Source: Blautia argi (GTDB lineage Bacteria; Bacillota; Clostridia; Lachnospirales; Lachnospiraceae). From it: a stretch of 64,000 nucleotides of DNA. Positions 1 through 64,000 of this stretch are shown here, piece after piece (the first letter of the stretch is position 1; each line of letters opens with the position of its first letter). The stretch covers positions 226,001 through 290,000 of the forward strand of contig NZ_CP030280.1 in NCBI RefSeq assembly GCF_003287895.1, in the 5' to 3' direction. The notes under the pieces were generated by a model. It searched no databases. It was not told the DNA's origin and worked only from the letters and a program-made list of their open reading frames with translations. The position numbers and the translations under genes are program-made.

Positions 1-2559
1 ACAGCACCGGATGGATATGTTGTCAACAAAAACTATGTAGAGATCACCGTGGATTCGGATACTGCCTATGAAGTAGATGGAGTAAGTGGAGATGTGATCA
101 TTGAAGTTTCCTATGAAGATCAGCCGGTAAAGGGAAATCTTATTGTGTATAAGAAAGGTGAGATGCTTTCTGGTTTTGAGAATGACTTTATCTATGAGGA
201 ACAGTATCTTTCCGGAGCAGAATTTGAAGTAAGAGCTGCAGAAGATATCTGTACTCCGGATCATCAGAAAGATGCAGATGGAAACCGTATCGTACTTTAT
301 GCAAAAGATACGCTCGTGGCAACGATCACAACGGGAGAGAGTGGAAAAGCTGTAGCAAAGGATCTTCCTCTTGGAAGATACTATGTAGTGGAAACTAAGG
401 CACCGGAAGGATTTGTATTAAATCCAGAACCGGTAACGGTTGCATTAACATATCAGGATCAGGAAACACCAGTCGTTGAAGCAGAAGCAATGGTAGGAAA
501 TGACAGACAGAAGGTATCAATTTCCGTAGAAAAACAGGATATAGAAAACGGGCAGGTATTATCCGGAGCTTTGTTTGGCATCTATAACAAGAAAGATATC
601 CAGGCAAATGGAAAAGTTCTTGTGAAAGCAGATACCTTATTACAGGAAATGACATCCGATGAGAACGGTATGGCAACATGCACCCTGGATCTTCCATTTG
701 GAGAATACTATGTAAAAGAATTAAAAGCGCCGGAAGGTTTTGTTTCTTCGGATGAGGTGCTGGAATTTGTTGCAGAGTATCAGGGACAGGAGACAAAGCT
801 TGTTTTCTTACAGACTGTAAAGAAAAATGAACCAACTACAGCAGAATTCACAAAGTCTGATCTGACTACAGGCGTAGAGCTGGAGGGTGCAAGATTGAAG
901 GTCATGGATAAAGATGGAAATGTTATCGATGAATGGACATCTGAAAAGGATAAGCCACATGTGATCAAGCGTCTGGTTGTCGGAGAAACCTATACCCTTC
1001 ATGAAGAATTTGCTCCATATGGTTATCTGAAAGCAACGGATGTGACATTTACGGTCAAAGATACTGCCGAAGTACAGAAAGTGGAAATGAAGGATGAAGT
1101 ACCAAAAGGACTTTTGATCATCAACAAAAAGGGAGAATTTTTAGAGAAGATCACCCTTTTGGATAATGTGAAAGGAACGGTAGAACATTTCTTTGAATAT
1201 ATCACAGGAAACTTAAGTGAAGTCACTTTTGAAGTCTATGCTGCAGAAGATATCAAGGCTGCGGATGGTGTAAGCGCAAACCATTATAAGAAAGATGAGC
1301 TGGTAGGCACGATCACAACCGATGAAAAGGGAATCGCAAAAATGGAAGACCTTCCGGTAGGAAAATATTATGTGAAGGAAGTGAAAACGGCACATGGTTT
1401 TGTACTGGATGGAGAGCCTAGATTTGTGGATCTGACCTATCGCGATCAGGATACGCCAGTGGTTACTTTTGATGAAGAATGGCAGAACAACCGCCAGAAG
1501 ATAAAAGTAACTGTCCTTAAAAAAGCAAAGGATACAGACCGTATGCTGGAAGGTGCGATCTTCGGGTTATTTACAAAAGAAGAGATCAAAAGCAGAGATG
1601 GAAAAGTCCTGATGGAAGCCGGAACGCTGATCGAGCAGAAAACAACGGATGAAAATGGACAGATCCTTTTCAAAGCAGATCTTCCAGTAGATGGAACTTA
1701 TATCGTAAAAGAAATCTATGCTCCGGATGGTTTTGTGACATCGAAAGAAGAAAAGGAATTCTCTTTTGAGTATGGAAAACCAGAAGAAGCCGAGGTTTCC
1801 TATGAGTTTGTTTTTGAAAATGAGCCGACAACGGTAGAACTTACGAAAACAGACCTTACCACAGGAAAAGAACTTCCGGGGGCACATCTGAAGGTGACAG
1901 ATGAAGACGGAAATGTAATCGATGAGTGGGTATCTACAGAGAAAGCTCATGTGATCAAAGAGCTGACAGTTGGAAAATCCTATACGATGACAGAGACAAA
2001 ACCGGCAGATGGATATGTAACTGCAGAGAGCATTACCTTTACAGTAGAAAATACTGCAGAAATCCAGAAACAGGAGATGAAAGATGATGTGACAAAGGTA
2101 TTGATCTCGAAACAGGATATTGCAGGAAAGGAACTTTCAGGTGCAAAACTGACCATCTTGGATGAAGAAGGAAATGTGATTGAAAGTTGGACTTCAACAG
2201 AAGAGGCACATTATATAGAGATGCTTCCAATCGGAACATATACGCTCCGAGAAGAGACAGCACCGGAAGGATATCTGATTGCAAAGGATGTGGTATTTGA
2301 AGTAAAAGATACCGCCGAAGTGCAGAAGGTTGTTATGGTTGATGAGGAAAAACCAAAGGAAAGCACTCCGGAAGGTGGAAAACCGTCGAAAGATGCACCT
2401 AAGACTGGGGATAACTCCAATTTGCTTTTATGGCTGATCGTGCTTGGAATGAGCTTAAGTGGAGTGGTAGTCCTTGGAAGAAAAATAAAGAAGAAACGGG
2501 ATTGCCCTTGCTCTGCGGGAAACACACAAGGACGATTTTTTCAGCGTCCCAGAGGATAA
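1..2559 (+). CDS. SpaA-repeat, sortase-anchored surface adhesin/pilin (5' partial, 3' tail replaced)
   Basis: The reading frame is open from base 1, so the N-terminus lies outside the window. The protein is a chain of prealbumin-like SpaA domains. The recurring signature is a K-x-D start, an L-x-G-A-x-F/L core, a D-x-x-G turn, and P-x-G-x-Y-x-x-x-E followed by A-P-x-G-F/Y. A three-domain block is repeated: one copy begins near the motif LIVYKKGE, the next near LIINKKGE. The C-terminus has a sortase-type signal (APKTGD), a hydrophobic helix and RKIKKK. After that, about 18 residues (RDCPCSAGN...) look foreign, because the same DNA in frame 2 encodes a mobile-element protein. This marks a recombination junction near 2498. 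Such proteins are wall-anchored pilus backbones or adhesins with isopeptide-stabilised domains. The sortase remnant at 5113 and pilin at 5269 were probably its partners. Confidence 0.85.
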   Translation, partial: TAPDGYVVNKNYVEITVDSDTAYEVDGVSGDVIIEVSYEDQPVKGNLIVYKKGEMLSGFENDFIYEEQYLSGAEFEVRAAEDICTPDHQKDADGNRIVLYAKDTLVATITTGESGKAVAKDLPLGRYYVVETKAPEGFVLNPEPVTVALTYQDQETPVVEAEAMVGNDRQKVSISVEKQDIENGQVLSGALFGIYNKKDIQANGKVLVKADTLLQEMTSDENGMATCTLDLPFGEYYVKELKAPEGFVSSDEVLEFVAEYQGQETKLVFLQTVKKNEPTTAEFTKSDLTTGVELEGARLKVMDKDGNVIDEWTSEKDKPHVIKRLVVGETYTLHEEFAPYGYLKATDVTFTVKDTAEVQKVEMKDEVPKGLLIINKKGEFLEKITLLDNVKGTVEHFFEYITGNLSEVTFEVYAAEDIKAADGVSANHYKKDELVGTITTDEKGIAKMEDLPVGKYYVKEVKTAHGFVLDGEPRFVDLTYRDQDTPVVTFDEEWQNNRQKIKVTVLKKAKDTDRMLEGAIFGLFTKEEIKSRDGKVLMEAGTLIEQKTTDENGQILFKADLPVDGTYIVKEIYAPDGFVTSKEEKEFSFEYGKPEEAEVSYEFVFENEPTTVELTKTDLTTGKELPGAHLKVTDEDGNVIDEWVSTEKAHVIKELTVGKSYTMTETKPADGYVTAESITFTVENTAEIQKQEMKDDVTKVLISKQDIAGKELSGAKLTILDEEGNVIESWTSTEEAHYIEMLPIGTYTLREETAPEGYLIAKDVVFEVKDTAEVQKVVMVDEEKPKESTPEGGKPSKDAPKTGDNSNLLLWLIVLGMSLSGVVVLGRKIKKKRDCPCSAGNTQGRFFQRPRG

Positions 2560-2761
2560 CCCGCTAAAAGAAATGCTGGAAACTGCTGGTGAAATCGTCA
2601 GCCAGGACAGCGACACGGAACAAGCGTACTTGGCGTTTATCTGCAAACGGCTCAAGCTGAATTTTAGGAAGCTGTCAGTAGAAGAACGGAAGTGGCTGAA
2701 AAAGATTGCGGAAAAATCCGACTTGCTGAAGAATCCAAAACCGCAGAGAGGACGAAGATAA
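2501..2761 (+). pseudogene. C-terminal remnant of a mobile-element (probably mobilisation) protein
   Basis: Frame 2 is open from the junction near 2498 to the stop at 2761 and reads like a natural protein end: charged, helical, with FICKRLKLNFRKLS and a terminal NPKPQRGRR. It overlaps the adhesin's tail in another frame, so one of the two must be out of context. The adjacent efflux gene and oriT-like region suggest the C-terminus of a conjugation or mobilisation protein from an integrative element. The family is inferred from context, not recognised with certainty. No start codon belongs to it; the first ATG is internal at 2573. Confidence 0.4.
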
Positions 2762-2813
2762 AAAATGCCTGAACGGCGGTTCTGGTTTTTCAGAACCACC
2801 ATCCAGGCATTTT
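2762..2813. terminator. Bidirectional Rho-independent terminator
   Basis: Arms AAAATGCCTG and CAGGCATTTT enclose an inner stem GGTTCTG/CAGAACC, with T-runs on both strands. It sits between the converging mobile-protein remnant and the efflux gene. Confidence 0.8.
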
Positions 2814-2841
2814 GTTTAGTAATAGAAAAAGGTGCAGTTGA

Positions 2842-4062
2842 TTATTGCGTATTGTCAATCTCTCTCAAACCGGGTAGTAAAAATACGGCAAGCGCAACGA
2901 TGATAATGCCAATTCCGCAAATGACAAACCATTTCTCAACTCCCAGCCGCTCCGCCAGAGGCCCGGAAATGACAAGGCCAAACGGCATGGCGAGGGAAGC
3001 GGCGCTTGTCAGTAGAGAAAAAACTCTCCCCAGATATTCTGGTTTGACCGTTTCTTGAAAAATCGCATTTTGCACACCGTAAAATGGAGCGGAAATTCCC
3101 ATAACAGTACAGCACACAACAAAGACAAGAAATGCGTCTGGCGGCAAAAGCCCGGAGAGCATATTGCTAACGCCCATCAGGAGAACGGAAAGACCGATGG
3201 TGTACCGCCGTTTCTTAAAACCGCCCCAAATGCTCAGAATGACTCCGCCAAGCAGCATACCAACCGCAAAAGCAATTTCAGCGGCAGAGGCATGGGCCGG
3301 TGTTCCTTTGAAGTATGACATACAGATGAGAGGAAAAAGCGTACTGATTGGCATATAAAAGAACATATAAATTACACCAATCCAGAGCAGAGCAAAGAGG
3401 CCCCTGTTTTGCTTTAATACCACATACCCCTCTTTCATATCCTGTAAAAACTGTTGTCTTTTCGTTTCTGGACATAGTTCAGGCGTTGGTATGGACGAAA
3501 TCGCAACAGTCACACAGGCAAGGATTGCACCCACAATATCTAACAATATAATTGCATTAAGAGGCCAAACAGCATATAAAAACGCTGCGGCAGCTGGACT
3601 GATAATCGCACTTACTGCTTGCATGGTCTGCGTGTAACCAGCGCATTTTGTAAGTTCCTCTTTTGGCACAATCATAGGTGTTGCTGCGCTGAATGCTGGA
3701 GAATGAAAAGCAGTTCCCGCACTTCGGATTAACAGGACAACCATAATAGACCATACGGGCAATTCCATGTAAAACGCCACCAGCGCCAGAATACCGCCAG
3801 CGGCGGCAATTATCAAATCCGCACCAATCATTACGCTTTTACGGCTGTGCCGGTCAACAAAAGCACCTGCAAACGGGCCTAAACAGGCTTGCGGCAAAAA
3901 TCCAATCAGTGTTGCCGCCGTCAATATGATTGCAGAATTAGTTTTCGCAACCAAATAAAAGATAATGGCCATTTGCAAAATACCGCTGCTAATAAAGGAT
4001 ATTGCTTGTCCGGCAAGAAGTGTAAAATAAGTTTTTCTCCATGAATTGTTGTTTTGGGTCAT
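2842..4062 (-). CDS. Mef(A)-like MFS drug efflux pump
   Basis: A 12-helix major facilitator of about 406 residues. The start at 4062 (MTQNNNSWRKT) follows an AAGGAGG site on the minus strand, so an upstream in-frame start at 4188 is not used. Motifs such as ILQMAIIFYL, GADLIIAAAG and FYMELPVW closely resemble streptococcal Mef(A) as I remember it, and GPFAGAFVDRHSRK is the loop 2-3 MFS signature. Known relatives export macrolides by proton antiport. A promoter, a tiny leader ORF and an attenuator-type terminator precede it (see those entries), as is usual for antibiotic-inducible genes. It lies in a GC-rich mobile segment. The exact substrate cannot be told from sequence. Confidence 0.82.
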   Translation of the reverse strand: MTQNNNSWRKTYFTLLAGQAISFISSGILQMAIIFYLVAKTNSAIILTAATLIGFLPQACLGPFAGAFVDRHSRKSVMIGADLIIAAAGGILALVAFYMELPVWSIMVVLLIRSAGTAFHSPAFSAATPMIVPKEELTKCAGYTQTMQAVSAIISPAAAAFLYAVWPLNAIILLDIVGAILACVTVAISSIPTPELCPETKRQQFLQDMKEGYVVLKQNRGLFALLWIGVIYMFFYMPISTLFPLICMSYFKGTPAHASAAEIAFAVGMLLGGVILSIWGGFKKRRYTIGLSVLLMGVSNMLSGLLPPDAFLVFVVCCTVMGISAPFYGVQNAIFQETVKPEYLGRVFSLLTSAASLAMPFGLVISGPLAERLGVEKWFVICGIGIIIVALAVFLLPGLREIDNTQ

Positions 4063-4106
4063 AATGCGAACCTCCTTTTTTATTGCATTGTTCCTTTGTT
4101 TCTGCA

Positions 4107-4148
4107 ATAAAAAGCAGGCGTTGTCCCACAGAGAGGGCAGACGCCTGC
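4107..4148 (-). terminator. Attenuator-type terminator in the efflux gene leader
   Basis: On the minus strand GCAGGCGTCTGCCC pairs with GGGACAACGCCTGC around a 7-nt loop and is followed by TTTTT. It lies about 45 nt upstream of the efflux start and inside its transcript, which is the position of a transcription attenuator rather than an end-of-gene terminator. Confidence 0.7.
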
Positions 4149-4282
4149 ATAACAACAAAGCACGAAAAAACACCACGATACAGTTCAAAGACTGCTCGTG
4201 TCAAACCTACGTGTTCCTTTGCATACGCACGCAAAAAAAGCCCACCATCATGTGGAAAGGTACTTCTACTTTTTATTGCTTA

Positions 4283-4303
4283 TTAGCGTACACAAATTAA
4301 CAC
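4283..4303 (-). CDS. Putative leader peptide MLICVR (GTG start) for attenuation of the efflux gene
   Basis: A GTG-started ORF of six codons plus stop on the minus strand, encoding M-L-I-C-V-R. A perfect AGGAGG sits 7 nt upstream, and the ORF starts about 30 nt after the predicted transcription start. Ribosome stalling on such short peptides controls many macrolide and related resistance genes. The good ribosome site with nothing else to translate is the main evidence; the stalling role is inferred. Confidence 0.45.
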   Translation of the reverse strand: MLICVR

Positions 4304-4337
4304 ACGTAAGCCTCCTTCCAATCTCAAACTGTCGCAC

Positions 4338-4367
4338 AGTATAACACACATCCGATAGACTTGTCAA
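4338..4367 (-). promoter_or_regulatory. Sigma-A promoter for the efflux gene
   Basis: On the minus strand there is TTGACA, an 18-nt spacer and TATACT. Transcription would begin near 4330 and give a leader of about 270 nt that contains the six-codon ORF and the attenuator. Confidence 0.65.
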
Positions 4368-4416
4368 CCATTTTTAACCTTGTTTTCCATCTTGTTTTTC
4401 CATCTCTTACGGGCAG

Positions 4417-5068
4417 TAGCAAAGCCAGGCGAGCCAGTCAACGGTCAAGATGAACGGCGCTTTCAGCGCCGCCGTTGACAGTCTCGCCCGTCTTTGCTAA
4501 TGGGTAATCAAGGCGGGAAAGCCATTTTAGGGCTTTCCCGCCCATTTCAATTTTGGGAGAAGAAAGGCCCCAAAATGAACGAGTGCGGCCAAACACTTTT
4601 AGGGATTGGCCACCTTGTCCACCCATCCAGCGGGGCGGCGGGGAACGGTCAAGGCCGGGCGTCAGCCCATTCATTTCAGCCTTGACGGTTTCCTGCCGTC
4701 CTGCTACTTTTCCCGGAGTGTGGCCACACATCTGGTCACGGTGTCCAGAGCTTTGGGACTTTTTGTCCCATAGGCCGGGGGCGGAGGACGAGGGACGGGG
4801 GCTTTCATAATACGCCCTGTCTGCTGCTGAAATCAGCCCTTTGTTTCCGGCTTACCAGCCCCAAACAAAGCCCTGCTTTCCTGCCGCGTCAAATGCCCTT
4901 GCCCTCCCCGGCGGCAACGGTATTTTCAGGGCAACGCCGACAGAGCGTATAACACACTACACTTTGCTCCGCAAAGTCGTGTGCCAAATGGGGCGCTGCC
5001 CCCTTTGGAAACCCCCGCAACAAACAGGTGCTATGCACCCAGCCGGGAGCATAGCGCCGTTTGTTGTC
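4417..5068. other. GC-rich non-coding region with large inverted repeats (oriT-like)
   Basis: No convincing gene is present; the ORFs here lack ribosome sites and coding character. There are several inverted repeats. 4417-4499 is a long imperfect cruciform (TAGCAAAG/CTTTGCTA outside, GTCAACGG/CCGTTGAC inside). 4512-4542 has perfect 12-bp arms (GGCGGGAAAGCC). 4961-4977 is ACTTTGC/GCAAAGT, and 4990-5002 is GGGGC/GCCCC followed by CTTTGGAAACCCCC. 5018-5066 has 18-bp arms with one mismatch. Dense hairpins followed by a short C-rich tract are typical of transfer origins of mobilisable elements in Clostridia. The oriT role is inferred; no relaxase gene is present here. Confidence 0.45.
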
Positions 5069-5112
5069 AGCAGCCCGTTTCACGGTCTGCGTGTAGTTCC
5101 TTGTAAACTGAC

Positions 5113-5282
5113 CTAAAGAACACGCAAAATATTTGAAGAAAACATCTTTTGATGATAATGAAAGATATGTAAGGCTATCTACTTGTACTTCAGAGAGTAC
5201 AAACGGCAGACATCTTCTAATTGGAAGAATTTTAGAAAATACTGCTGATGAAAAAGGAGAACCGCAATATGAAGAAAAATAG
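5113..5282 (+). pseudogene. Class B sortase, C-terminal fragment
   Basis: Frame 3 is open from just after a stop at 5109 and encodes about 55 residues. They include RLSTCTSE, the catalytic-cysteine motif (TLSTC type) of class B sortases, and NGRHLLIGRI, which carries the catalytic arginine. The N-terminal three quarters of the usual ~230-residue enzyme is missing, because mobile DNA replaces everything before about 5112. The stop at 5280-5282 overlaps the start of the pilin gene at 5269, as in a translationally coupled pilus operon. Before disruption it probably polymerised or anchored the neighbouring pilins. Confidence 0.72.
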
Positions 5283-5865
5283 ACAGATACTTGTGTTAGC
5301 TGCTCTATTGTTTGGTTTCTTGTGTTTTCCTGCTGATAAAGTTTTAGCTGCGTCAAATGTAGTAGAGGTTCCGTTAACAGTTAAGCAAAATTTTGAAGAA
5401 AATAGCAATGAAAAAGGAATTGATCTTACTGGAACTTATGAATTTCGTGCATTAGACATAGGCATTCCTATGCCGGGAGATTCTGATAACGACAGACATG
5501 TTTTTGTACTTGATGGTAATAATGCGGAAAAGATGATTTCATTGCAGTTCCAGCATGGCGGAGTATACCGTTATCATTTGGTTCAAACAAGTAAGGATAA
5601 AGAAAATTATACATATGATAGAAGTTCTTATATTATAGCTGTTTATATCAAAAACGGAGAAAATGGGAAATTGGTTCCACAAGTAATTGCAGAAAAAAAT
5701 GATGGTAAGAAGTATGGAGAATTAATGTTTTACAATTCATATAATAAGAAGGTTGACAATCCTTCAAAACCTTCAAAACCATCAAAACCGGCAGAACAGG
5801 TACAAACAGGGGACAGCACAGATATAAAATTGCATGTAATGATTCTTTCCCGCCACCGGCACTAA
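5269..5865 (+). pseudogene. Spy0128-type pilin, 3' truncated
   Basis: The ATG at 5269 is chosen because AAGGAG lies 10 nt upstream; an in-frame ATG at 5248 has no such site. A signal peptide (MKKNRQILVLAALL, cleavage after VLA) precedes a pilin isopeptide-linkage type domain with TYEFRA and GGVYRYHL. A Pro-Ser-Lys repeat follows (NPSKPSKPSKP), then a sortase-like QTGDS. The natural membrane helix should follow but is replaced after about residue 193 by LSRHRH, read from the opposite-strand MFS fragment. The protein therefore cannot be membrane-retained or anchored normally. It belongs with the sortase remnant immediately upstream. Confidence 0.7.
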
Positions 5866-6981
5866 GAACAGCGCGGGCAACAGCAGGAAAGCGGTACAGA
5901 CCAGCCCCCAGGGTATGGACACCTGCTGGGCTACCAGCCCCACAATAGGCCCGCCGATGATCTGCCCGAAAGAGTCCAGCTGTCCGCTGGTGGAAAAGAC
6001 TGTGGCGCGCATTTTCTCATCCACATGGTCGTTCATCCAGGCGGCCAGCACAGGCTCCTTGATGGTGCGCATAAGCCCCGCCAGCAGGAACACCAACAAC
6101 ATGAACCAAAAGCTCCGCCCCACCGCGAAGAGAACCAGGCACAGGATATACCCGGCGCTGGTGGACATGACCACACTGGTTCGGCTGACAGTCCCTTTTT
6201 TCTCCATGCGGGCGATGAGCAACTGAGAAGCCAGAATACCTAAGCCGCTGCCGATAAGACTGATAACACCGAACCAAGTGACGCTGTTCAGCGGCCCGAT
6301 AACGGGTATTACCGTGTCATCCAGAAAATGAGCGGTGGAGAGCCGGTCAAAGCCTTCACTGGCAAGTCCCCCGCATAGTGTGATTGCTAAGAGCGCCAGC
6401 AACACAGGTGCGCCTTTCACAAAGCCCAGGTTGAGCTTGAACAGGCAGACAAAGTCTTTAAGCAAGCCCTGCCGTTCCTCAATAGCAGGGGAGAAGTTGG
6501 TTTCTGGCATGATGCGAACCAACACCAGCCCCAACAACAAGCACAAACTGCCCCCCAAGATGACAGGCATTTGCAGGTTTATGTTTCCCAGCAGTGTGCC
6601 CAGCACCACGCCCAGAACGCCGCCGATTTGCCCCATTTGACTGCCCCGCAGGAACACCTTGTCTATGGGTTTGTCCTCTTCCTCCGAGGCAATCCACGCC
6701 TCCAGAGCGCCGGTGATGAAGGTATCACCGCAACCCCAGACAACCTGGGCCAGCAGAACCGGCGCGAACCACGGTAGCGCACCCTCCATCAGAAAGCCCA
6801 GGCCGTAGAGGAACATTCCAATCAGCACCGAGCGCCGACGGCTATACAAATCCGCCACCACACCGGTGGGTATCTCGAACAGAAAGCAGGAGGTCTCCAG
6901 AACCGTCCCTACCAGGACAAGCTGGAAAGCATCCAGCTGCACCACCTCCAGGTGGTACACGATGGAAAGCACTGTGGACAT
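5847..6981 (-). pseudogene. MFS transporter fragment, truncated at both ends
   Basis: The minus-strand frame encodes about 11 membrane helices of a major facilitator, with the loop signature FEIPTGVVADLYSRRR. The first helix is missing: translation from the coincidental ATG at 6981 begins in the TM1-TM2 loop. The C-terminus runs into the pilin gene after PVAGK. Base composition is clearly more GC-rich than the flanks, so this is a transferred segment. It is probably a drug or metabolite exporter, but the substrate cannot be assigned. It has no ribosome site of its own. Confidence 0.65.
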
Positions 6982-6984
6982 ATT

Positions 6985-7550
6985 GAAAGATGCAAAATGA
7001 TGTTTGATAAGGAGTATTGTTTGTAATATTTAAGATTAAACAAGATGTCCAACATTACAATTCTTGTTTCGTCGGTATTTCTCCTGCAGATTCGCTGACT
7101 GATCATATGTTTCCACTCATAAGGTGTAGCGCAGATGATCAGAATATTTCTTAAAGCATGGGGGAGGGCATATCCGGCAGAATCATGATGAAATCCCACA
7201 GAACACAATTCCTGATAACATCTGAGATCCGATAAGCAGCTTTGCAGATAGAGATCAATGTATCTCTGTTCGGAAAAAAGGATTTCATATGGGATCGCAA
7301 ATGCAGCTTTTTCTGAATAGTTGCTATATTGCAGAGATGCACTCATGAAATTTACTTCATTTTGATGACGGGTGATCTGTGCAAGAAAACGTCTGCTTGC
7401 CCCTACGATCGCAACGGTGATCACCGTAAATTTCTGTACAGTTGGGTGAGGAAGGCTGGCAATCCGATCTACGGTTTTATCTGTAAAAGATTTCTGATAA
7501 AGAGCCATAAGATCATCCATGTTTTGAATGGAATGCCCCTGTTGGGTAAC
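6985..7550 (-). pseudogene. ThyX-like (FAD-dependent thymidylate synthase family) fragment
   Basis: The minus-strand frame contains AQITRHQNEV and NFMSASLQYSNYS, a variant of the ThyX RHR-x7-SxRY motif, and ALRNILIICATPYEWKHMI, the second flavin/dUMP-binding region. ThyX methylates dUMP using folate and FADH2. The N-terminus is cut near 7550 where the fucosidase fragment begins, and the C-terminus after DETRIVML runs into unrelated sequence near 7040. The protein is therefore a remnant about 160 residues long. Confidence 0.55.
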
Positions 7551-8293
7551 CCCAGCTTAAAGAGCTCCTTACAAATTACGGAAAGATTGCCTTAATCTGG
7601 TTTGATACGCCGCTCAGTACAACAAAAGAGCAGAGCCGTGAACTGTTTGATACGATAAAATCCATTCAGCCGGACTGCATTGTAAGCGGAAGAATTGGAA
7701 ATGATTTAGGAGAATATATGACAACCAGTGATAACTTCCTTCCACGTCTTTCCTACGAAGGAGACTGGGAGCTTCCCGCTACCTTAAACGATACATGGGG
7801 ATATAAAATAGAAGATGAAAACTTTAAAAATCCGGATGAAGTTATCCGCCTGCTTTTAAAAGTAGTGAGCAGAGGGGGGAATTATCTTCTGAATATCGGC
7901 CCTGACGGAACAGGAGCAGTACCAAAGGGAAGCTTGGATGTTTTAAATGAAGTAGGCAAATATGTAAAAGAAAACGGCGAGGGAATTTTCAAAACAAAGG
8001 CAATGCCATATTAACCTTATGAATTGGACTGGGCGGAGCTTACCAGAAAGGAGTATAAGCTCTATGTGCATGTATTGAAGAAAAGAGAGTATATCGAACT
8101 TCCCAATATTGCCAATCATTCTGTAAGCGCCAGAGTTCTAAAGAATGACAGAGCTTTAGAGCCACAGAATACATTAAACTGTGAAGGAACACCTACCATA
8201 GTTATTCATCTGCCGAAGGATATGTGGAAGGAAACAAATTACTGTGTGGAAATCAGTCTTCAGGAAGAAGACTTGGAATTCTTGTCCTTATAA
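7551..8293 (+). pseudogene. GH29 alpha-L-fucosidase fragment with internal stop
   Basis: Frame 2 begins without a start codon at a junction near 7550 and encodes YGKIALIWFD, the region holding the GH29 nucleophile aspartate. SRGGNYLLNIGPDG follows, a highly conserved GH29 segment. An in-frame TAA at 8012 interrupts the gene, and the same frame continues to 8293 with the C-terminal beta-sandwich domain. About 180 N-terminal residues are missing. The intact enzyme would remove terminal fucose from host or milk glycans. Truncation and the stop make it non-functional. Confidence 0.75.
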
Positions 8294-8324
8294 TGTCGAA
8301 GAAATTCCTCCTGTTCCTTGTCTG

Positions 8325-8540
8325 AACGTTCTTTATCAAAGCTTGTCTTGAGGGATTTAACCGCCAGTTACGAAAAGTCACAAAATCCAAGACTGTATTT
8401 CCTTCTGATGCAGTCTGTTGAAAATGCTGTATCTGGCGATGACGGATATCACAAAAAAATGGACTGGTCATCGTCAGGACTGGGGTCAGATTCATTCACA
8501 GCTTGAAATATTTTTTGAAGAAAGACTGTCTGGATTATAA
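8325..8540 (+). pseudogene. IS256-family (mutator) transposase, C-terminal remnant
   Basis: Two frames joined by a frameshift near 8410 give FNRQLRKVTKSKTVFPSD, then LLKMLYLAMTDITKKWTG and HRQDWGQIHSQL, the conserved C-terminus of IS256-group transposases. The catalytic DDE region is absent. A small hairpin (CTGG/CCAG) lies after the stop. It is a scar of an insertion sequence within the gene graveyard. Confidence 0.72.
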
Positions 8541-8616
8541 GCAGCGGCAAGACAAAAAGGGCTGGTAAAGCCAGTCCTTCTTGACATGTCCTGAAACTGC
8601 ATTATAATACAAGAAA

Positions 8617-8646
8617 GGGCAGAACCCAAAAAAATCGGCTCTGCCC
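8617..8646. repeat. Short inverted repeat downstream of transposase remnant
   Basis: GGGCAGA and TCTGCCC flank a 16-nt A-rich loop. There is no strong T-run, so it may be a weak terminator or an IS-related end. Confidence 0.4.
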
Positions 8647-8714
8647 AAAGTAACTAACAACATATCTTATATCAGTTTTTCAATTTACACAAAACTTGAA
8701 ACGGTTTCATATAG

Positions 8715-9170
8715 ATGTTGGCGGTATATCCTTCGGCAAACTCTATCAGGTCAGCGTCAATTTCAAAGCTGTTAATCAATATATTGAATGATGAATACGG
8801 AATATTTGCACATAGAACGACAGTCACAAAAGATATTGCGGCTCTTCAGGAGTTTGGAATGGACATTGTTACTATCCATTCTACTCAGAGCAAATATTTT
8901 GTAGCCAGCCGTAAGTTTGAATTGCTGGAATTGAAACTGCTGATAGACGCAGTGGAGTCATCGAAGTTCATTACAAAAAAGCGAAACTCTGATTGAGAAG
9001 ATACATACGATGACCGGTCCGGGACAGGTGGCAAAGTTGAAGCGTAATAATTATGTGTTCAATCGAATTAAGCCGGATTAAAGAAAAAGGTTCTGAAGAA
9101 TAAGGGCGAAATTTATAAGCTCAGTCCGTATAAACTTCTCTGGTGTGGGGACTATTATTATGTTCTCAGG
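8715..9170 (+). pseudogene. WYL-domain transcriptional regulator, decayed
   Basis: The first frame encodes a DeoR-like winged-helix end (TTVTKDIAALQEFGMDIV) and the linker FELLELKLLIDAVES. After a frameshift near 8985 the sequence continues with TLIEKIHTMTGPGQ. A further gap and frame change lead to GEIYKLSPYKLLWC and DYYYV, the start of a WYL ligand-sensing domain. The N-terminal helix, the middle and the whole C-terminus are missing. The last readable codons overlap the next ORF at about 9165. Confidence 0.6.
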
Positions 9171-10188
9171 CGAAAAAGTCCTTGTGGATTTACGGTGTGA
9201 TAACAGCCTGATGAAAACAACGCTGATACAGAGAAATTGGCTCCTTGGTTATAGAATTGCAAGTGAAGAATTGCAGGGTGAGGATAGGGCAAAATATGGA
9301 GCTGAAATTATAAAAAAGTTAGCAAAAGAATTATCGGCTGAATATGGAAAAGGTTATACAAAGTCGAATCTATATAGCTTTTATTCTTTCTATAAGACCT
9401 ATCCTGAAATTTTCCAGACACCGTTTGGAAAATCTGTTGGACTACTGTCTTGGTCGCATTATGCAGCATTATTACAGGTTAAAGATGAGGCAGCTCGTGA
9501 TTGGTATGAGAAAGAAGCAGTAGAACAGACTTGGAGTGTCCGTACTTTGCAGAGAAACATTTCTTCTCAGTATTATTACCGTATGCTCAAGACACAGAAA
9601 AAAGAGCTTGTAGAAAGTGAAATGAAGGAACTGACAGCACCGTATCAAAATGATAAGTTGGAGTTTATCAAAAATCCGGTAGTTGCAGAGTTTTTAGGAT
9701 TTTCTCAGAATACAGATTTTACAGAGAGTGACCTTGAGAAAAGTATCCTTTCCAATTTGCAGAAATTCTTGATGGAGCTTGGAAAGGGATATGCTTTTGT
9801 GGCAAGGCAACAGCACATTCATACGGAGAAGCAGGACTATTATATCGACCTTGTATTTTACAATTACATACTGAAATGCTTTGTCCTCATCGACCTGAAA
9901 ACAGAGAAGATAACACATCAAGATGTAGGACAGATGGATATGTATATCCGTATGTATGATGAATTGAAACGTAGTGAGGGTGATAACCCAACAATCGGTA
10001 TTGTTCTTTGTTCCGATACAGATGATGATATTGCCCGTTATTCTGTTATGCATGGCAATGAACAATTATTTGCTTCCAAGTACAAATTATACCTGCCGAC
10101 AAAAGAAGAACTGAAAGCGGAGATTGAAACTCAAAAGGCAATGTTTTATCTTCAGCAGCAGGATAGTGAAGAAAAAGAAACAGAATAG
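9145..10188 (+). CDS. DUF1016 (YhcG-type) PD-(D/E)XK nuclease, N-terminus altered
   Basis: The protein has an N-terminal helical DUF1016 domain (GEDRAKYGAEIIKKL, YGKGYTKSNLYSFYSFY, LSWSHY) and a C-terminal PD-(D/E)XK nuclease domain. The latter shows DYYIDLVFYNYIL and VLIDLKTEKI, with the D-x(n)-D-x-K active-site pattern. Family members are usually about 340-360 residues, which matches. The first dozen codons (from ATG 9145) overlap the WYL remnant, so the true N-terminus has been replaced, though the catalytic domain is complete. Such nucleases travel with mobile elements and restriction or defence loci. No strong ribosome site is seen. Confidence 0.75.
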   Translation: MGTIIMFSGEKVLVDLRCDNSLMKTTLIQRNWLLGYRIASEELQGEDRAKYGAEIIKKLAKELSAEYGKGYTKSNLYSFYSFYKTYPEIFQTPFGKSVGLLSWSHYAALLQVKDEAARDWYEKEAVEQTWSVRTLQRNISSQYYYRMLKTQKKELVESEMKELTAPYQNDKLEFIKNPVVAEFLGFSQNTDFTESDLEKSILSNLQKFLMELGKGYAFVARQQHIHTEKQDYYIDLVFYNYILKCFVLIDLKTEKITHQDVGQMDMYIRMYDELKRSEGDNPTIGIVLCSDTDDDIARYSVMHGNEQLFASKYKLYLPTKEELKAEIETQKAMFYLQQQDSEEKETE

Positions 10189-10215
10189 AATTTGTGCAGA
10201 CGGTCTGCACAAATT
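10189..10215. repeat. Perfect 12-bp inverted repeat after the DUF1016 gene
   Basis: AATTTGTGCAGA and its exact complement flank a 3-nt loop CGG right at the stop codon. There is no T-tract. It may act as an mRNA 3' hairpin or a mobile-element site. Confidence 0.6.
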
Positions 10216-10237
10216 GCAAAATTAAAGTTCGTTGAAC

Positions 10238-10590
10238 AAAAAAGCCTTTATGGGCGGAAATTTTCAATGAAAATATTGAAGAATATGTATCACTTCCTAC
10301 TGCTATTTTCGGCAAAGGAGATTTCTTCATATTAAGAGCAAGCGGTCAGTCTATGATTGAAGCTGGAATTGATGACGACGACCTTGTGGTTGTCAAAAAG
10401 CAGGTGGAAGTCAATGAGGGCGATATAGTAGTTGCCCTTGTGGATAATCAGAATACATTGAAACGTTACTTCCGAGATGATGAGAATAAGAAAATCATTC
10501 TCCATCCGGAAAATAAGAAGATGAAAGACATCATTTGTAGATGAATGCTGCATTCAGGGTGTGGCTTGTCACATCATCAAAGAACTATAA
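10238..10590 (+). pseudogene. LexA/UmuD-like S24 peptidase domain, N-truncated and frameshifted
   Basis: Frame 2 opens without a start and encodes the LexA C-terminal autoprotease domain: ILRASGQSMIEAGI with the catalytic serine, and NTLKRYF with the catalytic lysine. A +1 shift near 10537 moves the natural ending (GVACHIIKEL, stop at 10590) out of frame. The DNA-binding winged helix is absent. It derives from a SOS repressor gene or a mobile-element repressor and cannot bind DNA as it stands. Confidence 0.65.
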
Positions 10591-10716
10591 CAGAGGACAG
10601 ACGAATGAGAACACTTGAAGGAATTCGCTATCTAATCAATTTGGATAGTGCGGAAATACAACAGAACTTTAAAGTTAAGAGATAAGTGTAAGTAAAAAGA
10701 AAAAGGAGAGAACGAA

Positions 10717-12352
10717 ATGAAACTGACAATGAGTGGAATCAAAAATCGTGAATTATGGGAAAAAGCAGGAATTAAACTTCCTAAATATGATGTGGAAAAG
10801 GTTTGCCAAAAAGCGAAAGAGAAACCAGTCTGGGTGCATTTTGGAATAGGGAATATTTTCCGCATTTTTATCGGAGGCATTGCAGACGGACTTCTGGAAG
10901 AGGGAGAATTAGACAGAGGTATTACTTGTGTAGAAACCTTTGATTATGATGTTGTAGACAAAATTTATGAACCATTTGATAATCTCGGTTTGAGTGTTCT
11001 GTTACATGGAAACGGCACACGAGAATATAAAGTACTTGGTTCCTTGGCGGAAGCAGTTAAAGCGATTTCTTCAGATTCCGCTCAATGGAAACGGTTGAAG
11101 GAAATTTTTTGTTAGTCCTTCGTTACAAATGGTTACTTTTACTATCACGGAAAAAGGGTATGCATTACAGAAGGCGGATGGAACAAGGTTCCCATTTGTA
11201 GAATCCGATATTCAGAATGGACCGGACAAAGCAGTTGGCGCAATGGCAATTGTGACAGCAATGCTTTATGAAAGATATAAAGCAGGAAAGTATCCGTTAG
11301 CTTTGGTATCTATGGATAACTGTTCTCATAATGGAGCTAAACTTCGCGAATCAGTAATGGTAATGGCAGAGGAATGGAAAAAAGCCGGATTTGTAGAAGC
11401 AGGATTTACCGATTATGTAAGTAATGAAAAAGTTGTTGCTTTTCCATGGACCATGATTGATAAAATCACTCCACGTCCGAGTAAACAGATTGCAGATGAT
11501 CTGGAGGCATTAGGAGTAGAAAATATGCAGCCGGTAATTACCGGAAAAAGAACTTACATAGCTCCATTTGTAAATGCAGAAAAACCACAGTATCTGGTAA
11601 TTGAAGATAGTTTTCCAAATGGCCGTCCTGCTTTGGAAAAAGGTTTTGGAGTTTATATGGCAGATCGAGAAACAGTAAATTTATCAGAACGTATGAAAGT
11701 AACAGTATGTTTAAATCCAGTACATTCTGCGACAGGTCCTCTTGGTGTGGTTTTGGGATACGATTTATTTGCTCATATGCTGAATACGAATGCAGATATG
11801 CTGAAAATGGCACGCATGGTTGCATATGATGAAGGACTTCCGGTAGTGCCGGATCCGGGAATTCTTTCCCCTCAGGAATTTGTAGATGAACTTTTCAAGG
11901 ATCGCTTCCCAAATGAATATCTGGGAGATACAAATCTTCGTCTTGCTGTAGATGTGTCACAAATGGTAGGTATCCGTTTTGGTGAAACAATCAAAGCGTA
12001 TGTGGCTAAATACGGAGATGCTTCACGATTGACAGCAATTCCTCTTGGAATAGCAGGCTGGCTTCGTTATATGTTGGGTGTAGATGATTATGGAAAGAAA
12101 TATGAACTTGCCCCGGATCCGATGAAGGAAGAAATTCAGGACCAGTTAAAAGATATTGTGGTAGGACAGCCTGAAACCTTTAAAAATCAGTTGAAACCAA
12201 TTCTTTCTAATGAACGTATTTTCTTTATAAATATTTATGAAACAGGTCTTGGTGAAAAGATTGAAATCATGTTCCGTGAAATGATTAGCGGACCGGGGGC
12301 GGTAAAGGAAACCATTCATAAATATGTAGGAAGGAAAACTGGACAATACTAA
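10717..12352 (+). pseudogene. Mannitol dehydrogenase family oxidoreductase (UxuB/MtlD-like), one frameshift
   Basis: Two frames form one protein of about 545 residues. The first (to 11115) has the Rossmann motif VHFGIGNIFR; the second has SMDNCSHNGAKL, PWTMIDKITPRP and NPVHSATGPLG, all typical of NAD-dependent polyol or hexuronate dehydrogenases such as fructuronate reductase. Removing one T from the T6 run at 11105-11110 restores a continuous frame reading EIFVSPSLQMVTFTI, so a sequencing error is as likely as real loss. AAGGAG precedes the ATG. No uxuA or uxaC lies nearby, so the substrate is open. Confidence 0.8.
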
Positions 12353-12362
12353 AACCAAAAAG

Positions 12363-12413
12363 GCTGCATAGAAAATACAAAATATCTCGTATTTTCTATG
12401 CAGCGCATTTTTT
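12363..12413. terminator. Strong Rho-independent terminator
   Basis: 16-bp perfect arms (GCTGCATAGAAAATAC) and a 10-nt loop, followed by GCATTTTTT. It ends the dehydrogenase gene, and as a symmetrical stem it could also end the rfb operon arriving from the other side. Confidence 0.85.
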
Positions 12414-12435
12414 ACTGATAAAATCCGGAAATAAC

Positions 12436-13038
12436 TCAGAACTTAAAGGTATCCTTAAGCTGTGCCCATTTCTGATCCTTGTCGCTTAAATTCAGAGCAG
12501 TGCCGTCCTCCAGAGTATATCCCCTGGCAGAAGCAGTTCCCTGATATTCACCCTTAAGCTGTGGCCATTCGATGCCGATTTCCGGGTCATTCCATGCCAG
12601 ACCGCCTTCATCGCCGGGGTGATAGAAGTCAGTTACCTTGTAGCAGAATTCAGCTACATCGCTGAGTACCAGAAAGCCGTGTGCAAAACCTTCGGAAATA
12701 TAAAACTGTTTTTTGTTTTCCTCAGATAATTCGATTCCAAACCATTTTCCATAGGTTTCGCTGCCGCTTCTCAAGTCTACAGCCACGTCAAAAACAGTTC
12801 CCTTGATGACGCGAACCAGCTTTCCCTGTGGAAATTCCTTCTGGAAGTGCAGACCTCTTAACACGCCCTTTGTAGAGCAGGACTGGTTGTCCTGTACAAA
12901 CTTCATGGTAAGGCCGGCTTCTTCCATATCTTTCTGATTATAAGTTTCCATAAAGTAGCCTCTGGAATCGCCGTGTACGGCAGGTTCGATGACATACAGC
13001 CCCTCAATCGGGCATTTGCTTACTTTAATCTGTCCCAT
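12436..13038 (-). CDS. rfbC: dTDP-4-dehydrorhamnose 3,5-epimerase
   Basis: The third step of dTDP-L-rhamnose synthesis, epimerising C3 and C5 of dTDP-4-keto-6-deoxyglucose. The protein is 200 residues with the cupin-fold motifs GDSRGYFMETY, VLRGLHFQ (catalytic histidine) and FAHGFLVLSD. It is the last gene of the rfbA-B-D-C operon, 36 bp after rfbD, and AAGGAG precedes the ATG. It acts in the cytoplasm to feed rhamnose into cell-wall polysaccharide. Confidence 0.93.
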   Translation of the reverse strand: MGQIKVSKCPIEGLYVIEPAVHGDSRGYFMETYNQKDMEEAGLTMKFVQDNQSCSTKGVLRGLHFQKEFPQGKLVRVIKGTVFDVAVDLRSGSETYGKWFGIELSEENKKQFYISEGFAHGFLVLSDVAEFCYKVTDFYHPGDEGGLAWNDPEIGIEWPQLKGEYQGTASARGYTLEDGTALNLSDKDQKWAQLKDTFKF

Positions 13039-13074
13039 ATCTGTCTGCTCCTTTTCTCAGTCTTTTTGTTATGT

Positions 13075-14010
13075 TTAAAATTCGATTTCCTTTAAGTAAC
13101 GTTTCACAGCGTCCTGCCAGGTTGGAAGAGGAGTGAAGCCGTTTTCTGCCAGCTTACTCTTATCCAGGCGGCTGTTAAACGGACGCTTTGCCTTAGAGGC
13201 ACCGTATTGGGCTGTGGTGACAGGCTTTACGGTTACTTTTTCATATTCAGAATGTCCGGCTTCCACTGCCTGGCGGAAAATTTCCTTGGCAAAGTCAGCC
13301 CAACTGATGTAGCCGCCTTCGTTTGTGGCATGATAGTAGCCATATTTTTCTGTTTCAATCATATCTACCAGAAGTGTTGCCAAATCCAATGTATAGGTTG
13401 GTGTTCCAATCTGGTCATCAACAACAGTAAGCAGCTCATGTGTTTTTCCCACGTTCAGCATAGTTTTGATGAAGTTTTTGCCGTTTTTGCCAAATACCCA
13501 GGCAATGCGGACAATGAAATATTTTTCCAGTGTTTCGGACACAGCCAATTCGCCAGCCAGCTTGGTTTCTCCATACACATTTAATGGTTTGTAATCCTTG
13601 CAGTCCGGCAGCCAGGGTTCTGTTCCCTGCCCGTCAAAGACATAATCTGTGCTGATGTAAACCATTTTACAGTCCAGCTCTTTGCAGACATCAGCAATGT
13701 ATTTTGTTCCGTCCGCATTGATTGCGTGAACAAGGGGCTTTTTGTCTTCATCTTCGGCTAAATCCACAGCCGTCCATGCAGCACAGTGAACCACAACGTC
13801 AGGCTTTGTTTTCCGCAGAATTTTTTCCACACAGGAGCGGTCTGTGATATCCATCTGTACATAAGGCATGGTTTCCACAGCCGTTCCGTCAGAAATGCCG
13901 CTGTATACTTCTTTGATATCAGAGCCAATGCCTTCATAGCCGCGTTTTGCCAGTTCGTTCATCACATCATGTCCAAGCTGTCCTGCAACACCTGTAACTA
14001 AAACCTTCAT
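13075..14010 (-). CDS. rfbD: dTDP-4-dehydrorhamnose reductase
   Basis: The final NAD(P)H-dependent reduction giving dTDP-L-rhamnose. It is a 311-residue extended SDR with the N-terminal glycine motif TGVAGQLGHD, the YxxxK pair in VYGETK, and ISTDYVFDG. The start at 14010 follows AGGAGGG. It lies 16 bp after rfbB in the same operon. Confidence 0.93.
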   Translation of the reverse strand: MKVLVTGVAGQLGHDVMNELAKRGYEGIGSDIKEVYSGISDGTAVETMPYVQMDITDRSCVEKILRKTKPDVVVHCAAWTAVDLAEDEDKKPLVHAINADGTKYIADVCKELDCKMVYISTDYVFDGQGTEPWLPDCKDYKPLNVYGETKLAGELAVSETLEKYFIVRIAWVFGKNGKNFIKTMLNVGKTHELLTVVDDQIGTPTYTLDLATLLVDMIETEKYGYYHATNEGGYISWADFAKEIFRQAVEAGHSEYEKVTVKPVTTAQYGASKAKRPFNSRLDKSKLAENGFTPLPTWQDAVKRYLKEIEF

Positions 14011-14026
14011 TTAGATTCCCTCCTGT

Positions 14027-15046
14027 TTAGCGGTTTCCATACATCTTTTCATAGTAATTCTGATATTCGCCGGAAATAATGGTTTCCCACCATTCTTTGT
14101 TGTCCAGATACCACTGGATTGTTTTCTTGATGCCATCTGCAAATTTTGTTTCCGGCAGCCAGCCCAGCTCGTTGTGAATCTTGGTTGGGTCAATGGCATA
14201 GCGCATGTCATGTCCCTTTCTGTCTGCCACATAAGTAATCAGGCTTTCCGGTTTGCCAAGTTCTTTACAGATGATTTTTACAATATCAATGTTAGTCATT
14301 TCGTTGTGACCGCCGATGTTATAAACTTCGCCTACGCGTCCTTTATGGATAATCAGGTCAATGGCCTTGCAGTGATCTTCTACATACAGCCAGTCACGGA
14401 CATTTTCACCTTTTCCGTATACTGGAAGAGGTTTGTCATTTAAAGCATTGGCAATCATTAACGGAATGAGTTTTTCCGGGAAATGATAAGGACCGTAGTT
14501 GTTGGAGCAGCGGCTGATTGTCACAGGCAGACCGTAGGTGCGGTGATAAGCCAATACCAGAAGGTCTGCGCCGGCCTTGGAAGAGCTGTAAGGGCTGCTG
14601 GTATGAATCGGTGTTTCCTCTGTGAAGAATAAGTCCGGGCGGTCTAATGGCAAATCGCCGTATACTTCGTCAGTGGAAACCTGATGATAACGCTGAATAC
14701 CATATTTGCGGCAGGCGTCCATAAGTACGGCAGTTCCTTTGATGTTGGTGTCCAGGAATACTTCCGGATTTTCGATAGAACGGTCAACATGGCTTTCAGC
14801 AGCGAAGTTTACAACCATGTCCGGGTGTTCTTCTTCAAATAATTTATAAACAGCTTCTCTGTCTGTAATGCTTTCTTTTACAAAACGGAAATTCGGGTTG
14901 TCCATAACAGGTGCAAGTGTGGATAAGTTACCTGCATAAGTCAGGCAGTCCAGACAAACGATCCTGTAGTCCGGGTACTTGTCCAGCATGTGAAAGATAA
15001 AGTTGCTTCCGATAAATCCGGCTCCGCCGGTTACAATAATAGTCAT
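14027..15046 (-). CDS. rfbB: dTDP-glucose 4,6-dehydratase
   Basis: Converts dTDP-glucose to dTDP-4-keto-6-deoxyglucose with bound NAD+. A 339-residue extended SDR with TGGAGFIGSNF at the N-terminus, VSTDEVYGDL with the catalytic D-E pair, and YSSSKAGAD with the YxxxK pair. The start follows AAGGAG. It is second in the operon. Confidence 0.95.
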   Translation of the reverse strand: MTIIVTGGAGFIGSNFIFHMLDKYPDYRIVCLDCLTYAGNLSTLAPVMDNPNFRFVKESITDREAVYKLFEEEHPDMVVNFAAESHVDRSIENPEVFLDTNIKGTAVLMDACRKYGIQRYHQVSTDEVYGDLPLDRPDLFFTEETPIHTSSPYSSSKAGADLLVLAYHRTYGLPVTISRCSNNYGPYHFPEKLIPLMIANALNDKPLPVYGKGENVRDWLYVEDHCKAIDLIIHKGRVGEVYNIGGHNEMTNIDIVKIICKELGKPESLITYVADRKGHDMRYAIDPTKIHNELGWLPETKFADGIKKTIQWYLDNKEWWETIISGEYQNYYEKMYGNR

Positions 15047-15114
15047 AATAAAATCTCCTTATCTGTTTTTAATTTTATTCCCATTGGGGATAGAATATGT
15101 TTTATATCAATATT

Positions 15115-16011
15115 TTAGTGCAGGCTGTCCAGATATTTTCCGTCCAGAACGTCTTTTAAATACTGACCGTACTGGTTTTTCTTTAATACTTCGTAAACCT
15201 TCAGCACATCTTCTTTTGTAATCCAGTTATTTAAGTAGGCGATTTCCTCCAGACAGGCAATTTTGCGGTGCTGGTGGTCTTCAATGGTTTTTACAAAGTT
15301 GGTGGCTTCCACAAGGCTTTCGTGTGTTCCGGTATCCAGCCAGGTAAAGCCCTGTCCCAGAAGTTCTACATTTAAGCTGCCGTCTTCCAGATAGATGCGG
15401 TTTAAGTCTGTGATTTCCAGTTCGCCTCTGGCGCTTGGCTTCAGATTTTTTGCATATTCCACGACTTTGTTGTCATAGAAATAAAGTCCTGTAACACAGT
15501 AGTTGCTCTTCGGGTGCTCCGGTTTCTCTTCAATGGAGATCGCTTTGCCTTCGTGATTGAATTCTACAATACCGAAACGTTCCGGATCGTCTACATAATA
15601 GCCGAATACAGTTGCGCCCTTGCCTGTTTCTGCATTTTCCACAGCTGCTTTTAAACGCTTTTTCAGGCCGTGTCCGGCAAAAATATTGTCACCCAGTACC
15701 ATGGCAACAGAATCATTTCCAATAAATTCTTCACCAATGATAAAGGCCTGTGCCAGTCCGTCCGGGCTTGGCTGTACGGCGTAGGAAAGCTGTACGCCGA
15801 ACTGATGACCGTCCCCTAAAAGTTCCCGGAAACGTGGGGTATCCTGTGGTGTGGAGATAATGAGGATTTCACGGATTCCTGCATTCATCAGCACAGACAG
15901 AGGGTAGTAAATCATAGGTTTGTCGTAAATAGGAAGTAACTGCTTGGAAGTTACCATGGTCAAAGGGTAAAGGCGGGTTCCTGAGCCGCCGGCTAAGATA
16001 ATACCTTTCAT
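15115..16011 (-). CDS. rfbA: Glucose-1-phosphate thymidylyltransferase
   Basis: Forms dTDP-glucose from dTTP and glucose-1-phosphate, the first committed step of dTDP-rhamnose synthesis. It is 298 residues, with the nucleotidyltransferase signature [11 protein letters not shown], the substrate loop [16 protein letters not shown] and MVLGDNIF. First gene of the operon, with AAAGGAG before the ATG. Confidence 0.95.
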
Positions 16012-16070
16012 AATGAAATCTCCTTTTGTGTTTTATAGTTTCGTCTAGCTTCTGCGTTTATGATACTTCT

Positions 16071-16101
16071 ATTATAAAGGGTGACGTAACGTAATGTGCA
16101 A
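16071..16101 (-). promoter_or_regulatory. Probable promoter of the rfbABDC operon
   Basis: On the minus strand there is TTGCAC, a 19-nt spacer and TATAAT, about 60 nt before rfbA. The long spacer makes it less certain. Confidence 0.45.
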
Positions 16102-16145
16102 GGGGTTTTTGTAATATTCATCAAAATTTTATAAATGTATTTTGC

Positions 16146-16174
16146 TTGACGAATTCCTTCAAAATATGGATAAT
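16146..16174 (+). promoter_or_regulatory. Promoter of the PTS IIC-like gene
   Basis: TTGACG, a 17-nt spacer and GATAAT, about 60 nt upstream of the start at 16238. It is divergent from the rfb promoter. Confidence 0.6.
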
Positions 16175-16237
16175 AGAACCTGACTGACAAGACAGTAAGC
16201 AAGACAGTGAATGTCAAAAGGAAGGAGAACTTATAGA

Positions 16238-17290
16238 ATGAAAGAATTTTTGAAAAGAAAGAATATTATCTTTTCGGCAAAAAGATACGGCATTGATGCC
16301 TTGAGCGCCATGGCGCAGGGATTGTTTGCTTCTCTGCTCATCGGTACGATTATCAGTACCCTGGGAGAGCAGCTTGGCATTGATATTCTGGTAACAGTGG
16401 GGAATTATGCCAAAGGGGCAACCGGAGCGGCTATGGCAATTTCTATCGGCTACGCACTGCAGTGTCCGCCTTTGGTGCTGTTTTCCCTGGCAGCAGTAGG
16501 TATGGCGGCCAACGAGCTTGGAGGTGCAGGAGGCCCGCTGGCAGTGTTGATTGTAACAATTTTTGCAGCAGAGGCAGGTAAACTGGTGTCCAAGGAAACG
16601 AAAATTGATATTATCGTAACCCCTCTTGTAGCAATCGCAACTGGTGTGCTGTTGTCACTGTGGTGGGCGCCTGCCATTGGCTTTGCGGCAAGCAGTGTGG
16701 GAAATGCCATTATGTGGGCAACAGAACTGCAGCCCTTCTTCATGGGAATCCTGGTATCAGTAATCGTGGGAATTGCTCTGACACTTCCTATCAGCAGCGC
16801 GGCCATCTGCGCGGCGCTTTCCCTCACCGGTCTGGCAGGCGGAGCGGCAGTAGCAGGCTGCTGTGCCCAGATGATAGGCTTTGCGGTGATGAGCTTTAAA
16901 GAAAATAAATGGGGCGGTCTTTTTGCACAGGGTATTGGAACCTCTATGCTTCAGATGGGAAATATTGTAAAGAATCCGAAAATCTGGCTTCCGCCTACTT
17001 TGGCCTCTGCTATTACAGGCCCCATTGCTACCTGCCTTTTCCACATGGAGATGAACGGAGCAGCGGTGGCTTCCGGAATGGGAACCTGCGGTTTTGTAGG
17101 ACAGATTGGCGTATACACTGGCTGGGTACAGGATGTGGCCAGCGGTGTCAAGGCAGCCATTACACCTATGGATTGGATTGGCATGCTCCTTGTCTGCTTT
17201 GTGCTTCCGGCAGTGCTTACCTGGATGATTGCCATACCGTTCAGAAAGAAAGGCTGGATTGGTGAAAACGATCTGAAACTAGACTTATAA
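16238..17290 (+). CDS. PF13303-type PTS IIC-like membrane protein
   Basis: About 350 residues with some ten hydrophobic helices and Gly/Ala-rich repeats. The PTS_EIIC_2 signatures SAMAQGLFASLLIGTI, GNAIMWATELQPFFMG and GGAAVAGCCAQMIGFAV are present. The start at 16238 follows GAAGGAGA at 9 nt; an earlier in-frame ATG at 16211 does not. There is no IIA or IIB gene nearby, so it is an orphan whose substrate and phosphorylation are unknown. It converges on the AraC regulator gene with a 6-bp gap. A clear paralogue lies at 56888-57946. Confidence 0.75.
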   Translation: MKEFLKRKNIIFSAKRYGIDALSAMAQGLFASLLIGTIISTLGEQLGIDILVTVGNYAKGATGAAMAISIGYALQCPPLVLFSLAAVGMAANELGGAGGPLAVLIVTIFAAEAGKLVSKETKIDIIVTPLVAIATGVLLSLWWAPAIGFAASSVGNAIMWATELQPFFMGILVSVIVGIALTLPISSAAICAALSLTGLAGGAAVAGCCAQMIGFAVMSFKENKWGGLFAQGIGTSMLQMGNIVKNPKIWLPPTLASAITGPIATCLFHMEMNGAAVASGMGTCGFVGQIGVYTGWVQDVASGVKAAITPMDWIGMLLVCFVLPAVLTWMIAIPFRKKGWIGENDLKLDL

Positions 17291-17296
17291 ATAGCC

Positions 17297-18538
17297 TTAT
17301 AAATCCTCCGGATGCTCCTGGGTAAGATTCAGGTGTGACTGGCGGTAGGCTTTTGGTGTCATGTTGGTGATACGTTTGAAAAGCCTTGTAAAATAGTGAA
17401 TATCTCCAATACCGCAGCGCAGGGCAATGGACTTAATGGGAACCTCTGTATTTTCCAGCAGTATTTTGGCATGGGAAATGCGGAGGTTGTTTACATAATC
17501 CGTCAAAGAAATTCCCATTTCCTTAGAAAACAGAGAAGAGAGATAGCTGGCATTGACCCCCAGATGCTCAGAAAGGGATTTCAGGGTCAGGTCTGCCCCA
17601 AGGTCTGTTTCAATATAGGCAAGTACACGCCTTAAAAGAGGAGAGTGTACTTTTGGCTGGTGTTCCTTTACAATCCGGCAGTATCCCAGAACAATTTTTC
17701 GCTGAGCAGCCACGCATTGCTCAACAGTCGTGAGCTTTTCCAACATGGCAATATTGCAGTTGGAATAGGAATCAATATGTATGGGGTGAACCCCGGCTCG
17801 CTCTGCGGCCTTTCGTAGCAACGTGTTTAAAATAATAGTGTAATCTTTCACATCGCGTATAGCATTAGAAGCCCGCTGAGGGAGAAAATGGATACCAAAC
17901 TGGGCGGTCATTTCCAGCGCCCGGCTTTCTCTTCCCGAAGTAACCGCATTGATAAGAATATTTTCAGATTCGTAACGCTGTTCAATCATATCAATATTGG
18001 AAAAAGGCTTTTCTGTATTTCTTAAATAATTCTTGTAGGTGTTGTTCCAATGGTCAAAAAAGTCTGCATTGGAGTATATAATTTCACATTCATCTCCATA
18101 TAAAATTCGTCCAAGTTCCAGAAACAGGCTCTCAAACATAGCATAAGATGCCTGAAAAGAGAGCTGCTGATAATATGACTCCAGGGAATCATGGTAGACT
18201 TCAGACAGAGAAAGAGTGGAAAAAAGCTCCTCAAACCGCTCACCCTGAATTTTTTCAAACAGTACCGGTCCGCAGTAAAAAACAGATTTTTTGTCCGGCA
18301 TGAGCATAATTACAAAGGTACATTGAAACAGGTCTGTATTAAAATAAATTTTACCCGGCGTTGCCTTTTCAAATAAATCTTCAAAAAACTGTGCAGTATT
18401 TTTAAGCCCCAGAACATGGCTTCTGAGTCCCTTGTCCAGAACGTCCGGGTCTTTGCATGGCAGTTCAAAACGATATACAGGAACATAGTTTGCTTTTAGT
18501 ATATTTTCTATTAAATGAATGGATTCGTCATTTTTCAT
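17297..18538 (-). CDS. AraC-family transcriptional regulator
   Basis: The start at 18538 (MKNDESIHL) follows AAGGGG; the frame is open further upstream but has no ribosome site there. The N-terminal 300 residues form a sensor region of unknown fold. The C-terminal 100 carry two helix-turn-helix motifs (LTLKSLSEHLGVNASYLSSL and IKSIALRCGIGDIHYFTRLF) and the AraC signature ending TPKAYRQ. It is divergently transcribed from the GH2 gene with a 151-bp gap, so it probably controls the glycosidase/symporter pair in response to the sugar. Confidence 0.88.
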   Translation of the reverse strand: MKNDESIHLIENILKANYVPVYRFELPCKDPDVLDKGLRSHVLGLKNTAQFFEDLFEKATPGKIYFNTDLFQCTFVIMLMPDKKSVFYCGPVLFEKIQGERFEELFSTLSLSEVYHDSLESYYQQLSFQASYAMFESLFLELGRILYGDECEIIYSNADFFDHWNNTYKNYLRNTEKPFSNIDMIEQRYESENILINAVTSGRESRALEMTAQFGIHFLPQRASNAIRDVKDYTIILNTLLRKAAERAGVHPIHIDSYSNCNIAMLEKLTTVEQCVAAQRKIVLGYCRIVKEHQPKVHSPLLRRVLAYIETDLGADLTLKSLSEHLGVNASYLSSLFSKEMGISLTDYVNNLRISHAKILLENTEVPIKSIALRCGIGDIHYFTRLFKRITNMTPKAYRQSHLNLTQEHPEDL

Positions 18539-18689
18539 AATCGTTCCCCTTAAAAACACAAAATAGTGCAAAAAACCATAAAAATCATCACTGTTATTTT
18601 CGCATAAAATTACATATAATATTGTACAAAAGAACGAGGAGAAAATCCACAAAAATATTAAAAAAATACAAAGCGAAGGAGAAAAAGTT

Positions 18690-20960
18690 ATGCGTAATGT
18701 GATTAATTTAAACAAAGACTGGGCATTTATTCAGCAGGACGCCGGACTTCCTCAGGTTATGCCGTCTGACTGGACAAAGGTTGACCTTCCTCATACCTGG
18801 AATGCTATTGACGGACATGACGGAAACGGCAGCTATGACAGAGGAAAATACTGGTATGCCAAAACCTTTGAAACACCAAAACAGCCTCTTGGCGGCGGAA
18901 AAGTCTTTGTGGAAATTCTGGCAGCAGGACAGCAGGCAACTGTTTATGTAAATGGAAAAGAAGTGGTTTACCACGAAGGCGGATACTCAACCTTCCGTGC
19001 TGATATTACAGAGGTGTGCAAGGAAGAAGGAGAAAACCTTCTGGTTGTTGCCTGTGACAACGCAAGAAAAGAAAGTGTATATCCACAGTCCGCAGACTTT
19101 ACCTTCTACGGCGGTCTGTACAGAGGTGTAAATCTCATCAGCGTACCGGACGCACACTTTGATTTGGAATATTACGGAGGTCCGGGAATCCAGGTGACAC
19201 CTGTTCCATGTGACTGCGGCGGTGCAAAATTTGATATTGTTTCTTATGTAAAAGAAGCAGACGAGAACTTTACAGTACTGTATTCTATTTGTGATGCTGA
19301 GGGAAAAGAAGTGGCAAGCGCATGCCGCCCGGCAGACAGCACAGCGGTAACTGTTTATGTTCCGGAAGTAACAAAATGGGATATTGACAATCCATATCTC
19401 TATACAGTTACAGCAAGACTGGAAAGAAGAAATGAAACTTATGATGAAATTTCTGTACGCGCAGGTGTGAGAAGCTTTTCCTGTGACCCGAATAAAGGAT
19501 TTATTATCAACGGTGTGGAAACGCCTCTTCGCGGTGTAAGCCGTCATCAGGATCAGCTTTACAAAGGAAATGCCCTGACAAGAGAAGATCACTTTGAAGA
19601 TGCAAGAATCATCAAAGAACTGGGTGCAAACACCATTCGTCTGGCACATTATCAGCATTCACAGGACTTCTATGATGCATGTGATGAAATGGGATTTGTA
19701 GTATGGGCAGAGATTCCGTTTATCAGTGTGATGAACAATGACCTTGAGGCACACCAGAACTGCATCAGCCAGTTAAAAGAACTGATTATTCAGAATTACA
19801 ATCACCCATCTATCTGCTTCTGGGGAATTTCCAATGAAATCCTTATCGGCGGTATTTCCGAGCAGTTAGTGGAAAACCATAAAGAATTAAACGCTCTGGC
19901 AAAAGAGCTTGACCCAAGCCGTCTGACAACTATCGCTCATGTATCCATGACACCGATTGAAGGACCAATGCACTACATCACAGACACAGAGAGCTACAAC
20001 CACTACTTTGGCTGGTACGGCGGCAAAATGGAAGACAATGGCCCATGGCTTGACAACTTCCACAAAATTCACCCGAACATCTGCCTGGGTGTTTCCGAAT
20101 ATGGCTGTGAAGGTATCATCACTTATCACGGACCAAACCCGGCATGCAAGGACTACAGCGAAGAATATCAGGCATTATACCATGAACACATGGCAAAAGT
20201 ATTAGATGAGCGTCCATGGATCTGGTCCAGCCATGTATGGAATATGTTTGACTTCGGTTGTGCAGCCCGTGATGAAGGCGGTGTGGCAGGAAGAAACAAC
20301 AAAGGTCTTGTGACCATGGACAGAAAGATTAAGAAAGATAGCTACTATATTTACAAAGCATACTGGAATAAAGAGCCAATGGTTCATCTCTGCGGAAAAC
20401 GTTATGCACAGCGCGCAGGTGAAACAACAGAAATCCGTGTATACTCCAACCAGCAGACGGTAACACTGTTCTTAAATGGAGAAAAAGTAGAAGAACAGAC
20501 AGCAGACAAGGTATTTGTATTTACTGTAGCATTAAAAGACGGATTTAACATCATTACAGCGCAGGCTGGTGATTTAAAAGATACCATGACTCTGGAAAAG
20601 GTAGAAAAAGAACCGGAAATCTACGTTCTGCCGGAAGTCAATGAACGTGCAGAAGGTGTTGCAAACTGGTTCAGCACAGTAGGAGATATGGACTTAAAGG
20701 CTCCAATGGAATTCCCGGAAGGCATGTACAGCATTAAAGACAGTATGGAAGAAATTGCCAAAAATCCGGAAGCGCTGGAAATTGCGGCAAAAGCAATTAA
20801 ACTTACCATGAATATGACGGTTGTTCCAGGCCAGGGCATGTGGGATATGATGAAGGGCATGACTCTGGACAGAATCGGTGAAATGGCAGGAACTCTGGCA
20901 CCGGAAGGCTTTGTGGAAAGTCTGAATGGAAAACTGATTAAAATCAAAAAAGGAGAATAA
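18690..20960 (+). CDS. Glycoside hydrolase family 2 beta-glycosidase (beta-galactosidase type)
   Basis: 756 residues: sugar-binding jelly roll (LPHTWNAIDGHDG), Ig-like domain, TIM barrel, and a C-terminal Ig-like domain plus an unusual Met-rich tail. The acid/base is Glu383 in GISNEI and the nucleophile is Glu470 in VSEYG. No signal peptide is present, so it acts in the cytoplasm on sugar brought in by the symporter 5 bp downstream. The segment WNMFDFGCAARDEGG followed by RNNKG is typical of LacZ-like GH2 enzymes. RNNKG also fits the N-x-K pattern used to spot beta-glucuronidases, so a galactoside or glucuronide substrate cannot be settled here. AAGGAG precedes the ATG. Confidence 0.88.
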   Translation: MRNVINLNKDWAFIQQDAGLPQVMPSDWTKVDLPHTWNAIDGHDGNGSYDRGKYWYAKTFETPKQPLGGGKVFVEILAAGQQATVYVNGKEVVYHEGGYSTFRADITEVCKEEGENLLVVACDNARKESVYPQSADFTFYGGLYRGVNLISVPDAHFDLEYYGGPGIQVTPVPCDCGGAKFDIVSYVKEADENFTVLYSICDAEGKEVASACRPADSTAVTVYVPEVTKWDIDNPYLYTVTARLERRNETYDEISVRAGVRSFSCDPNKGFIINGVETPLRGVSRHQDQLYKGNALTREDHFEDARIIKELGANTIRLAHYQHSQDFYDACDEMGFVVWAEIPFISVMNNDLEAHQNCISQLKELIIQNYNHPSICFWGISNEILIGGISEQLVENHKELNALAKELDPSRLTTIAHVSMTPIEGPMHYITDTESYNHYFGWYGGKMEDNGPWLDNFHKIHPNICLGVSEYGCEGIITYHGPNPACKDYSEEYQALYHEHMAKVLDERPWIWSSHVWNMFDFGCAARDEGGVAGRNNKGLVTMDRKIKKDSYYIYKAYWNKEPMVHLCGKRYAQRAGETTEIRVYSNQQTVTLFLNGEKVEEQTADKVFVFTVALKDGFNIITAQAGDLKDTMTLEKVEKEPEIYVLPEVNERAEGVANWFSTVGDMDLKAPMEFPEGMYSIKDSMEEIAKNPEALEIAAKAIKLTMNMTVVPGQGMWDMMKGMTLDRIGEMAGTLAPEGFVESLNGKLIKIKKGE

Positions 20961-20965
20961 GAAAA

Positions 20966-22360
20966 ATGGCGAAAACAAATAATTCTTCTGTTCCGGCATT
21001 TGGTATGAAGGACAGGCTCGGCTATATGTTTGGTGATTTCGGTAACGACTTCACCTTCATACTGTCCTCTATGTTTATGATGAAATTCTACACAGACGTT
21101 ATGGGGATTTCAGCCGGAGTGGTAGGTATGGTCATGATGATCGCCCGTTTTGTAGACGCGTTTACAGACGTGACTATGGGACAGATTGTAGACCGCTCCA
21201 AACCAACCAAAGACGGGAAATTCCGTCCGTGGATCAAGCGCATGTGCGGACCTGTGGCAATTGCCAGTTTCCTGATCTATCAGTCAGCATTTGCGGATAT
21301 GTCTTACGGATTTAAGCTGGTATGGCTGATTGTGACCTACCTTTTGTGGGGTTCCATTTTCTATACCTCCATTAACATTCCCTATGGTTCCATGGCGTCT
21401 GCGATTTCTTCAGACCCTACGGACAGAACTTCTCTGTCTACATGGAGAACCATTGGTTCCACACTGGCAAGCCTTGTCATCGGAACAGGTACACCTCTGG
21501 TTGCTTATGTAACAGTTGATGGAAATCCGGTTCTGGACGGAAGTCGTGTGACGATGATTGCAGGTGTGTTCTCTGTATTGGCAATCATCTGCTATATCCT
21601 TTGCTTTAACCTGGTTCGTGAACGTGTGGAAGTTCCGGCGAATAACCAGAAGCTGGATTTGCTGGGAATTGGAAAGAGCCTGGTTACAAACCGTGCGCTG
21701 CTGGGAATTATTGCTGCCGCACTTCTGCTTCTGCTGGCTATGCTGGGCATGCAGGGAATGACAGGCTATGTATTCCCCAACTACTATAAAAATGCAGGCG
21801 CACAGTCTGTTTCCTCTTTGGTCAGCAGTGTTGCCATACTTGTAGTATGTGCGCCTCTGGCAAGCAAGCTGGCAGCAAAGTTTGGCAAAAAAGAGCTTTC
21901 CATTGTATCTTGTCTGGTGGGTGCAGGAAGCTTCCTGTTGTGTCTGATTGTACACCCGGAAAATGTTTGGGTTTACATTGGATTCTCCACTCTGGCATTT
22001 ATCGGACTTGGATTCTTTAACACAGTTATCTGGGCAATGATTACAGATGTTATTGATGATGCAGAGGTGAAAAACGGTGTCCGCGAGGATGGAACTGTCT
22101 ATGCGGTATACTCTTTTGCAAGAAAACTGGGACAGGCATTTTCTTCCGGTATGATCGGTGGTCTGCTATCTCTGGTAGGGTATACAGAAAAAACGGCATT
22201 TGACCCGGTTGTTATAGAAGGAATTTTCAAGATTTCCTGTATTGTGCCAATTGTAGGTTTGATTGCTGTAGCGCTGGCGTTAATCTTTATTTATCCGCTG
22301 AATAAAAAGCGTGTAGAGGAAAACGCTGCAGAACTGGCTCGCCGTCGCGGGGAGAAATAA
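20966..22360 (+). CDS. GPH-family sugar:cation symporter (MelB/UidB type)
   Basis: 464 residues with 12 predicted helices and the family motifs GDFGNDFTF, DAFTDVTMGQIVDRS, KFRPWIKR and NIPYGSM. GPH transporters import galactosides, pentosides or glucuronides with Na+ or H+. It is coupled to the GH2 gene with its own AAAAGGAG site, and the two share a terminator 8 bp downstream. The substrate should match that of the hydrolase. Confidence 0.9.
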   Translation: MAKTNNSSVPAFGMKDRLGYMFGDFGNDFTFILSSMFMMKFYTDVMGISAGVVGMVMMIARFVDAFTDVTMGQIVDRSKPTKDGKFRPWIKRMCGPVAIASFLIYQSAFADMSYGFKLVWLIVTYLLWGSIFYTSINIPYGSMASAISSDPTDRTSLSTWRTIGSTLASLVIGTGTPLVAYVTVDGNPVLDGSRVTMIAGVFSVLAIICYILCFNLVRERVEVPANNQKLDLLGIGKSLVTNRALLGIIAAALLLLLAMLGMQGMTGYVFPNYYKNAGAQSVSSLVSSVAILVVCAPLASKLAAKFGKKELSIVSCLVGAGSFLLCLIVHPENVWVYIGFSTLAFIGLGFFNTVIWAMITDVIDDAEVKNGVREDGTVYAVYSFARKLGQAFSSGMIGGLLSLVGYTEKTAFDPVVIEGIFKISCIVPIVGLIAVALALIFIYPLNKKRVEENAAELARRRGEK

Positions 22361-22368
22361 GAAAAAAG

Positions 22369-22420
22369 GGCTGTCGTATGAAACAGCAATCAGAAGATTG
22401 CGCTGTTTTGTACGGCAGCC
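22369..22420 (+). terminator. Terminator of the GH2-symporter operon
   Basis: GGCTGTCGTA pairs imperfectly with TACGGCAGCC, with an inner AAACAGC/GCTGTTT stem and a short T-rich tail. Confidence 0.65.
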
Positions 22421-22452
22421 TTTGGTGTTTTGAATAAATTTCAAAAAACCTA

Positions 22453-22481
22453 TTGACAATTATAAATATAAGTGTTATATT
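22453..22481 (+). promoter_or_regulatory. Sigma-A promoter of the hsp20 gene
   Basis: TTGACA, 17 nt, TATATT, giving an untranslated leader of about 130 nt. No CIRCE (TTAGCACTC-N9-GAGTGCTAA) element is present. Confidence 0.65.
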
Positions 22482-22621
22482 ACAACTAGAACAAAGGAAG
22501 AGAGAAAAAGAACTCACAGGTTCTCATAAAATCCTGATTCCTCATGTTCCTGAAATCGACACTCTGGATTTCCCAAAGTGCTAAAATAAATTTGTATGTC
22601 ATTTGAAAGGAGATATGACTT

Positions 22622-23071
22622 ATGATGATGCCTAGTATTTTTGGAGAAAGTTTATTTGATGATTTTATGGATTTCCCGTTTGAAAGAGAATTTTTCGGAA
22701 GAAAGAATCCTCTGTACGGCAAAAACGAAAAGAACATAATGAAAACAGACGTAAGAGAAACAGAAGGAACCTATGAACTGGATATTGACCTTCCGGGATT
22801 TAAGAAAGACGAAGTATCCGCGAAACTGGAAAACGGTTATCTGACTATCAGCGCTGCAAAAGGTCTGGATAAAGACGAGCAGGACAAAAAGGGCAACTAT
22901 ATCCGCAGAGAACGCTATGCAGGCTCCATGAGCAGAAGCTTCTATGTAGGCGAACAGATTCATCAGGAAGACATTCATGCAAAATTTGAAGATGGTATCC
23001 TGAGGCTGACGGTTCCGAAAGAGGTAAAGAAAGAGGTAGAAGAAAACAAATATATTTCCATTGAGGGATAA
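22622..23071 (+). CDS. Hsp20 / alpha-crystallin small heat shock protein
   Basis: 149 residues. The alpha-crystallin domain spans about residues 38-135, with TYELDIDLPGFKKDEV, RERYAGSMSRSFYV and the C-terminal beta strand FEDGILRLTVPKE. The short N-terminal arm (MMMPSIFGESLFDDFMDFPF) is typical of clostridial Hsp18-like holdases, which form oligomers that hold unfolding proteins. AAAGGAGAT sits 9 nt before the ATG. It is monocistronic, with its own promoter and terminator. Confidence 0.93.
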   Translation: MMMPSIFGESLFDDFMDFPFEREFFGRKNPLYGKNEKNIMKTDVRETEGTYELDIDLPGFKKDEVSAKLENGYLTISAAKGLDKDEQDKKGNYIRRERYAGSMSRSFYVGEQIHQEDIHAKFEDGILRLTVPKEVKKEVEENKYISIEG

Positions 23072-23108
23072 AGACAGAAAATTAAGACCAACAGATTTTG
23101 TATAGAGA

Positions 23109-23146
23109 AAACCGTTTCGCTGGTGAAGGCTGGCGGAACGGTTTTT
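23109..23146 (+). terminator. Rho-independent terminator of hsp20
   Basis: AAACCGTTTCGC pairs with GCGGAACGGTTT and is followed by a short T-rich tail. The ~220 bases to the next start hold no gene; a TATAAT at about 23270 may be the next -10 box. Confidence 0.7.
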
Positions 23147-23367
23147 GGCGTTTCTGGTGAATGTGGAACAAAAATACATTTGTGTGCAGTGGGTTAGAAA
23201 GCAGTATATTTTTTTGGTAAAATGAATATTTTACAGGAATAGGGCTGGAAAGAACGGAAACAACTTGCTATAATATAAAAATAGTACAAGCGATAGACAG
23301 AAGCAAATGTACGATGAAAAATGAATAATGAAAATATAGAAATTAAAGGGGGAGGGTAAAACGCGAT

Positions 23368-24620
23368 ATGGAAAATGAACCGATTTTATATGTCAACATG
23401 CTGGGAAAGTTTTCTATGAGCTATAACGGCCAGCCAGTATCCTTTAAGCGTAATACAGCAACCAATGCCATGAAACTGCTGCAGATACTTCTGCATGCCA
23501 CCGGAATGCAAGGGGGGGGTATCCCCGACCCCAGCTTTGGGAAGAACTTTTCGGAAGAGAAGATTTAGCCAATGTGGCAAACAACCTGAGGGTAACAGTA
23601 CACCGATTAAAGAAAATGCTGTCAGATACCTGCCTTCCTGAATATGAATATATTCATATAGAGAAGGGGCTTTATAAATGGGAGAGTCCGATTCCTCTGT
23701 ATATTGATGCATTGGAATTCGCAAAACTGGTAGAGCAGGCAAAAAATGAAACAGAGAAGGAGAAAAGAGCAAAGCTTCTTTTAGAGGCCTGCAGGCTGTA
23801 TCGGGGCGAATTTCTTCCCGGTTTGTCAGGGGAGGACTGGGTCATTGTACTCAGTGTTCAGTATAAAAAACTTTATGCTTATGCAATGACAGAGATATGT
23901 GAATATCTGAAGGAACAAAAAGAGTATGAAACAATCCTGGAACTGACTCGTACAGCGGTGGAGATTTATCCCTTTGACGAGTACCAGACCTATAGAATAG
24001 ATGCCCTGATAGCATTAAATCGTTATAAAGAGGCACATGACTATTATGAAGAAACGTCAAAAATGTTCTTTGAAGAATTGGGGATTACGCCTTCAGAGAA
24101 AATGATGAACCAGTTTCACGAGATGAGCAGCAAAATGAGCCGGAAATACCAGGACGCAGAGGAGATTAAAGAAGGGCTGAAAGAAAAGAGCTACGAAAAC
24201 GGCGCTTTTTATGTTCAGTTACCCAGCTTTCGTGACAGCTACCGCCTGGTAAGGAGGCTGATTGAGAGAAACGGGCGTTCCGTTTTTCTGATGATTTGTT
24301 CCATTACAGACCGGCAGGGAAGACCCATGGAAAGCAGAGAAAAGCTGGAAGTATTGTCCAATAATCTTCATAAAGCCATTAAAGGTTCTTTGCGTCGGGG
24401 TGATTTCTTTACCAAATACAGTCCTTCTCAGTTTTTAATTATGCTGGTAGGTACAAACAGGGAAAACTGCGATATTATTTATGACCGGATTTTGGGCAGA
24501 TTTGCAGAAAATCATAAAACATGGAAACAGAACCTGCAGTATTACGTTTCTTCCGTAGCCGATACGGAGAGCAGTAATTCGCACATTCGGTTTCAAGAGA
24601 AGGAATCTTACTGGAAATAG
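23368..24620 (+). pseudogene. SARP/BTAD-type transcriptional activator, out of frame at a G8 tract
   Basis: Two frames make one protein of about 415 residues. The first 48 residues (YVNMLGKFSMSYNGQPVSF, NAMKLLQILLHA) begin an OmpR-like winged helix of SARP regulators. After the run of eight G at 23512-23519 the second frame continues the helix (PQLWEELFGREDLANVANN, LRVTVHRLKKML), followed by the BTAD tetratricopeptide domain (EACRLYRGEFLPGL, YPFDEYQTYRIDALI) and a C-terminal GGDEF-like degenerate region. Six or nine G would restore the frame; eight or seven would not. It lies upstream of the matrix operon in the same direction and is its likely activator, so G-tract slippage could switch it on or off. 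Confidence 0.72.
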
Positions 24621-24642
24621 GAAGGAACAGGAGTAGAGGAAT

Positions 24643-25092
24643 ATGAAACAGATGAACCTTGGACTTGCGGCTCCGAATCTGGTCTGTATTTGTGTAGACA
24701 ATGTAAAGGACAATCGAATAGAAGGAAGAATTTATCATTATTATACAGAGCAACCGGAAATCATAAAAGACACCATGCAGTTATTGCGGATTCTGGAAGC
24801 GTTTTATGACCGGATTGATTTTCCGCAGGCGGCAGAGCAGCTTCGGGAATTTGTGAATGATTCCGCTGAAGTGAAAAGGAGAAAACAACTGCCAAAACCT
24901 GTAAAAGACAGAGAATTTCTGATGAAACAGGATGGAGAATGCGGAACCTTTTTGCTGCATGTGCAGTATCGCCAAAATGCCACCTGGCAGGGGCAGATCA
25001 TGTGGAAGGAGAGAGGAAAAACTCTGGAATTTCGCAGCGCTTTGGAATTGCTGGTGCTTTTGGACAATGCATTGGCTGCTTATAAAGAATAA
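24643..25092 (+). CDS. Unknown protein with C-terminal RQNATWQG domain
   Basis: 149 residues, no signal peptide or membrane helix. I do not recognise the family. The N-terminal half is charged and helical. The C-terminal ~50 residues (GTFLLHVQYRQNATWQG ... FRSALELLVLLDNAL) are strikingly like almost the whole small protein at 26089. The domain alternates predicted beta strands with a final helix. It starts 22 bp after the SARP gene with GGAACAGGAG before the ATG, so it is probably cotranscribed with the regulator. The position on both sides of the regulator/operon boundary suggests a role in controlling or assembling the matrix system; this is inference. Confidence 0.6.
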   Translation: MKQMNLGLAAPNLVCICVDNVKDNRIEGRIYHYYTEQPEIIKDTMQLLRILEAFYDRIDFPQAAEQLREFVNDSAEVKRRKQLPKPVKDREFLMKQDGECGTFLLHVQYRQNATWQGQIMWKERGKTLEFRSALELLVLLDNALAAYKE

Positions 25093-25128
25093 CAGATTGA
25101 GAATATAATAATATAGAAGAAACAGAAT

Positions 25129-25167
25129 AAAAGTCTGCTGTATTCCCTGGGAGTACAGCAGACTTTT
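25129..25167. terminator. Bidirectional terminator
   Basis: Perfect 14-bp arms AAAAGTCTGCTGTA / TACAGCAGACTTTT lie between the converging unknown gene and the Rpn-like gene. Confidence 0.85.
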
Positions 25168-25186
25168 GATGTATTTGCCATATGGT

Positions 25187-25897
25187 TTATCTGGCAGCTA
25201 ACATATTTTCCCGGATTTTTTCAATCTGTTCTCTGGTTAAGCCGGTAGTCCGCATAATCAATATGGTATCAAGTCCATCTTTCATCAAATTCTCGGCAAT
25301 CGCTATTTTTTCGTTTTGTCTGGCAAGATTTATAGCTTCCTGCTTTTCTTCCTCTAAAATCTGAAATACCTTCGTCATACTCAAATACCTCCTTACTGTC
25401 TTTGCATAAGCTCGGTCTATAAACTTATCACTACTTACTAAAATACCCGTAATAACAAATGCCTGTATGTTTTCATTTTCAATCTGTTTTGCTAATTCCA
25501 CAACCTGTTCCATTTTCAATGTCAGGCATGGCATTTCCCAGGTATCCTTTGCATTTTCTACATCTCCCGTATATATTACAATCATACGCAATTTAGGGAT
25601 TTTCTTCTTTTGCGAATCGTATCGCTGCATAATTCTGCCAATGTAGTTGATATACTTTACGCGATTAGAAACTTTATCTTCTGACTCGTAATCTACGATA
25701 GCCAGTGTATCATCTTCCAGTAAAAACAAATTATCGATACGCATTTCGTTTGCAGACACTGCCGGTAAATTTGTTGGCAATACCTCTTTAATCTTTGGTA
25801 GGTTCAAGCCATAAGCCTCAAAGGATTTTTCCTTATAAGTTTCACTCATCAGCTTAAATTCAATATCTTTGTTTTGGTATACAATTCCTTCGGACAA
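25187..25897 (-). CDS. Rpn-family (recombination-promoting) PD-(D/E)XK nuclease-like protein
   Basis: 236 residues. The TTG start at 25897 is preceded by AAAGGAAG. The core RIDNLFLLEDDTLAIVDYES carries the D...E-x acidic pattern of the Rpn/PDDEXK_2 fold, though the usual lysine after the second acid is not obvious. The C-terminus has coiled-coil character (ILEEEKQEAINLARQNEKI) with a TGLTREQIEKI tail, seen in many Lachnospiraceae Rpn copies. Relatives promote RecA-independent recombination and are often horizontally spread. It is inserted between the SARP block and the matrix operon and transcribed against both. Confidence 0.7.
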   Translation of the reverse strand: MSEGIVYQNKDIEFKLMSETYKEKSFEAYGLNLPKIKEVLPTNLPAVSANEMRIDNLFLLEDDTLAIVDYESEDKVSNRVKYINYIGRIMQRYDSQKKKIPKLRMIVIYTGDVENAKDTWEMPCLTLKMEQVVELAKQIENENIQAFVITGILVSSDKFIDRAYAKTVRRYLSMTKVFQILEEEKQEAINLARQNEKIAIAENLMKDGLDTILIMRTTGLTREQIEKIRENMLAAR

Positions 25898-25990
25898 TAC
25901 AATTCTTCCTTTAATACAGTATAACAGTTCTCAATAGATGCCATCAATTATTACGCTCATAAAAGTAATTTGTATGGGAAAATTAAAAAA

Positions 25991-26006
25991 ATTATAAATT
26001 TATAAT
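25991..26006. promoter_or_regulatory. Perfect palindrome upstream of the matrix operon
   Basis: ATTATAAA followed directly by TTTATAAT, about 80 nt before the first start codon. It includes a TATAAT. It could be a promoter element or an operator; no good -35 is seen. The rest of 25898-26088 holds no gene. Confidence 0.35.
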
Positions 26007-26088
26007 GCTTGTAATGCTTTTCGTAATGGTGCTTTTATTACAATAGGTACATCAAATGAAAGAAAACAAGAAGGAGGTGCGGACAGAC

Positions 26089-26304
26089 ATGAAACACTCT
26101 GTAACAAAGGACGGAGCTGTTTTCTTGCTGGAGATTCAGCACAGACAGAATGCCACCTGGCAGGGGTCCATTACATGGGTAGACAGACAGAATAAGCAAT
26201 ATTTCCGCAGCGCTCTGGAATTAATAAAGCTTATAGACAGCGCATTAGATCAAAGCGTTGAAGAAGAAAGGGAAGGAGAAGAAAGCGGATATGAAGAAGA
26301 ATAG
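26089..26304 (+). CDS. Small RQNATWQG-domain protein, first gene of the matrix operon
   Basis: 71 residues from the ATG at 26089, chosen because AAGGAGGTG lies 10 nt upstream; an in-frame ATG at 26056 has none. The sequence is essentially one copy of the domain at the end of the 24643 gene: FLLEIQHRQNATWQG, then FRSALELIKLIDSAL and an acidic tail. No signal peptide, so it stays in the cytoplasm. Its stop overlaps the start of the adhesin gene, indicating translational coupling. The function is unknown. Confidence 0.65.
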   Translation: MKHSVTKDGAVFLLEIQHRQNATWQGSITWVDRQNKQYFRSALELIKLIDSALDQSVEEEREGEESGYEEE

Positions 26305-29300
26305 CAGAGTGAGAAGATGGCTTGCCATGATTTTATGTATGACACTCGTTCTGAGCAGTAATGTCGTATCCATGGCAGCAGAAGAAAACGGAACAGAAGT
26401 ACAGGCAGTAACGGAAGAGCCTGTAATTGAGGAAACAGAACCGGCAGCAGTTGATGAGGCAGTTCCGGCAGATATAACGGAAACGGAACCAACGGAAACG
26501 CCGGTAACACCGGTAACAGAAACCGAACCAACAGGGGAATCGGAAACAGAGCCAGAAACAAAGACAGAAACAGTTACAGAGCCGGAAAAAACGGAAGTTC
26601 CGGAAAATCAGGAAACCACAAATCCTGAAGAAGTGGAAAAACCTGTGACATTTGCAGCACCTCAGGCACCGCAAGTACAGGAAGGACCGGGGGCTGGAGA
26701 TGCAACAGACGATAGGATAGGAGTAGAGGCATCAGTGCTAAAAAGTTTCGACTATCCACCATATTTGTCAAGTCAGAATCAGCAGGTCTACTCTCATTTG
26801 GCAAAAAAAGACTATGATATGCGTTACGATGGAAACAAATGGATATGTTGTTGGTTTGATGATAATAGAGATAATATAGCGGAAGTTGTGGGACCAAGAA
26901 ATAAACACTATATTGTTATAGATGATACTTGGGATGCATCGAACGATCCTTACAAAATTGCTTATATGAGATGTGATATGTATGGCGGCGAAGAACAAGA
27001 AAAAATATATTATCCCGTATTTTTCATAGATGAGGAAGGAAAAACCCTATTAAAAGAAGATAATGGAAGATTTTTGGGAGAGTGTGGAAAAAGGCAAAAA
27101 CCCGACAAAAACACCTGACAAGACGAATGGCTATTGGACTCTTGGACAATATAGTGGAGGATTGATTAATAAAGAGGAACAGTTACAGCAGGTAACTGAT
27201 ACAGAAAATAAAGTAGATCCTTCAAAAGCAAAAATCACAACTCAGACTGTCTTCATCTGGCACGAAAACCCAGCTGAAACATACAAATTGGAATTCACAA
27301 AAGTTTCCGAAGAAAAAGACACTGACGGAAACTACAAGCCACTGAAAGATGCAGAGTTTGAATTATTTTTAAATGGAGAATCCCAAGGAACAGCAACAAG
27401 TGGTACAGACGGAACAGTTACCTTTGCTGACCTTGCACCTGATACCTACACATTAAAAGAAACAAAAGCACCAGATAATTACATAACACCAGAAAACACT
27501 TGGAGTGTAACAGTCGGAAATGATGGTAGCATTACTATAGAAGGTGATAACGTAGAGGTAGATTCAGCGGGAAAATATAAAATTATCAATCAACTTCAAA
27601 AAGGAACCTTGGCTTTTACAAAAATAGAGAAAGGTGGTTCTGCATTATCAGGAGCAACATTTACTTTGTATGATAGCGAAGGTGAAAAAACCGGGTATGA
27701 AGATACTTCTGATGCAGATGGACAGGTAACTATTGAAAATATTCCTTTAGGAACATACACAATGAAAGAAACAGACGCTCCGGGAGGATATATTCAGTCA
27801 ACGGATACATGGGTTGTTGAGGTGACGAAAGATAAAGTCCTGCTTTATTTACAAGGGGATGAAAGTAAAGCTCCAGTATCTGTTATCGAAAACATTACTG
27901 AACACCAGGCAATGGAAGACGCTGTAGAGCGTGATAAAAAGGTTGAAGTTGTTGATGAGGATAACAGAACTTATAAGATTACGCTGACAGCAGATTCTAC
28001 AACTAAGACTTCAGAAATAACGGGAAAGAATGCAAGCGTGGTATTGATCTTAGATGAAAGTAGTTCTATGGATGGAGATTCATTTAGGAGTTTAAAGGCG
28101 GCAGCAAGATCCTTTGTAGAGAGCCTGGGAGAACAAGCACCAGGCAGTGAAGTGGCTGTAATGTTCTTTTCAGATGAGGTTACATGTACTGATTTCTTTA
28201 CGTTAGATAAAGAGGGGATTTCAGCTTTAAATAGGAAAATTGGAAGTCATAATAGAAAAGGCGGAAATACTTACATGAATAGAGCTCTTGCTAAAGCAGA
28301 TGAGCTTTTGAAAAATAAGACAAACGAAAAATATGTGGTATTTTTTACAGACGGAGAACCTCAAGGACCTGGAGAAGGACAGACGGCTGGGCAAAGAACA
28401 GAAGATAATACAATTGCCAACGGAGCACGAAATGCAGCAGCTAGAATAAAAGAATATGGAACTATCTTTTCAGTAGGATATGGAGATGTTAAAGATGCTG
28501 AATTTTGGTGGAACCCCAATGATGGAAATGCTATATGGAACGAGAGGTGGAGTGACAGAACAGCTAAATATTATGGTTGGACATATGAAAGTGCAACATC
28601 TTATCTAAGTAATAGAATTTCATCAGAAGGCAAGTATCAGTATGCCAATACAGATGCAGCAATTACGGACATTTTCAATGATATAGCAGGTCATATTGCA
28701 GAAGCCACAAATGTAGAGGCACATAAAATCGTAGATGTCATTGACAGCAGATTTGAGTTAGCAGATGGTGAGAAAGAAAGACTGCAAGAAAAATATGGTC
28801 AAGATATTTCTTTTAAGGAGTTACCTGACGGCAGTTTGAAAATCGCATGGACAGGTAAGGCGGCGGTTATAGAACCAAAACCAGACTCAGAAAATCCAGG
28901 CGCTCATGGATGGAAGGAAACTATTAACATCCAGGCAAAAGATGATTTTGTGGGTGGAAATATGATTCCGACAAATGGTTCAGGTTCAGGAATCTATGTT
29001 GATGAAGATGATACGATAGACGTAGAATTCCAGAAGCCAACAGTCAATGTGAAATTACTTACCGTAGAAGCTGAAAACAAAGAAAAAACAGTATTTCTTG
29101 GTGATACAATTACAGTAACTGCATTTCTTCAGGAATTGCTGAAAGGAACGAAGCTAAATCAAGTTTCTGGTGGAACGTTTAGCATACCTGCAGGTTACGT
29201 GCCATCGCAAGATGAAATTGCATCTCTTTTGCAAGGAAGTGTTGTAGAAAAGGATTATAGTTATGGTAGTACAAACGATACAGTAGGAAAGTTTACATAC

Positions 29301-30020
29301 AAGTTTGTACCTGTAAAACTGCAAGATACTTCAGTTCAAGACCATGAGGCTACTGTGATAGGCAACGGTGTAGAGGAATACAAGTTGACGGTTGCTTACG
29401 AAGCAAGTTCTGTAGAGAACAGAAAATCATCTTTAGAAGGTTATATTTCACCGGAAGGAGCTGAGCAGTCTAAGTCAACAGACGATGGAATATACACAGT
29501 GAACGTAATTGCCGGAGAGATTCAGATTACCAAAAAGATTGACGGTAATTTCCAGCCTAAATTAGAAGGTGATCCAATATTTACCTTTAAAATTGAGAAA
29601 TTAGACGAAGGTGATAAGGTTGAAAAAACCTGGTACAGAACCGTTCGTTTTAACAAAAATACCGTGAAAGAACAAACAGTTGAAGCGTTAAGCGGATTGG
29701 AAAAAGGTGACTATAGGGTTACAGAGTTGAAATCTCAAAGATATACGTTAGATAAAAATCAAACAACTACCGAAGGTAGCACATGTACAGATACTCCATA
29801 TGAAGATGGTGACGGGGTTGTATTCCATATCGGAACACCATCTGAAAACGACGAGGTTGGCGCTAGAGGTGTTGCCAAATTTGTCAACACAAAAACCGGT
29901 GACAGCGGAAAGAGAACAGACACAGATGTAAGAGTAAACCGTTTCACAAAGGAAAATGGTAAGTGGACATGGAAAGGTTATGACCTTTCTACATCAAAAC
30001 CAACAAGTAATCAGCAGTAA
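26291..30020 (+). pseudogene. Secreted vWA / SpaA-domain adhesin, one frameshift
   Basis: The ATG at 26291 follows GGAAGGAG. A signal peptide (WLAMILCMTLVLSSNVVSMA) is followed by a Glu/Thr/Pro-rich stretch and a 150-residue domain. A +1 frameshift then occurs; dropping one T from the T5 at 27071 gives NGRFWESVEKGKNP and a continuous protein of about 1240 residues. Next come two SpaA domains (DAEFELFLNGE, GATFTLYDSEGE), a von Willebrand A domain with a complete MIDAS (DESSSM, GGNTYM, FFTDGEPQ), and two further beta domains. The C-terminus has neither a sortase signal nor a membrane helix, so it is secreted or built into a fibre. It leads the TasA/SipW genes and is likely the tip adhesin. Confidence 0.8.
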
Positions 30021-30037
30021 GCAGAAAGGAGAAGAAA

Positions 30038-30580
30038 ATGAAAAAATTCAAATTTAATAAAAATAAAAAGTCATTTATCCTATCTCTGCTGCTGCTGGCA
30101 GCAGTGGTGGGAACGGCAGGAACAGTAGCCCTTGCTGTTGGTAAATCAAATAAGGTAATTAATACCTTCCAGGCTGCGGATAATAACACCGGAATTGACG
30201 AAGGTGACGGGGGAGAACCCAAAAATAAAGTAGTATCTATTAAGAATGAATCAGAAAAAGACAAAGCCTTTATCCGGGCAAGAGTTACCGTTTCCCCTGA
30301 AGGAGCATGTAAGGTAGATACTTCAAGAGCAGAATCCTGGGAATATTGCAAAGAAGATGGATTTTACTATTATCTTAAAGCTGTTGCACCAAAAGGCAAA
30401 ACTACAGAACTTTTTAACGGTGTAACACCATCTGACGATTTCAAAGGTGATACGTTTGACGTAACCGTGTATGAAGAATCCTGTGTAGCAAATGTTTCTT
30501 CAAATAAAGATCTGGATATAAACACAGTAAAAGCAGCTTTTGATAAAGCTGAAAAGAGCGGGACTGTTGAAGTCAAATAA
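30038..30580 (+). CDS. TasA/CalY-like SipW-dependent secreted protein 1
   Basis: 180 residues. The signal region (SFILSLLLLAAVVGTAGTVA) resembles SipW substrates. The following domain has the camelysin/TasA pattern of KVVSIKNESEKDKAFIRARV and DGFYYYLKAVAPKGKTTELF, where a structural beta strand precedes a W/Y-rich motif. It is 17 bp after the adhesin and 22 bp before the first SipW gene, with AAAGGAG. It is probably a fibre subunit or fibre anchor exported and processed by SipW. Confidence 0.65.
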   Translation: MKKFKFNKNKKSFILSLLLLAAVVGTAGTVALAVGKSNKVINTFQAADNNTGIDEGDGGEPKNKVVSIKNESEKDKAFIRARVTVSPEGACKVDTSRAESWEYCKEDGFYYYLKAVAPKGKTTELFNGVTPSDDFKGDTFDVTVYEESCVANVSSNKDLDINTVKAAFDKAEKSGTVEVK

Positions 30581-30602
30581 AGGGCGAGAGGAAGATTACT
30601 AG

Positions 30603-31136
30603 ATGTTAAAAAAAATATGTGGCTTCTTATCAGGAATCCTTTTAATCGTACTTGCGGCACTTGCCGGAATCCTGATTATCCCCAAGGTTATGGGATATGA
30701 GGAAATGGCAGTTTTGACCGGAAGTATGGAACCAAAGTATCCGGTAGGTTCTCTGATATTTGTCAAAGAAGAAAATCCGGAAAAGCTGCAAGTCGGAGAT
30801 GTCATTACTTACCGGCTTAGCGGAGATACCGTAGTAACCCACAGAGTTGTGGAGATTAACAAAGACGAACAGTCTGTAGTAACAAAAGGTGATGCCAATG
30901 AATCCAATGACGGAAGCCCTATTCCATATAATAACATTATCGGAAAAGCACATTTCTGTGTTCCATATTTAGGATTCATCAGCATGAATATAAAGACCCC
31001 TAAAGGTATTATAGGAATATGTGGCTTACTCGTTGTGATTATCCTATTGACCTTTATCCCGGAAATCTTCTCGAACGATGAGGAAGAAGACGGGAAAGAA
31101 AAAGCCAAAAAGGCAAAAAAGAGTAAAGGAGAATAA
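30603..31136 (+). CDS. sipW: SipW-type signal peptidase I (first copy)
   Basis: 177 residues with an N-terminal and a C-terminal membrane helix. The catalytic serine is Ser41 in LTGSMEPKYPVGS. The second active residue is His80 in VVTHRVVE instead of the lysine of ordinary bacterial enzymes, so this is the ER/SipW type. The box TKGDANESND is also present. SipW processes TasA-family matrix proteins. The Lys-rich cytoplasmic tail ends 4 bp before the next TasA-like gene. Confidence 0.88.
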   Translation: MLKKICGFLSGILLIVLAALAGILIIPKVMGYEEMAVLTGSMEPKYPVGSLIFVKEENPEKLQVGDVITYRLSGDTVVTHRVVEINKDEQSVVTKGDANESNDGSPIPYNNIIGKAHFCVPYLGFISMNIKTPKGIIGICGLLVVIILLTFIPEIFSNDEEEDGKEKAKKAKKSKGE

Positions 31137-31140
31137 AGTT

Positions 31141-31875
31141 ATGACAAAGAAAAAATTAATGATGGCAGGTTTATCAGCAGGTTTAGTAGCAGTTGTAGGT
31201 GTAGGTGGAACATTAGCTTATTTATCAGCACAGTCTGATGTAGTAAACAATGCTTTTACAGTAGGACAGGGATATACACCAGATAAAGACGGACATACAG
31301 GACTGTTCCTTGATGAAACAGATTACGATTACAATCCGGATACTAAAAAGAATGAGGACACAGGGAAACGTACAGAAGAAGGAAATACATACGAGAATTT
31401 GTATCCGGGTAACAGCCTTACAAAGGACCCTAAAGTTACTATGATTGGTGGTTCTGTAGAATCGTATGTATTTGTAAAAGTAGATGGTGTAACAGAGTTG
31501 GAAGCCATCACAGCACCGGAAACAAATGACAAAGTATTTGATATTGCAGATTGGTCAACAAGCAGTTGGGTTAAATTAGACGAAAAAGGTGTTATGACTC
31601 CGGGAAAAGAAGGCGATGGATACTATGTATATATGGGACAGATGGCAACCGATGGTGTTGTAGATGTATCCTTAAAAACAGAGGGTGAACATATTCAGTT
31701 ACCGGAACAGGTATTTAATACTATCAAGGTAAACAATGTAAACGCACTTCCAGAAAATACTGCTGTTAAAACTCAGAAAGTAAGCGTAAAAGCATGTGCA
31801 GTACAGGCAACAGAACACAGACAGGGAATCGAGGCTGCGTTTGCTCAGGCAAAAGGTGAATTAGATCAGCAGTAA
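31141..31875 (+). CDS. TasA-like SipW-dependent secreted protein 2
   Basis: 244 residues from the ATG at 31141 (AAAGGAG 9 nt upstream); the frame is open further back into sipW but without a ribosome site. The signal LSAGLVAVVGVGGTLAYLSA has the LAY(L/F) cleavage region of SipW substrates. The mature part shows ENLYPGNSLTKDPKVTM and VESYVFVKV, the TasA-type 'N/PGxxxxKDPxVxN' strand pattern, and ends with KACAVQATEH. It is a predicted matrix-fibre subunit. Confidence 0.75.
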   Translation: MTKKKLMMAGLSAGLVAVVGVGGTLAYLSAQSDVVNNAFTVGQGYTPDKDGHTGLFLDETDYDYNPDTKKNEDTGKRTEEGNTYENLYPGNSLTKDPKVTMIGGSVESYVFVKVDGVTELEAITAPETNDKVFDIADWSTSSWVKLDEKGVMTPGKEGDGYYVYMGQMATDGVVDVSLKTEGEHIQLPEQVFNTIKVNNVNALPENTAVKTQKVSVKACAVQATEHRQGIEAAFAQAKGELDQQ

Positions 31876-31916
31876 TATCAAAATAAAAGAAATATAGATA
31901 TAGGAGGATATGGGGT

Positions 31917-32615
31917 ATGAAGAAAAGACAGTTGGCAAAATTAGGTTTAACATTAGGTTTAGTTGGAGCAGTTGGTGTAGGCGGAACAATGGCATTATTG
32001 TCAGCAAAGTCTAATACAGTAACAAACACTTTCGCAGCAGGAAACGGTATTGATGCAGCAAAGGATATCACATTATTTGAGCATGACCCATATCTTGATG
32101 AAGAAGGATATCAAGGTGATAGCCAGAATGTGTTTAAGGATGGTACATCTACAGACAAAGAAGGAATGATTGATATAGATGGTGTAGATTACAAGGATTT
32201 GGAACCTAATATGGTACTTACTAAAGACCCAACGGTACAGATTTCTAAAGGTACAGCAGACTGTTATCTGTTTGCAAAAGTAACAAATGGTCTGAAAGAT
32301 GTCAAGGGAGTAAGCATTGACGGTATTTTTTCCAACACTAGTGAACACTGGCAGAAGTTAGAAGGCACAGAAGATGTTTGGTATTATGTTGATTCAATAA
32401 AAGATGTAGATGGAAAAGTAATTAATACTGATGAGGAAGCATTTATTTCTGATGAATTATTTGAAAATATTACGCTTACCTCTGATGCAGAGATTTATGA
32501 CAATAAATTAGAAAACAAAAATATTGAAGTCAAAGCCTTTGTAGTGCAGGCAACAGAAAATAATAACTGGGAAGCTGCTAAAGCAATGGCGAAGGATAAT
32601 GACAATTGGGAATAA
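31917..32615 (+). CDS. TasA-like SipW-dependent secreted protein 3
   Basis: 232 residues, close relative of the preceding protein. Its signal is LGLTLGLVGAVGVGGTMALL and the mature part has YKDLEPNMVLTKDPTVQI, DCYLFAKV and a C-terminal EVKAFVVQATENNNW. TAGGAGGAT lies just before the ATG. The tandem arrangement points to duplication, giving alternative fibre subunits. Confidence 0.75.
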   Translation: MKKRQLAKLGLTLGLVGAVGVGGTMALLSAKSNTVTNTFAAGNGIDAAKDITLFEHDPYLDEEGYQGDSQNVFKDGTSTDKEGMIDIDGVDYKDLEPNMVLTKDPTVQISKGTADCYLFAKVTNGLKDVKGVSIDGIFSNTSEHWQKLEGTEDVWYYVDSIKDVDGKVINTDEEAFISDELFENITLTSDAEIYDNKLENKNIEVKAFVVQATENNNWEAAKAMAKDNDNWE

Positions 32616-32644
32616 GTATTGACTGAGTAAGGAGAACATGAATC

Positions 32645-33301
32645 ATGAAAAATAAAAAAGTATTAATGGCAGCAGCATCAACCGCATTAGTAGCAGTAGT
32701 GGGAATCGGAGCAACACTGGCATATTTCACAGACCAGGCGGATACAGAAAATGTAGTGACTATGGGTCATGTAGACGTTCGTTTAGTAGAACATGAAGTA
32801 AAAAAAGATAACAACGGTAAGTCTTATGTGACAGACAATACAAAGCCTGTAACAGAGAAAGGACTGGTATTTGAAGACGTTTATCCAGGAGAAACTCTTC
32901 CAAAAGATCCGACTATCGAATTAGTTTCCGGATCCGGTGATGCATATGTAAGAATGAAAATGGAAATTGATACTTCCAAAACTACAATTGATGCAGATGA
33001 TGTAGCTGCATTAAGAGAGAATATTAATAATGAAATTGAGAAAAGCGGTGACTGGTATTACAACGCAGAAGAAGATTTTTATTACTACAATGCACCTTTG
33101 ACAGAGGAAAGCAATACAGCTACATTATTTACACAGGTAACAATTCCAGGAGAAGAATGGACAAACAACACAGCAGACCAGACTTTTTCTATCAAACTTC
33201 AGGCAGAAGCTATTCAGGAAGAATATTTTACACCTGAAAGAGAGGGAGATATGATTACAAGCTGGGGTGGTGTTACAACAGAAACATATGATGCTCAGTA
33301 G
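32645..33301 (+). CDS. TasA-like SipW-dependent secreted protein 4
   Basis: 218 residues with the most classical SipW signal of the set: STALVAVVGIGATLAYFTD, in which LAYFTD is the hallmark. The mature part has VYPGETLPKDPTIELVSGSG, DAYVRMKMEID, and a C-terminal LQAEAIQEEYF. It ends 58 bp before the second SipW gene. Confidence 0.8.
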   Translation: MKNKKVLMAAASTALVAVVGIGATLAYFTDQADTENVVTMGHVDVRLVEHEVKKDNNGKSYVTDNTKPVTEKGLVFEDVYPGETLPKDPTIELVSGSGDAYVRMKMEIDTSKTTIDADDVAALRENINNEIEKSGDWYYNAEEDFYYYNAPLTEESNTATLFTQVTIPGEEWTNNTADQTFSIKLQAEAIQEEYFTPEREGDMITSWGGVTTETYDAQ

Positions 33302-33359
33302 GTAGAACAGGTTACGTACGAATAATGGAGTCAACTAAGCAGCAAAGGAGGATTTCCCA

Positions 33360-33857
33360 TTGCTTTCAAAAATTTTAAACTACATAGGAATCTTTTTGAT
33401 GGCAGTGGTAATCCTCCTGGTTCTGCCGCTTACCCTACCGAAATTATTCGGGATTCACATATTCGGTGTCCTTACAGGGAGTATGGAACCAGAGTATCCC
33501 GTAGGATGTGCCGTATATGTCAAAGAAATAGATTTTGAAGAAATAAAAACAGGGGACCCCATTACCTATCGTTTGGGGACAGACACAGATTTAGTTGCAA
33601 CTCACAGAGTTGTAGAGATAGATTCCGAACAGCAGGCCTTCATCACCAAGGGAGATGCCAATCAGTCCGCAGATGTCGATGCGGTTTCTTATTCTCAGGT
33701 GGTGGGAAAAGTGGTATTTCAGATACCATTGCTGGGAAGGCTTTCTGCCTGTCTGCATACAAAAACAGGAGTGCTTGCCTGCGGAGGAGTTTTCGCAGCA
33801 GCCATGGTTCTTTGGGTGCTGGCAGAGAAGATGAAGGTAAAGGAGAGTGCGAAGTGA
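33360..33857 (+). CDS. SipW-type signal peptidase I (second copy)
   Basis: 165 residues, TTG start at 33360 with AAAGGAGG upstream. Ser41 in LTGSMEPEYPVGC and His82 in VATHRVVEID are the catalytic pair, and TKGDANQSAD is conserved. It has the same layout as the first copy but diverged sequence, suggesting that each peptidase serves different TasA-like substrates. Its TGA overlaps the GTG start of the next gene. Confidence 0.88.
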   Translation: MLSKILNYIGIFLMAVVILLVLPLTLPKLFGIHIFGVLTGSMEPEYPVGCAVYVKEIDFEEIKTGDPITYRLGTDTDLVATHRVVEIDSEQQAFITKGDANQSADVDAVSYSQVVGKVVFQIPLLGRLSACLHTKTGVLACGGVFAAAMVLWVLAEKMKVKESAK

Positions 33858-34504
33858 AAAAGAGAATATTACTTATGGGCGTGGCAGCCGCTCTCACAAC
33901 AACAGCAATAGTCGGGGGATCTCTGGCATATTTTCAGGCAGATGGAAGAAATGTCCAGCAGCAAATCAGTACAAGGACATTGGGAATCAGCCTGACAGAT
34001 GCCCAGTCAGGGGAGCTGCCGGAGGATTCGATTCTTTTAAAAGGTGCCATGCCAGGTGAAGAGATTAACTTGGAAAATAAACTTGTTGTGACAAATACAG
34101 GAGATACTCCTTTATATACCAGAGTAACCGTGAGCAAATGCTGGGGCAGCTATGAAAATGCTTCTTTTAAGAAGGAGTTTGATAAGGATAGCGAAGCAAT
34201 TAAGCTGGTGCCAAACAGTGACTGGTATATAATGGAGAATACAGAGGAAAATGACGAAAATTTGTATCTGTATTACAGGGCTCCATTAGAAGTGTCAGGT
34301 CAGACGTCTTCCATACTGGAGGGACTTGAGATTGCCAAAACACTGACCAACGAGTATGCAGATAAAGGAATTCAGTTGAATGTAGAAGTAGACGCAGTGC
34401 AGGCTTCTGAATCTGAAGCGGCAAGACAGGACGCAATTCTGGCAGAATGGGGTGTCTGGGCTGAATTTGATGGAGATGGAAACATTCTCGGGATAGAAGA
34501 ATAA
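33854..34504 (+). CDS. TasA-like SipW-dependent secreted protein 5
   Basis: 217 residues from the GTG at 33854, which overlaps the sipW stop (GTGA) and follows AAGGAGAG. The signal LTTTAIVGGSLAYFQADG is SipW-like. The mature part has GAMPGEEINLENKLVVTNTG, DTPLYTRVTVSK and DWYIME, then a C-terminal VDAVQASE. Translational coupling to the second SipW gene makes it that enzyme's most likely substrate. Confidence 0.75.
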   Translation: MKKRILLMGVAAALTTTAIVGGSLAYFQADGRNVQQQISTRTLGISLTDAQSGELPEDSILLKGAMPGEEINLENKLVVTNTGDTPLYTRVTVSKCWGSYENASFKKEFDKDSEAIKLVPNSDWYIMENTEENDENLYLYYRAPLEVSGQTSSILEGLEIAKTLTNEYADKGIQLNVEVDAVQASESEAARQDAILAEWGVWAEFDGDGNILGIEE

Positions 34505-34532
34505 TGGACGTTGTGCAGGAGGTAGAGAAGAA

Positions 34533-35321
34533 ATGAAAAAATTAATGACAGTTTTCTGCATGATTCTCACAATGGTCTTCGGAACGTCCATGGGAGTCTT
34601 TGCAGCAGAAACACCCACCGTTACTTTTGACGGAAGCGAAGAGCTGAAATACAATTACAGCGATACAGCAAATTTTGGAGACGCCTTTGTAGGGATTCTT
34701 CCGGGAGATGAGAGAACACAGGAAATTATTCTGGAGAACACTTCTGACAGAGCCATGGATTTTTATATGGAGGTTGAAGTACTCCGGGCATTAGAAGAAG
34801 CAACACAGGCTTCTGATGCAGCATATCAGTTTTCTCTCAGCGTTACCCAGGAGGGTGTCAATGGTGGAGAACCGCAGATGATTTACGGAGGCGGCGCGGA
34901 AAGCCAGGCATGGATTGGCGGGGATAAGGAAGGTCTTGCCAATATCAATGAAGTGCTGGAGCAGTACGGAGAAAGAGGATTAAAGGTAGCAACCCTGGAG
35001 CCGGGCCAGCAGGCAGTCATTTCTCTTTCCGCTATGCTGGACGGAATGACAGGAGGAAATACCTATCAGGACGTACAGGGTACTTTCCAGTTTGCGTTCC
35101 ATGCAAGTGATGACACACCGGATCCGGTTACAGAAGAAGTGAAGGGAAAAGACAAGGTGGTTAAAAAGACGGTAAAAGAAGCCGACAAGACGGTTGTGCG
35201 AAAGGTGAAGACCGGAGATACCACCGCACTCCTGCCGGTTTTGGCATTGTTAGGAGTCAGTGTTCTGGTGATTCTTGTAGTTCTTTTTATTAACAAAAAC
35301 AAAAAGAAATCAAAAATGTAA
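34533..35321 (+). CDS. Sortase-type anchored surface protein of the matrix operon
   Basis: 262 residues. A conventional signal peptide (VFCMILTMVFGTSMGVFAAE) is followed by a beta-rich domain with LPGDERTQEIILENTSDRAM, reminiscent of an NxA/late-competence type Ig domain. Then come a Lys/Val/Asp linker, the sortase-like signal VKTGD, a hydrophobic helix and KNKKKSK. It could be the wall anchor for the fibres made by the preceding genes. CAGGAGGT precedes the ATG. No intact sortase gene lies in the window. Confidence 0.7.
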   Translation: MKKLMTVFCMILTMVFGTSMGVFAAETPTVTFDGSEELKYNYSDTANFGDAFVGILPGDERTQEIILENTSDRAMDFYMEVEVLRALEEATQASDAAYQFSLSVTQEGVNGGEPQMIYGGGAESQAWIGGDKEGLANINEVLEQYGERGLKVATLEPGQQAVISLSAMLDGMTGGNTYQDVQGTFQFAFHASDDTPDPVTEEVKGKDKVVKKTVKEADKTVVRKVKTGDTTALLPVLALLGVSVLVILVVLFINKNKKKSKM

Positions 35322-35390
35322 TTCTTTTGTTAATGCTTAAGGAAGTATAATGGATACAGAAAACAGGACACAGAAAGGCAGGAAACCCAT

Positions 35391-36440
35391 ATGAAGAAAA
35401 AGAAAATGGTTCATATAGCTGCGGCTGTTTGTACAGGAATGCTTTTAAGTGCAACACCGGTACTGGCAGCAGCAGATACAGCAGAATATACCGTAACCCT
35501 GCGTCCGGGAAGCATTGCACAGTTCAGTGAGGAATTTATAAATGCCTATGTAAATACATATGGAGCAAAGGTTACAGAAACGACGGGCAGTATTAAAGTG
35601 AAACTCAGCCCGGGGGAATCCATTCCCATGCTGCCGGATGACGGAGATTTGGTATATAAGGACAGCGCCAAAGGCCGTTATACGATGAATACAGACTGGT
35701 ATCCGGATACCAATGTGGTGACAGGAAATGAAAGTTTTGTAGTGAAATATGACGCCCTGGTAAATGCAGTAGAATACAAGGTGCGTTACGTGGACAGCCA
35801 GAGTGGGGAAGATGTGGCGCCTCCGGTTATTACACAGGGAAATGCGGGACAGAGCTATACTTATTACAGCCAGCAGATTGCAGATTATGTCTGTGATGTG
35901 GCAAGTCAGACACTTACCCTGGCGGAAACCGGTGACAATGTGATTACTTTTGAATATACAAGCACAAGAGAACCGCAAGTAAACCGTGTAGAAGTCCCGG
36001 GTGATACTGTTGTACAGGAGGAGAGGGTTCCCGGAACCACAACTGTTGTGAACCAGACAACTACAGCAGGAACCACAACCGGCAACCAGACCGGAACAAC
36101 CGGAAATCAGACAACAGGTACAACTGGTGATACAACAGCGAACAATGCTGCCGGAAACGCAGCAGCAGGAACAACAGAAGACACCACAGCGGGAACAGAA
36201 ACCATTGAAGGGGAAGATGTTCCTCTGGGACAGGTAGATTTAGGCGGGGAAGATGGAGAAACAGCCGATGGCGCTGAGGATTCTGAAACCGCTGAAATCG
36301 AAGAGGAAGAAGTTCCCCTTGGACAGAAGGATATGGAAGAAGAAGGCGGAAGCGCACTTCCATGGGTTGCAGGCGGAGCAGCAGTTGTTGCCGCCGGAGC
36401 AGGTGCAGGCTGGTATTTTTACAGAAAACGTAAATCATAA
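35391..36440 (+). CDS. MucBP-domain surface protein with C-terminal membrane anchor
   Basis: 349 residues: signal peptide (AAAVCTGMLLSATPVLAA), a beta domain, and a MucBP-type repeat (VEYKVRYVDSQSGEDVAPP, then AGQSYTYYS). A Thr/Asn/Gly-rich low-complexity stalk follows, then two copies of an acidic E-x-V-P-L-G-Q motif and a transmembrane helix ending YRKRKS. There is no LPxTG, so it is membrane-held. MucBP domains bind mucin or act as stalk repeats. It is the last gene of the operon, before a terminator. Confidence 0.72.
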   Translation: MKKKKMVHIAAAVCTGMLLSATPVLAAADTAEYTVTLRPGSIAQFSEEFINAYVNTYGAKVTETTGSIKVKLSPGESIPMLPDDGDLVYKDSAKGRYTMNTDWYPDTNVVTGNESFVVKYDALVNAVEYKVRYVDSQSGEDVAPPVITQGNAGQSYTYYSQQIADYVCDVASQTLTLAETGDNVITFEYTSTREPQVNRVEVPGDTVVQEERVPGTTTVVNQTTTAGTTTGNQTGTTGNQTTGTTGDTTANNAAGNAAAGTTEDTTAGTETIEGEDVPLGQVDLGGEDGETADGAEDSETAEIEEEEVPLGQKDMEEEGGSALPWVAGGAAVVAAGAGAGWYFYRKRKS

Positions 36441-36470
36441 ACCATATAAGAAGAAATCGTAAGGAGAAAA

Positions 36471-36522
36471 GACCAAATAGAAGAGGACTCGCAGGACAGA
36501 GAAATCTTCTGTTTGGTTTTTT
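36471..36522 (+). terminator. Terminator of the matrix operon
   Basis: ACCAAATAGAAGA pairs with TCTTCTGTTTGGT (one mismatch), followed by TTTTTTATT. Confidence 0.75.
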
Positions 36523-36536
36523 ATTGTTTTAAGTTG

Positions 36537-36565
36537 TTGATTTTTCGGGGGAATTTGTATACAAT
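36537..36565 (+). promoter_or_regulatory. Promoter of the diguanylate cyclase gene
   Basis: TTGATT, 17 nt, TACAAT, 34 nt before the start codon. It makes the cyclase a separate transcript from the matrix operon. Confidence 0.6.
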
Positions 36566-36599
36566 TCTTGGCAGAGAAACAGATTTTGGAGGACAAAAG

Positions 36600-38456
36600 A
36601 TGAAAAAGAAGACAGCATTGGTTTTTAGCGCTATGGCAGGGATTATCCTGGCGACAATGCTTGTATTTCAGTTGAATTTCCGCAGAGTATACGAGCTGAT
36701 TCTGGAAAAGGACATGGAACAGGTGGAAGACACCTCTAATTTTGTTACAGAGCTGCTGTATACAAAAATTCAGAATCTTTTTTCTGTATTAAGTTCAAAC
36801 CAGAAGATTTTCTGGGAGCATGAGGACGGAAATTTGGAAAGTGTTGTACAGAGGCTGAAAAAAATAAAGGAAGAGGAACGATTTGATACCATTGGCGTCA
36901 TGGATTTGCAGGGAAAGAGCATGGATGACTCCGGAGAGGGAAAGGTGATTACAGACACGCAATGGCTGGACAGCATAAGGAAAAACCAGAGGTATATATC
37001 CAACATTGAAGAGGTGTCTGACCGGATTTTATTGGCAGTTCCCATTGTGAAAAATGGCGAAGTCAGAGGCGCTATCTGGGGCTATTATTCTGTTGCGCTG
37101 ATTGCGGACGAGATTGAATTGTCAAAGGATTCGCACCGTTATTTTCAGATTGTTGACGACTCAGGTAAATATATCAGCGACTCAAATAACGTAAATTCTT
37201 TTGCAGAAAATATGAGTGTATGGGAGGAACTGCAGAGGTATGAACTTTCTGATGGCGTTACGGTTGAGGAAATTTATGAGAATATAGAACAGGGAAAAAC
37301 CGGCTATTTTCATTTTACATTTGAGGGGCAGGGACGTTATGTGACCTATGAGCCTTTGGGAATCAAGAACTGGTATGTATTTTCTGTGTTAACAGAGAAA
37401 TATCTGGGAAGCTATGTAACAGAGATAGAAAAGATTTTTTCCCGCATTCTGATGGGGACATTGGGGATTATTTTGTTGTCTATCGGAATTTTAGGATTTT
37501 TTGTATATAAGACCATGCGGTTGACAAAGGAGCAGAATGAGAGCCTGTTTTCTAAGAATAAGCTATTGTTTATGGCATTAAAGTATACAAAGGACATTCC
37601 GTTTGAAGTAGATATTGCCAAGAAAAGAGTGTCTATTTACAGCAATGAGGATTCCGGGAAAATGCTGGAACGGGATTTGGAAGAATTCACTCCTGAGTAT
37701 ATGCTGAAAAAAGATCTGATTGAGAAGAAACAGTACAGGGAGTATAAGGAGTTTTGCGAAAACATATTGTCGGGTAAACCCGTAAAGCCTGTGATTATAA
37801 AGATGAAAATGGGCGGAAAGTGGAATTATAACAGAATCAGCATGGAAATATTGAATCAAAACCATATAATTGGATTTTTGGAGGATTATAATGAACTGGT
37901 GCTGCAGAACAGACAGATTCAGGAAATCAGTGAGAAGGCACAGAGAGATGCTTTGACAGGGCTGTATTGCAGAGGGTATTTTGTGCAGGAAGTAGAAAAA
38001 ATTTTAACAACTGTTTCCTGCTCTCATAATGGAACCTGTTCTGCATTATTTTTGCTGGATTTGGATTGTTTTAAGCAGGCAAATGATACGCTGGGACATA
38101 TGCTGGGTGATCGGATATTAAAAGATACAGGGCGGATTCTGCACTCTGTGGTGCGCGGCAGCGATTTGGTAGGAAGGCTGGGCGGCGATGAGTTTGTGGT
38201 GTTTATCCGAGAGGCAAGGGATATCGCCGCTTTGCGAAAATGTGCAGAAAAGATAAATGCAGCACTGAAACGGACTTATGGAGAGGAGAAAACAGTTACA
38301 GTCAGCGCATCTATCGGAATTGCAGTATGGACAGGAGAACGGAGTTTTGCAGAGCTTTATAAAATGGCAGATACTGCACTTTATAAAGTGAAAGAAAGTG
38401 GCAAAGACGGATATAACCTTTTGTCCGGGAGCCATGTGGAAGAATCAGAAAAATAA
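36600..38456 (+). CDS. Membrane diguanylate cyclase with extracellular sensor
   Basis: 618 residues from the ATG at 36600 (TGGAGGAC upstream). One N-terminal helix, a ~260-residue extracellular Cache-like sensor, a second helix near residue 290 and a linker are followed by a C-terminal GGDEF domain. The catalytic GGDEF is intact at about residues 528-532 (RLGGDEFVVF). RGSD five residues before it is a complete inhibitory I-site. It should make cyclic di-GMP under an external signal, with product feedback. It sits directly after the matrix operon, and c-di-GMP commonly controls matrix production. Confidence 0.9.
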   Translation: MKKKTALVFSAMAGIILATMLVFQLNFRRVYELILEKDMEQVEDTSNFVTELLYTKIQNLFSVLSSNQKIFWEHEDGNLESVVQRLKKIKEEERFDTIGVMDLQGKSMDDSGEGKVITDTQWLDSIRKNQRYISNIEEVSDRILLAVPIVKNGEVRGAIWGYYSVALIADEIELSKDSHRYFQIVDDSGKYISDSNNVNSFAENMSVWEELQRYELSDGVTVEEIYENIEQGKTGYFHFTFEGQGRYVTYEPLGIKNWYVFSVLTEKYLGSYVTEIEKIFSRILMGTLGIILLSIGILGFFVYKTMRLTKEQNESLFSKNKLLFMALKYTKDIPFEVDIAKKRVSIYSNEDSGKMLERDLEEFTPEYMLKKDLIEKKQYREYKEFCENILSGKPVKPVIIKMKMGGKWNYNRISMEILNQNHIIGFLEDYNELVLQNRQIQEISEKAQRDALTGLYCRGYFVQEVEKILTTVSCSHNGTCSALFLLDLDCFKQANDTLGHMLGDRILKDTGRILHSVVRGSDLVGRLGGDEFVVFIREARDIAALRKCAEKINAALKRTYGEEKTVTVSASIGIAVWTGERSFAELYKMADTALYKVKESGKDGYNLLSGSHVEESEK

Positions 38457-38459
38457 TTC

Positions 38460-38488
38460 TTGACAAATTTCGTATAATAACATATAAT
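38460..38488 (+). promoter_or_regulatory. Consensus sigma-A promoter of cysK
   Basis: TTGACA, 17 nt, TATAAT, a perfect match to consensus, 57 nt before the start. Confidence 0.85.
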
Positions 38489-38509
38489 TCCTACTAAGTT
38501 AATAGGGAA
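38488..38509 (+). promoter_or_regulatory. Possible operator overlapping the cysK start of transcription
   Basis: TTCCTA and TAGGGAA form an imperfect inverted repeat immediately downstream of the -10 box, where a repressor (for example a CymR/Rrf2 type) would block transcription. The regulator is not identified. Confidence 0.35.
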
Positions 38510-38544
38510 AAGAGATGCTTAAATGAAAACAGGAGGAATCAGTT

Positions 38545-39480
38545 ATGGCAAAGAAAATTTATACAGGTGTACAGGAATTGATTGGAAACACACCGCTTCT
38601 GGAAGTGACAAATATTGAGAAGGAAAAGGGATTAAAGGCAACTCTTCTGGTAAAGCTGGAATATTTGAATCCGGCGGGAAGCGTCAAGGACAGAATTGCG
38701 AAAAATATGATTGAGGACGCAGAAGCCAGGGGGCTTTTAAAGCCGGGAGCAACGATTATTGAGCCTACTTCCGGAAATACAGGTATCGGACTTGCGTCTA
38801 TTGCGGCATCGAAGGGATATCGTTTGATTCTTACCATGCCGGAAACCATGAGTGTGGAAAGAAGGAATATTCTGAAAGCCTATGGCGCGGAGATTGTGCT
38901 TACAGAGGGTACAAAGGGTATGACAGGCGCTATTGCAAAAGCGAAGGAATTACAGGAGAAAATTCCGGGCAGTTTTCTCACCGGGCAGTTTGACAATCCG
39001 GCAAATCCGGCGGCACATATTGCCACAACAGGACCGGAAATCTGGAAGGACACAGACGGCGAAGTAGACATTTTTGTGGCAGGCGTGGGAACCGGCGGAA
39101 CCATTACAGGTGTGGGAGAATATCTGAAAGCGCAGAAGCCGGAGGTAAAGGTTGTGGCAGTGGAGCCATCAGACTCACCCGTGCTTTCTAAGGGAATGTC
39201 AGGACCGCATAAGATTCAGGGAATCGGCGCAGGCTTTGTACCGCAGGTGCTGAATACAGAAATTTATGATGAAATTGTCACAGCCACAGCAGAGGATTCT
39301 TTTGCAGCAGCGAAGTTTTTTGCACAGAAAGAAGGGATTTTGGTGGGAATTTCTTCCGGCGCAGCGCTTCACACAGCAATCCAGTTGGCAAAACGACCGG
39401 AAAATGAAGGGAAAACCATTGTAGCGCTTTTGCCGGACAGCGGCGACCGCTATTATTCCACTCCATTGTTTGAAGGATAA
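38545..39480 (+). CDS. cysK: Cysteine synthase (O-acetylserine sulfhydrylase)
   Basis: 311 residues of fold-type II PLP enzyme making cysteine from O-acetylserine and sulfide. The PLP lysine is Lys48 in NPAGSVKDR, the substrate loop is TSGNTG, and the phosphate-binding glycine loop is GTGGTITG. The usual C-terminal PDSGDRYYST is present. AGGAGG precedes the ATG. It may be cotranscribed with the HPr-like gene 156 bp downstream. Confidence 0.95.
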   Translation: MAKKIYTGVQELIGNTPLLEVTNIEKEKGLKATLLVKLEYLNPAGSVKDRIAKNMIEDAEARGLLKPGATIIEPTSGNTGIGLASIAASKGYRLILTMPETMSVERRNILKAYGAEIVLTEGTKGMTGAIAKAKELQEKIPGSFLTGQFDNPANPAAHIATTGPEIWKDTDGEVDIFVAGVGTGGTITGVGEYLKAQKPEVKVVAVEPSDSPVLSKGMSGPHKIQGIGAGFVPQVLNTEIYDEIVTATAEDSFAAAKFFAQKEGILVGISSGAALHTAIQLAKRPENEGKTIVALLPDSGDRYYSTPLFEG

Positions 39481-39636
39481 AAAAAGAACGGTATAGATTT
39501 CTATAGAATGCTTGTATAGAAGGCAGCAGGAGGGCAATACTGGAAAGAGAGCAAAATACATGAAAACAGCAGTGCCTGCATAGATTAAAGAAAACAGAAG
39601 GACTGCAGCAATGCTCTTGGAAAAGGAGATTTGGAT

Positions 39637-39868
39637 ATGGAAGAAATGAAAATCCGTCTGACAAAAGCCGATGATGTAAGGGAATTTGTACGGGCTGCCA
39701 GAAAATGTGAGTTTGATGTGGATATTTCTTATGAAAGAGCTGTAGTAGATGGGAAATCCATTATTGGGAATTTTTGCTTTGGGTCTGGATCACCCGCTGA
39801 CTGTAAGCTGCCATGGAGAAAGTCAGGAATTTCGGCAGAGCATGCAGAGGTTTGCGGTGGAAGCATAA
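39637..39868 (+). pseudogene. HPr-like protein, frameshifted
   Basis: The ATG at 39637 follows AAAAGGAGAT. The frame encodes MKIRLTKADDVREFV and DGKSIIG and is then lost. Removing one base of the T5 at 39771 gives ALGLDHPLTVSCHGESQEF and an ending at 39868, an 76-residue HPr-fold protein. The usual His15 position near the N-terminus is occupied by non-histidine residues (REFVRAARK), so this is a PTS-HPr relative without the phosphorylation site, common in Lachnospiraceae. The break may be a sequence error. Confidence 0.65.
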
Positions 39869-39910
39869 AGGAAAGATTTGTTCTTTAAAACAGAATATGG
39901 AAAAAAAGAA

Positions 39911-39967
39911 GACTGTCACATAAAATGCCTGTCAGAGTTTTGATAAGGGTTTTTGTGGCAGTTTTTT
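39911..39967 (+). terminator. Terminator after the cysK-HPr segment
   Basis: GACTGTCACA pairs with TGTGGCAGT(TTTTT) through a long A/T-rich loop. Confidence 0.6.
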
Positions 39968-39975
39968 GCTTCAAA

Positions 39976-40004
39976 TTGACAGAAATAACAACGATTTACA
40001 TATT
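39976..40004 (+). promoter_or_regulatory. Possible promoter of the DUF1266 lipoprotein gene
   Basis: TTGACA, 17 nt, CATATT. A second TATAAT lies at about 40031, so the true -10 is uncertain. Confidence 0.45.
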
Positions 40005-40077
40005 TTTGTTGTGCATTTTGATATATACAGATATAATAAGTTCTATAAAAATATCTTCAAATTAAGGAGGAAATACC

Positions 40078-41455
40078 ATGAAACAGTCAGGGAGAGGAAT
40101 ACGGGTGAAAATGATTTCCGTAACAGCGGCAGCAGTTTTAGGGGTATCTGCTCTGGGAGCGTGCGGAAGTAGCGGAAGCGGAGAAAATGCAGTTTCCGTA
40201 GAAGTAGAAGGGAAGTATAAGGCGTCTGATTTTGAACAGCTTGATATTTCCAGTGATACAACGAAATGGATTTGTGCGGCTTATGCCATTTATACAAAGT
40301 ATAATGATAAATCTTTGAGCGCAATAGGAGGTCTGGAAGGAGATGACCGGGAATGGTACAGAGATTCTATTAAGGAAGAATTGTCCGGCGGTTGGGGAAT
40401 CAAAGGTCGTAAAGATGTAGAACGGGTGGTAAATAAGCTGCTGGCAAAGGGACATAAGGAAGAATATGCAAAGACTATTCAGGAATTAAAGAAGAAAAAG
40501 CTGCTTGATTTATCTACAGAGGAAGCTATGGCAAATTTGCCTGATGATGAAGACCTTTCCAGATATCAGGTTGCCCACGAAGCATATCAGAAATATGGGG
40601 AGCATGGCATTGACGGCTGGGATTACTGCAGAGCTTTGCAAATATTGGGAGATTGCTATCAGGCGGAGTATATTAATCTGGAGGAATGTCTGGATATGAG
40701 TCTTCCTATCGCAGAAAAGCTGCAAAGTACTTATGAGAGCTGGGAAGGTGTGGCAGAGAGCTATCTATACGGATTTTCCTTCTGGAAAGAAGAGCTGCCT
40801 GATGATTATGAAAGCCAGGAACGTTGGGATACATATGAAGAATTGAAAACCATGCAGGCAAGTCCGTATGAAGTAGATTATAAACACAAAGCTGGAAAAT
40901 ACCTGGAAGGACGGGGCAGAGAAAAAGAAAGCGGCTGCCGAACAGGATAAAAAAGAAGGTTATGTGCCTGTAAAATGTGGGGAAAGCGGCGTTGTGAAGG
41001 TGCGTTTGCCAGAAGAATATGTATGGGACAGCGAAAACGAATCCGATATTGGAACAGAAAGATTTTCTATTTATAATGATATGGGCTTTTCGGACGTGGA
41101 TATTTCTTACAATCTGGAGTCTTTGAGAGAGAATCCCAATGCAGCAGAAAGCGCAGAGGAATGGGCGCTGTTGCAAGAAGAGAGCGCAAAAGAAAATGTC
41201 AAAGAGGGCGACACACAGGAGAGCAGCGGTATTCAGACCCGGCAGGTGGGAGAGTTTGAGGTACATTATCTGATACAAAAGAAGACAGATGCGGAATACC
41301 AGCAGTTGAGATTAAAAGGGGAGGCATGGGCAGAAATAGACGGAAAATATCTTCTGAAATGTGAATACAGAGAGTCCGTGGAACTGGGTCAGGAAACCAG
41401 AGGCTCTATGGACGGTTCCATGTGGGATACTCTTTATGGTGATATAAAATGGTGA
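40078..41455 (+). pseudogene. DUF1266 lipoprotein, one frameshift
   Basis: Lipoprotein signal with lipobox LGAC (cysteine at residue 29). A DUF1266 domain follows, with GWGIKGRKDVERVVNKLL and the W-D-x-x-R motif in GIDGWDYCRALQI. After residue ~280 the frame breaks. Removing one A from the A4 at 40896 joins it to AGNTWKDGAEKKKAAAEQ and a second extracellular domain ending at 41455 (about 460 residues in total). AAGGAGG precedes the ATG. It heads a run of five co-directional genes with envelope-associated products, but its function is unknown. Confidence 0.7.
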
Positions 41456-41459
41456 TGAT

Positions 41460-42878
41460 ATGAACAAAAATGAATGGGAACTGTATTTTATCCGCCAGGA
41501 AATAGAAAATCAAAAAACGGAGCAGCAGCGCAGGCTTGTAAAGAAAAGAGTTCGTATGATAACGCTGAGTCTGGTGCTTCTGGCAGGGATTATCGGGGGA
41601 ACCGCTTTTGTGGTTTCCCGCAGTTCAGAATACGGAAAGCTGAAAAGTGCAGTAAAGCGTCAGGATTACAGGCTGGCAGCCGTACAAATGGCACAGCATG
41701 TCAACGAAAAGTACGGGGCAGAAGTGTGCAGCGCAGAAGACCTGGACTGCTCTTTCTGGGACCCCTCTAATACAAGAGATTATATTGGAGTGAGGGGAGT
41801 ATCCAGAGAAAATCCGGGAGAACAGGTTTATATGCTTTATCTTTCTAAAGAAGAGGCTGTTTATCTGGATACCTTTCAATGGGAAGAGATTTCTGTAGAT
41901 TTGGAGAAAGAGGCAGCAGAGGCTACGGGCTTGCAGGAAGTATCTTGTGATACCTATTGTTTTACGGATTTAGACAAAGGAAAGCTGTATTATTTCTGTC
42001 CGTGGCTGGCAGCCGGAGGTTATATCACGAAATATGAGGGGAATTTGGCGGAGTTTTTTCAAAATGAGAGAGAAGCCAGGGAGGCGCTGCCTGCTGTAGA
42101 GGAAATGCAGGGAACGCGAATAAACGGCGCTCTTGCCTTTTATTTTGAAGAACCGGATATAAAGGACATGGAAGCACGGCTGAAAAATCCTTCCCTGCCT
42201 TATGCCAAAAGGTTTGAGGAAGGTCTAAAGGCCATGGAAGAGAAATACCAGGTGGATATTCAGAGTACGGTGCTTTATCAAAAGGCGTATCAGGAAATGA
42301 AACTTGCTCTTGATGAGAAAATGCGAAGTGCGGTATTTCCCACAAAATATATAGACTATGGAGAGGGAGCAGTCTTTTTTAATCCGGCTTATACGCTGCT
42401 TACTATGAGCAGAGATGAAATTTTTCTTCCCCGGGCAGAGCAGATGGAGGAAGGGATTTATCTGTTTTCTCCCGGAGAGAAGAAGATAGGAGATGTCTAT
42501 GAATATAAGAATACCGAACCGGATAAGGAGCTGCAGGCAAAGGCGGAAAAAGAACTGCCCGGCTGGACGATGAAAAAAACATTTTGTCTTCTGGAAAACA
42601 CGGAAGAGATTTTTCTTTTCCGGGAATATGCCATGGTTCTGGACTGGGAAAGGCTGTGTGAAGGCAGGGAGGGCAGAATCATTGGCTGGAGCGGTGTAGA
42701 CTGGGAGATTTACGAGGAAACCGCAGTACCTTTTCCGCCGGAAATAAGAAGTGATACCTATAACATGGAGGACGGTTATATGGTGGTTGGAAACCATATT
42801 GGGTATGGAGAGGAACTTGATGAATTTGGCGCGAGAAAGCATATGAATGATGTGATGTTTTCTATTTGGACAAAATAA
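41460..42878 (+). CDS. Unknown single-pass membrane protein
   Basis: 472 residues. A cytoplasmic N-terminal stretch rich in charge (IRQEIENQKTEQQRRLVKKR) leads into one helix (MITLSLVLLAGIIGGTAFVV) and a large extracellular domain with many aromatic and acidic residues. No family is recognised. It starts 4 bp after the lipoprotein stop, so translation is probably coupled and the two proteins may work together outside the cell. Confidence 0.7.
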   Translation: MNKNEWELYFIRQEIENQKTEQQRRLVKKRVRMITLSLVLLAGIIGGTAFVVSRSSEYGKLKSAVKRQDYRLAAVQMAQHVNEKYGAEVCSAEDLDCSFWDPSNTRDYIGVRGVSRENPGEQVYMLYLSKEEAVYLDTFQWEEISVDLEKEAAEATGLQEVSCDTYCFTDLDKGKLYYFCPWLAAGGYITKYEGNLAEFFQNEREAREALPAVEEMQGTRINGALAFYFEEPDIKDMEARLKNPSLPYAKRFEEGLKAMEEKYQVDIQSTVLYQKAYQEMKLALDEKMRSAVFPTKYIDYGEGAVFFNPAYTLLTMSRDEIFLPRAEQMEEGIYLFSPGEKKIGDVYEYKNTEPDKELQAKAEKELPGWTMKKTFCLLENTEEIFLFREYAMVLDWERLCEGREGRIIGWSGVDWEIYEETAVPFPPEIRSDTYNMEDGYMVVGNHIGYGEELDEFGARKHMNDVMFSIWTK

Positions 42879-42896
42879 AGCAGTGGAGGAAAAGGC

Positions 42897-43871
42897 ATGG
42901 AAATTTACAATCGGAGAACGCCGGGCAGTGTCACGGGAATTGTGTTTCTTCTGCTGGGAATCTCAGGAGTTTTGGAAAATATTTCAGACATGTGGGTTAA
43001 TTTTACACTGGGGAAAGAGATTCAGAAACTGGATCAGACACTGGCAAGGGATTCCTTTCTTGCAGGGTGTTTTGAAGGTGTTTTCGCACTGTTGTTTTTG
43101 ATTCTTGCGTTTGCGGGAGTTGTAAAAATTACCAGAGTAATACGTTTCTGGCGTATAAAAAGAATTTTAGGCGACAGGGCTATGATTTCTCTGGAAGAAC
43201 TGTCCCGTAAGCTGCATTGTTCACAAAAACGGCTTCGCAGGGAGCTGGAAAAAATGATACAGCACAATTTCTTTCTGCAGGGGCATCTGAATCAGGAGTA
43301 TACCTGCTTTATTGTCACAGACCGCAGGTATAAGGAATACCAGAAGATTTTATCCGAATGGAAGCGGGAGCAGAGTTACTGGCAGGAAAAGGGCTTTGAT
43401 GAGGAGAAGCAAAAAGTTGTGGAGCAGGCGCAGAACTGTCTTACGGAAATCCGAAGTCTGACAGAGAGGATTTGTTTACAGAATCAGACAGATTTTGGAA
43501 TGGAAGCAGATTTGCAAAAGCTGGAAAAAGGGGTAGAAAAGCTGATTTCCGCATGCAGACACGACCCTCAGAATCTGCCTCAGATGAGCTTGTTTCTGAA
43601 TTACTATCTTCCTACTGCAGAAAAATTTGTAAGAGAATATGCCTGGATAGCAGATGGGGAACAGACCGGTGATAACAGGGAAGAGCTGAGAAGAGAGCTT
43701 TTTAAAGGTGTGAGGGAACTGGCAGAGGCATTTGAGGAATTATCGCAGCGCCTTTGCGATTCTATGGAGTCTGACATCTTTGACGATATTGCGGCACTGG
43801 AGAAGATGATGGAGCAGAGAGAGAAAGGAGGATATCTCGGTGACAGGAAGAAAGTTTTTAAGCGCGGCTGA
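42897..43871 (+). CDS. XpaC-like membrane protein 1
   Basis: 324 residues. Two helices lie near the N-terminus (SVTGIVFLLLGISGVLE and GVFALLFLILAFAGVV). A winged-helix-like segment follows (MISLEELSRKLHCSQKRLRR), then a long helical region and the XpaC/PF10112-like C-terminus LNYYLPTAEKFVREY ... DIFDDIAALEKMMEQ. XpaC homologues are annotated for X-phosphate hydrolysis in Bacillus, but their true role is unclear. GTGGAGG precedes the ATG. It overlaps the next gene by 32 bp. Confidence 0.7.
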   Translation: MEIYNRRTPGSVTGIVFLLLGISGVLENISDMWVNFTLGKEIQKLDQTLARDSFLAGCFEGVFALLFLILAFAGVVKITRVIRFWRIKRILGDRAMISLEELSRKLHCSQKRLRRELEKMIQHNFFLQGHLNQEYTCFIVTDRRYKEYQKILSEWKREQSYWQEKGFDEEKQKVVEQAQNCLTEIRSLTERICLQNQTDFGMEADLQKLEKGVEKLISACRHDPQNLPQMSLFLNYYLPTAEKFVREYAWIADGEQTGDNREELRRELFKGVRELAEAFEELSQRLCDSMESDIFDDIAALEKMMEQREKGGYLGDRKKVFKRG

Positions 43872-44643
43872 GTTTGTGCTGGGTATTTTTCTGTTTTTGG
43901 ACAGTCTTATGTACATCATTCGTACGTTTTCTATGAGGCGAAGTCCGGAGTTTTATGCTGTGGGATTTCGTTTGTGGAACGTGGATATGCTGGTGGCAGC
44001 AGGATTGGCAATTCTGGGAATTTTTCTGGTCTGTCATAGTCGGAAAACCGTGCTTTTTCAGCGCTTGTACAGAACCTTTCAAAGTGTAGCTGCAAAAAGA
44101 GATATGGTATCCGTAGCAGAACTATGTGAAGAGGGGCATTGTTCTAAAAGAAAGGGATTAGAGTACCTGGAGAAGATGCTGGATAAAAATTTGTTTCCAG
44201 GTGCAAAACTTGACTGGCAAAAGGGAATGGTTTTGCTTACGGAGGAAGCGGCAAAAGAGTACCAACAGGTATGGGAAAGCTGGACGGAGAAGCAGAAAAA
44301 GTATAGGGGAGCAGGCATTCCCCTGAAGGAACAGGAGATTTTTCTCTTGGGCGCAGTACAGGCGGAAGAACTTGGGAAGCTGGCAGAGCAGATACAGCAG
44401 CCGGAAATTCACAGGCGTTTGGGAGAGATTGCTTCTTTTTATGAGAAGCGATACAGTCATATGGAAAAAGAGAAGCCAAATACAGAGTTTCTCACTGCTG
44501 TGGCAAAGGAGTATTTTCCTCAGGTAAAAGATATGGCAGAGGACTATATTCAGATGGAAACACTGGACAGCACAGTGGGAGAATCCCTTTCCGCCCAACG
44601 ATTCCGGGATTTTCTATATAGATTTCCGGGAATGGGAAAATAA
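43840..44643 (+). CDS. XpaC-like membrane protein 2 (paralogue)
   Basis: 267 residues from a GTG at 43840 with AAAGGAGG upstream. Same architecture as the preceding protein: two N-terminal helices, a helix-turn-helix-like MVSVAELCEEGHCSKRKG, a coiled middle, and a C-terminal FLTAVAKEYFPQVKDMAEDY. The final D-I-x-A-L-E-K-M segment of XpaC is missing. Overlapping paralogues suggest a hetero-oligomer. Confidence 0.65.
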   Translation: MTGRKFLSAAEFVLGIFLFLDSLMYIIRTFSMRRSPEFYAVGFRLWNVDMLVAAGLAILGIFLVCHSRKTVLFQRLYRTFQSVAAKRDMVSVAELCEEGHCSKRKGLEYLEKMLDKNLFPGAKLDWQKGMVLLTEEAAKEYQQVWESWTEKQKKYRGAGIPLKEQEIFLLGAVQAEELGKLAEQIQQPEIHRRLGEIASFYEKRYSHMEKEKPNTEFLTAVAKEYFPQVKDMAEDYIQMETLDSTVGESLSAQRFRDFLYRFPGMGK

Positions 44644-44724
44644 AAGGATTCACCGCTTTTCAGATGAATCGCTTTATGTTAAGCTATTGCTATATATTTT
44701 AGATGAATACTACAGGAGGAATTT

Positions 44725-45552
44725 ATGGATATTCAAGAGTTTCAGGAGAAATTAAAAGATATACAGACCTTGGCAATGCAGAATGGAAAGCAGGTTCATA
44801 GGGAATTGGTGGAGCAGTTTTTTGAGGAACCGGGTATGGATAAGGACAAGCTGCAAAAGGTGTATGATTTTCTGGAAATCCAGGGAATCTATATAGAAGG
44901 ATACAGCAGAAAGAATAGGAGTTCTGTTGCAGAAAACAGGTCTGAATCTGCTGCAGCCTCAGATATGGATTCTGTATCAGGGGACAGCTCTGCTTTTTGT
45001 GGGGACAGAGAGAACAGAGCTGAGATGGCTACACAGACAGAACAGACGGCGCTGACCTCTGAAGAAGAAACATTTCTGGAAGAATATCTGGAAGGTTTTG
45101 TTTTGCCGGAATCCGCAGAGAGGGAATCTATTCTCCAGAAGTTTAAAGAAGGGAAAGACTGTGCGCCTGAGGATTTGCTTCGCTCTTTGCAGGAAGATTT
45201 GGTACAGGCGGCAAAGGTATTGAATTGTCCTGAAATTTTCTTCGGAGATTTGTTGCAGGAAGGAAATATGGGGCTGCTTATGGCGCTGCAGAACAGAAGC
45301 GAACAGGAATGTTCTGTGGAATGGCTTTTGGAAGAGGCCAAAAGCGCTATGCGTCTTTTCATTGAAGATATGACTCAGCAAAAGAAAGAGGATAATATTT
45401 TGGTGGAAAAGGTGCGGAACCTGGAGGCGCGGGTGAAAGAACTGACAGAGGACGAAAATATCAAATACAGTGTGGAAGAACTGGCGGCATTTCTGGACAT
45501 GGATCCGGAGGAGATGGAGGCTGTGCTTCAGCTGACAGGAGATGACAAATAG
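44725..45552 (+). CDS. Degenerate sigma-70-like protein
   Basis: 275 residues. The N-terminal ~60 resemble sigma region 1.1 (KLQKVYDFLEIQGIYI). An acidic, low-complexity linker follows, then a remnant of region 2 (FFGDLLQEGNMGLLMALQNR, compare LIQEGNxGLxxAV) and a region 3-like end (YSVEELAAFLDMDPEEMEAVL). The promoter -10 recognition helix, region 2.4 and all of region 4 are absent, so it should not direct transcription on its own. It may bind RNA polymerase or a sigma factor as a modulator; this is inference. AGGAGG precedes the ATG and ftsH follows. Confidence 0.6.
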   Translation: MDIQEFQEKLKDIQTLAMQNGKQVHRELVEQFFEEPGMDKDKLQKVYDFLEIQGIYIEGYSRKNRSSVAENRSESAAASDMDSVSGDSSAFCGDRENRAEMATQTEQTALTSEEETFLEEYLEGFVLPESAERESILQKFKEGKDCAPEDLLRSLQEDLVQAAKVLNCPEIFFGDLLQEGNMGLLMALQNRSEQECSVEWLLEEAKSAMRLFIEDMTQQKKEDNILVEKVRNLEARVKELTEDENIKYSVEELAAFLDMDPEEMEAVLQLTGDDK

Positions 45553-45686
45553 TGGTTTATGATTTTTTAATAGAATTAACATGTTTTCTTCATTGCATAT
45601 TCACATGGGAAGACGTATAGTTGATATAATGAGAATGGCACAGCGGGCAAATAGTTTGCACAGATGCCAGGACGGAGGAGATAGAA

Positions 45687-47603
45687 ATGGACGTTGAAGA
45701 AAAAAAGAAGCCGCAGCCGCCAAAGAAGCCATTGCTGTTTTGGTATGCAATGATTCTGGTGGTGTTAATGGTAATTAATTTATTCGTTACCCCGGCGATA
45801 GCGGAAAAGAGCATTAAACAGGTATCCTACGATAAGTTTTTGGAATACCTGGACGATGGAAAGGTAAAAGAAGTCAGCCTGGAATCTGATGTGATTTATT
45901 TTTCACTGAAAGGTGATAAAAAGGAAAAAGAGCAGGTTTGTAAGACAGGACGTATTCCAGATGCACAGGAAGTAGAAAGACTTGATGAAGCAGGTGTGGA
46001 GTTTGCCTCTGAGATACCCAATAAGGTAAATCCCCTTGTAAGTTTCCTTGTTTCCTGGGTGTTGCCATTTGTGCTTATCTGGTTTGTGGGCGGTTGGCTC
46101 ATGAGAAGAATGATGAAAAACATGGGCGGCGGCGCTGGACCGGGCGCCATGACCTTTGGAAAGAGCAATGCCAAGATTTATGTAAAATCCTCTACAGGAA
46201 TTAAGTTTTCTGATGTGGCAGGAGAAGATGAGGCAAAAGAGCTGTTAAGCGAAATTGTGGATTATCTGCACAATCCGGAAAAATATAGAGAAATCGGCGC
46301 CTCCATGCCAAAGGGCGCGTTGCTTGTAGGCCCTCCGGGAACCGGTAAAACCCTTCTTGCAAAAGCAGTTGCAGGTGAAGCAAATGTACCTTTCTTCTCT
46401 ATTTCAGGTTCTGAATTTGTAGAGATGTTTGTAGGTATGGGCGCTGCCAAGGTAAGGGATTTATTTAAGCAGGCAAATGAAAAAGCGCCTTGTATTGTAT
46501 TTATTGATGAGATTGATACCATTGGTAAGAAGCGTGATGGAAGCGCTATGGGCGGCAACGATGAAAGAGAACAGACCTTGAATCAGCTTCTGACAGAAAT
46601 GGACGGTTTTGACGGTTCAAAAGGTGTGGTAATTCTGGCGGCAACCAACCGTCCGGATTCTCTGGACGCAGCGCTTTTAAGACCAGGTCGTTTTGACAGG
46701 CGTATTCCAGTAGAGCTTCCGGACTTAAAGGGAAGAGAGGAAATCCTAAAAGTACATGCAAGAAAAATTAAGATTTCCGACAATGTAAATTTCCATGAGA
46801 TTGCAAAGGCAGCTTCCGGCGCCTCTGGTGCAGAGCTGGCGAATATTGTCAATGAAGCAGCCCTGCGCGCTGTCCGTGACAGAAGAAAATTTGCCACACA
46901 GGCAGATATGGAAGAGAGTATTGAAGTAGTTATTGCCGGATACCAGAAGAAGAGCCGTGTGCTGTCAGAGAAGGAGAAGCTGATTGTTTCCTATCATGAG
47001 GTGGGACATGCTCTGGTAGCAGCGTTGCAGACAAATTCTGCCCCAGTACACAAGATTACCATTATCCCCAGAACCTCAGGGGCTCTTGGTTATACGATGC
47101 AGGTAGATGAGGGAGAACATTTCCTCATGTCCAAGGAAGAATTGGAGAATAAGATTGCAACCTTCACAGGAGGAAGGGCGGCGGAAGAGCTGATTTTCCA
47201 CTCTGTAACCACAGGTGCATCAAATGATATTGAGCAGGCAACCAAGATTGCAAGAGGCATGATTAGCCGCTTTGGTATGAGCGATGAGTTTGATATGGTG
47301 GCAATGGAAAGTATGTCCAACCAGTATCTGGGCGGGGACAGTTCTCTGGCATGCTCTTTTGAAACTCAGACGCTGATTGACAAAAAGGTTGTGGAGCTGG
47401 TTAAGAAACAGCATGACAAGGCGTACAAAATACTGGAGGACAATCTTGCAAAGCTGCATGAGCTGGCAAAATTCCTGTATGAGCATGAAACTATTACAGG
47501 AGAGGAATTTATGAGAATTCTGGAAACAAAACCAAGGATTGGTATGAGCGGACAGGAAATCGTAGAAGAGGATAACCGCTCACAAGGGGTTGACCAGTTA
47601 TAA
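45687..47603 (+). CDS. ftsH: ATP-dependent zinc metalloprotease FtsH
   Basis: 638 residues. Two helices (about 15-35 and 110-130) flank an extracytoplasmic domain. The AAA module has Walker A GPPGTGKT at ~215, Walker B FIDEIDTI and the SRH ATNRPDSLDAALLRPGRFDR. The M41 peptidase zinc site is HEVGH at ~437; the usual HEAGH alanine is valine here, and the metal ligands are kept. FtsH hexamers extract and degrade membrane and unstable cytoplasmic proteins. GGAGGAG precedes the ATG, and a terminator follows. Confidence 0.96.
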   Translation: MDVEEKKKPQPPKKPLLFWYAMILVVLMVINLFVTPAIAEKSIKQVSYDKFLEYLDDGKVKEVSLESDVIYFSLKGDKKEKEQVCKTGRIPDAQEVERLDEAGVEFASEIPNKVNPLVSFLVSWVLPFVLIWFVGGWLMRRMMKNMGGGAGPGAMTFGKSNAKIYVKSSTGIKFSDVAGEDEAKELLSEIVDYLHNPEKYREIGASMPKGALLVGPPGTGKTLLAKAVAGEANVPFFSISGSEFVEMFVGMGAAKVRDLFKQANEKAPCIVFIDEIDTIGKKRDGSAMGGNDEREQTLNQLLTEMDGFDGSKGVVILAATNRPDSLDAALLRPGRFDRRIPVELPDLKGREEILKVHARKIKISDNVNFHEIAKAASGASGAELANIVNEAALRAVRDRRKFATQADMEESIEVVIAGYQKKSRVLSEKEKLIVSYHEVGHALVAALQTNSAPVHKITIIPRTSGALGYTMQVDEGEHFLMSKEELENKIATFTGGRAAEELIFHSVTTGASNDIEQATKIARGMISRFGMSDEFDMVAMESMSNQYLGGDSSLACSFETQTLIDKKVVELVKKQHDKAYKILEDNLAKLHELAKFLYEHETITGEEFMRILETKPRIGMSGQEIVEEDNRSQGVDQL

Positions 47604-47612
47604 GTCCAAGAT

Positions 47613-47662
47613 AAAAAATACCACTCTTGTCAAAATTTATTGATATGAGGGTGGTATTTTTT
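47613..47662 (+). terminator. Rho-independent terminator of ftsH
   Basis: AAAAAATACCAC pairs with GTGGTATTTTTT. Confidence 0.85.
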
Positions 47663-47713
47663 CATGCATTTCTTGATTTCAGGAAATGATTATGCTATAC
47701 TACAACACGTTGC

Positions 47714-47857
47714 AAAGCCCATTACTAGGAGACGTCCACTGGAAGTCTGCTCCGTATATTACGGAAAAAATAAGGTCTTAAGGGCTTTCCGCCGATTTCC
47801 GGCGTAAAATGAATCGTGTGTTCGTGACCTTCCACACGTAAAACAAAACTAAAGGAG
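47714..47857 (+). ncRNA. Structured leader upstream of queT (candidate preQ1-type riboswitch)
   Basis: AAAGCCC at 47714 can pair with GGGCTTT at 47782, closing a multi-hairpin domain (GGAGAC/GTCTGCTCC and CCGTA/TACGG). Two more hairpins follow (CGCCG/CGGCG, CGTGTG/CACACG) and then AAAGGAG before the queT start. queT genes are often controlled by preQ1 riboswitches, but I could not match this leader to the class I or II consensus, so the ligand is inferred from the gene only. Confidence 0.4.
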
Positions 47858-47867
47858 AAAACAGAAT

Positions 47868-48362
47868 ATGAAGAACAAGAGTGTAACCTTTTTAACCCAG
47901 GCGGCAATGATTGCTGCTATCTATGTGGTGCTGACCATGGTATTTGCGCCCTTCAGCTTTGGAGAGGTCCAGGTTCGGGTGGCAGAAGCGCTGACGATTC
48001 TGCCGATTTTTACACCTGCTGCGATTCCGGGGCTGTTTGTAGGCTGTCTTATTGGGAACATTACCGGCGGCGCTGTTTTACCGGATATTATTTTCGGGAG
48101 CATTGCAACCCTTATTGGTGCAGCAGGCACTTACCAGTTGAGAAAATGCCACAGAGTTCTTGCAGTCTTACCGCCTATACTGGCAAATATCATTATTGTT
48201 CCATTTGTGCTGCGATATGCCTATGGCGTTGTGCTTCCGATTCCGTTTATGATGCTTACCGTAGGAATTGGTGAAGTCATTTCCTGTGGAATTATGGGAA
48301 ACATACTGGCAGCCGTGCTGGGAAAATACAAAGGACGTATCTTTGCATCTGCCAGGGTATAA
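47868..48362 (+). CDS. queT: QueT-family queuosine-precursor transporter
   Basis: 164 residues, about five helices, an ECF S-component-like membrane protein. Family motifs are FGEVQVRVAEALTILP and FVGCLIGNITGG near the middle. It is predicted to take up preQ1 or a related queuosine precursor together with a shared ECF energising module that is not in this window. AAAGGAG precedes the ATG, after a long structured leader. Confidence 0.85.
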   Translation: MKNKSVTFLTQAAMIAAIYVVLTMVFAPFSFGEVQVRVAEALTILPIFTPAAIPGLFVGCLIGNITGGAVLPDIIFGSIATLIGAAGTYQLRKCHRVLAVLPPILANIIIVPFVLRYAYGVVLPIPFMMLTVGIGEVISCGIMGNILAAVLGKYKGRIFASARV

Positions 48363-48412
48363 AAAGAGAAGATAAATGAGGGCAGAAAGCTGTTGGACAA
48401 AAACACAAAAAG

Positions 48413-48724
48413 TCAGATGTGTTTTGTACAGCAGCTTTTTTCTGTTTGTTTTTCACTTATTTTTTTCCACACTTCATCATCAAATCTGCGGTTTTTGAAG
48501 TAAAAAGGTCTGTCTGCATCTGTGATTTCCCGAATTATGCGGCAGGGATTTCCGGCAGTATAAAGAGATACGTTAGGTCCGAAAAGCACATTATCTCCAA
48601 TGGTAATTTTACCCACGTCCAGCATAACACAGTTTACATTTGCAAAGAAAATTTTTCCTATCTGAATATGTTCTCCATATTCAAAGTAGAGAGGCGGCTC
48701 AAAATACGCAGAGCCTTTGAGTAT
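48413..48724 (-). pseudogene. Maltose/galactoside O-acetyltransferase with internal deletion
   Basis: Minus-strand hexapeptide-repeat protein: YFEYGEHIQIGKIFFANVNC, GKITIGDNVLFGPNVSLYTAG and then directly NPCRIIREITD. In intact enzymes about 65 residues, including the catalytic-histidine region (TAGH...), separate YTAG from VGNPCR. Here they are fused. The N-terminus is also missing beyond 48724. It is a clear pseudogene. Confidence 0.75.
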
Positions 48725-48930
48725 AGATGTTTTATACTGTGAAAGCTAACACTTTATTCACTTATAATTGCACAATCCTTTTCGAATCTCCCAATCATTT
48801 ACTTTGACATCTATATCCCAGTATGATAAACTAAAATCAATTATGGAATCTTATACCCTCAACAACAATTATAGATAAGAATACATATTTGAAACTATAT
48901 ACCAATCAAGAAGTTACAGAGGTGAAAAAA

Positions 48931-51634
48931 TTGGACAAAAACGAGTACAGGGCAAAACTTGATGAAATTAATGACCTGGTAGACAGACAGGACTACAAGG
49001 GCGCCCTCAAAATTGTTGATACCATTGACTGGAGAAGAGTACGCAGCGCCAGAACCTTGTGTATGGTGGGTGAAATCTACGAGGCAAACAAACGGTATGA
49101 GGACAGCCGGAAGCTGCTTCTTCTCGCGCACCAGAGAGCGCCTATTGGAAAAACAGTTCTGTACAGACTGGTGGAGCTTTCTATTAAAATGGGGAATTTT
49201 GACGAGGCTGTGGACTATTACAAGCGGTTTGTGGAAGTATCTCCAAATGACAACAGCCGTTACATTCTGAAATATAAAATTTACAGAGCAAAACGTTCCC
49301 CTATTGAAGAACAGATTTCCATATTGCAGGAATATAAGGACAGAGAATATACGGAACGCTGGGCTTACGAGCTGGCAAGGCTGTATGCAAAGGCCGGAAT
49401 GAAGGAAGCGTGTGTGGAAGAATGTGATGATCTGATTTTGTGGTTCAGTGAAGGCAGATATGTGAATAAAGCAATGGAATTAAAGATGAAATTTGCGCCA
49501 CTGACAGCGTCACAGAAGGAGAAATACGAAAGCCGTTTTAAGAGTATATCAGCAGGAAGAACTGCTGCGGAACCAAAACCGACAAAGACGGAGAAACCGG
49601 ACATTACAGCAAATGCATTTAACAGCAGCCAGGATAAGGAAATTGAAGAAATCTTAAAGAGCATTACCATAGGAGATATGAGCAGTCCGGCGCCTACATC
49701 TGAGAAGCAGCCGGAGTATATGCCTCAATCTGATGCAAAACCGCAGCAGCCGGAAGATTTGCAGGATAAGGTTGCCCAGGGTCTGCGCGATGTTTTCCAG
49801 GGAAATGCAGATGAAGAGGTAATTGCTGCAACCTGTGAGCCGGAAAAGAACGCTGCGCCTCAAAAGGGTGATTATATTGTAAAAGATTTAGAACCTGAGG
49901 ATATTCACGGGCAGTCAGGCTTTAAGCCGTTCCATGTAGGCGGCGCTATGACAATGGAGGTTAAGGCAGAAGCGCCGAAATCTCAGATGTTTACACCAAA
50001 AAGTGAGGATTCAGAAGCTTTCAGAACCGATACAAAAAATCTGGAATTTGATTTGGAAGCGCTTCTGGCAGAAACAGCAAATGAGTTGGCTCAGGCAGTA
50101 GCAGAAGAAACAGAGTCTGAAAGCAAAGAGGAAGTACAGGAAGAGGCTGCGGGTACAGAAGAAGTTTCAGAAGAAACAGAGTCTGAAGCAGAAGATACGG
50201 ATGCATTCCAGGCAGGACTGGAAGCTGTAGCAAATGCTTTTGCACCAGAGGAAACGGTAGAAGAAGATGTGAAGGAAACCGCGCAGGATACCGGATTACC
50301 TGCACCGGCAGCTGCAAGAGCAGCTATTGTGGCAGACAATTTAAGAGCAGCGCTTTCTGAAAAGGCAGAAGAAATTGATGCGCTGGCAGCAGAAAAAATG
50401 GAATCGGCGGTTGTGGAAGCTGAAGTTGTGGAAGAGAAAAACAGCGGATACAGACGAGGCGCCTGAGGCGGAAATCGCTGAAACAGAGCCGGAGGCAGCC
50501 GAAGTTTCCGATACAGCAGAAACCGAAAGTCCGGAAGCAGAAGACGTAGTCGATGTGGAAGAGAATTTAGAGGAAACAGGGGAGTTTCCGGTAGACGAAC
50601 TGGCAGAAGAGCTTGTAAATACGGTTGAAACAGAGGATGCAGAGGCTGTTGATCTGCAGGTTCCGGAAGGCGCTACAAAGGAAATTCCGGTAGAAGCAGT
50701 AAAAGAGAAGCTGGGAGAGGTTGATTTCTCAGAAGTTCTGGCACAGGAGCTGGAGGATATAGCAGAGCCGCAGAAGGAGGATTCTCATATTAAACGTGTG
50801 ACTGCATCTGTAGAAGCTGATACACAGCACAGCGCACATGCGTTCCAGACTGCGGTTGAGGGTCTGATGCGTCATCACCTTACAGAAGAGGAACACAGAC
50901 GTCTGTTTACTTATTTTGCACCGATTCCGGGCATGAGTCAGCAGATTAACGAAGCTTTGGATACAGCACAGGAATCTGCATGTGCAAAGACCTCCTGTAC
51001 AGGAAATATCATTGTGACAGGAAGGGAAGGATCCGGAAAGACTCGTCTTTCCGAAGGCCTGATTAAAGCACTTTGCAAGGAGCGGCAGATGGAGGGTGCG
51101 AGAGTTGCATTCCTGACTGCAGAACAGTTGAATAAAAAAGACCCGGCAGCAGTGGTAAATACCCTTGCAGGGGGATTTCTGGCAGTGGAAAATGCAGGAA
51201 AATTAAGCAGCCAGACCATAGAAAACCTGTCAAAGGCAATGGAATTTAAGACCAATCGTCTGACCGTGATTCTGGAGGATTTAAAACCGGGTATTCGTGC
51301 TTTGGAGGCAGATTATCCTGAGTTCATGAAGAAATTTGATTCCCGCATCGTGATTCCGGTGTTTACCAATGACGAGTTGGTTTCCTTTGCAAAAACTTAT
51401 GCAAAGGAACTGGGATATAAGATTGACGACATGGCAGTACTTGCCCTGTATACGTTGATTGGTGACAATCAGAATGAGGAAAATCCGGTAACCATTGGCA
51501 CTGTACGGGAAATGATGGACGAAGCCATTAAGAGAGCGTCAAAAAAAGGCAGAAGACCCGGCAAGAGAGTGGGGAAACGCCATCTGGACGAAAGCGGCAG
51601 AATTATGCTGTATGAAAAAGACTTTGATGTTTAA
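48931..51634 (+). pseudogene. TPR and P-loop ATPase-like protein, one frameshift
   Basis: The TTG at 48931 is favoured because AGAGGTG lies 6 nt upstream; a GTG at 48922 is possible. N-terminal TPR-like helical repeats (DYKGALKIVDTIDWRRV, NFDEAVDYYKRFVEVSPND) precede a ~350-residue Glu/Ala-rich disordered region and a C-terminal P-loop domain (Walker A GREGSGKTRL, then RLTVILEDL). The frame breaks at the A5 run at 50437; with four A it reads VEEKTADTDEAPEAEI, a ~900-residue protein. The P-loop part resembles SpoVK/CbbX-type AAA domains. It lies 15 bp before ksgA. The function is unknown. Confidence 0.7.
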
Positions 51635-51649
51635 ACAGGAGGAAACAAA

Positions 51650-52522
51650 ATGACAGCCCCTTATCTGGGAAATCCAAAGAAAACCATAGAGGTTCTTCAA
51701 AAATATGATTTTGTTTTTCAGAAAAAATTCGGGCAGAATTTCCTCATTGATACCCATGTATTGGATAAAATTGTAAATGCTGCAAGGATTACAAAAGAAG
51801 ACTTTGTTCTGGAGATTGGTCCTGGTATCGGGACCATGACCCAGTATCTTGCCAGCGCGGCGAGAGAGGTCTTTGCAGTAGAGATTGACAGGGCATTGAT
51901 TCCTATTCTGGAAGATACCCTGCAGGATTACGAAAACGTAACCATTCTCAATGAAGATATATTAAAGGTAGATATCAGAAAGCTGGCAGAGGAGCGCAAC
52001 GGCGGAAGGCCAATAAAAGTTGTGGCGAATCTGCCCTATTATATTACAACGCCGATTATCATGGGATTGTTTGAGGGAGAAGTGCCTATTGACTCCATTA
52101 CGGTTATGGTGCAGAAGGAAGTGGCAGACCGCATGCAGGTAGGGCCGGGAACAAAGGATTATGGCGCCCTGTCTTTGGCTGTGCAGTATTACGCAGAGCC
52201 GTATATTGTAGCAAATGTACCGCCAAACTGTTTTATGCCAAGACCGAAGGTGGGAAGTGCGGTGATACGCCTTACAAGACATGAAACCCCTCCGGTTGAT
52301 GTGAAGGATACAAAGCTGATGTTTCGGATTATCCGGGCGTCTTTTAACCAGAGGAGAAAAACACTGGCAAATGGTTTGAAGAATTCACCGGAAATTTCCT
52401 TTACAAAGGAAGAAATCCAAAATGCCATAGCAGCCTGCAGATTTCCGGAGGGTGTTCGGGGAGAAGCTCTGAGTTTGGAAGATTTTGCGGCTCTTACCAA
52501 TGAGTTTTCAAAAATAAAATAA
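51650..52522 (+). CDS. ksgA: 16S rRNA dimethyladenosine transferase
   Basis: 290 residues. KsgA dimethylates the two adjacent adenines in helix 45 of 16S rRNA using SAM. Motifs seen are KKFGQNFLID, the SAM-binding EIGPGIGTMT, and the catalytic NLPYYITTPI. The C-terminal helical domain ends with FNQRRKTLANGL. AGGAGG precedes the ATG, and it is cotranscribed with the TPR/P-loop gene. Confidence 0.95.
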   Translation: MTAPYLGNPKKTIEVLQKYDFVFQKKFGQNFLIDTHVLDKIVNAARITKEDFVLEIGPGIGTMTQYLASAAREVFAVEIDRALIPILEDTLQDYENVTILNEDILKVDIRKLAEERNGGRPIKVVANLPYYITTPIIMGLFEGEVPIDSITVMVQKEVADRMQVGPGTKDYGALSLAVQYYAEPYIVANVPPNCFMPRPKVGSAVIRLTRHETPPVDVKDTKLMFRIIRASFNQRRKTLANGLKNSPEISFTKEEIQNAIAACRFPEGVRGEALSLEDFAALTNEFSKIK

Positions 52523-52535
52523 ATACAATAACGGA

Positions 52536-52567
52536 AAAGCCACCGCAGTTTTCTGCGATGGCTTTCT
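52536..52567 (+). terminator. Rho-independent terminator of ksgA
   Basis: AAAGCCACCGCAG pairs with CTGCGATGGCTTT around TTTT. The stretch 52568-52733 holds a second hairpin (GCCGACTC/GAGTCGAC) but no convincing gene. Confidence 0.85.
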
Positions 52568-52733
52568 TCTATAAATATTAAAGGAAGGAGAGCCGACTCT
52601 TGCGAGTCGACATATGAAAAAGAAAATATAAAAATAATGTGCTTTGTATTATTTTTATGATATTAGTATATCCTTTAAATATGTTCAAATCGTGTTGAAG
52701 TTGTGAAGAAATCATGAACGAAATTCAAAAGTT

Positions 52734-53912
52734 TTATGAATGTTCAGGATTCTCCAAATCAGCAGAAAGTGTCTGAATCTGCAGGTGCTCAATATCCAGA
52801 AAATGTTCGATACAGACACGGATTCCGCCGATTAGACAGGAAATATCCTGGAGTCGGGAAGCAAGGATTTTGCAGTCCCTGTTTTGGTGGCAGCGAAGGT
52901 ATTCTGCAATCCGGGAATTGATATCCGGGATACAGTTGGAGAAAAAGCTGTTCAGTACAATCAGGTCTGTATTAAAGGTATTTACAATGTTATTCATACC
53001 AATTGCCATGTATTTGACAAACAGATTTATCATTTCTATGGCTTCTGGGCGTTTTTGCTGGTAATCTTTTAAAAATTCTTCTGTATTGACATGGGATTGA
53101 CCGATTTTGCGTGCATACTCCTCTAAGATAGCCCGTTCAGAAGCATATTGTTCCAGGCAGCCTTCATTTCCACAGGCGCAGGGCTTTCCGTCTGGAAAGA
53201 GAATGGTATGTCCCAGTTCCCCGGCATATCCGTCCTGTCCCTTATAAAGTTTTCCGTTGACTAAAATTCCCATACCGATGCCATCGTGGACATTGATGTG
53301 TATCATATTTTGATATCCACAGCGAAAGGCAGATTCTCCAAGCACAGAAAAGTTGGATTCATTTTCCGAAAAAACCGGAATCTGAAATCTTCCGGAAAGC
53401 AGTTCACTCAGATTTGGCGCAGGAAGAGGATAGTAAGGAGTGAAAACAATACGGTTTTTATGCACAACACCGTAAATACCAATACCTATTCCTACAATGC
53501 CGTAAGGACTTTCTTTGCAGTTTTCCATATGTTCAGAAATAATGTGTTCCAACAGAGGAAGCAGGTTCGCTTCAGGAGAGAAGGGAAATTCCTTTACCCG
53601 GCAGTTCTCCCCTTTTAAATCTGTTATCAGGGTGATAATCTGGTGCGGGCGCACGTCTATGGCAAGAACCTGACCGCAGCTTTGATGGAATTTCAGTAAA
53701 ATAGGTTTTCTTCCCATGGCAGTCTGGGCGCTTCCGATTTCCTGAACCAGATTTTTGTCCAGCAGTTCCTGCACAATGTTGGAAATGGTAGCCTTTGTAA
53801 GCTGCAAATGCTTTGCTAAATCTGCTCTGGAAACAGGGGGATTGTTTACAATGTATTCTAAAACCAGCCGTCGGTTGGTGTTTCTTATCATTTCCTGGTT
53901 GGCAATGGGCAT
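52734..53912 (-). CDS. ROK-family (NagC/XylR-like) transcriptional regulator
   Basis: 392 residues from the ATG at 53912, chosen for AAAGGAGAA 9 nt upstream; the frame stays open to 53981. An N-terminal winged helix (VSRADLAKHLQLTKATISNI) is followed by a ROK sugar-binding domain with the zinc motif CACGNEGCLE and GKLYKGQDGYAGELGH. Such proteins repress sugar-use genes until a sugar or sugar phosphate binds. No target operon is adjacent. An inverted repeat at 53988 could be its own operator. Confidence 0.9.
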   Translation of the reverse strand: MPIANQEMIRNTNRRLVLEYIVNNPPVSRADLAKHLQLTKATISNIVQELLDKNLVQEIGSAQTAMGRKPILLKFHQSCGQVLAIDVRPHQIITLITDLKGENCRVKEFPFSPEANLLPLLEHIISEHMENCKESPYGIVGIGIGIYGVVHKNRIVFTPYYPLPAPNLSELLSGRFQIPVFSENESNFSVLGESAFRCGYQNMIHINVHDGIGMGILVNGKLYKGQDGYAGELGHTILFPDGKPCACGNEGCLEQYASERAILEEYARKIGQSHVNTEEFLKDYQQKRPEAIEMINLFVKYMAIGMNNIVNTFNTDLIVLNSFFSNCIPDINSRIAEYLRCHQNRDCKILASRLQDISCLIGGIRVCIEHFLDIEHLQIQTLSADLENPEHS

Positions 53913-53987
53913 GACAGCAGTTCTCCTTTGCATAAAAATTTTATCTGTTTCTATCATACACGGTTTAAAGGAGAGGGGCAAGAGGGA

Positions 53988-54008
53988 TTTGTTTAAAGGG
54001 TAAACAAA
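53988..54008. promoter_or_regulatory. Candidate ROK operator
   Basis: TTTGTTTA and TAAACAAA flank a 5-nt spacer, an 8-bp perfect inverted repeat about 75 nt upstream of the ROK gene and upstream of the DUF1002 gene on the other strand. Confidence 0.45.
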
Positions 54009-54059
54009 AAGATTTAAGGAATATTAGGAAAGTCTTTAGATAAACTTTAGATGTTTCTC

Positions 54060-54079
54060 ATAGCACTTTGTGCTATAAT
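54060..54079 (+). promoter_or_regulatory. Promoter -10 embedded in a perfect palindrome (DUF1002 gene)
   Basis: ATAGCAC-TTT-GTGCTAT overlaps TATAAT at 54074-54079. A protein bound there would occlude the -10 box of the secreted-protein gene starting at 54128. Confidence 0.5.
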
Positions 54080-54127
54080 GAGGTGGAAATTTGAAACAAA
54101 GAGTTTTGAAAAACAGGAGATAGAGAT

Positions 54128-55030
54128 ATGAAGAAAAAAGGAATTGCGTTACTGTTGACAGGGCTTATGATAGCAGCAACCCCATTTTCTGTCTATGCAG
54201 ACCGGGAAGATGCAAAGCTGAATGTGCCTTATGTTTCCCTTGGTGCGGATTTGAACACAACGGAGCGTGCTGCAGTGTTGCATTTTCTGGGAGTGACAGA
54301 GGAGGAACTGAAGGAGTATACTGTGGCGACAGTGACAAATAAAGACGAGCATGATTATCTGGATTCTTATCTGGATAAGAGCGTTATTGGTTCAAGGGCG
54401 CTGTCTTCTGTGCTGGTAGAAGGGAAGAAGGACGGAAACGGCATTAATGTTACTACGAAGAATATTACCTACTGTACTCCGGGAATGTATGAAAACGCCC
54501 TGGCAACAGCAGGAATTAAGGACGCGGATATTATTGTAGCAGGCCCTTTTGAGATTTCCGGTACAGCCGCGCTGGTAGGCGCCATTAAATCCTACGAAAA
54601 TATGACCGGGGAAACTGTGAAGACGGAAAATGTGGAAACAGCTACAAATGAGCTTGTGATTACCGGGCAGGTGGCAGAGAGCGTAGGAGATACAGAGAAA
54701 GCGGAGCAGCTCATCGGCGCGGTGAAAGAACAGGTGGTAGACGGCCAGGCAGTGACAGCAGAGGAAATCGGCGAAGTAGTAGACCAGGCAGCCGAGGAGC
54801 TGAGTATTCAGCTTTCTGAAGAAGACCGTCAGGCGATTGTGAAGCTTATGGAAAAAATAGACGGTCTGAATCTGGATGTGGAAACTTTGAAGGAACAGGC
54901 AAAGGATTTGTACGGAAAAATTGAGGATTTGGGACTGAAGCTGGATATTAACAAGGAAGAGGTGGAAGGCTTTTTCCAGAAGATTATCAATGCCATTAAG
55001 GAATTTTTTGCGGGGCTGACAGAAGGGTAA
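54128..55030 (+). CDS. DUF1002 secreted protein
   Basis: 300 residues. Signal peptide MKKKGIALLLTGLMIAATPF with cleavage after VYA. A DUF1002 domain spans about residues 30-200 (VSLGADLNTTERAAVLHFLG, YENALATAGIKDADIIVAGP, EISGTAALVGAIKSYE). A helical C-terminus (EKIDGLNLDVETLKEQAK, IINAIKEFFAGL) resembles an amphipathic or coiled segment. The role of DUF1002 is unknown. CAGGAGATAGAGAT precedes the ATG. An IS element has inserted about 90 bp after the stop. Confidence 0.85.
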   Translation: MKKKGIALLLTGLMIAATPFSVYADREDAKLNVPYVSLGADLNTTERAAVLHFLGVTEEELKEYTVATVTNKDEHDYLDSYLDKSVIGSRALSSVLVEGKKDGNGINVTTKNITYCTPGMYENALATAGIKDADIIVAGPFEISGTAALVGAIKSYENMTGETVKTENVETATNELVITGQVAESVGDTEKAEQLIGAVKEQVVDGQAVTAEEIGEVVDQAAEELSIQLSEEDRQAIVKLMEKIDGLNLDVETLKEQAKDLYGKIEDLGLKLDINKEEVEGFFQKIINAIKEFFAGLTEG

Positions 55031-55071
55031 TACAAGTTAAGAGTTTTATAATTGCTTGACATAAATAAAAT

Positions 55072-55100
55072 GGGAGATGAAAAACATCTCCCTTAAAATT
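55072..55100 (+). terminator. Terminator of the DUF1002 gene
   Basis: GGGAGATG/CATCTCCC with a 5-nt A loop, followed by TTAAAATTTG. Confidence 0.7.
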
Positions 55101-55128
55101 TGTTGTAATGGTAAGTTATAACTGGAAA

Positions 55129-55161
55129 CTATAAATGAGCAAATATTGAAATTTGCACAAA
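55129..55161. repeat. Left terminal inverted repeat of the IS4-family element
   Basis: Starts CTATAAATGAGCAAATA and ends TTGCACAAA. It matches the right end with a few differences in the middle. Confidence 0.88.
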
Positions 55162-55162
55162 A

Positions 55163-56389
55163 CTACCCTACCAGTTTCAAAACAGCTTCAAGTGACGCGC
55201 CATTTTTTATGAACTGGTGCAGATTACCGATTCGCTCTGTTTTGACTTGATCTTGAAAATACCGGTATCCTTCCTCGAAGGTATTGTATTTCCCAGAATG
55301 CATACAGCACATGTAATGAACCAATGACATGATCAGCCAATACCGCTCGATTCCCTGCCGTGAGCGGATCTGACATTTGTCCAGCGCAAGTTTGTTTTTG
55401 CTCTGACGGAAAAATAATTCGATTGGCCACCGTTCTGTATATGTGTCAAGGATTTCCTGTGTGGATATTCCGGCATTTGTGGATATAAATACCCTCAGCG
55501 ATTTCGGATTTCCAAAAGCTTCCCGGGGATAGCTGATAATAACCACCGCGTTTGGAATATCATTGAGTTCTCCTTCGTAGCGATACACATAGAATTCACG
55601 GCCGCCAACGGTCACAAGGCTGACAGCACGGTCTGTTTTTCTCAAATGAAGGGCAAACTCACTGACTTTCTGGCGGATTCCGCATGGATAGATGACCCGG
55701 TTGGTCTTCAGCGCTCCAATCGTATAAAATCCTTTCCGGATAAAACTCTCCATTACCTTTACGGAGGTATACCAGCTGTCGCATAGGAAATAGGAAATCA
55801 CCGGTGCCACAGGAAGTTCATCCGCAATCTCCTGGACAATCTGTATCTTTGACTTTGATTTGTCATACAGGATGTCGGCATAATTCAGTATGAGCCCATT
55901 ACAGGAAAGCATGACAGAAACAATCTGATGCCCATAATCCTGACAGCCCTTTAAATGGGATTGATGAAAGTACGCCGCTTCAATTGGATGCCCGGCCTGT
56001 AACGAAGGCCTGGTATGCGAAGCAATCGTATCATCCACAATACAGAAAACAGGCTGTCCTGAGCGTTGCGCTTCCAGATAAATAACCTGTATGACGGCAT
56101 TTTTCAAAGTATCCTGGAGAGCGGAATCATTCCACTTGCCGTGGTTCAGGAAATAGGCGGTTGTGGTTCTATGCTGGTTACTTACTTCGGCGAAATCTAC
56201 AGTTTTCCCCCTGTAACCACGGAGGAAAACGGAAACAATGATAGTCATCAGATGGTTTAGGTACACATCGGATAAAAATAAGCCGAGTTTTAAGGTTTTA
56301 AAGTAATTGTAAATACTGTTAGAATGATGTATACTGTTTGCAACGGGCACCCCCTTGTTGTTTGAGTATGTTGTTTGTTGGTACTTCAA
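55163..56389 (-). CDS. IS4-family DDE transposase
   Basis: 408 residues if the TTG at 56389 is used; a GTG 14 codons later is an alternative, and neither has a strong ribosome site. DDE residues appear in CIVDDTIASHT, FLCDSWYTSVK and ERWPIELFFRQSK. The last fits the IS4 Y-(2)-R-(3)-E-(6)-K signature (YTERWPIELFFRQSK). The gene is full length with no stops. Confidence 0.9.
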   Translation of the reverse strand: MKYQQTTYSNNKGVPVANSIHHSNSIYNYFKTLKLGLFLSDVYLNHLMTIIVSVFLRGYRGKTVDFAEVSNQHRTTTAYFLNHGKWNDSALQDTLKNAVIQVIYLEAQRSGQPVFCIVDDTIASHTRPSLQAGHPIEAAYFHQSHLKGCQDYGHQIVSVMLSCNGLILNYADILYDKSKSKIQIVQEIADELPVAPVISYFLCDSWYTSVKVMESFIRKGFYTIGALKTNRVIYPCGIRQKVSEFALHLRKTDRAVSLVTVGGREFYVYRYEGELNDIPNAVVIISYPREAFGNPKSLRVFISTNAGISTQEILDTYTERWPIELFFRQSKNKLALDKCQIRSRQGIERYWLIMSLVHYMCCMHSGKYNTFEEGYRYFQDQVKTERIGNLHQFIKNGASLEAVLKLVG

Positions 56390-56420
56390 TTATACATCAT
56401 TCAACAGCGGGTGTCTTTAT

Positions 56421-56453
56421 TTTGTGCAATATTTGGTATTTACTCATTTATAG
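56421..56453. repeat. Right terminal inverted repeat of the IS4-family element
   Basis: On the minus strand it reads CTATAAATGAGTAAATA...TTGCACAAA, the partner of 55129-55161. Confidence 0.88.
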
Positions 56454-56526
56454 CTGGAAAAATAACAAAAGTTTTAAAATGTAATTGTAAATTATTATTT
56501 ATTGAATAAACGATATCGTATTTAAT

Positions 56527-56878
56527 CTATTTTGTCAAGGGCATTTTGGATAGAATCATTTCCAGGCAATTTTCATAAACGAGTTCTTTGACGTTGTCAC
56601 AGTAATCAGCAAGTGGTGGAAGCATAGAAAAATTAGTTGTGAAAAATTTATCCGTTTCCTTAAAAAATCCATTGAAGAACCAAGGTTGTTTTCCTTTGAC
56701 GGTGTTTCGGGCAAATATAGCAACGATTTCCTGATTGTATATAGTCAATAATCCTGTGTTCATACATCGGAATTTTTTGTCAGGAGAAAGGATAAATTTA
56801 TTTTCTTCATCAATCCTGTTGTAAGTAAATTGAATATAATTTCTTAAAATGCGATAAGGGTCAGAGTTTTGGACTTTC
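56527..56878 (-). pseudogene. DUF3825-like fragment
   Basis: The minus-strand frame is open from about 56878 (SDPYRILRNYIQFTYNRI) to 56527 and includes RCMNTGLLTIYNQEIVAIFA, PWFFNGFFKETDKFF and LPPLADYCDNV. These look like the C-terminal half of DUF3825 proteins (usually ~250 residues or more). There is no start codon before 56763 and the N-terminal half is missing, so it is a remnant downstream of the PTS IIC-like gene. Confidence 0.5.
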
Positions 56879-56887
56879 TTTTATTTC

Positions 56888-57946
56888 TCACATCTCAAGT
56901 TTCATATCCCCGTCTTTTATCATATGCAGCTTCCGCATACCCTGAGCGATTCCCAGTGTCAGCACTCCTGGCAGTACAAAGTGCAGAAGTACGATTTTCA
57001 CCATAACAACCGCAGGCTCTTCCTGGGCGGTCATGGTCTGGAAAGTGGAAATCTGTCCCAGTAATGCCATACTGCCAATTCCGGCTCCTGCAGCTGTGTT
57101 GTTCATTTTGGCAATCAGTGTGCTGACCGGTCCCAGAATCGCACTGGAGAGAAGGACAGGCAGCCAGATAAGGGGTCTTTTCAGAATGTTTGGAAGTTCT
57201 AAAAGGGGAGTGCCAAGCCCCAGGGACAGAAGACCTCCCACGCCGTTTTCCTTATATCCGGCAATGGCAAAGCCCACCATACTGCAGCAGCAGCCCACAG
57301 TAGCAGCGCCTGCGGCAAGACCGGTAAGATGCAAGGTGATTGCCAGCGCTGCAGCGTTTAGTGGCAGGGTGATGAAAATACACATCAGCAGGGATATGGT
57401 CATACCCATGAGAAAAGGCTTTTGCTGCGCTGCCCAGTTTACTGCATTTCCCAGATATTCCATGCCATGACTTAGAGGGATTCCTGCCCAAATGCCTACA
57501 AGAGAGCCGCCCAGGATTCCGGCAGCAGGGGCAAGTACAAGGTCAGAACGGATTCTGCCCTCTATAAGGCGTACCAGTTCAATGGCGGCAAAAGCTGCGA
57601 AAAAAGCCCCCAGAGGCTCTGTTTTTTCAGCAAGAGAAGAGATTCCCTCTGTCTGAAAAAGCGCTCCGGAAGCAAATTCTTTGGCAAAGGCTCCCACAGT
57701 CCCTGCAATGGCAGCAGAAAGAGCGGCAAGAGAGCTTTCCTCCAGGCGGCAGGCCATACCAATGCCAATGCCTGCTCCGGTAAGAGCAATGGCAAGCTGT
57801 CCCAGGTGAAGCAAAAACGCTGCCACTTGCCCGTCTAAAAGACCGGAAATCTGACAAAGCCCGGTTCCCAGTACCAGTGTGGTAAACAGCCCGTATGCCA
57901 TACCGCTAAAACCTTCAATAAAAAAGCGATTTAATATTCTTTTCAT
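56888..57946 (-). CDS. PF13303-type PTS IIC-like membrane protein (paralogue of 16238)
   Basis: 352 residues with about ten helices. Motifs GFSGMAYGLFTTLVLGT, GNAVNWAAQQKPFLMGM, LTGLAAGAATVGCCCSMVGFA and GYKENGVGGLLSLGLGTPLL align one for one with the protein at 16238-17290. Its start overlaps the stop of the S1-domain gene by 4 bp (ATGA), so the two are translationally coupled. No phosphotransferase subunits are nearby. The ligand is unknown. Confidence 0.75.
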   Translation of the reverse strand: MKRILNRFFIEGFSGMAYGLFTTLVLGTGLCQISGLLDGQVAAFLLHLGQLAIALTGAGIGIGMACRLEESSLAALSAAIAGTVGAFAKEFASGALFQTEGISSLAEKTEPLGAFFAAFAAIELVRLIEGRIRSDLVLAPAAGILGGSLVGIWAGIPLSHGMEYLGNAVNWAAQQKPFLMGMTISLLMCIFITLPLNAAALAITLHLTGLAAGAATVGCCCSMVGFAIAGYKENGVGGLLSLGLGTPLLELPNILKRPLIWLPVLLSSAILGPVSTLIAKMNNTAAGAGIGSMALLGQISTFQTMTAQEEPAVVMVKIVLLHFVLPGVLTLGIAQGMRKLHMIKDGDMKLEM

Positions 57947-58644
57947 AATTTCAGATTCTTAAATAAGGATCCAAGGGAAGTAGAGATTTCTTCACTTTCC
58001 GGTAATTCGTAATCCGGTTCTTCATCCTTTTCTTCCGGAATTTCGATTAAAGCTTTCATGCTCAGGCTGATTTTGCCGTCTTCGTTTTTAATAACTTTTG
58101 CTGTTACCGTATCCCCAATGCGTAACACGGCTTTTGGAGATTTGATTCTCTTTTCGGAAATCTGAGAAATATGTACCAGACCGGAAATGCCATCTCCCAA
58201 ATCTACAAATGCACCGTAGGTCTGCAGGGATTCTACCTTTCCTTCTACAATGCTGCCCACCTGAATGCTGTTGATTTTTTTCAGTTTTTCGGCATCGGCT
58301 TTTTCCTTTAAGATTTCTCTGGCAGAGAGAATCAGACGGTTTTCCTGCTCATCTACTTCAAACACGCGGACAGTCAGAGTCTTTTTCAGATAATCTTCCG
58401 GGTCTTCCACATAAGTAAGAGCAAGCTTGGATACAGGGATGAAAGCACGGATTCCCTCTACATACGCAATGACACCGCCTTTTACGATTCCTTCTACTGT
58501 AACCTCAAATTCTGTTTTATCTTCTTTCATCTGCTCCAGTTTGTCCCAGATAAGCATATCGTCATCTCTGAAATCAGAGAAGGACGCATTGATTTCGTCC
58601 ATGAAATCTTCCATGGTTTCCTGTTTTTTCATTTCTTCTGACAT
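57943..58644 (-). CDS. S1-domain RNA-binding protein
   Basis: 233 residues from the ATG at 58644, with GGGAGGT 7 nt upstream. The first S1 domain (TVEGIVKGGVIAYVEGIRAF, IPVSKL) is somewhat diverged. The second is canonical (GSIVEGKVESLQTYGAFVDL, GDGISGLVHISQIS). The acidic C-terminus ends SLFKNLKL. It resembles ribosomal protein S1 fragments of Firmicutes (YfmC/S1-like) that bind RNA. It is coupled to the membrane-protein gene and divergent from the pyrophosphatase gene. Confidence 0.85.
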   Translation of the reverse strand: MSEEMKKQETMEDFMDEINASFSDFRDDDMLIWDKLEQMKEDKTEFEVTVEGIVKGGVIAYVEGIRAFIPVSKLALTYVEDPEDYLKKTLTVRVFEVDEQENRLILSAREILKEKADAEKLKKINSIQVGSIVEGKVESLQTYGAFVDLGDGISGLVHISQISEKRIKSPKAVLRIGDTVTAKVIKNEDGKISLSMKALIEIPEEKDEEPDYELPESEEISTSLGSLFKNLKL

Positions 58645-58747
58645 TTTAGTACCTCCCAATTTTCAGTTTGCGTCCAGTATAACACAATTGCCCATTGATT
58701 TAGAAGTGTGTTACTATAAAATCATCATAACCCGAAAGGAAAAAAAT

Positions 58748-60412
58748 ATGGCGAAACAGGGGAAAATATATATTATAGGACACAAAAATCCGGATACAGA
58801 TTCGATTTGCTCTGCTATTGCGTATGCAGATATTAAGAATCGCCTGAATAACGGATACAGATATTCGGCAAAGCGCGCAGGACAGATAAATGAAGAAACA
58901 GAGTATGTGCTGAAAAAATTCGGTGTAGAAGCGCCGGGATATCTTTCTGATGTGGGAACTCAGGTGAAAGACATGGAAATTCGAGAAACACCGGGGGTTC
59001 CGAACAACATTTCTATTAAAGATGCCTGGGCAATTATGAAGGAGAGCAGCGCAGTAACGCTTCCCATTACAAAGGAAGACGGACAGTTGGAAGGGCTGAT
59101 TACTACAGGGGATATTGCGAAATCTTATATGGATGCCCATGACAATTACTTCCTTTCCAATGCCAGAACTCAATACAGAAGTATTGCAAATACGGTGGAC
59201 GGCACAGTGGTAACAGGAAATTCCCACGGTTATTTTGTACAGGGTAAGGTGGTTATCGGTGCCAGCCCACCCGGACAAGCTGGGAGAATTTCTGGAAGAA
59301 GACGATTTGGTCATTCTGGGGGACAGACATGAAGATCATTTGTGTGCCATTGAGCAGAACGTAAGCTGTATGATTGTGTGCAATCACGCAGAGGTGGCAG
59401 AGGATATTAAAATCGCAGCAGAGCGAAACCAGTGTGTGATTATTCAGTCTTCTCTGGACACCTTTACAGTAGCGCGTCTGATTAATCAGAGTATTCCGGT
59501 AAAGCATATTATGAAAAAAGAATAATCTGATTACCTTCCAGACTGATGACTTTACAGACCATATTAAGGATATCATGGTGCCAGAACCGGCCACCAGAGC
59601 CTTTCCTGTGGTAAATAAACCATGGAAAATACATAGGAACGGTTTCCCGCCGTAATTTGCTGGGAATGAAGAAGAAACAGTTGATTCTGGTTGACCATAA
59701 TGAAAAAACACAGGCAGTAGACAATATCGACGCCGCAGAGGTGCTGGAAATCATTGACCACCACAGACTCGGCTCTCTGGAAACCCTGCAGCCCATTATG
59801 TTCCGCAATCAGCCTGTGGGCTGTACAGCAACTATTATGTATCAGATGTATACAGAAAAGGCGCTGGAAATCAGTCCGGCCATAGCAGGACTTTTGTGTT
59901 CTGCCATTATTTCTGATACGCTGATGTTCCGTTCTCCTACCTGCACTTCTTCGGATAAAATGGCAGCAGGAGCGCTGGCTCTGATTGCAGGGATTAACAT
60001 TGAGGAGCATGCAAAGGAAATGTTTACAGCAGGCAGCAACCTGAAAGGAAAGACCACAGAGGTTATCTTCTATCAGGATTTCAAACGTTTTACCTCTGAT
60101 AAGCTGAATTTCGGCGTGGGACAGATAAGCTCCATGAACGCAGAGGAGCTGGAAGATTTAAAGCAGCGGCTGATTCCTTTCATGGAGCATGAATGTGGAA
60201 AGAACGGAATTTCTATGGTCTTTTTCATGCTTACCAATATTTTAGAGGAATCCTCTGAAGTTATTTGTTACGGAGAGGGAAGTTGCCGTCTGGTAGAGGA
60301 ATCCTTTGATGTAAAAGAATGTCAGGGAGGCTATGTGCTTCCGGGGGTAGTTTCCAGGAAGAAACAGTTGATTCCTGCTTTTATCGGAACCCTGCAGCAG
60401 AATAATAATTAG
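58748..60412 (+). pseudogene. ppaC: Family II (Mn-dependent) inorganic pyrophosphatase with CBS/DRTGG region, three frameshifts
   Basis: Three frames together make a ~550-residue enzyme. The DHH motif IIGHKNPDTDSICSAIAYAD comes first, then a regulatory CBS pair with an inserted DRTGG-like domain (KLGEFLEEDDLVILGDR, CMIVCNHAEV), then LILVDHNEKTQAVDNID and DHHRLG, and the C-terminal DHHA2 domain. The frame changes near 59262 (4-nt excess), 59522 and 59620 (one extra base each). Correcting each restores family sequence, for example KKDNLITF and GKYIGTVSRRNLLG. The enzyme removes pyrophosphate and is normally essential, so sequence error is likely. Confidence 0.85.
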
Positions 60413-60436
60413 GAATGGTTTGAAAAGGAGATTGAA

Positions 60437-61030
60437 ATGGCAAAAGCAGAGTGGAAGCCCGGAAATATGCTGTATCCGCTGCCGGTGGTAATGGTCAGTG
60501 TGGCAGACGAGGAAGGGCATGACAATATTATCACAGTTGCATGGGCGGGAACCGTCTGTACCAATCCTCCCATGGTGTCTATTTCTGTAAGACCGGAGCG
60601 TTATTCTTATCAGATGCTTCTGGATACCAGAGAATTTGTGATCAACCTGACAACGGAAAAGCTGGCCTTTGCCACAGATTACTGCGGTGTAAAGTCAGGA
60701 AGAGAGGTAGATAAGTTTAAAGAACTGCATCTGACCCGTGAAAAGGCAAGTCATGTGGGTGTTCCCATGATTGGTGAAGCGCCGGTGTCTATTGAGTGCC
60801 GGGTGCGGGAAATTCAGGAATATGGCAGTCACAGCGTTTTTACTGCAGATGTGCTGGCTGTGCATGTGGATACTGCATACATGGATGAAAAAGGCAAGTT
60901 TGACTTGGCTTTGGCAAATCCTATTGTTTATTCCCATGGGGAATATTACGGACTGGGAAAAAAGCTGGGAACCTTTGGATATAGCATTAAGAAAAAGAGA
61001 AAGAAAAAACAGCCGAAAAAGAAGGGGTGA
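60437..61030 (+). CDS. Flavin reductase-like FMN-binding protein
   Basis: 197 residues. The flavin reductase-like split-barrel fold shows NMLYPLPVVMVSVADEEG, NIITVAWAGTVCTNPPMVSI and REFVINLTT, the FMN-phosphate region. A Lys/Arg-rich tail (KKKRKKKQPKKKG) is unusual and may bind nucleic acid or acidic surfaces. AAAAGGAG precedes the ATG. It is probably cotranscribed with aroK 7 bp downstream. The electron acceptor is unknown. Confidence 0.85.
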   Translation: MAKAEWKPGNMLYPLPVVMVSVADEEGHDNIITVAWAGTVCTNPPMVSISVRPERYSYQMLLDTREFVINLTTEKLAFATDYCGVKSGREVDKFKELHLTREKASHVGVPMIGEAPVSIECRVREIQEYGSHSVFTADVLAVHVDTAYMDEKGKFDLALANPIVYSHGEYYGLGKKLGTFGYSIKKKRKKKQPKKKG

Positions 61031-61036
61031 GATACT

Positions 61037-61540
61037 GTGAATAAACAGAATGTGGTGCTAATCGGCATGCCGGGTGTGGGGAAAAGTACGGTAGGTGTGA
61101 TTCTGGCAAAGGTGCTGGGCTATGAATTTGTAGATTCAGACCTGCTGATTCAGAAGGCAGAGAAAAGACTGCTGCGGGAAATCATTGCCCAGGAAGGACA
61201 GGCGGGATTTCTCAAAATCGAAAATCGAGTGAATGCTTCTATTGATATGGAAAAAACAGTGATTGCCACAGGCGGAAGCGTGGTGTACTGCACAGAGGCC
61301 ATGGAGCATTTGAAGAAAATCGGTACAGTGGTGTATTTGAAGCTGGACTATGAAATTTTGAAAAAAAGACTGGGGAATTTGAGATGCAGAGGTGTGGTTC
61401 TGCGAAAGGGACAGACCTTAAAAGACCTGTATGATGAGAGAACGCCTCTATATGAGAAATACGCAGATATTGTTGTTGATGAGAAAAATCTGAATATTGA
61501 AGAAACTTTACAGAAAATATTGGAAAATCTGGAAAAATAA
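61037..61540 (+). CDS. aroK: Shikimate kinase
   Basis: 167 residues, GTG start with GGGGTGAGA upstream. Walker A GMPGVGKST at residues 10-18. The shikimate-binding D(S/D)D is represented by FVDSDLLI. The glycine motif is TGGSVV, and a lid region follows (RCRGVVLRKGQ). It phosphorylates shikimate in aromatic amino acid synthesis. Such short SK-like proteins in Lachnospiraceae often stand outside aro clusters, as here. Confidence 0.85.
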   Translation: MNKQNVVLIGMPGVGKSTVGVILAKVLGYEFVDSDLLIQKAEKRLLREIIAQEGQAGFLKIENRVNASIDMEKTVIATGGSVVYCTEAMEHLKKIGTVVYLKLDYEILKKRLGNLRCRGVVLRKGQTLKDLYDERTPLYEKYADIVVDEKNLNIEETLQKILENLEK

Positions 61541-61761
61541 TAGAGAATATCTCTGGGAAAATGGGCAGAAGACGCTGAAAGTGTTAATTTTTATTTACAA
61601 ATGCGCTTATCTGTTATAATATAATGGTTAAGCCATAAAATAATAACAACCTATTTTGAAATACAGACTTTGATTCGGATATGGCTTTTTCTATAGATTT
61701 AACAGAATAATTTGAAAATATCAATACTGCAAAGGTGCAGTCAATAATAAGAGGTGCGTAT

Positions 61762-63054
61762 ATGGAACAGTATGTTATCAAAGGTGGCAACCCGTTAGTC
61801 GGCGAAGTGGAGATTGGCGGTGCAAAAAATGCAGCGCTTGCCATTCTGGCAGCAGCGATTATGACAGATGAAACGGTACACATTGAAAACTTACCCGATG
61901 TTCGAGATATTAATGTTTTATTGGAAGCTATCAGAGAAATTGGTGCAACCGTTGACCGTATCGGTCCCACAGAAGTAAAGATTGCAGGGGCTACTATTGG
62001 AAATGTCAGCGTAGAATATGAATATATCAAGAAAATAAGAGCGTCTTATTATCTTTTGGGCGCTTTGTTAGGCAAATATAAAAACGCGGAGGTTCCCCTT
62101 CCCGGCGGCTGTAACATCGGAAGTCGTCCCATTGACCAGCATTTAAAGGGCTTCCGTGCGCTTGGTGCGTCTGTAGATATTATTCACGGCGCAGTTGTGG
62201 CAAAGGCTGACCATCTCACTGGGAAGCATATTTTCCTGGATATGGTGTCTGTAGGCGCTACCATTAATATTATGATGGCAGCTGCTATGGCAGAAGGAAA
62301 TACAACCATCGAGAATGCAGCCAGAGAGCCTCATGTGGTTGATGTGGCAAACTTTTTGAACAGCATGGGTGCAAATATCAAGGGTGCAGGAACAGACGTT
62401 ATCCGTATTAAGGGTGTGGACAAGCTTCATGGAACCACATACTCCATTATTCCTGACCAGATTGAAGCAGGTACCTTTATGTGCGCGGCAGCGGCAACCA
62501 TGGGTGATATTATGGTGAAGAATGTAATTCCAAAGCATCTGGAAGCAACCACTGCCAAATTAGAAGAAATCGGCTGTCAGGTGGAAGAATTTGACGATGC
62601 CGTGCGTGTAGTGGCAAATAAGCGTCTGAAACGCACAAATGTAAAGACCATGCCGTATCCCGGCTATCCCACAGATATGCAGCCTCAGTTTGCTGTAGCG
62701 CTGGTGCTGGCAGAGGGGACAAGCATTGTAACAGAAAGTATTTTTGAGAATCGTTTCAAATATGCGGACGAGCTGGCAAGAATGGGCGCAAACATTAAGG
62801 TAGAAGGAAATACCGCAATTATTGACGGTGTGGAGAAGCTTACCGGAGCCAGAGTCAGCGCGCCGGATCTGCGAGCAGGTGCAGCCTTGGTTATTGCAGG
62901 ACTTGCTTCTGAAGGCATTACCATTGTGGACGATATTGTATATATCCAGAGAGGCTATGAGAGATTCGAGGAGAAGCTCAGAAGCCTTGGGGCAGAGATT
63001 GAGAAGGTATCCAGTGAAAAGGAATTGAAGAAGTTTCAACTGCGGGTGGGATAA
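61762..63054 (+). CDS. murA: UDP-N-acetylglucosamine 1-carboxyvinyltransferase
   Basis: 430 residues from the ATG at 61762 (GAGGTG 6 nt upstream). It adds enolpyruvate to UDP-GlcNAc in the first step of peptidoglycan synthesis. The catalytic cysteine is Cys117 in PGGCNIGSRP, so fosfomycin sensitivity is expected. The N-terminal GGAKNAAL and C-terminal RAGAALVIAG are conserved. The ~220-bp leader after aroK carries a TATAAT at 61615 and no other gene. Confidence 0.96.
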   Translation: MEQYVIKGGNPLVGEVEIGGAKNAALAILAAAIMTDETVHIENLPDVRDINVLLEAIREIGATVDRIGPTEVKIAGATIGNVSVEYEYIKKIRASYYLLGALLGKYKNAEVPLPGGCNIGSRPIDQHLKGFRALGASVDIIHGAVVAKADHLTGKHIFLDMVSVGATINIMMAAAMAEGNTTIENAAREPHVVDVANFLNSMGANIKGAGTDVIRIKGVDKLHGTTYSIIPDQIEAGTFMCAAAATMGDIMVKNVIPKHLEATTAKLEEIGCQVEEFDDAVRVVANKRLKRTNVKTMPYPGYPTDMQPQFAVALVLAEGTSIVTESIFENRFKYADELARMGANIKVEGNTAIIDGVEKLTGARVSAPDLRAGAALVIAGLASEGITIVDDIVYIQRGYERFEEKLRSLGAEIEKVSSEKELKKFQLRVG

Positions 63055-63061
63055 ATAAGAC

Positions 63062-63090
63062 TTGACTTACCGCGAAAAAGCCTGTATTGT
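63062..63090 (+). promoter_or_regulatory. Promoter of metK
   Basis: TTGACT, 17 nt, TATTGT, just upstream of the S-box leader. Confidence 0.65.
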
Positions 63091-63117
63091 AGTATTGCAA
63101 CTGAATATTTATATTTT

Positions 63118-63216
63118 CTCTTATTCAGAGTGATGGAGTTACATAGGAACTGTGAAGTCACGGCAACCCCGCCAAGCGGAAGGTGCCAACCTGAGCGAGT
63201 AGTCGAACAATAAGAG
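63118..63216 (+). ncRNA. SAM-I (S-box) riboswitch
   Basis: The closing stem is CTCTTATT/AATAAGAG. Inside it are the conserved AGAG-TGATGGAG, GGCAACCCCGCC, AGGTGCCAACCTG and GCGAG segments in the canonical order. SAM binding stabilises the anti-antiterminator so that the downstream terminator forms and metK is turned off. Confidence 0.93.
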
Positions 63217-63236
63217 GATTCATATTACGAATATAC

Positions 63237-63264
63237 ATGAGTCCGCTTAGGTGGGCTCATTTTT
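63237..63264 (+). terminator. SAM riboswitch expression-platform terminator
   Basis: ATGAGTCCGC pairs with GTGGGCTCAT around TTAG, followed by TTTT. It lies between the S-box and metK. Confidence 0.85.
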
Positions 63265-63320
63265 GCGTGAAGCCCCCAGGCAGGAGAAAATATACATACA
63301 AAGAAAAGGAGAATTCATAC

Positions 63321-64000
63321 ATGGAAAAAAGATTGTTTACATCTGAATCAGTAACAGAAGGCCATCCGGATAAAATGTGCGACGCCATTTCTGATGCCAT
63401 TTTGGACGCACTTATGGAAAAAGACCCAATGAGCCGTGTAGCCTGTGAAACAGCAACCACAACCGGTATGGTAATGGTAATGGGTGAAATCACAACAAAC
63501 GCTTATGTGGATATTCCGAAAATTGTAAGAGATACAGTTCGTGAAATCGGATACACAAGAGCAAAATACGGTTTTGATGCAGATACCTGCGGTGTTATTA
63601 CAACCATTGACGAGCAGTCAGCAGATATTGCACTGGGCGTAGACAAAGCTCTGGAGGCAAAAGAAAACAAAATGTCAGAGGAAGAGCTGGACGCGATCGG
63701 AGCCGGTGACCAGGGCATGATGTTTGGATTTGCAACAGATGAAACAGAGGAATATATGCCGTACCCAATCGCTCTGGCGCACAGACTGGCTTTACAGCTT
63801 ACAAAAGTTCGCAAGGACGGAACGCTGACTTATTTAAGACCGGACGGAAAAACACAGGTAACGGTAGAATATGATGAAAATGACAGACCGGTACGTCTGG
63901 ACGCAGTAGTTCTTTCTACACAGCACGACCCGGAAGTGACTCAGGAGCAGATTCACGAGGATATTAAGAAACACGTATTTGATGTGATTCTTCCGCAGGA
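63321..64000 (+). CDS. metK: S-adenosylmethionine synthetase (3' partial)
   Basis: The ATG at 63321 follows AAAAGGAG. The frame is open through the right edge, giving the first 226 of about 395 residues. Conserved signatures are [16 protein letters not shown] (ATP-binding), GEITTNAY, and [12 protein letters not shown]. The enzyme makes SAM from methionine and ATP and is controlled by the riboswitch just upstream. The gene has no stop codon in the window. Confidence 0.96.

Follow-up and report, generated by a model that had tools for sequence, protein, structure and literature searches.

A candidate strand-exchange fibre with tip adhesin and wall anchor in Blautia argi

How would a large adhesin whose C-terminus carries no LPXTG motif and no sorting signal be held at the cell surface? 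The question is raised by an operon of Blautia argi that lies in the stretch analysed here (the window, 64,000 nucleotides of contig NZ_CP030280.1; all features below are on its plus strand), and the answer that we consider rather probable is a surface fibre, encoded by this operon, that assembles by strand exchange and has both a defined tip and a defined base. The ten-gene co-directional set described by the initial annotation is borne out close to the interval given there, the genes between the adhesin's second reading frame and MucBP being spaced −1 to 69 bp apart, in the order vWA/SpaA adhesin, TasA-like 1, SipW-1, TasA-like 2 to 4, SipW-2, TasA-like 5, TGD-anchored protein and MucBP protein. 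Its start, placed at 26089, falls not in the adhesin but inside a separate gene for an 82-aa protein (26056–26304), a stand-alone orphan RQNATWQG...FRSALEL domain whose gene runs with its last 14 bp into that of the adhesin, which starts at 26291; the same domain forms the C-terminus of a 149-aa protein (24643–25092) that matches no Pfam family above cut-off and nothing in NCBIfam. Downstream of the MucBP gene, a gene for a dCache-GGDEF protein (36513–38456, likely start 36600) is perhaps its own transcription unit; a scan for promoter-like sites (41 versus 37.4 expected from shuffles) and terminator-like sites (14 versus 10.1) is uninformative. Genome-wide, all three TIGR04088 matches are located in the operon, and so are the two TIGR02228 matches that exceed the cut-off, out of four with TIGR02228 at E ≤ 0.001. 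A genome-contig scan with TasA-like 4 as query gives one weak locus, and the plasmid sequences searched give no match. The regions compared below were picked from SipW or adhesin matches (L032–L116) or from first-subunit profile matches (L133–L152) and are non-random; several of them (e.g., L035) hold no such system.

The adhesin (26291–30020) is interrupted. Its N-terminal reading frame (26291–27118, 275 aa), with a signal peptide recognized by eye, and its second (27063–30020, 985 aa), with the SpaA domain, the vWA domain and the C-terminal part, lie in different frames and, aligned separately, match an intact 1242-aa relative (P0121) at 97% (264/273) and 98% (959/982). The description as a very large vWA/SpaA adhesin thus holds for the domains, both of which exceed their Pfam cut-offs, and fails for the single reading frame. 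Upstream of the operon, a BTAD/SARP-type regulator (23368–24620; GGDEF match below cut-off) is also frameshifted, into 23368–23568 and 23574–24620, near a run of eight G (23512–23519); a relative of 432 aa (P0245) is 93% identical, and the orthologue in the same-genus region L032 is undivided at 447 aa. Unless the breaks are errors of assembly, frameshifts in both genes may leave this genome without the tip. We regard it as evenly balanced, and compatible with every reading below, that the system is off in this isolate through decay, phase variation or assembly error, with only the subunits and the anchor producible. Two distinct frameshifts within one functional unit, the break at the eight-G run and the longer undivided relatives of both proteins speak for this; the remaining ten operon genes, counting the 82-aa one, have open frames, and the assembly, for which the read type is not given, is a single 3.30-Mb contig at 99.96% completeness.

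The five TasA-like secreted proteins fall into three kinds by position. TasA-like 1 (30038–30580), of the first class, and TasA-like 5 (33857–34504), of the last class and adjoining the anchor gene, match TIGR04090, the BsaA family, at 30.5 and 34.2 bits, and neither has a TIGR04088 match at E ≤ 0.1. The three shaft proteins pass TIGR04088 (SipW-type signal peptide, cut-off 19): TasA-like 2 (31141–31875, 26.6 bits) and TasA-like 3 (31917–32615, 20.1 bits), both of class b (clade 100/96), and TasA-like 4 (32645–33301, 38.2 bits; PF12389, 24.0 bits) of class d (clade 93/79). Because even the best TIGR04090 score stays below the curated cut-off of 60, the proteins are not filed as BsaA. That there are five such proteins stands, since all match one or both models and the classes are mutually homologous by hhalign (first versus shaft 99.9%, last versus shaft 99.3%), with the reservation that only three pass a cut-off of the two. 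A PDB sequence search with four class profiles did not find TasA.

Related loci are of two types, fibre loci with shaft subunits between first and last, and pilus loci with none. First subunits from fibre loci (10/11, the exception being that of L037) and pilus loci (11/11) form one clade (95/90), as do the last subunits of both (99/92). By these trees, the five subunits hold distinct conserved positions (first, shaft and last) in clades common to other genera, a reading more likely than the alternative subunits of the initial annotation. Nor is the set expanded specifically here: loci of other genera in the same family carry seven (L037), five (L041) and eight (L050) TasA-like genes, each with two SipW genes. 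The operon is old. That the window's subunits arose by recent tandem duplication was considered and rejected on account of the position-specific clades shared with other genera.

Both SipW-type, ER-type signal peptidases are confirmed. SipW-1 (30603–31136; position-specific clade 91/81) and SipW-2 (33360–33857; clade 99/91) score 119.2 and 90.8 bits with TIGR02228 (cut-off 51.85), and both contain the motifs GSMEP, THRV and TKGDAN, which we take to hold the Ser/His/Asp catalytic residues. Their scores with the Bacillus SipW equivalog NF046067 (105.2 and 78.2 bits) lie below its cut-off of 190. Among the loci compared, this exact pair of SipW clades co-occurs only in L032. A recent SipW-1/SipW-2 duplication was rejected, the two lying in separate clades (tree bootstrap not settled).

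The C-terminus of the adhesin, TDTDVRVNRFTKENGKWTW, resembles TasA-like donor strands, and the adhesin relatives and other proteins encoded right before the first TasA-like gene appear, from sequence comparison, to end in a segment resembling the TasA-like mature N-terminus. The last 70 aa of such leaders (proteins encoded immediately before a TasA-like gene) were scored with a matrix built solely from the TasA-like mature N-termini of batch 1. Leader tails outscore control proteins in the discovery set (21 versus 368, p = 8e-10), the first held-out set (22 versus 332, p = 5e-7) and the second (10 versus 136, p = 8e-4, with L133 and L134 being kin of L078 and L037). Of 43 leaders, those of L036, L067, L088, L100 and L108 look non-adhesin, and none was removed from the tests. 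The strict pattern V.N.[FI] in the last 60 aa, which misses the tail of the window, occurs in 7/21 and 7/22 leaders versus 13/368 and 9/332 controls. With the N/F core excluded, the flank columns of 22 hand-picked tails match position by position (column permutation p = 0.0016), in an alignment where at least four tails (L032, L060, L061 and L070) stand uncorrected in the wrong register and a one-residue shift scores slightly above register 0 (0.946 versus 0.889). The window adhesin's own tail (score 4.1, shuffle p = 0.13) is not significant alone, and that of L032 scores 0.8 (p = 0.18). Four leaders from other families, none adhesin-like, give no tail signal (p = 0.98).

Could this likeness be a matter of composition? 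The locus might be an ordinary TasA/BsaA-type matrix operon, with loose fibres and a separately secreted adhesin, the tails resembling donor strands through the N/T/D/V-rich composition shared by extracellular Clostridial proteins; we judge this unlikely. It draws on the composition-controlled test in the first held-out set, which is weak (3/22 leaders < 0.05, Fisher 0.028), on the 16 regions from other Clostridia families, none of which was seen with an adhesin directly before a TasA-like gene, and on Clostridium perfringens, where BsaA polymerizes without BsaB, BsaC or sortase (srtB), according to an excerpt of PMC7395162. By reading, the 22 leaders of that held-out set include 12 of pilus type, whose tail is the shorter GxGVxNxF, and 6 that are no adhesins. 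Against it, composition-preserving shuffles are passed by the discovery set (9/21 leaders < 0.05, Fisher 6e-13; controls 8/150) and by the second held-out set (4/8 < 0.05 among leaders of at least 450 aa without sortase, Fisher 9e-5). In addition, tail and LPXTG are mutually exclusive among the unique tails of the adhesin relatives listed (120 of 375): the motifs TDTD..N.F or [DHS]TDV occur in 30/39 unique tails lacking LPXTG and in 0/12 with it. This recount used another pattern because the first, which sorted the 120 into 77 with LPXTG (3 of these carrying the tail pattern as well), 27 with the tail alone and 16 with neither, misses TDTDVR[VL]NRF. The nine non-LPXTG tails without the motif comprise two TSTDTIVNRY, several apparently truncated ones and P0239 with MPASGG. 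Finally, orthologous first subunits come after a tail-bearing protein in fibre and pilus loci alike; in the sibling pilus loci, this is the basal pilin of a sortase pilus, with a similar tail.

Docking of the tail was approached with an AlphaFold chain joining the adhesin tail and first subunit of L049. In this artificial chain, read from its pLDDT values and strand assignments and built on an alignment in which three further rows are like chains, tail residues 31–40 and 41–50 have mean pLDDT of 94 and 90, the tail forms strands at 28–39 and 45–50, and the subunit's own N-strand region is nearly all below 50. The model is consistent with tail docking onto the first subunit. That the segment is instead a SipW recognition or secretion signal, so that SipW or the translocon would bind the adhesin tail to order its export, is very improbable: it does directly follow the SipW-type signal peptide cleavage site in TasA-like precursors and TIGR04088 matches extend into it, but the adhesin tail is C-terminal and distant from its own signal peptide, the chain model, as indirect evidence, gives it high confidence alongside the subunit domain, and in the structure of Bacillus TasA the corresponding segment serves as the donor strand (PMC9674648, in excerpt).

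At the other end of the operon, the wall anchor (34533–35321) comprises an ordinary Sec signal (by eye), a predicted TasA-fold domain lacking the donor strand, and a sorting region of VKTGD motif, hydrophobic transmembrane stretch and basic tail KNKKKSKM. These are features of a sortase-anchored protein, as initially annotated, with cleavage a prediction; the TGD motif, kept in 34/37 family members, and the transmembrane segment are present, the canonical LPXTG is absent, and the NF053819 match is below cut-off (21 versus 47). Structure models for the TasA fold covered this anchor and one first-subunit orthologue. The latter is a beta-sandwich, with TasA not among the matches listed. The anchor model has 5of2, 5of1 and 8aur as top PDB matches (TasA best), in alignments that begin at TasA residue 39, 33 or 43. 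As the TasA donor strand comprises residues 28–38 (PMC9674648, in the portion available), the anchor is predicted to have a TasA fold without most or all of that strand. By hhalign, the anchor's match is weak with the shaft class (80% over 37 columns) and moderate with the last class (92%). Its profile also matches SecY in the PDB (0.005), over the transmembrane part. The MucBP-domain protein (35391–36440; PF06458 at cut-off, 23.0 bits; C-terminal transmembrane segment and basic tail by eye) adjoins the anchor in many relatives. None of the five sortase matches of the genome lies within the window, the nearest being ~95 kb from the operon.

The scheme that we infer, including strand exchange, order within the fibre, SipW specificity, sortase action and assembly, would run as follows. 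SipW-1 and SipW-2 would release the N-termini of the TasA-like subunits, and each freed N-terminal strand would occupy the groove of the next subunit; such polymerization is suggested by the motif and by the Bacillus precedent, in which TasA carries a donor strand at its mature N-terminus and the accessory TapA supplies the first strand (PMC9674648 and PMC10151520, both in excerpt). The C-terminal segment of the adhesin would mimic a donor strand and occupy the groove of TasA-like 1, its proposed acceptor, so that the vWA protein would sit distally, as the tip, with no sortase involved. Shaft subunits would continue the chain as far as the last subunit, and the N-strand of the latter would occupy the groove of the anchor, a TasA fold with no strand of its own, and a sortase encoded elsewhere would attach the anchor to the wall; gene order would then be the order from tip to base. 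A vWA-tipped, wall-tethered fibre remains the best reading, on other grounds than those first given: position-specific clades, the donor-strand-like tail and the TasA fold predicted for the anchor.

Like Bacillus tapA-sipW-tasA and TasA-CalY, the locus combines a SipW-type peptidase with TasA-like secreted subunits (PMC9674648 and PMC10151520, in the parts at hand), and TasA-CalY heterofilaments with CapP are known from B. cereus (PMC13082335, in excerpt). It differs in having a giant vWA adhesin whose C-terminus would donate the strand, two SipW genes of separate clades, five subunits in conserved positions, and a predicted TasA-fold anchor bearing a sortase-type motif. C. perfringens sipW-bsaABCRSD likewise has SipW, a BsaA polymer, whose model the window subunits match below cut-off, and accessory secreted proteins, but it has a two-component regulator where the window has BTAD, and the excerpt of PMC7395162 mentions no vWA adhesin. 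With SpaA/Ebp-type sortase pili the locus shares a vWA/SpaA tip-like protein, and vWA relatives at ~40% identity end in LPSTGG, one of which adjoins a class C sortase and a SpaH/EbpB-like pilin (L033). Yet the class C sortase and the LPXTG on tip and backbone that mark a sortase pilus are absent from the window; TasA-like subunits replace the shaft, and there is no backbone pilin. Compared with Gram-negative chaperone–usher and archaeal bundling pili, no chaperone or usher is seen at the locus, and because the tip would donate and the base accept, its logic would be opposite to the donor/acceptor order of Gram-negative pili. Among the titles and abstract openings listed for open-licence texts, none links a vWA adhesin or sortase pilus to TasA.

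More tentatively, at slightly under an even chance, the C-terminal donor-strand tail may serve across Lachnospiraceae as a non-covalent sorting signal, its carrier (in one case a giant vWA adhesin, in the other a basal pilin that belongs to a class C sortase pilus and has no LPXTG) plugging into the groove of an orthologous first TasA-like subunit and being held at the wall via the last subunit and the TasA-fold TGD anchor. With a tailed basal pilin so plugged, strand exchange would anchor sortase pili. For a direct test of the model, a short peptide and a single purified subunit are enough. Adhesin display by Gram-positive gut commensals is poorly known; if true, the proposal would provide TasA-like fibres with a tip, a shaft and a base, explain a vWA protein without a sorting signal, give a position to each of the five subunits and two peptidases, and join the sortase and strand-exchange pilus technologies through one plug.

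The operon of the window is a single run of same-strand ORFs in the ORF listing, as the initial annotation had proposed, and the intergenic gaps from the second adhesin ORF to the MucBP gene are 17, 22, 4, 41, 29, 58, -1, 28, and 69 bp. The family scan places the SpaA and vWA domains of the adhesin above cut-off, both signal peptidases above the TIGR02228 cut-off, and the MucBP protein at the Pfam cut-off. Five small secreted proteins carry a SipW-type signal peptide or a BsaA-type match, in line with the proposed set of five TasA-like proteins, although the BsaA-type matches are sub-threshold. The supposed sortase-type anchored protein is small and has a C-terminal hydrophobic stretch and basic tail, but the motif there is VKTGD. 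Across the full genome (3.30 Mb), the operon accounts for all three matches to TIGR04088 and for the two above cut-off to TIGR02228.

The very large adhesin is not a single reading frame in the window: its relative P0121 is undivided (1242 aa, 78 member sequences), whereas the window copy is split over two frames, 26291–27118 and 27063–30020, which align separately to P0121 at 97% (264/273) and 98% (959/982) identity. Most of the 23 differences in the second ORF cluster in the vWA domain (window ~28000–28260; P0121 residues 575–650), perhaps reflecting ligand or antigenic variation. The upstream BTAD regulator is likewise split between two frames, and the break coincides with a stretch of eight G residues (23512–23519), a possible phase-variation switch or sequencing error; an undivided relative (432 aa) is 93% identical. 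With both genes in two frames, this isolate therefore has either two lesions or a state that reflects phase variation or misassembly. Both genes are whole in region L032 of the same genus.

A small orphan domain (RQNATWQGxIxW...FRSALELIKLIDSAL; at least 30 sequences) occurs at 24643–25092 and 26056–26304 of the window and in L033, L041, L050, L081, L133, and L152. It adjoins BTAD regulators, directly precedes adhesin or SipW genes in some loci, gave no NCBIfam match in the four sequences scanned, and is perhaps regulatory. An opposite-strand gene (25187–25897, minus strand) separates the regulator genes from the operon and has no counterpart at this place in L032; a Pfam scan of its product returned no family above cut-off, and we take it to resemble an Rpn-type nuclease.

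Comparison across Lachnospiraceae shows that the operon order recurs in L032: BTAD regulator, 158-aa protein, 65-aa protein, 1527-aa adhesin, TasA-like, SipW, two TasA-like, SipW, TasA-like, anchor, and MucBP. TasA-like genes occur in 65 of 86 regions (the window and 85 fetched around SipW or adhesin matches), a TGD-bearing anchor in 42, MucBP in 28, and a BTAD regulator in 20. Genes resembling, by eye, PilC, PilT, and pseudopilins of type IV pilus/type II secretion systems adjoin several operons (L032, 353–4257; L051, 2092–6068; L068, 11248–12348). TIGR02228 exceeds its cut-off in 94 of 299 genomes of the family, and a first-subunit profile, which also picks up shaft subunits, matches at 1e-8 in 83 of 397. 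TIGR04088 is present in 14 of 196 genomes taken at class level, a set that contains the window's own. In 16 regions of this kind from other families, five contain a BTAD regulator (L119, L120, L121, L128, and L129), and no adhesin was seen directly before a TasA-like gene. A sortase adjoins the TGD anchor gene in three of these Clostridia regions (L121, L128, and L129), which hints at the type of sortase that the genome of the window would have to provide from another locus. The L121 and L129 sortases score slightly below the class C cut-off.

A tree was built from 72 TasA-like proteins of 23 loci (11 fibre, 12 pilus), and on it operon-position labels require 6 changes (minimum possible 5; shuffle mean 37.6). 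Of the window's five proteins, two belong to shaft-b and one each to the first, shaft-d, and last classes. By this tree, they represent conserved positions rather than recent duplicates. SipW-1 and SipW-2 form separate position clades (91/81 and 99/91) and the pilus-locus SipW a third (98/98) in a 70-protein tree whose bootstrap is not yet settled. Among the loci compared, the SipW-1 and SipW-2 clades occur together only in the window and L032; in L037, L041, and L050, a member of one of the two clades, or a SipW that the tree leaves unplaced, is combined with another SipW. We note that L050 (6410–11278) encodes six consecutive shaft-b subunits of two alternating types, which are recent duplicates, in contrast to the older window set.

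A sortase lies at most four genes upstream in 12 of 43 leaders (proteins encoded just before a TasA-like gene), and in 11 of these 12, two LPXTG-type proteins are also upstream. The pair in L033 consists of a 1601-aa vWA protein with an LPSAGG end and a 489-aa SpaH/EbpB-like pilin; of the two sortases of L033, the one scanned exceeds the class C cut-off. The leader of pilus loci is a 322–427-aa basal pilin without LPXTG (DUF5979 in both scanned), usually followed by first, last, anchor, MucBP, and SipW, one or more being missing in some regions. Their first and last subunits are orthologous to those of fibre loci in the TasA-like tree.

Adhesin and basal-pilin ends resemble TasA-like mature N-termini (F/Y, S/T, D/H, T, D, then V.N.F). 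The similarity was strong in the discovery batch, weak in the first held-out batch once composition was controlled, and positive in the second; the window tail, TDTDVRVNRFT, is clear by eye and, alone, not significant. Over the 120 relatives listed for the C-terminal part of the adhesin, the tail and LPXTG are mutually exclusive, the motif occurring in 0 of 12 unique LPXTG tails versus 30 of 39 other unique tails. One leader of 43, a 283-aa protein of L036, has a sorting-like C-terminus, which we take for chance.

Each Bacillus TasA subunit donates its N-strand to the next, and TapA is able to supply the first strand (PMC9674648, PMC10151520). By analogy, the adhesin would play the role of TapA, its proposed strand coming from the C-terminus; the anchor would accept a strand only, and the tip-to-base order of the fibre would equal the gene order, an arrangement we somewhat favour. 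More tentatively, and with slightly more doubt than confidence, the tail may be a general plug, used by sortase pili too.
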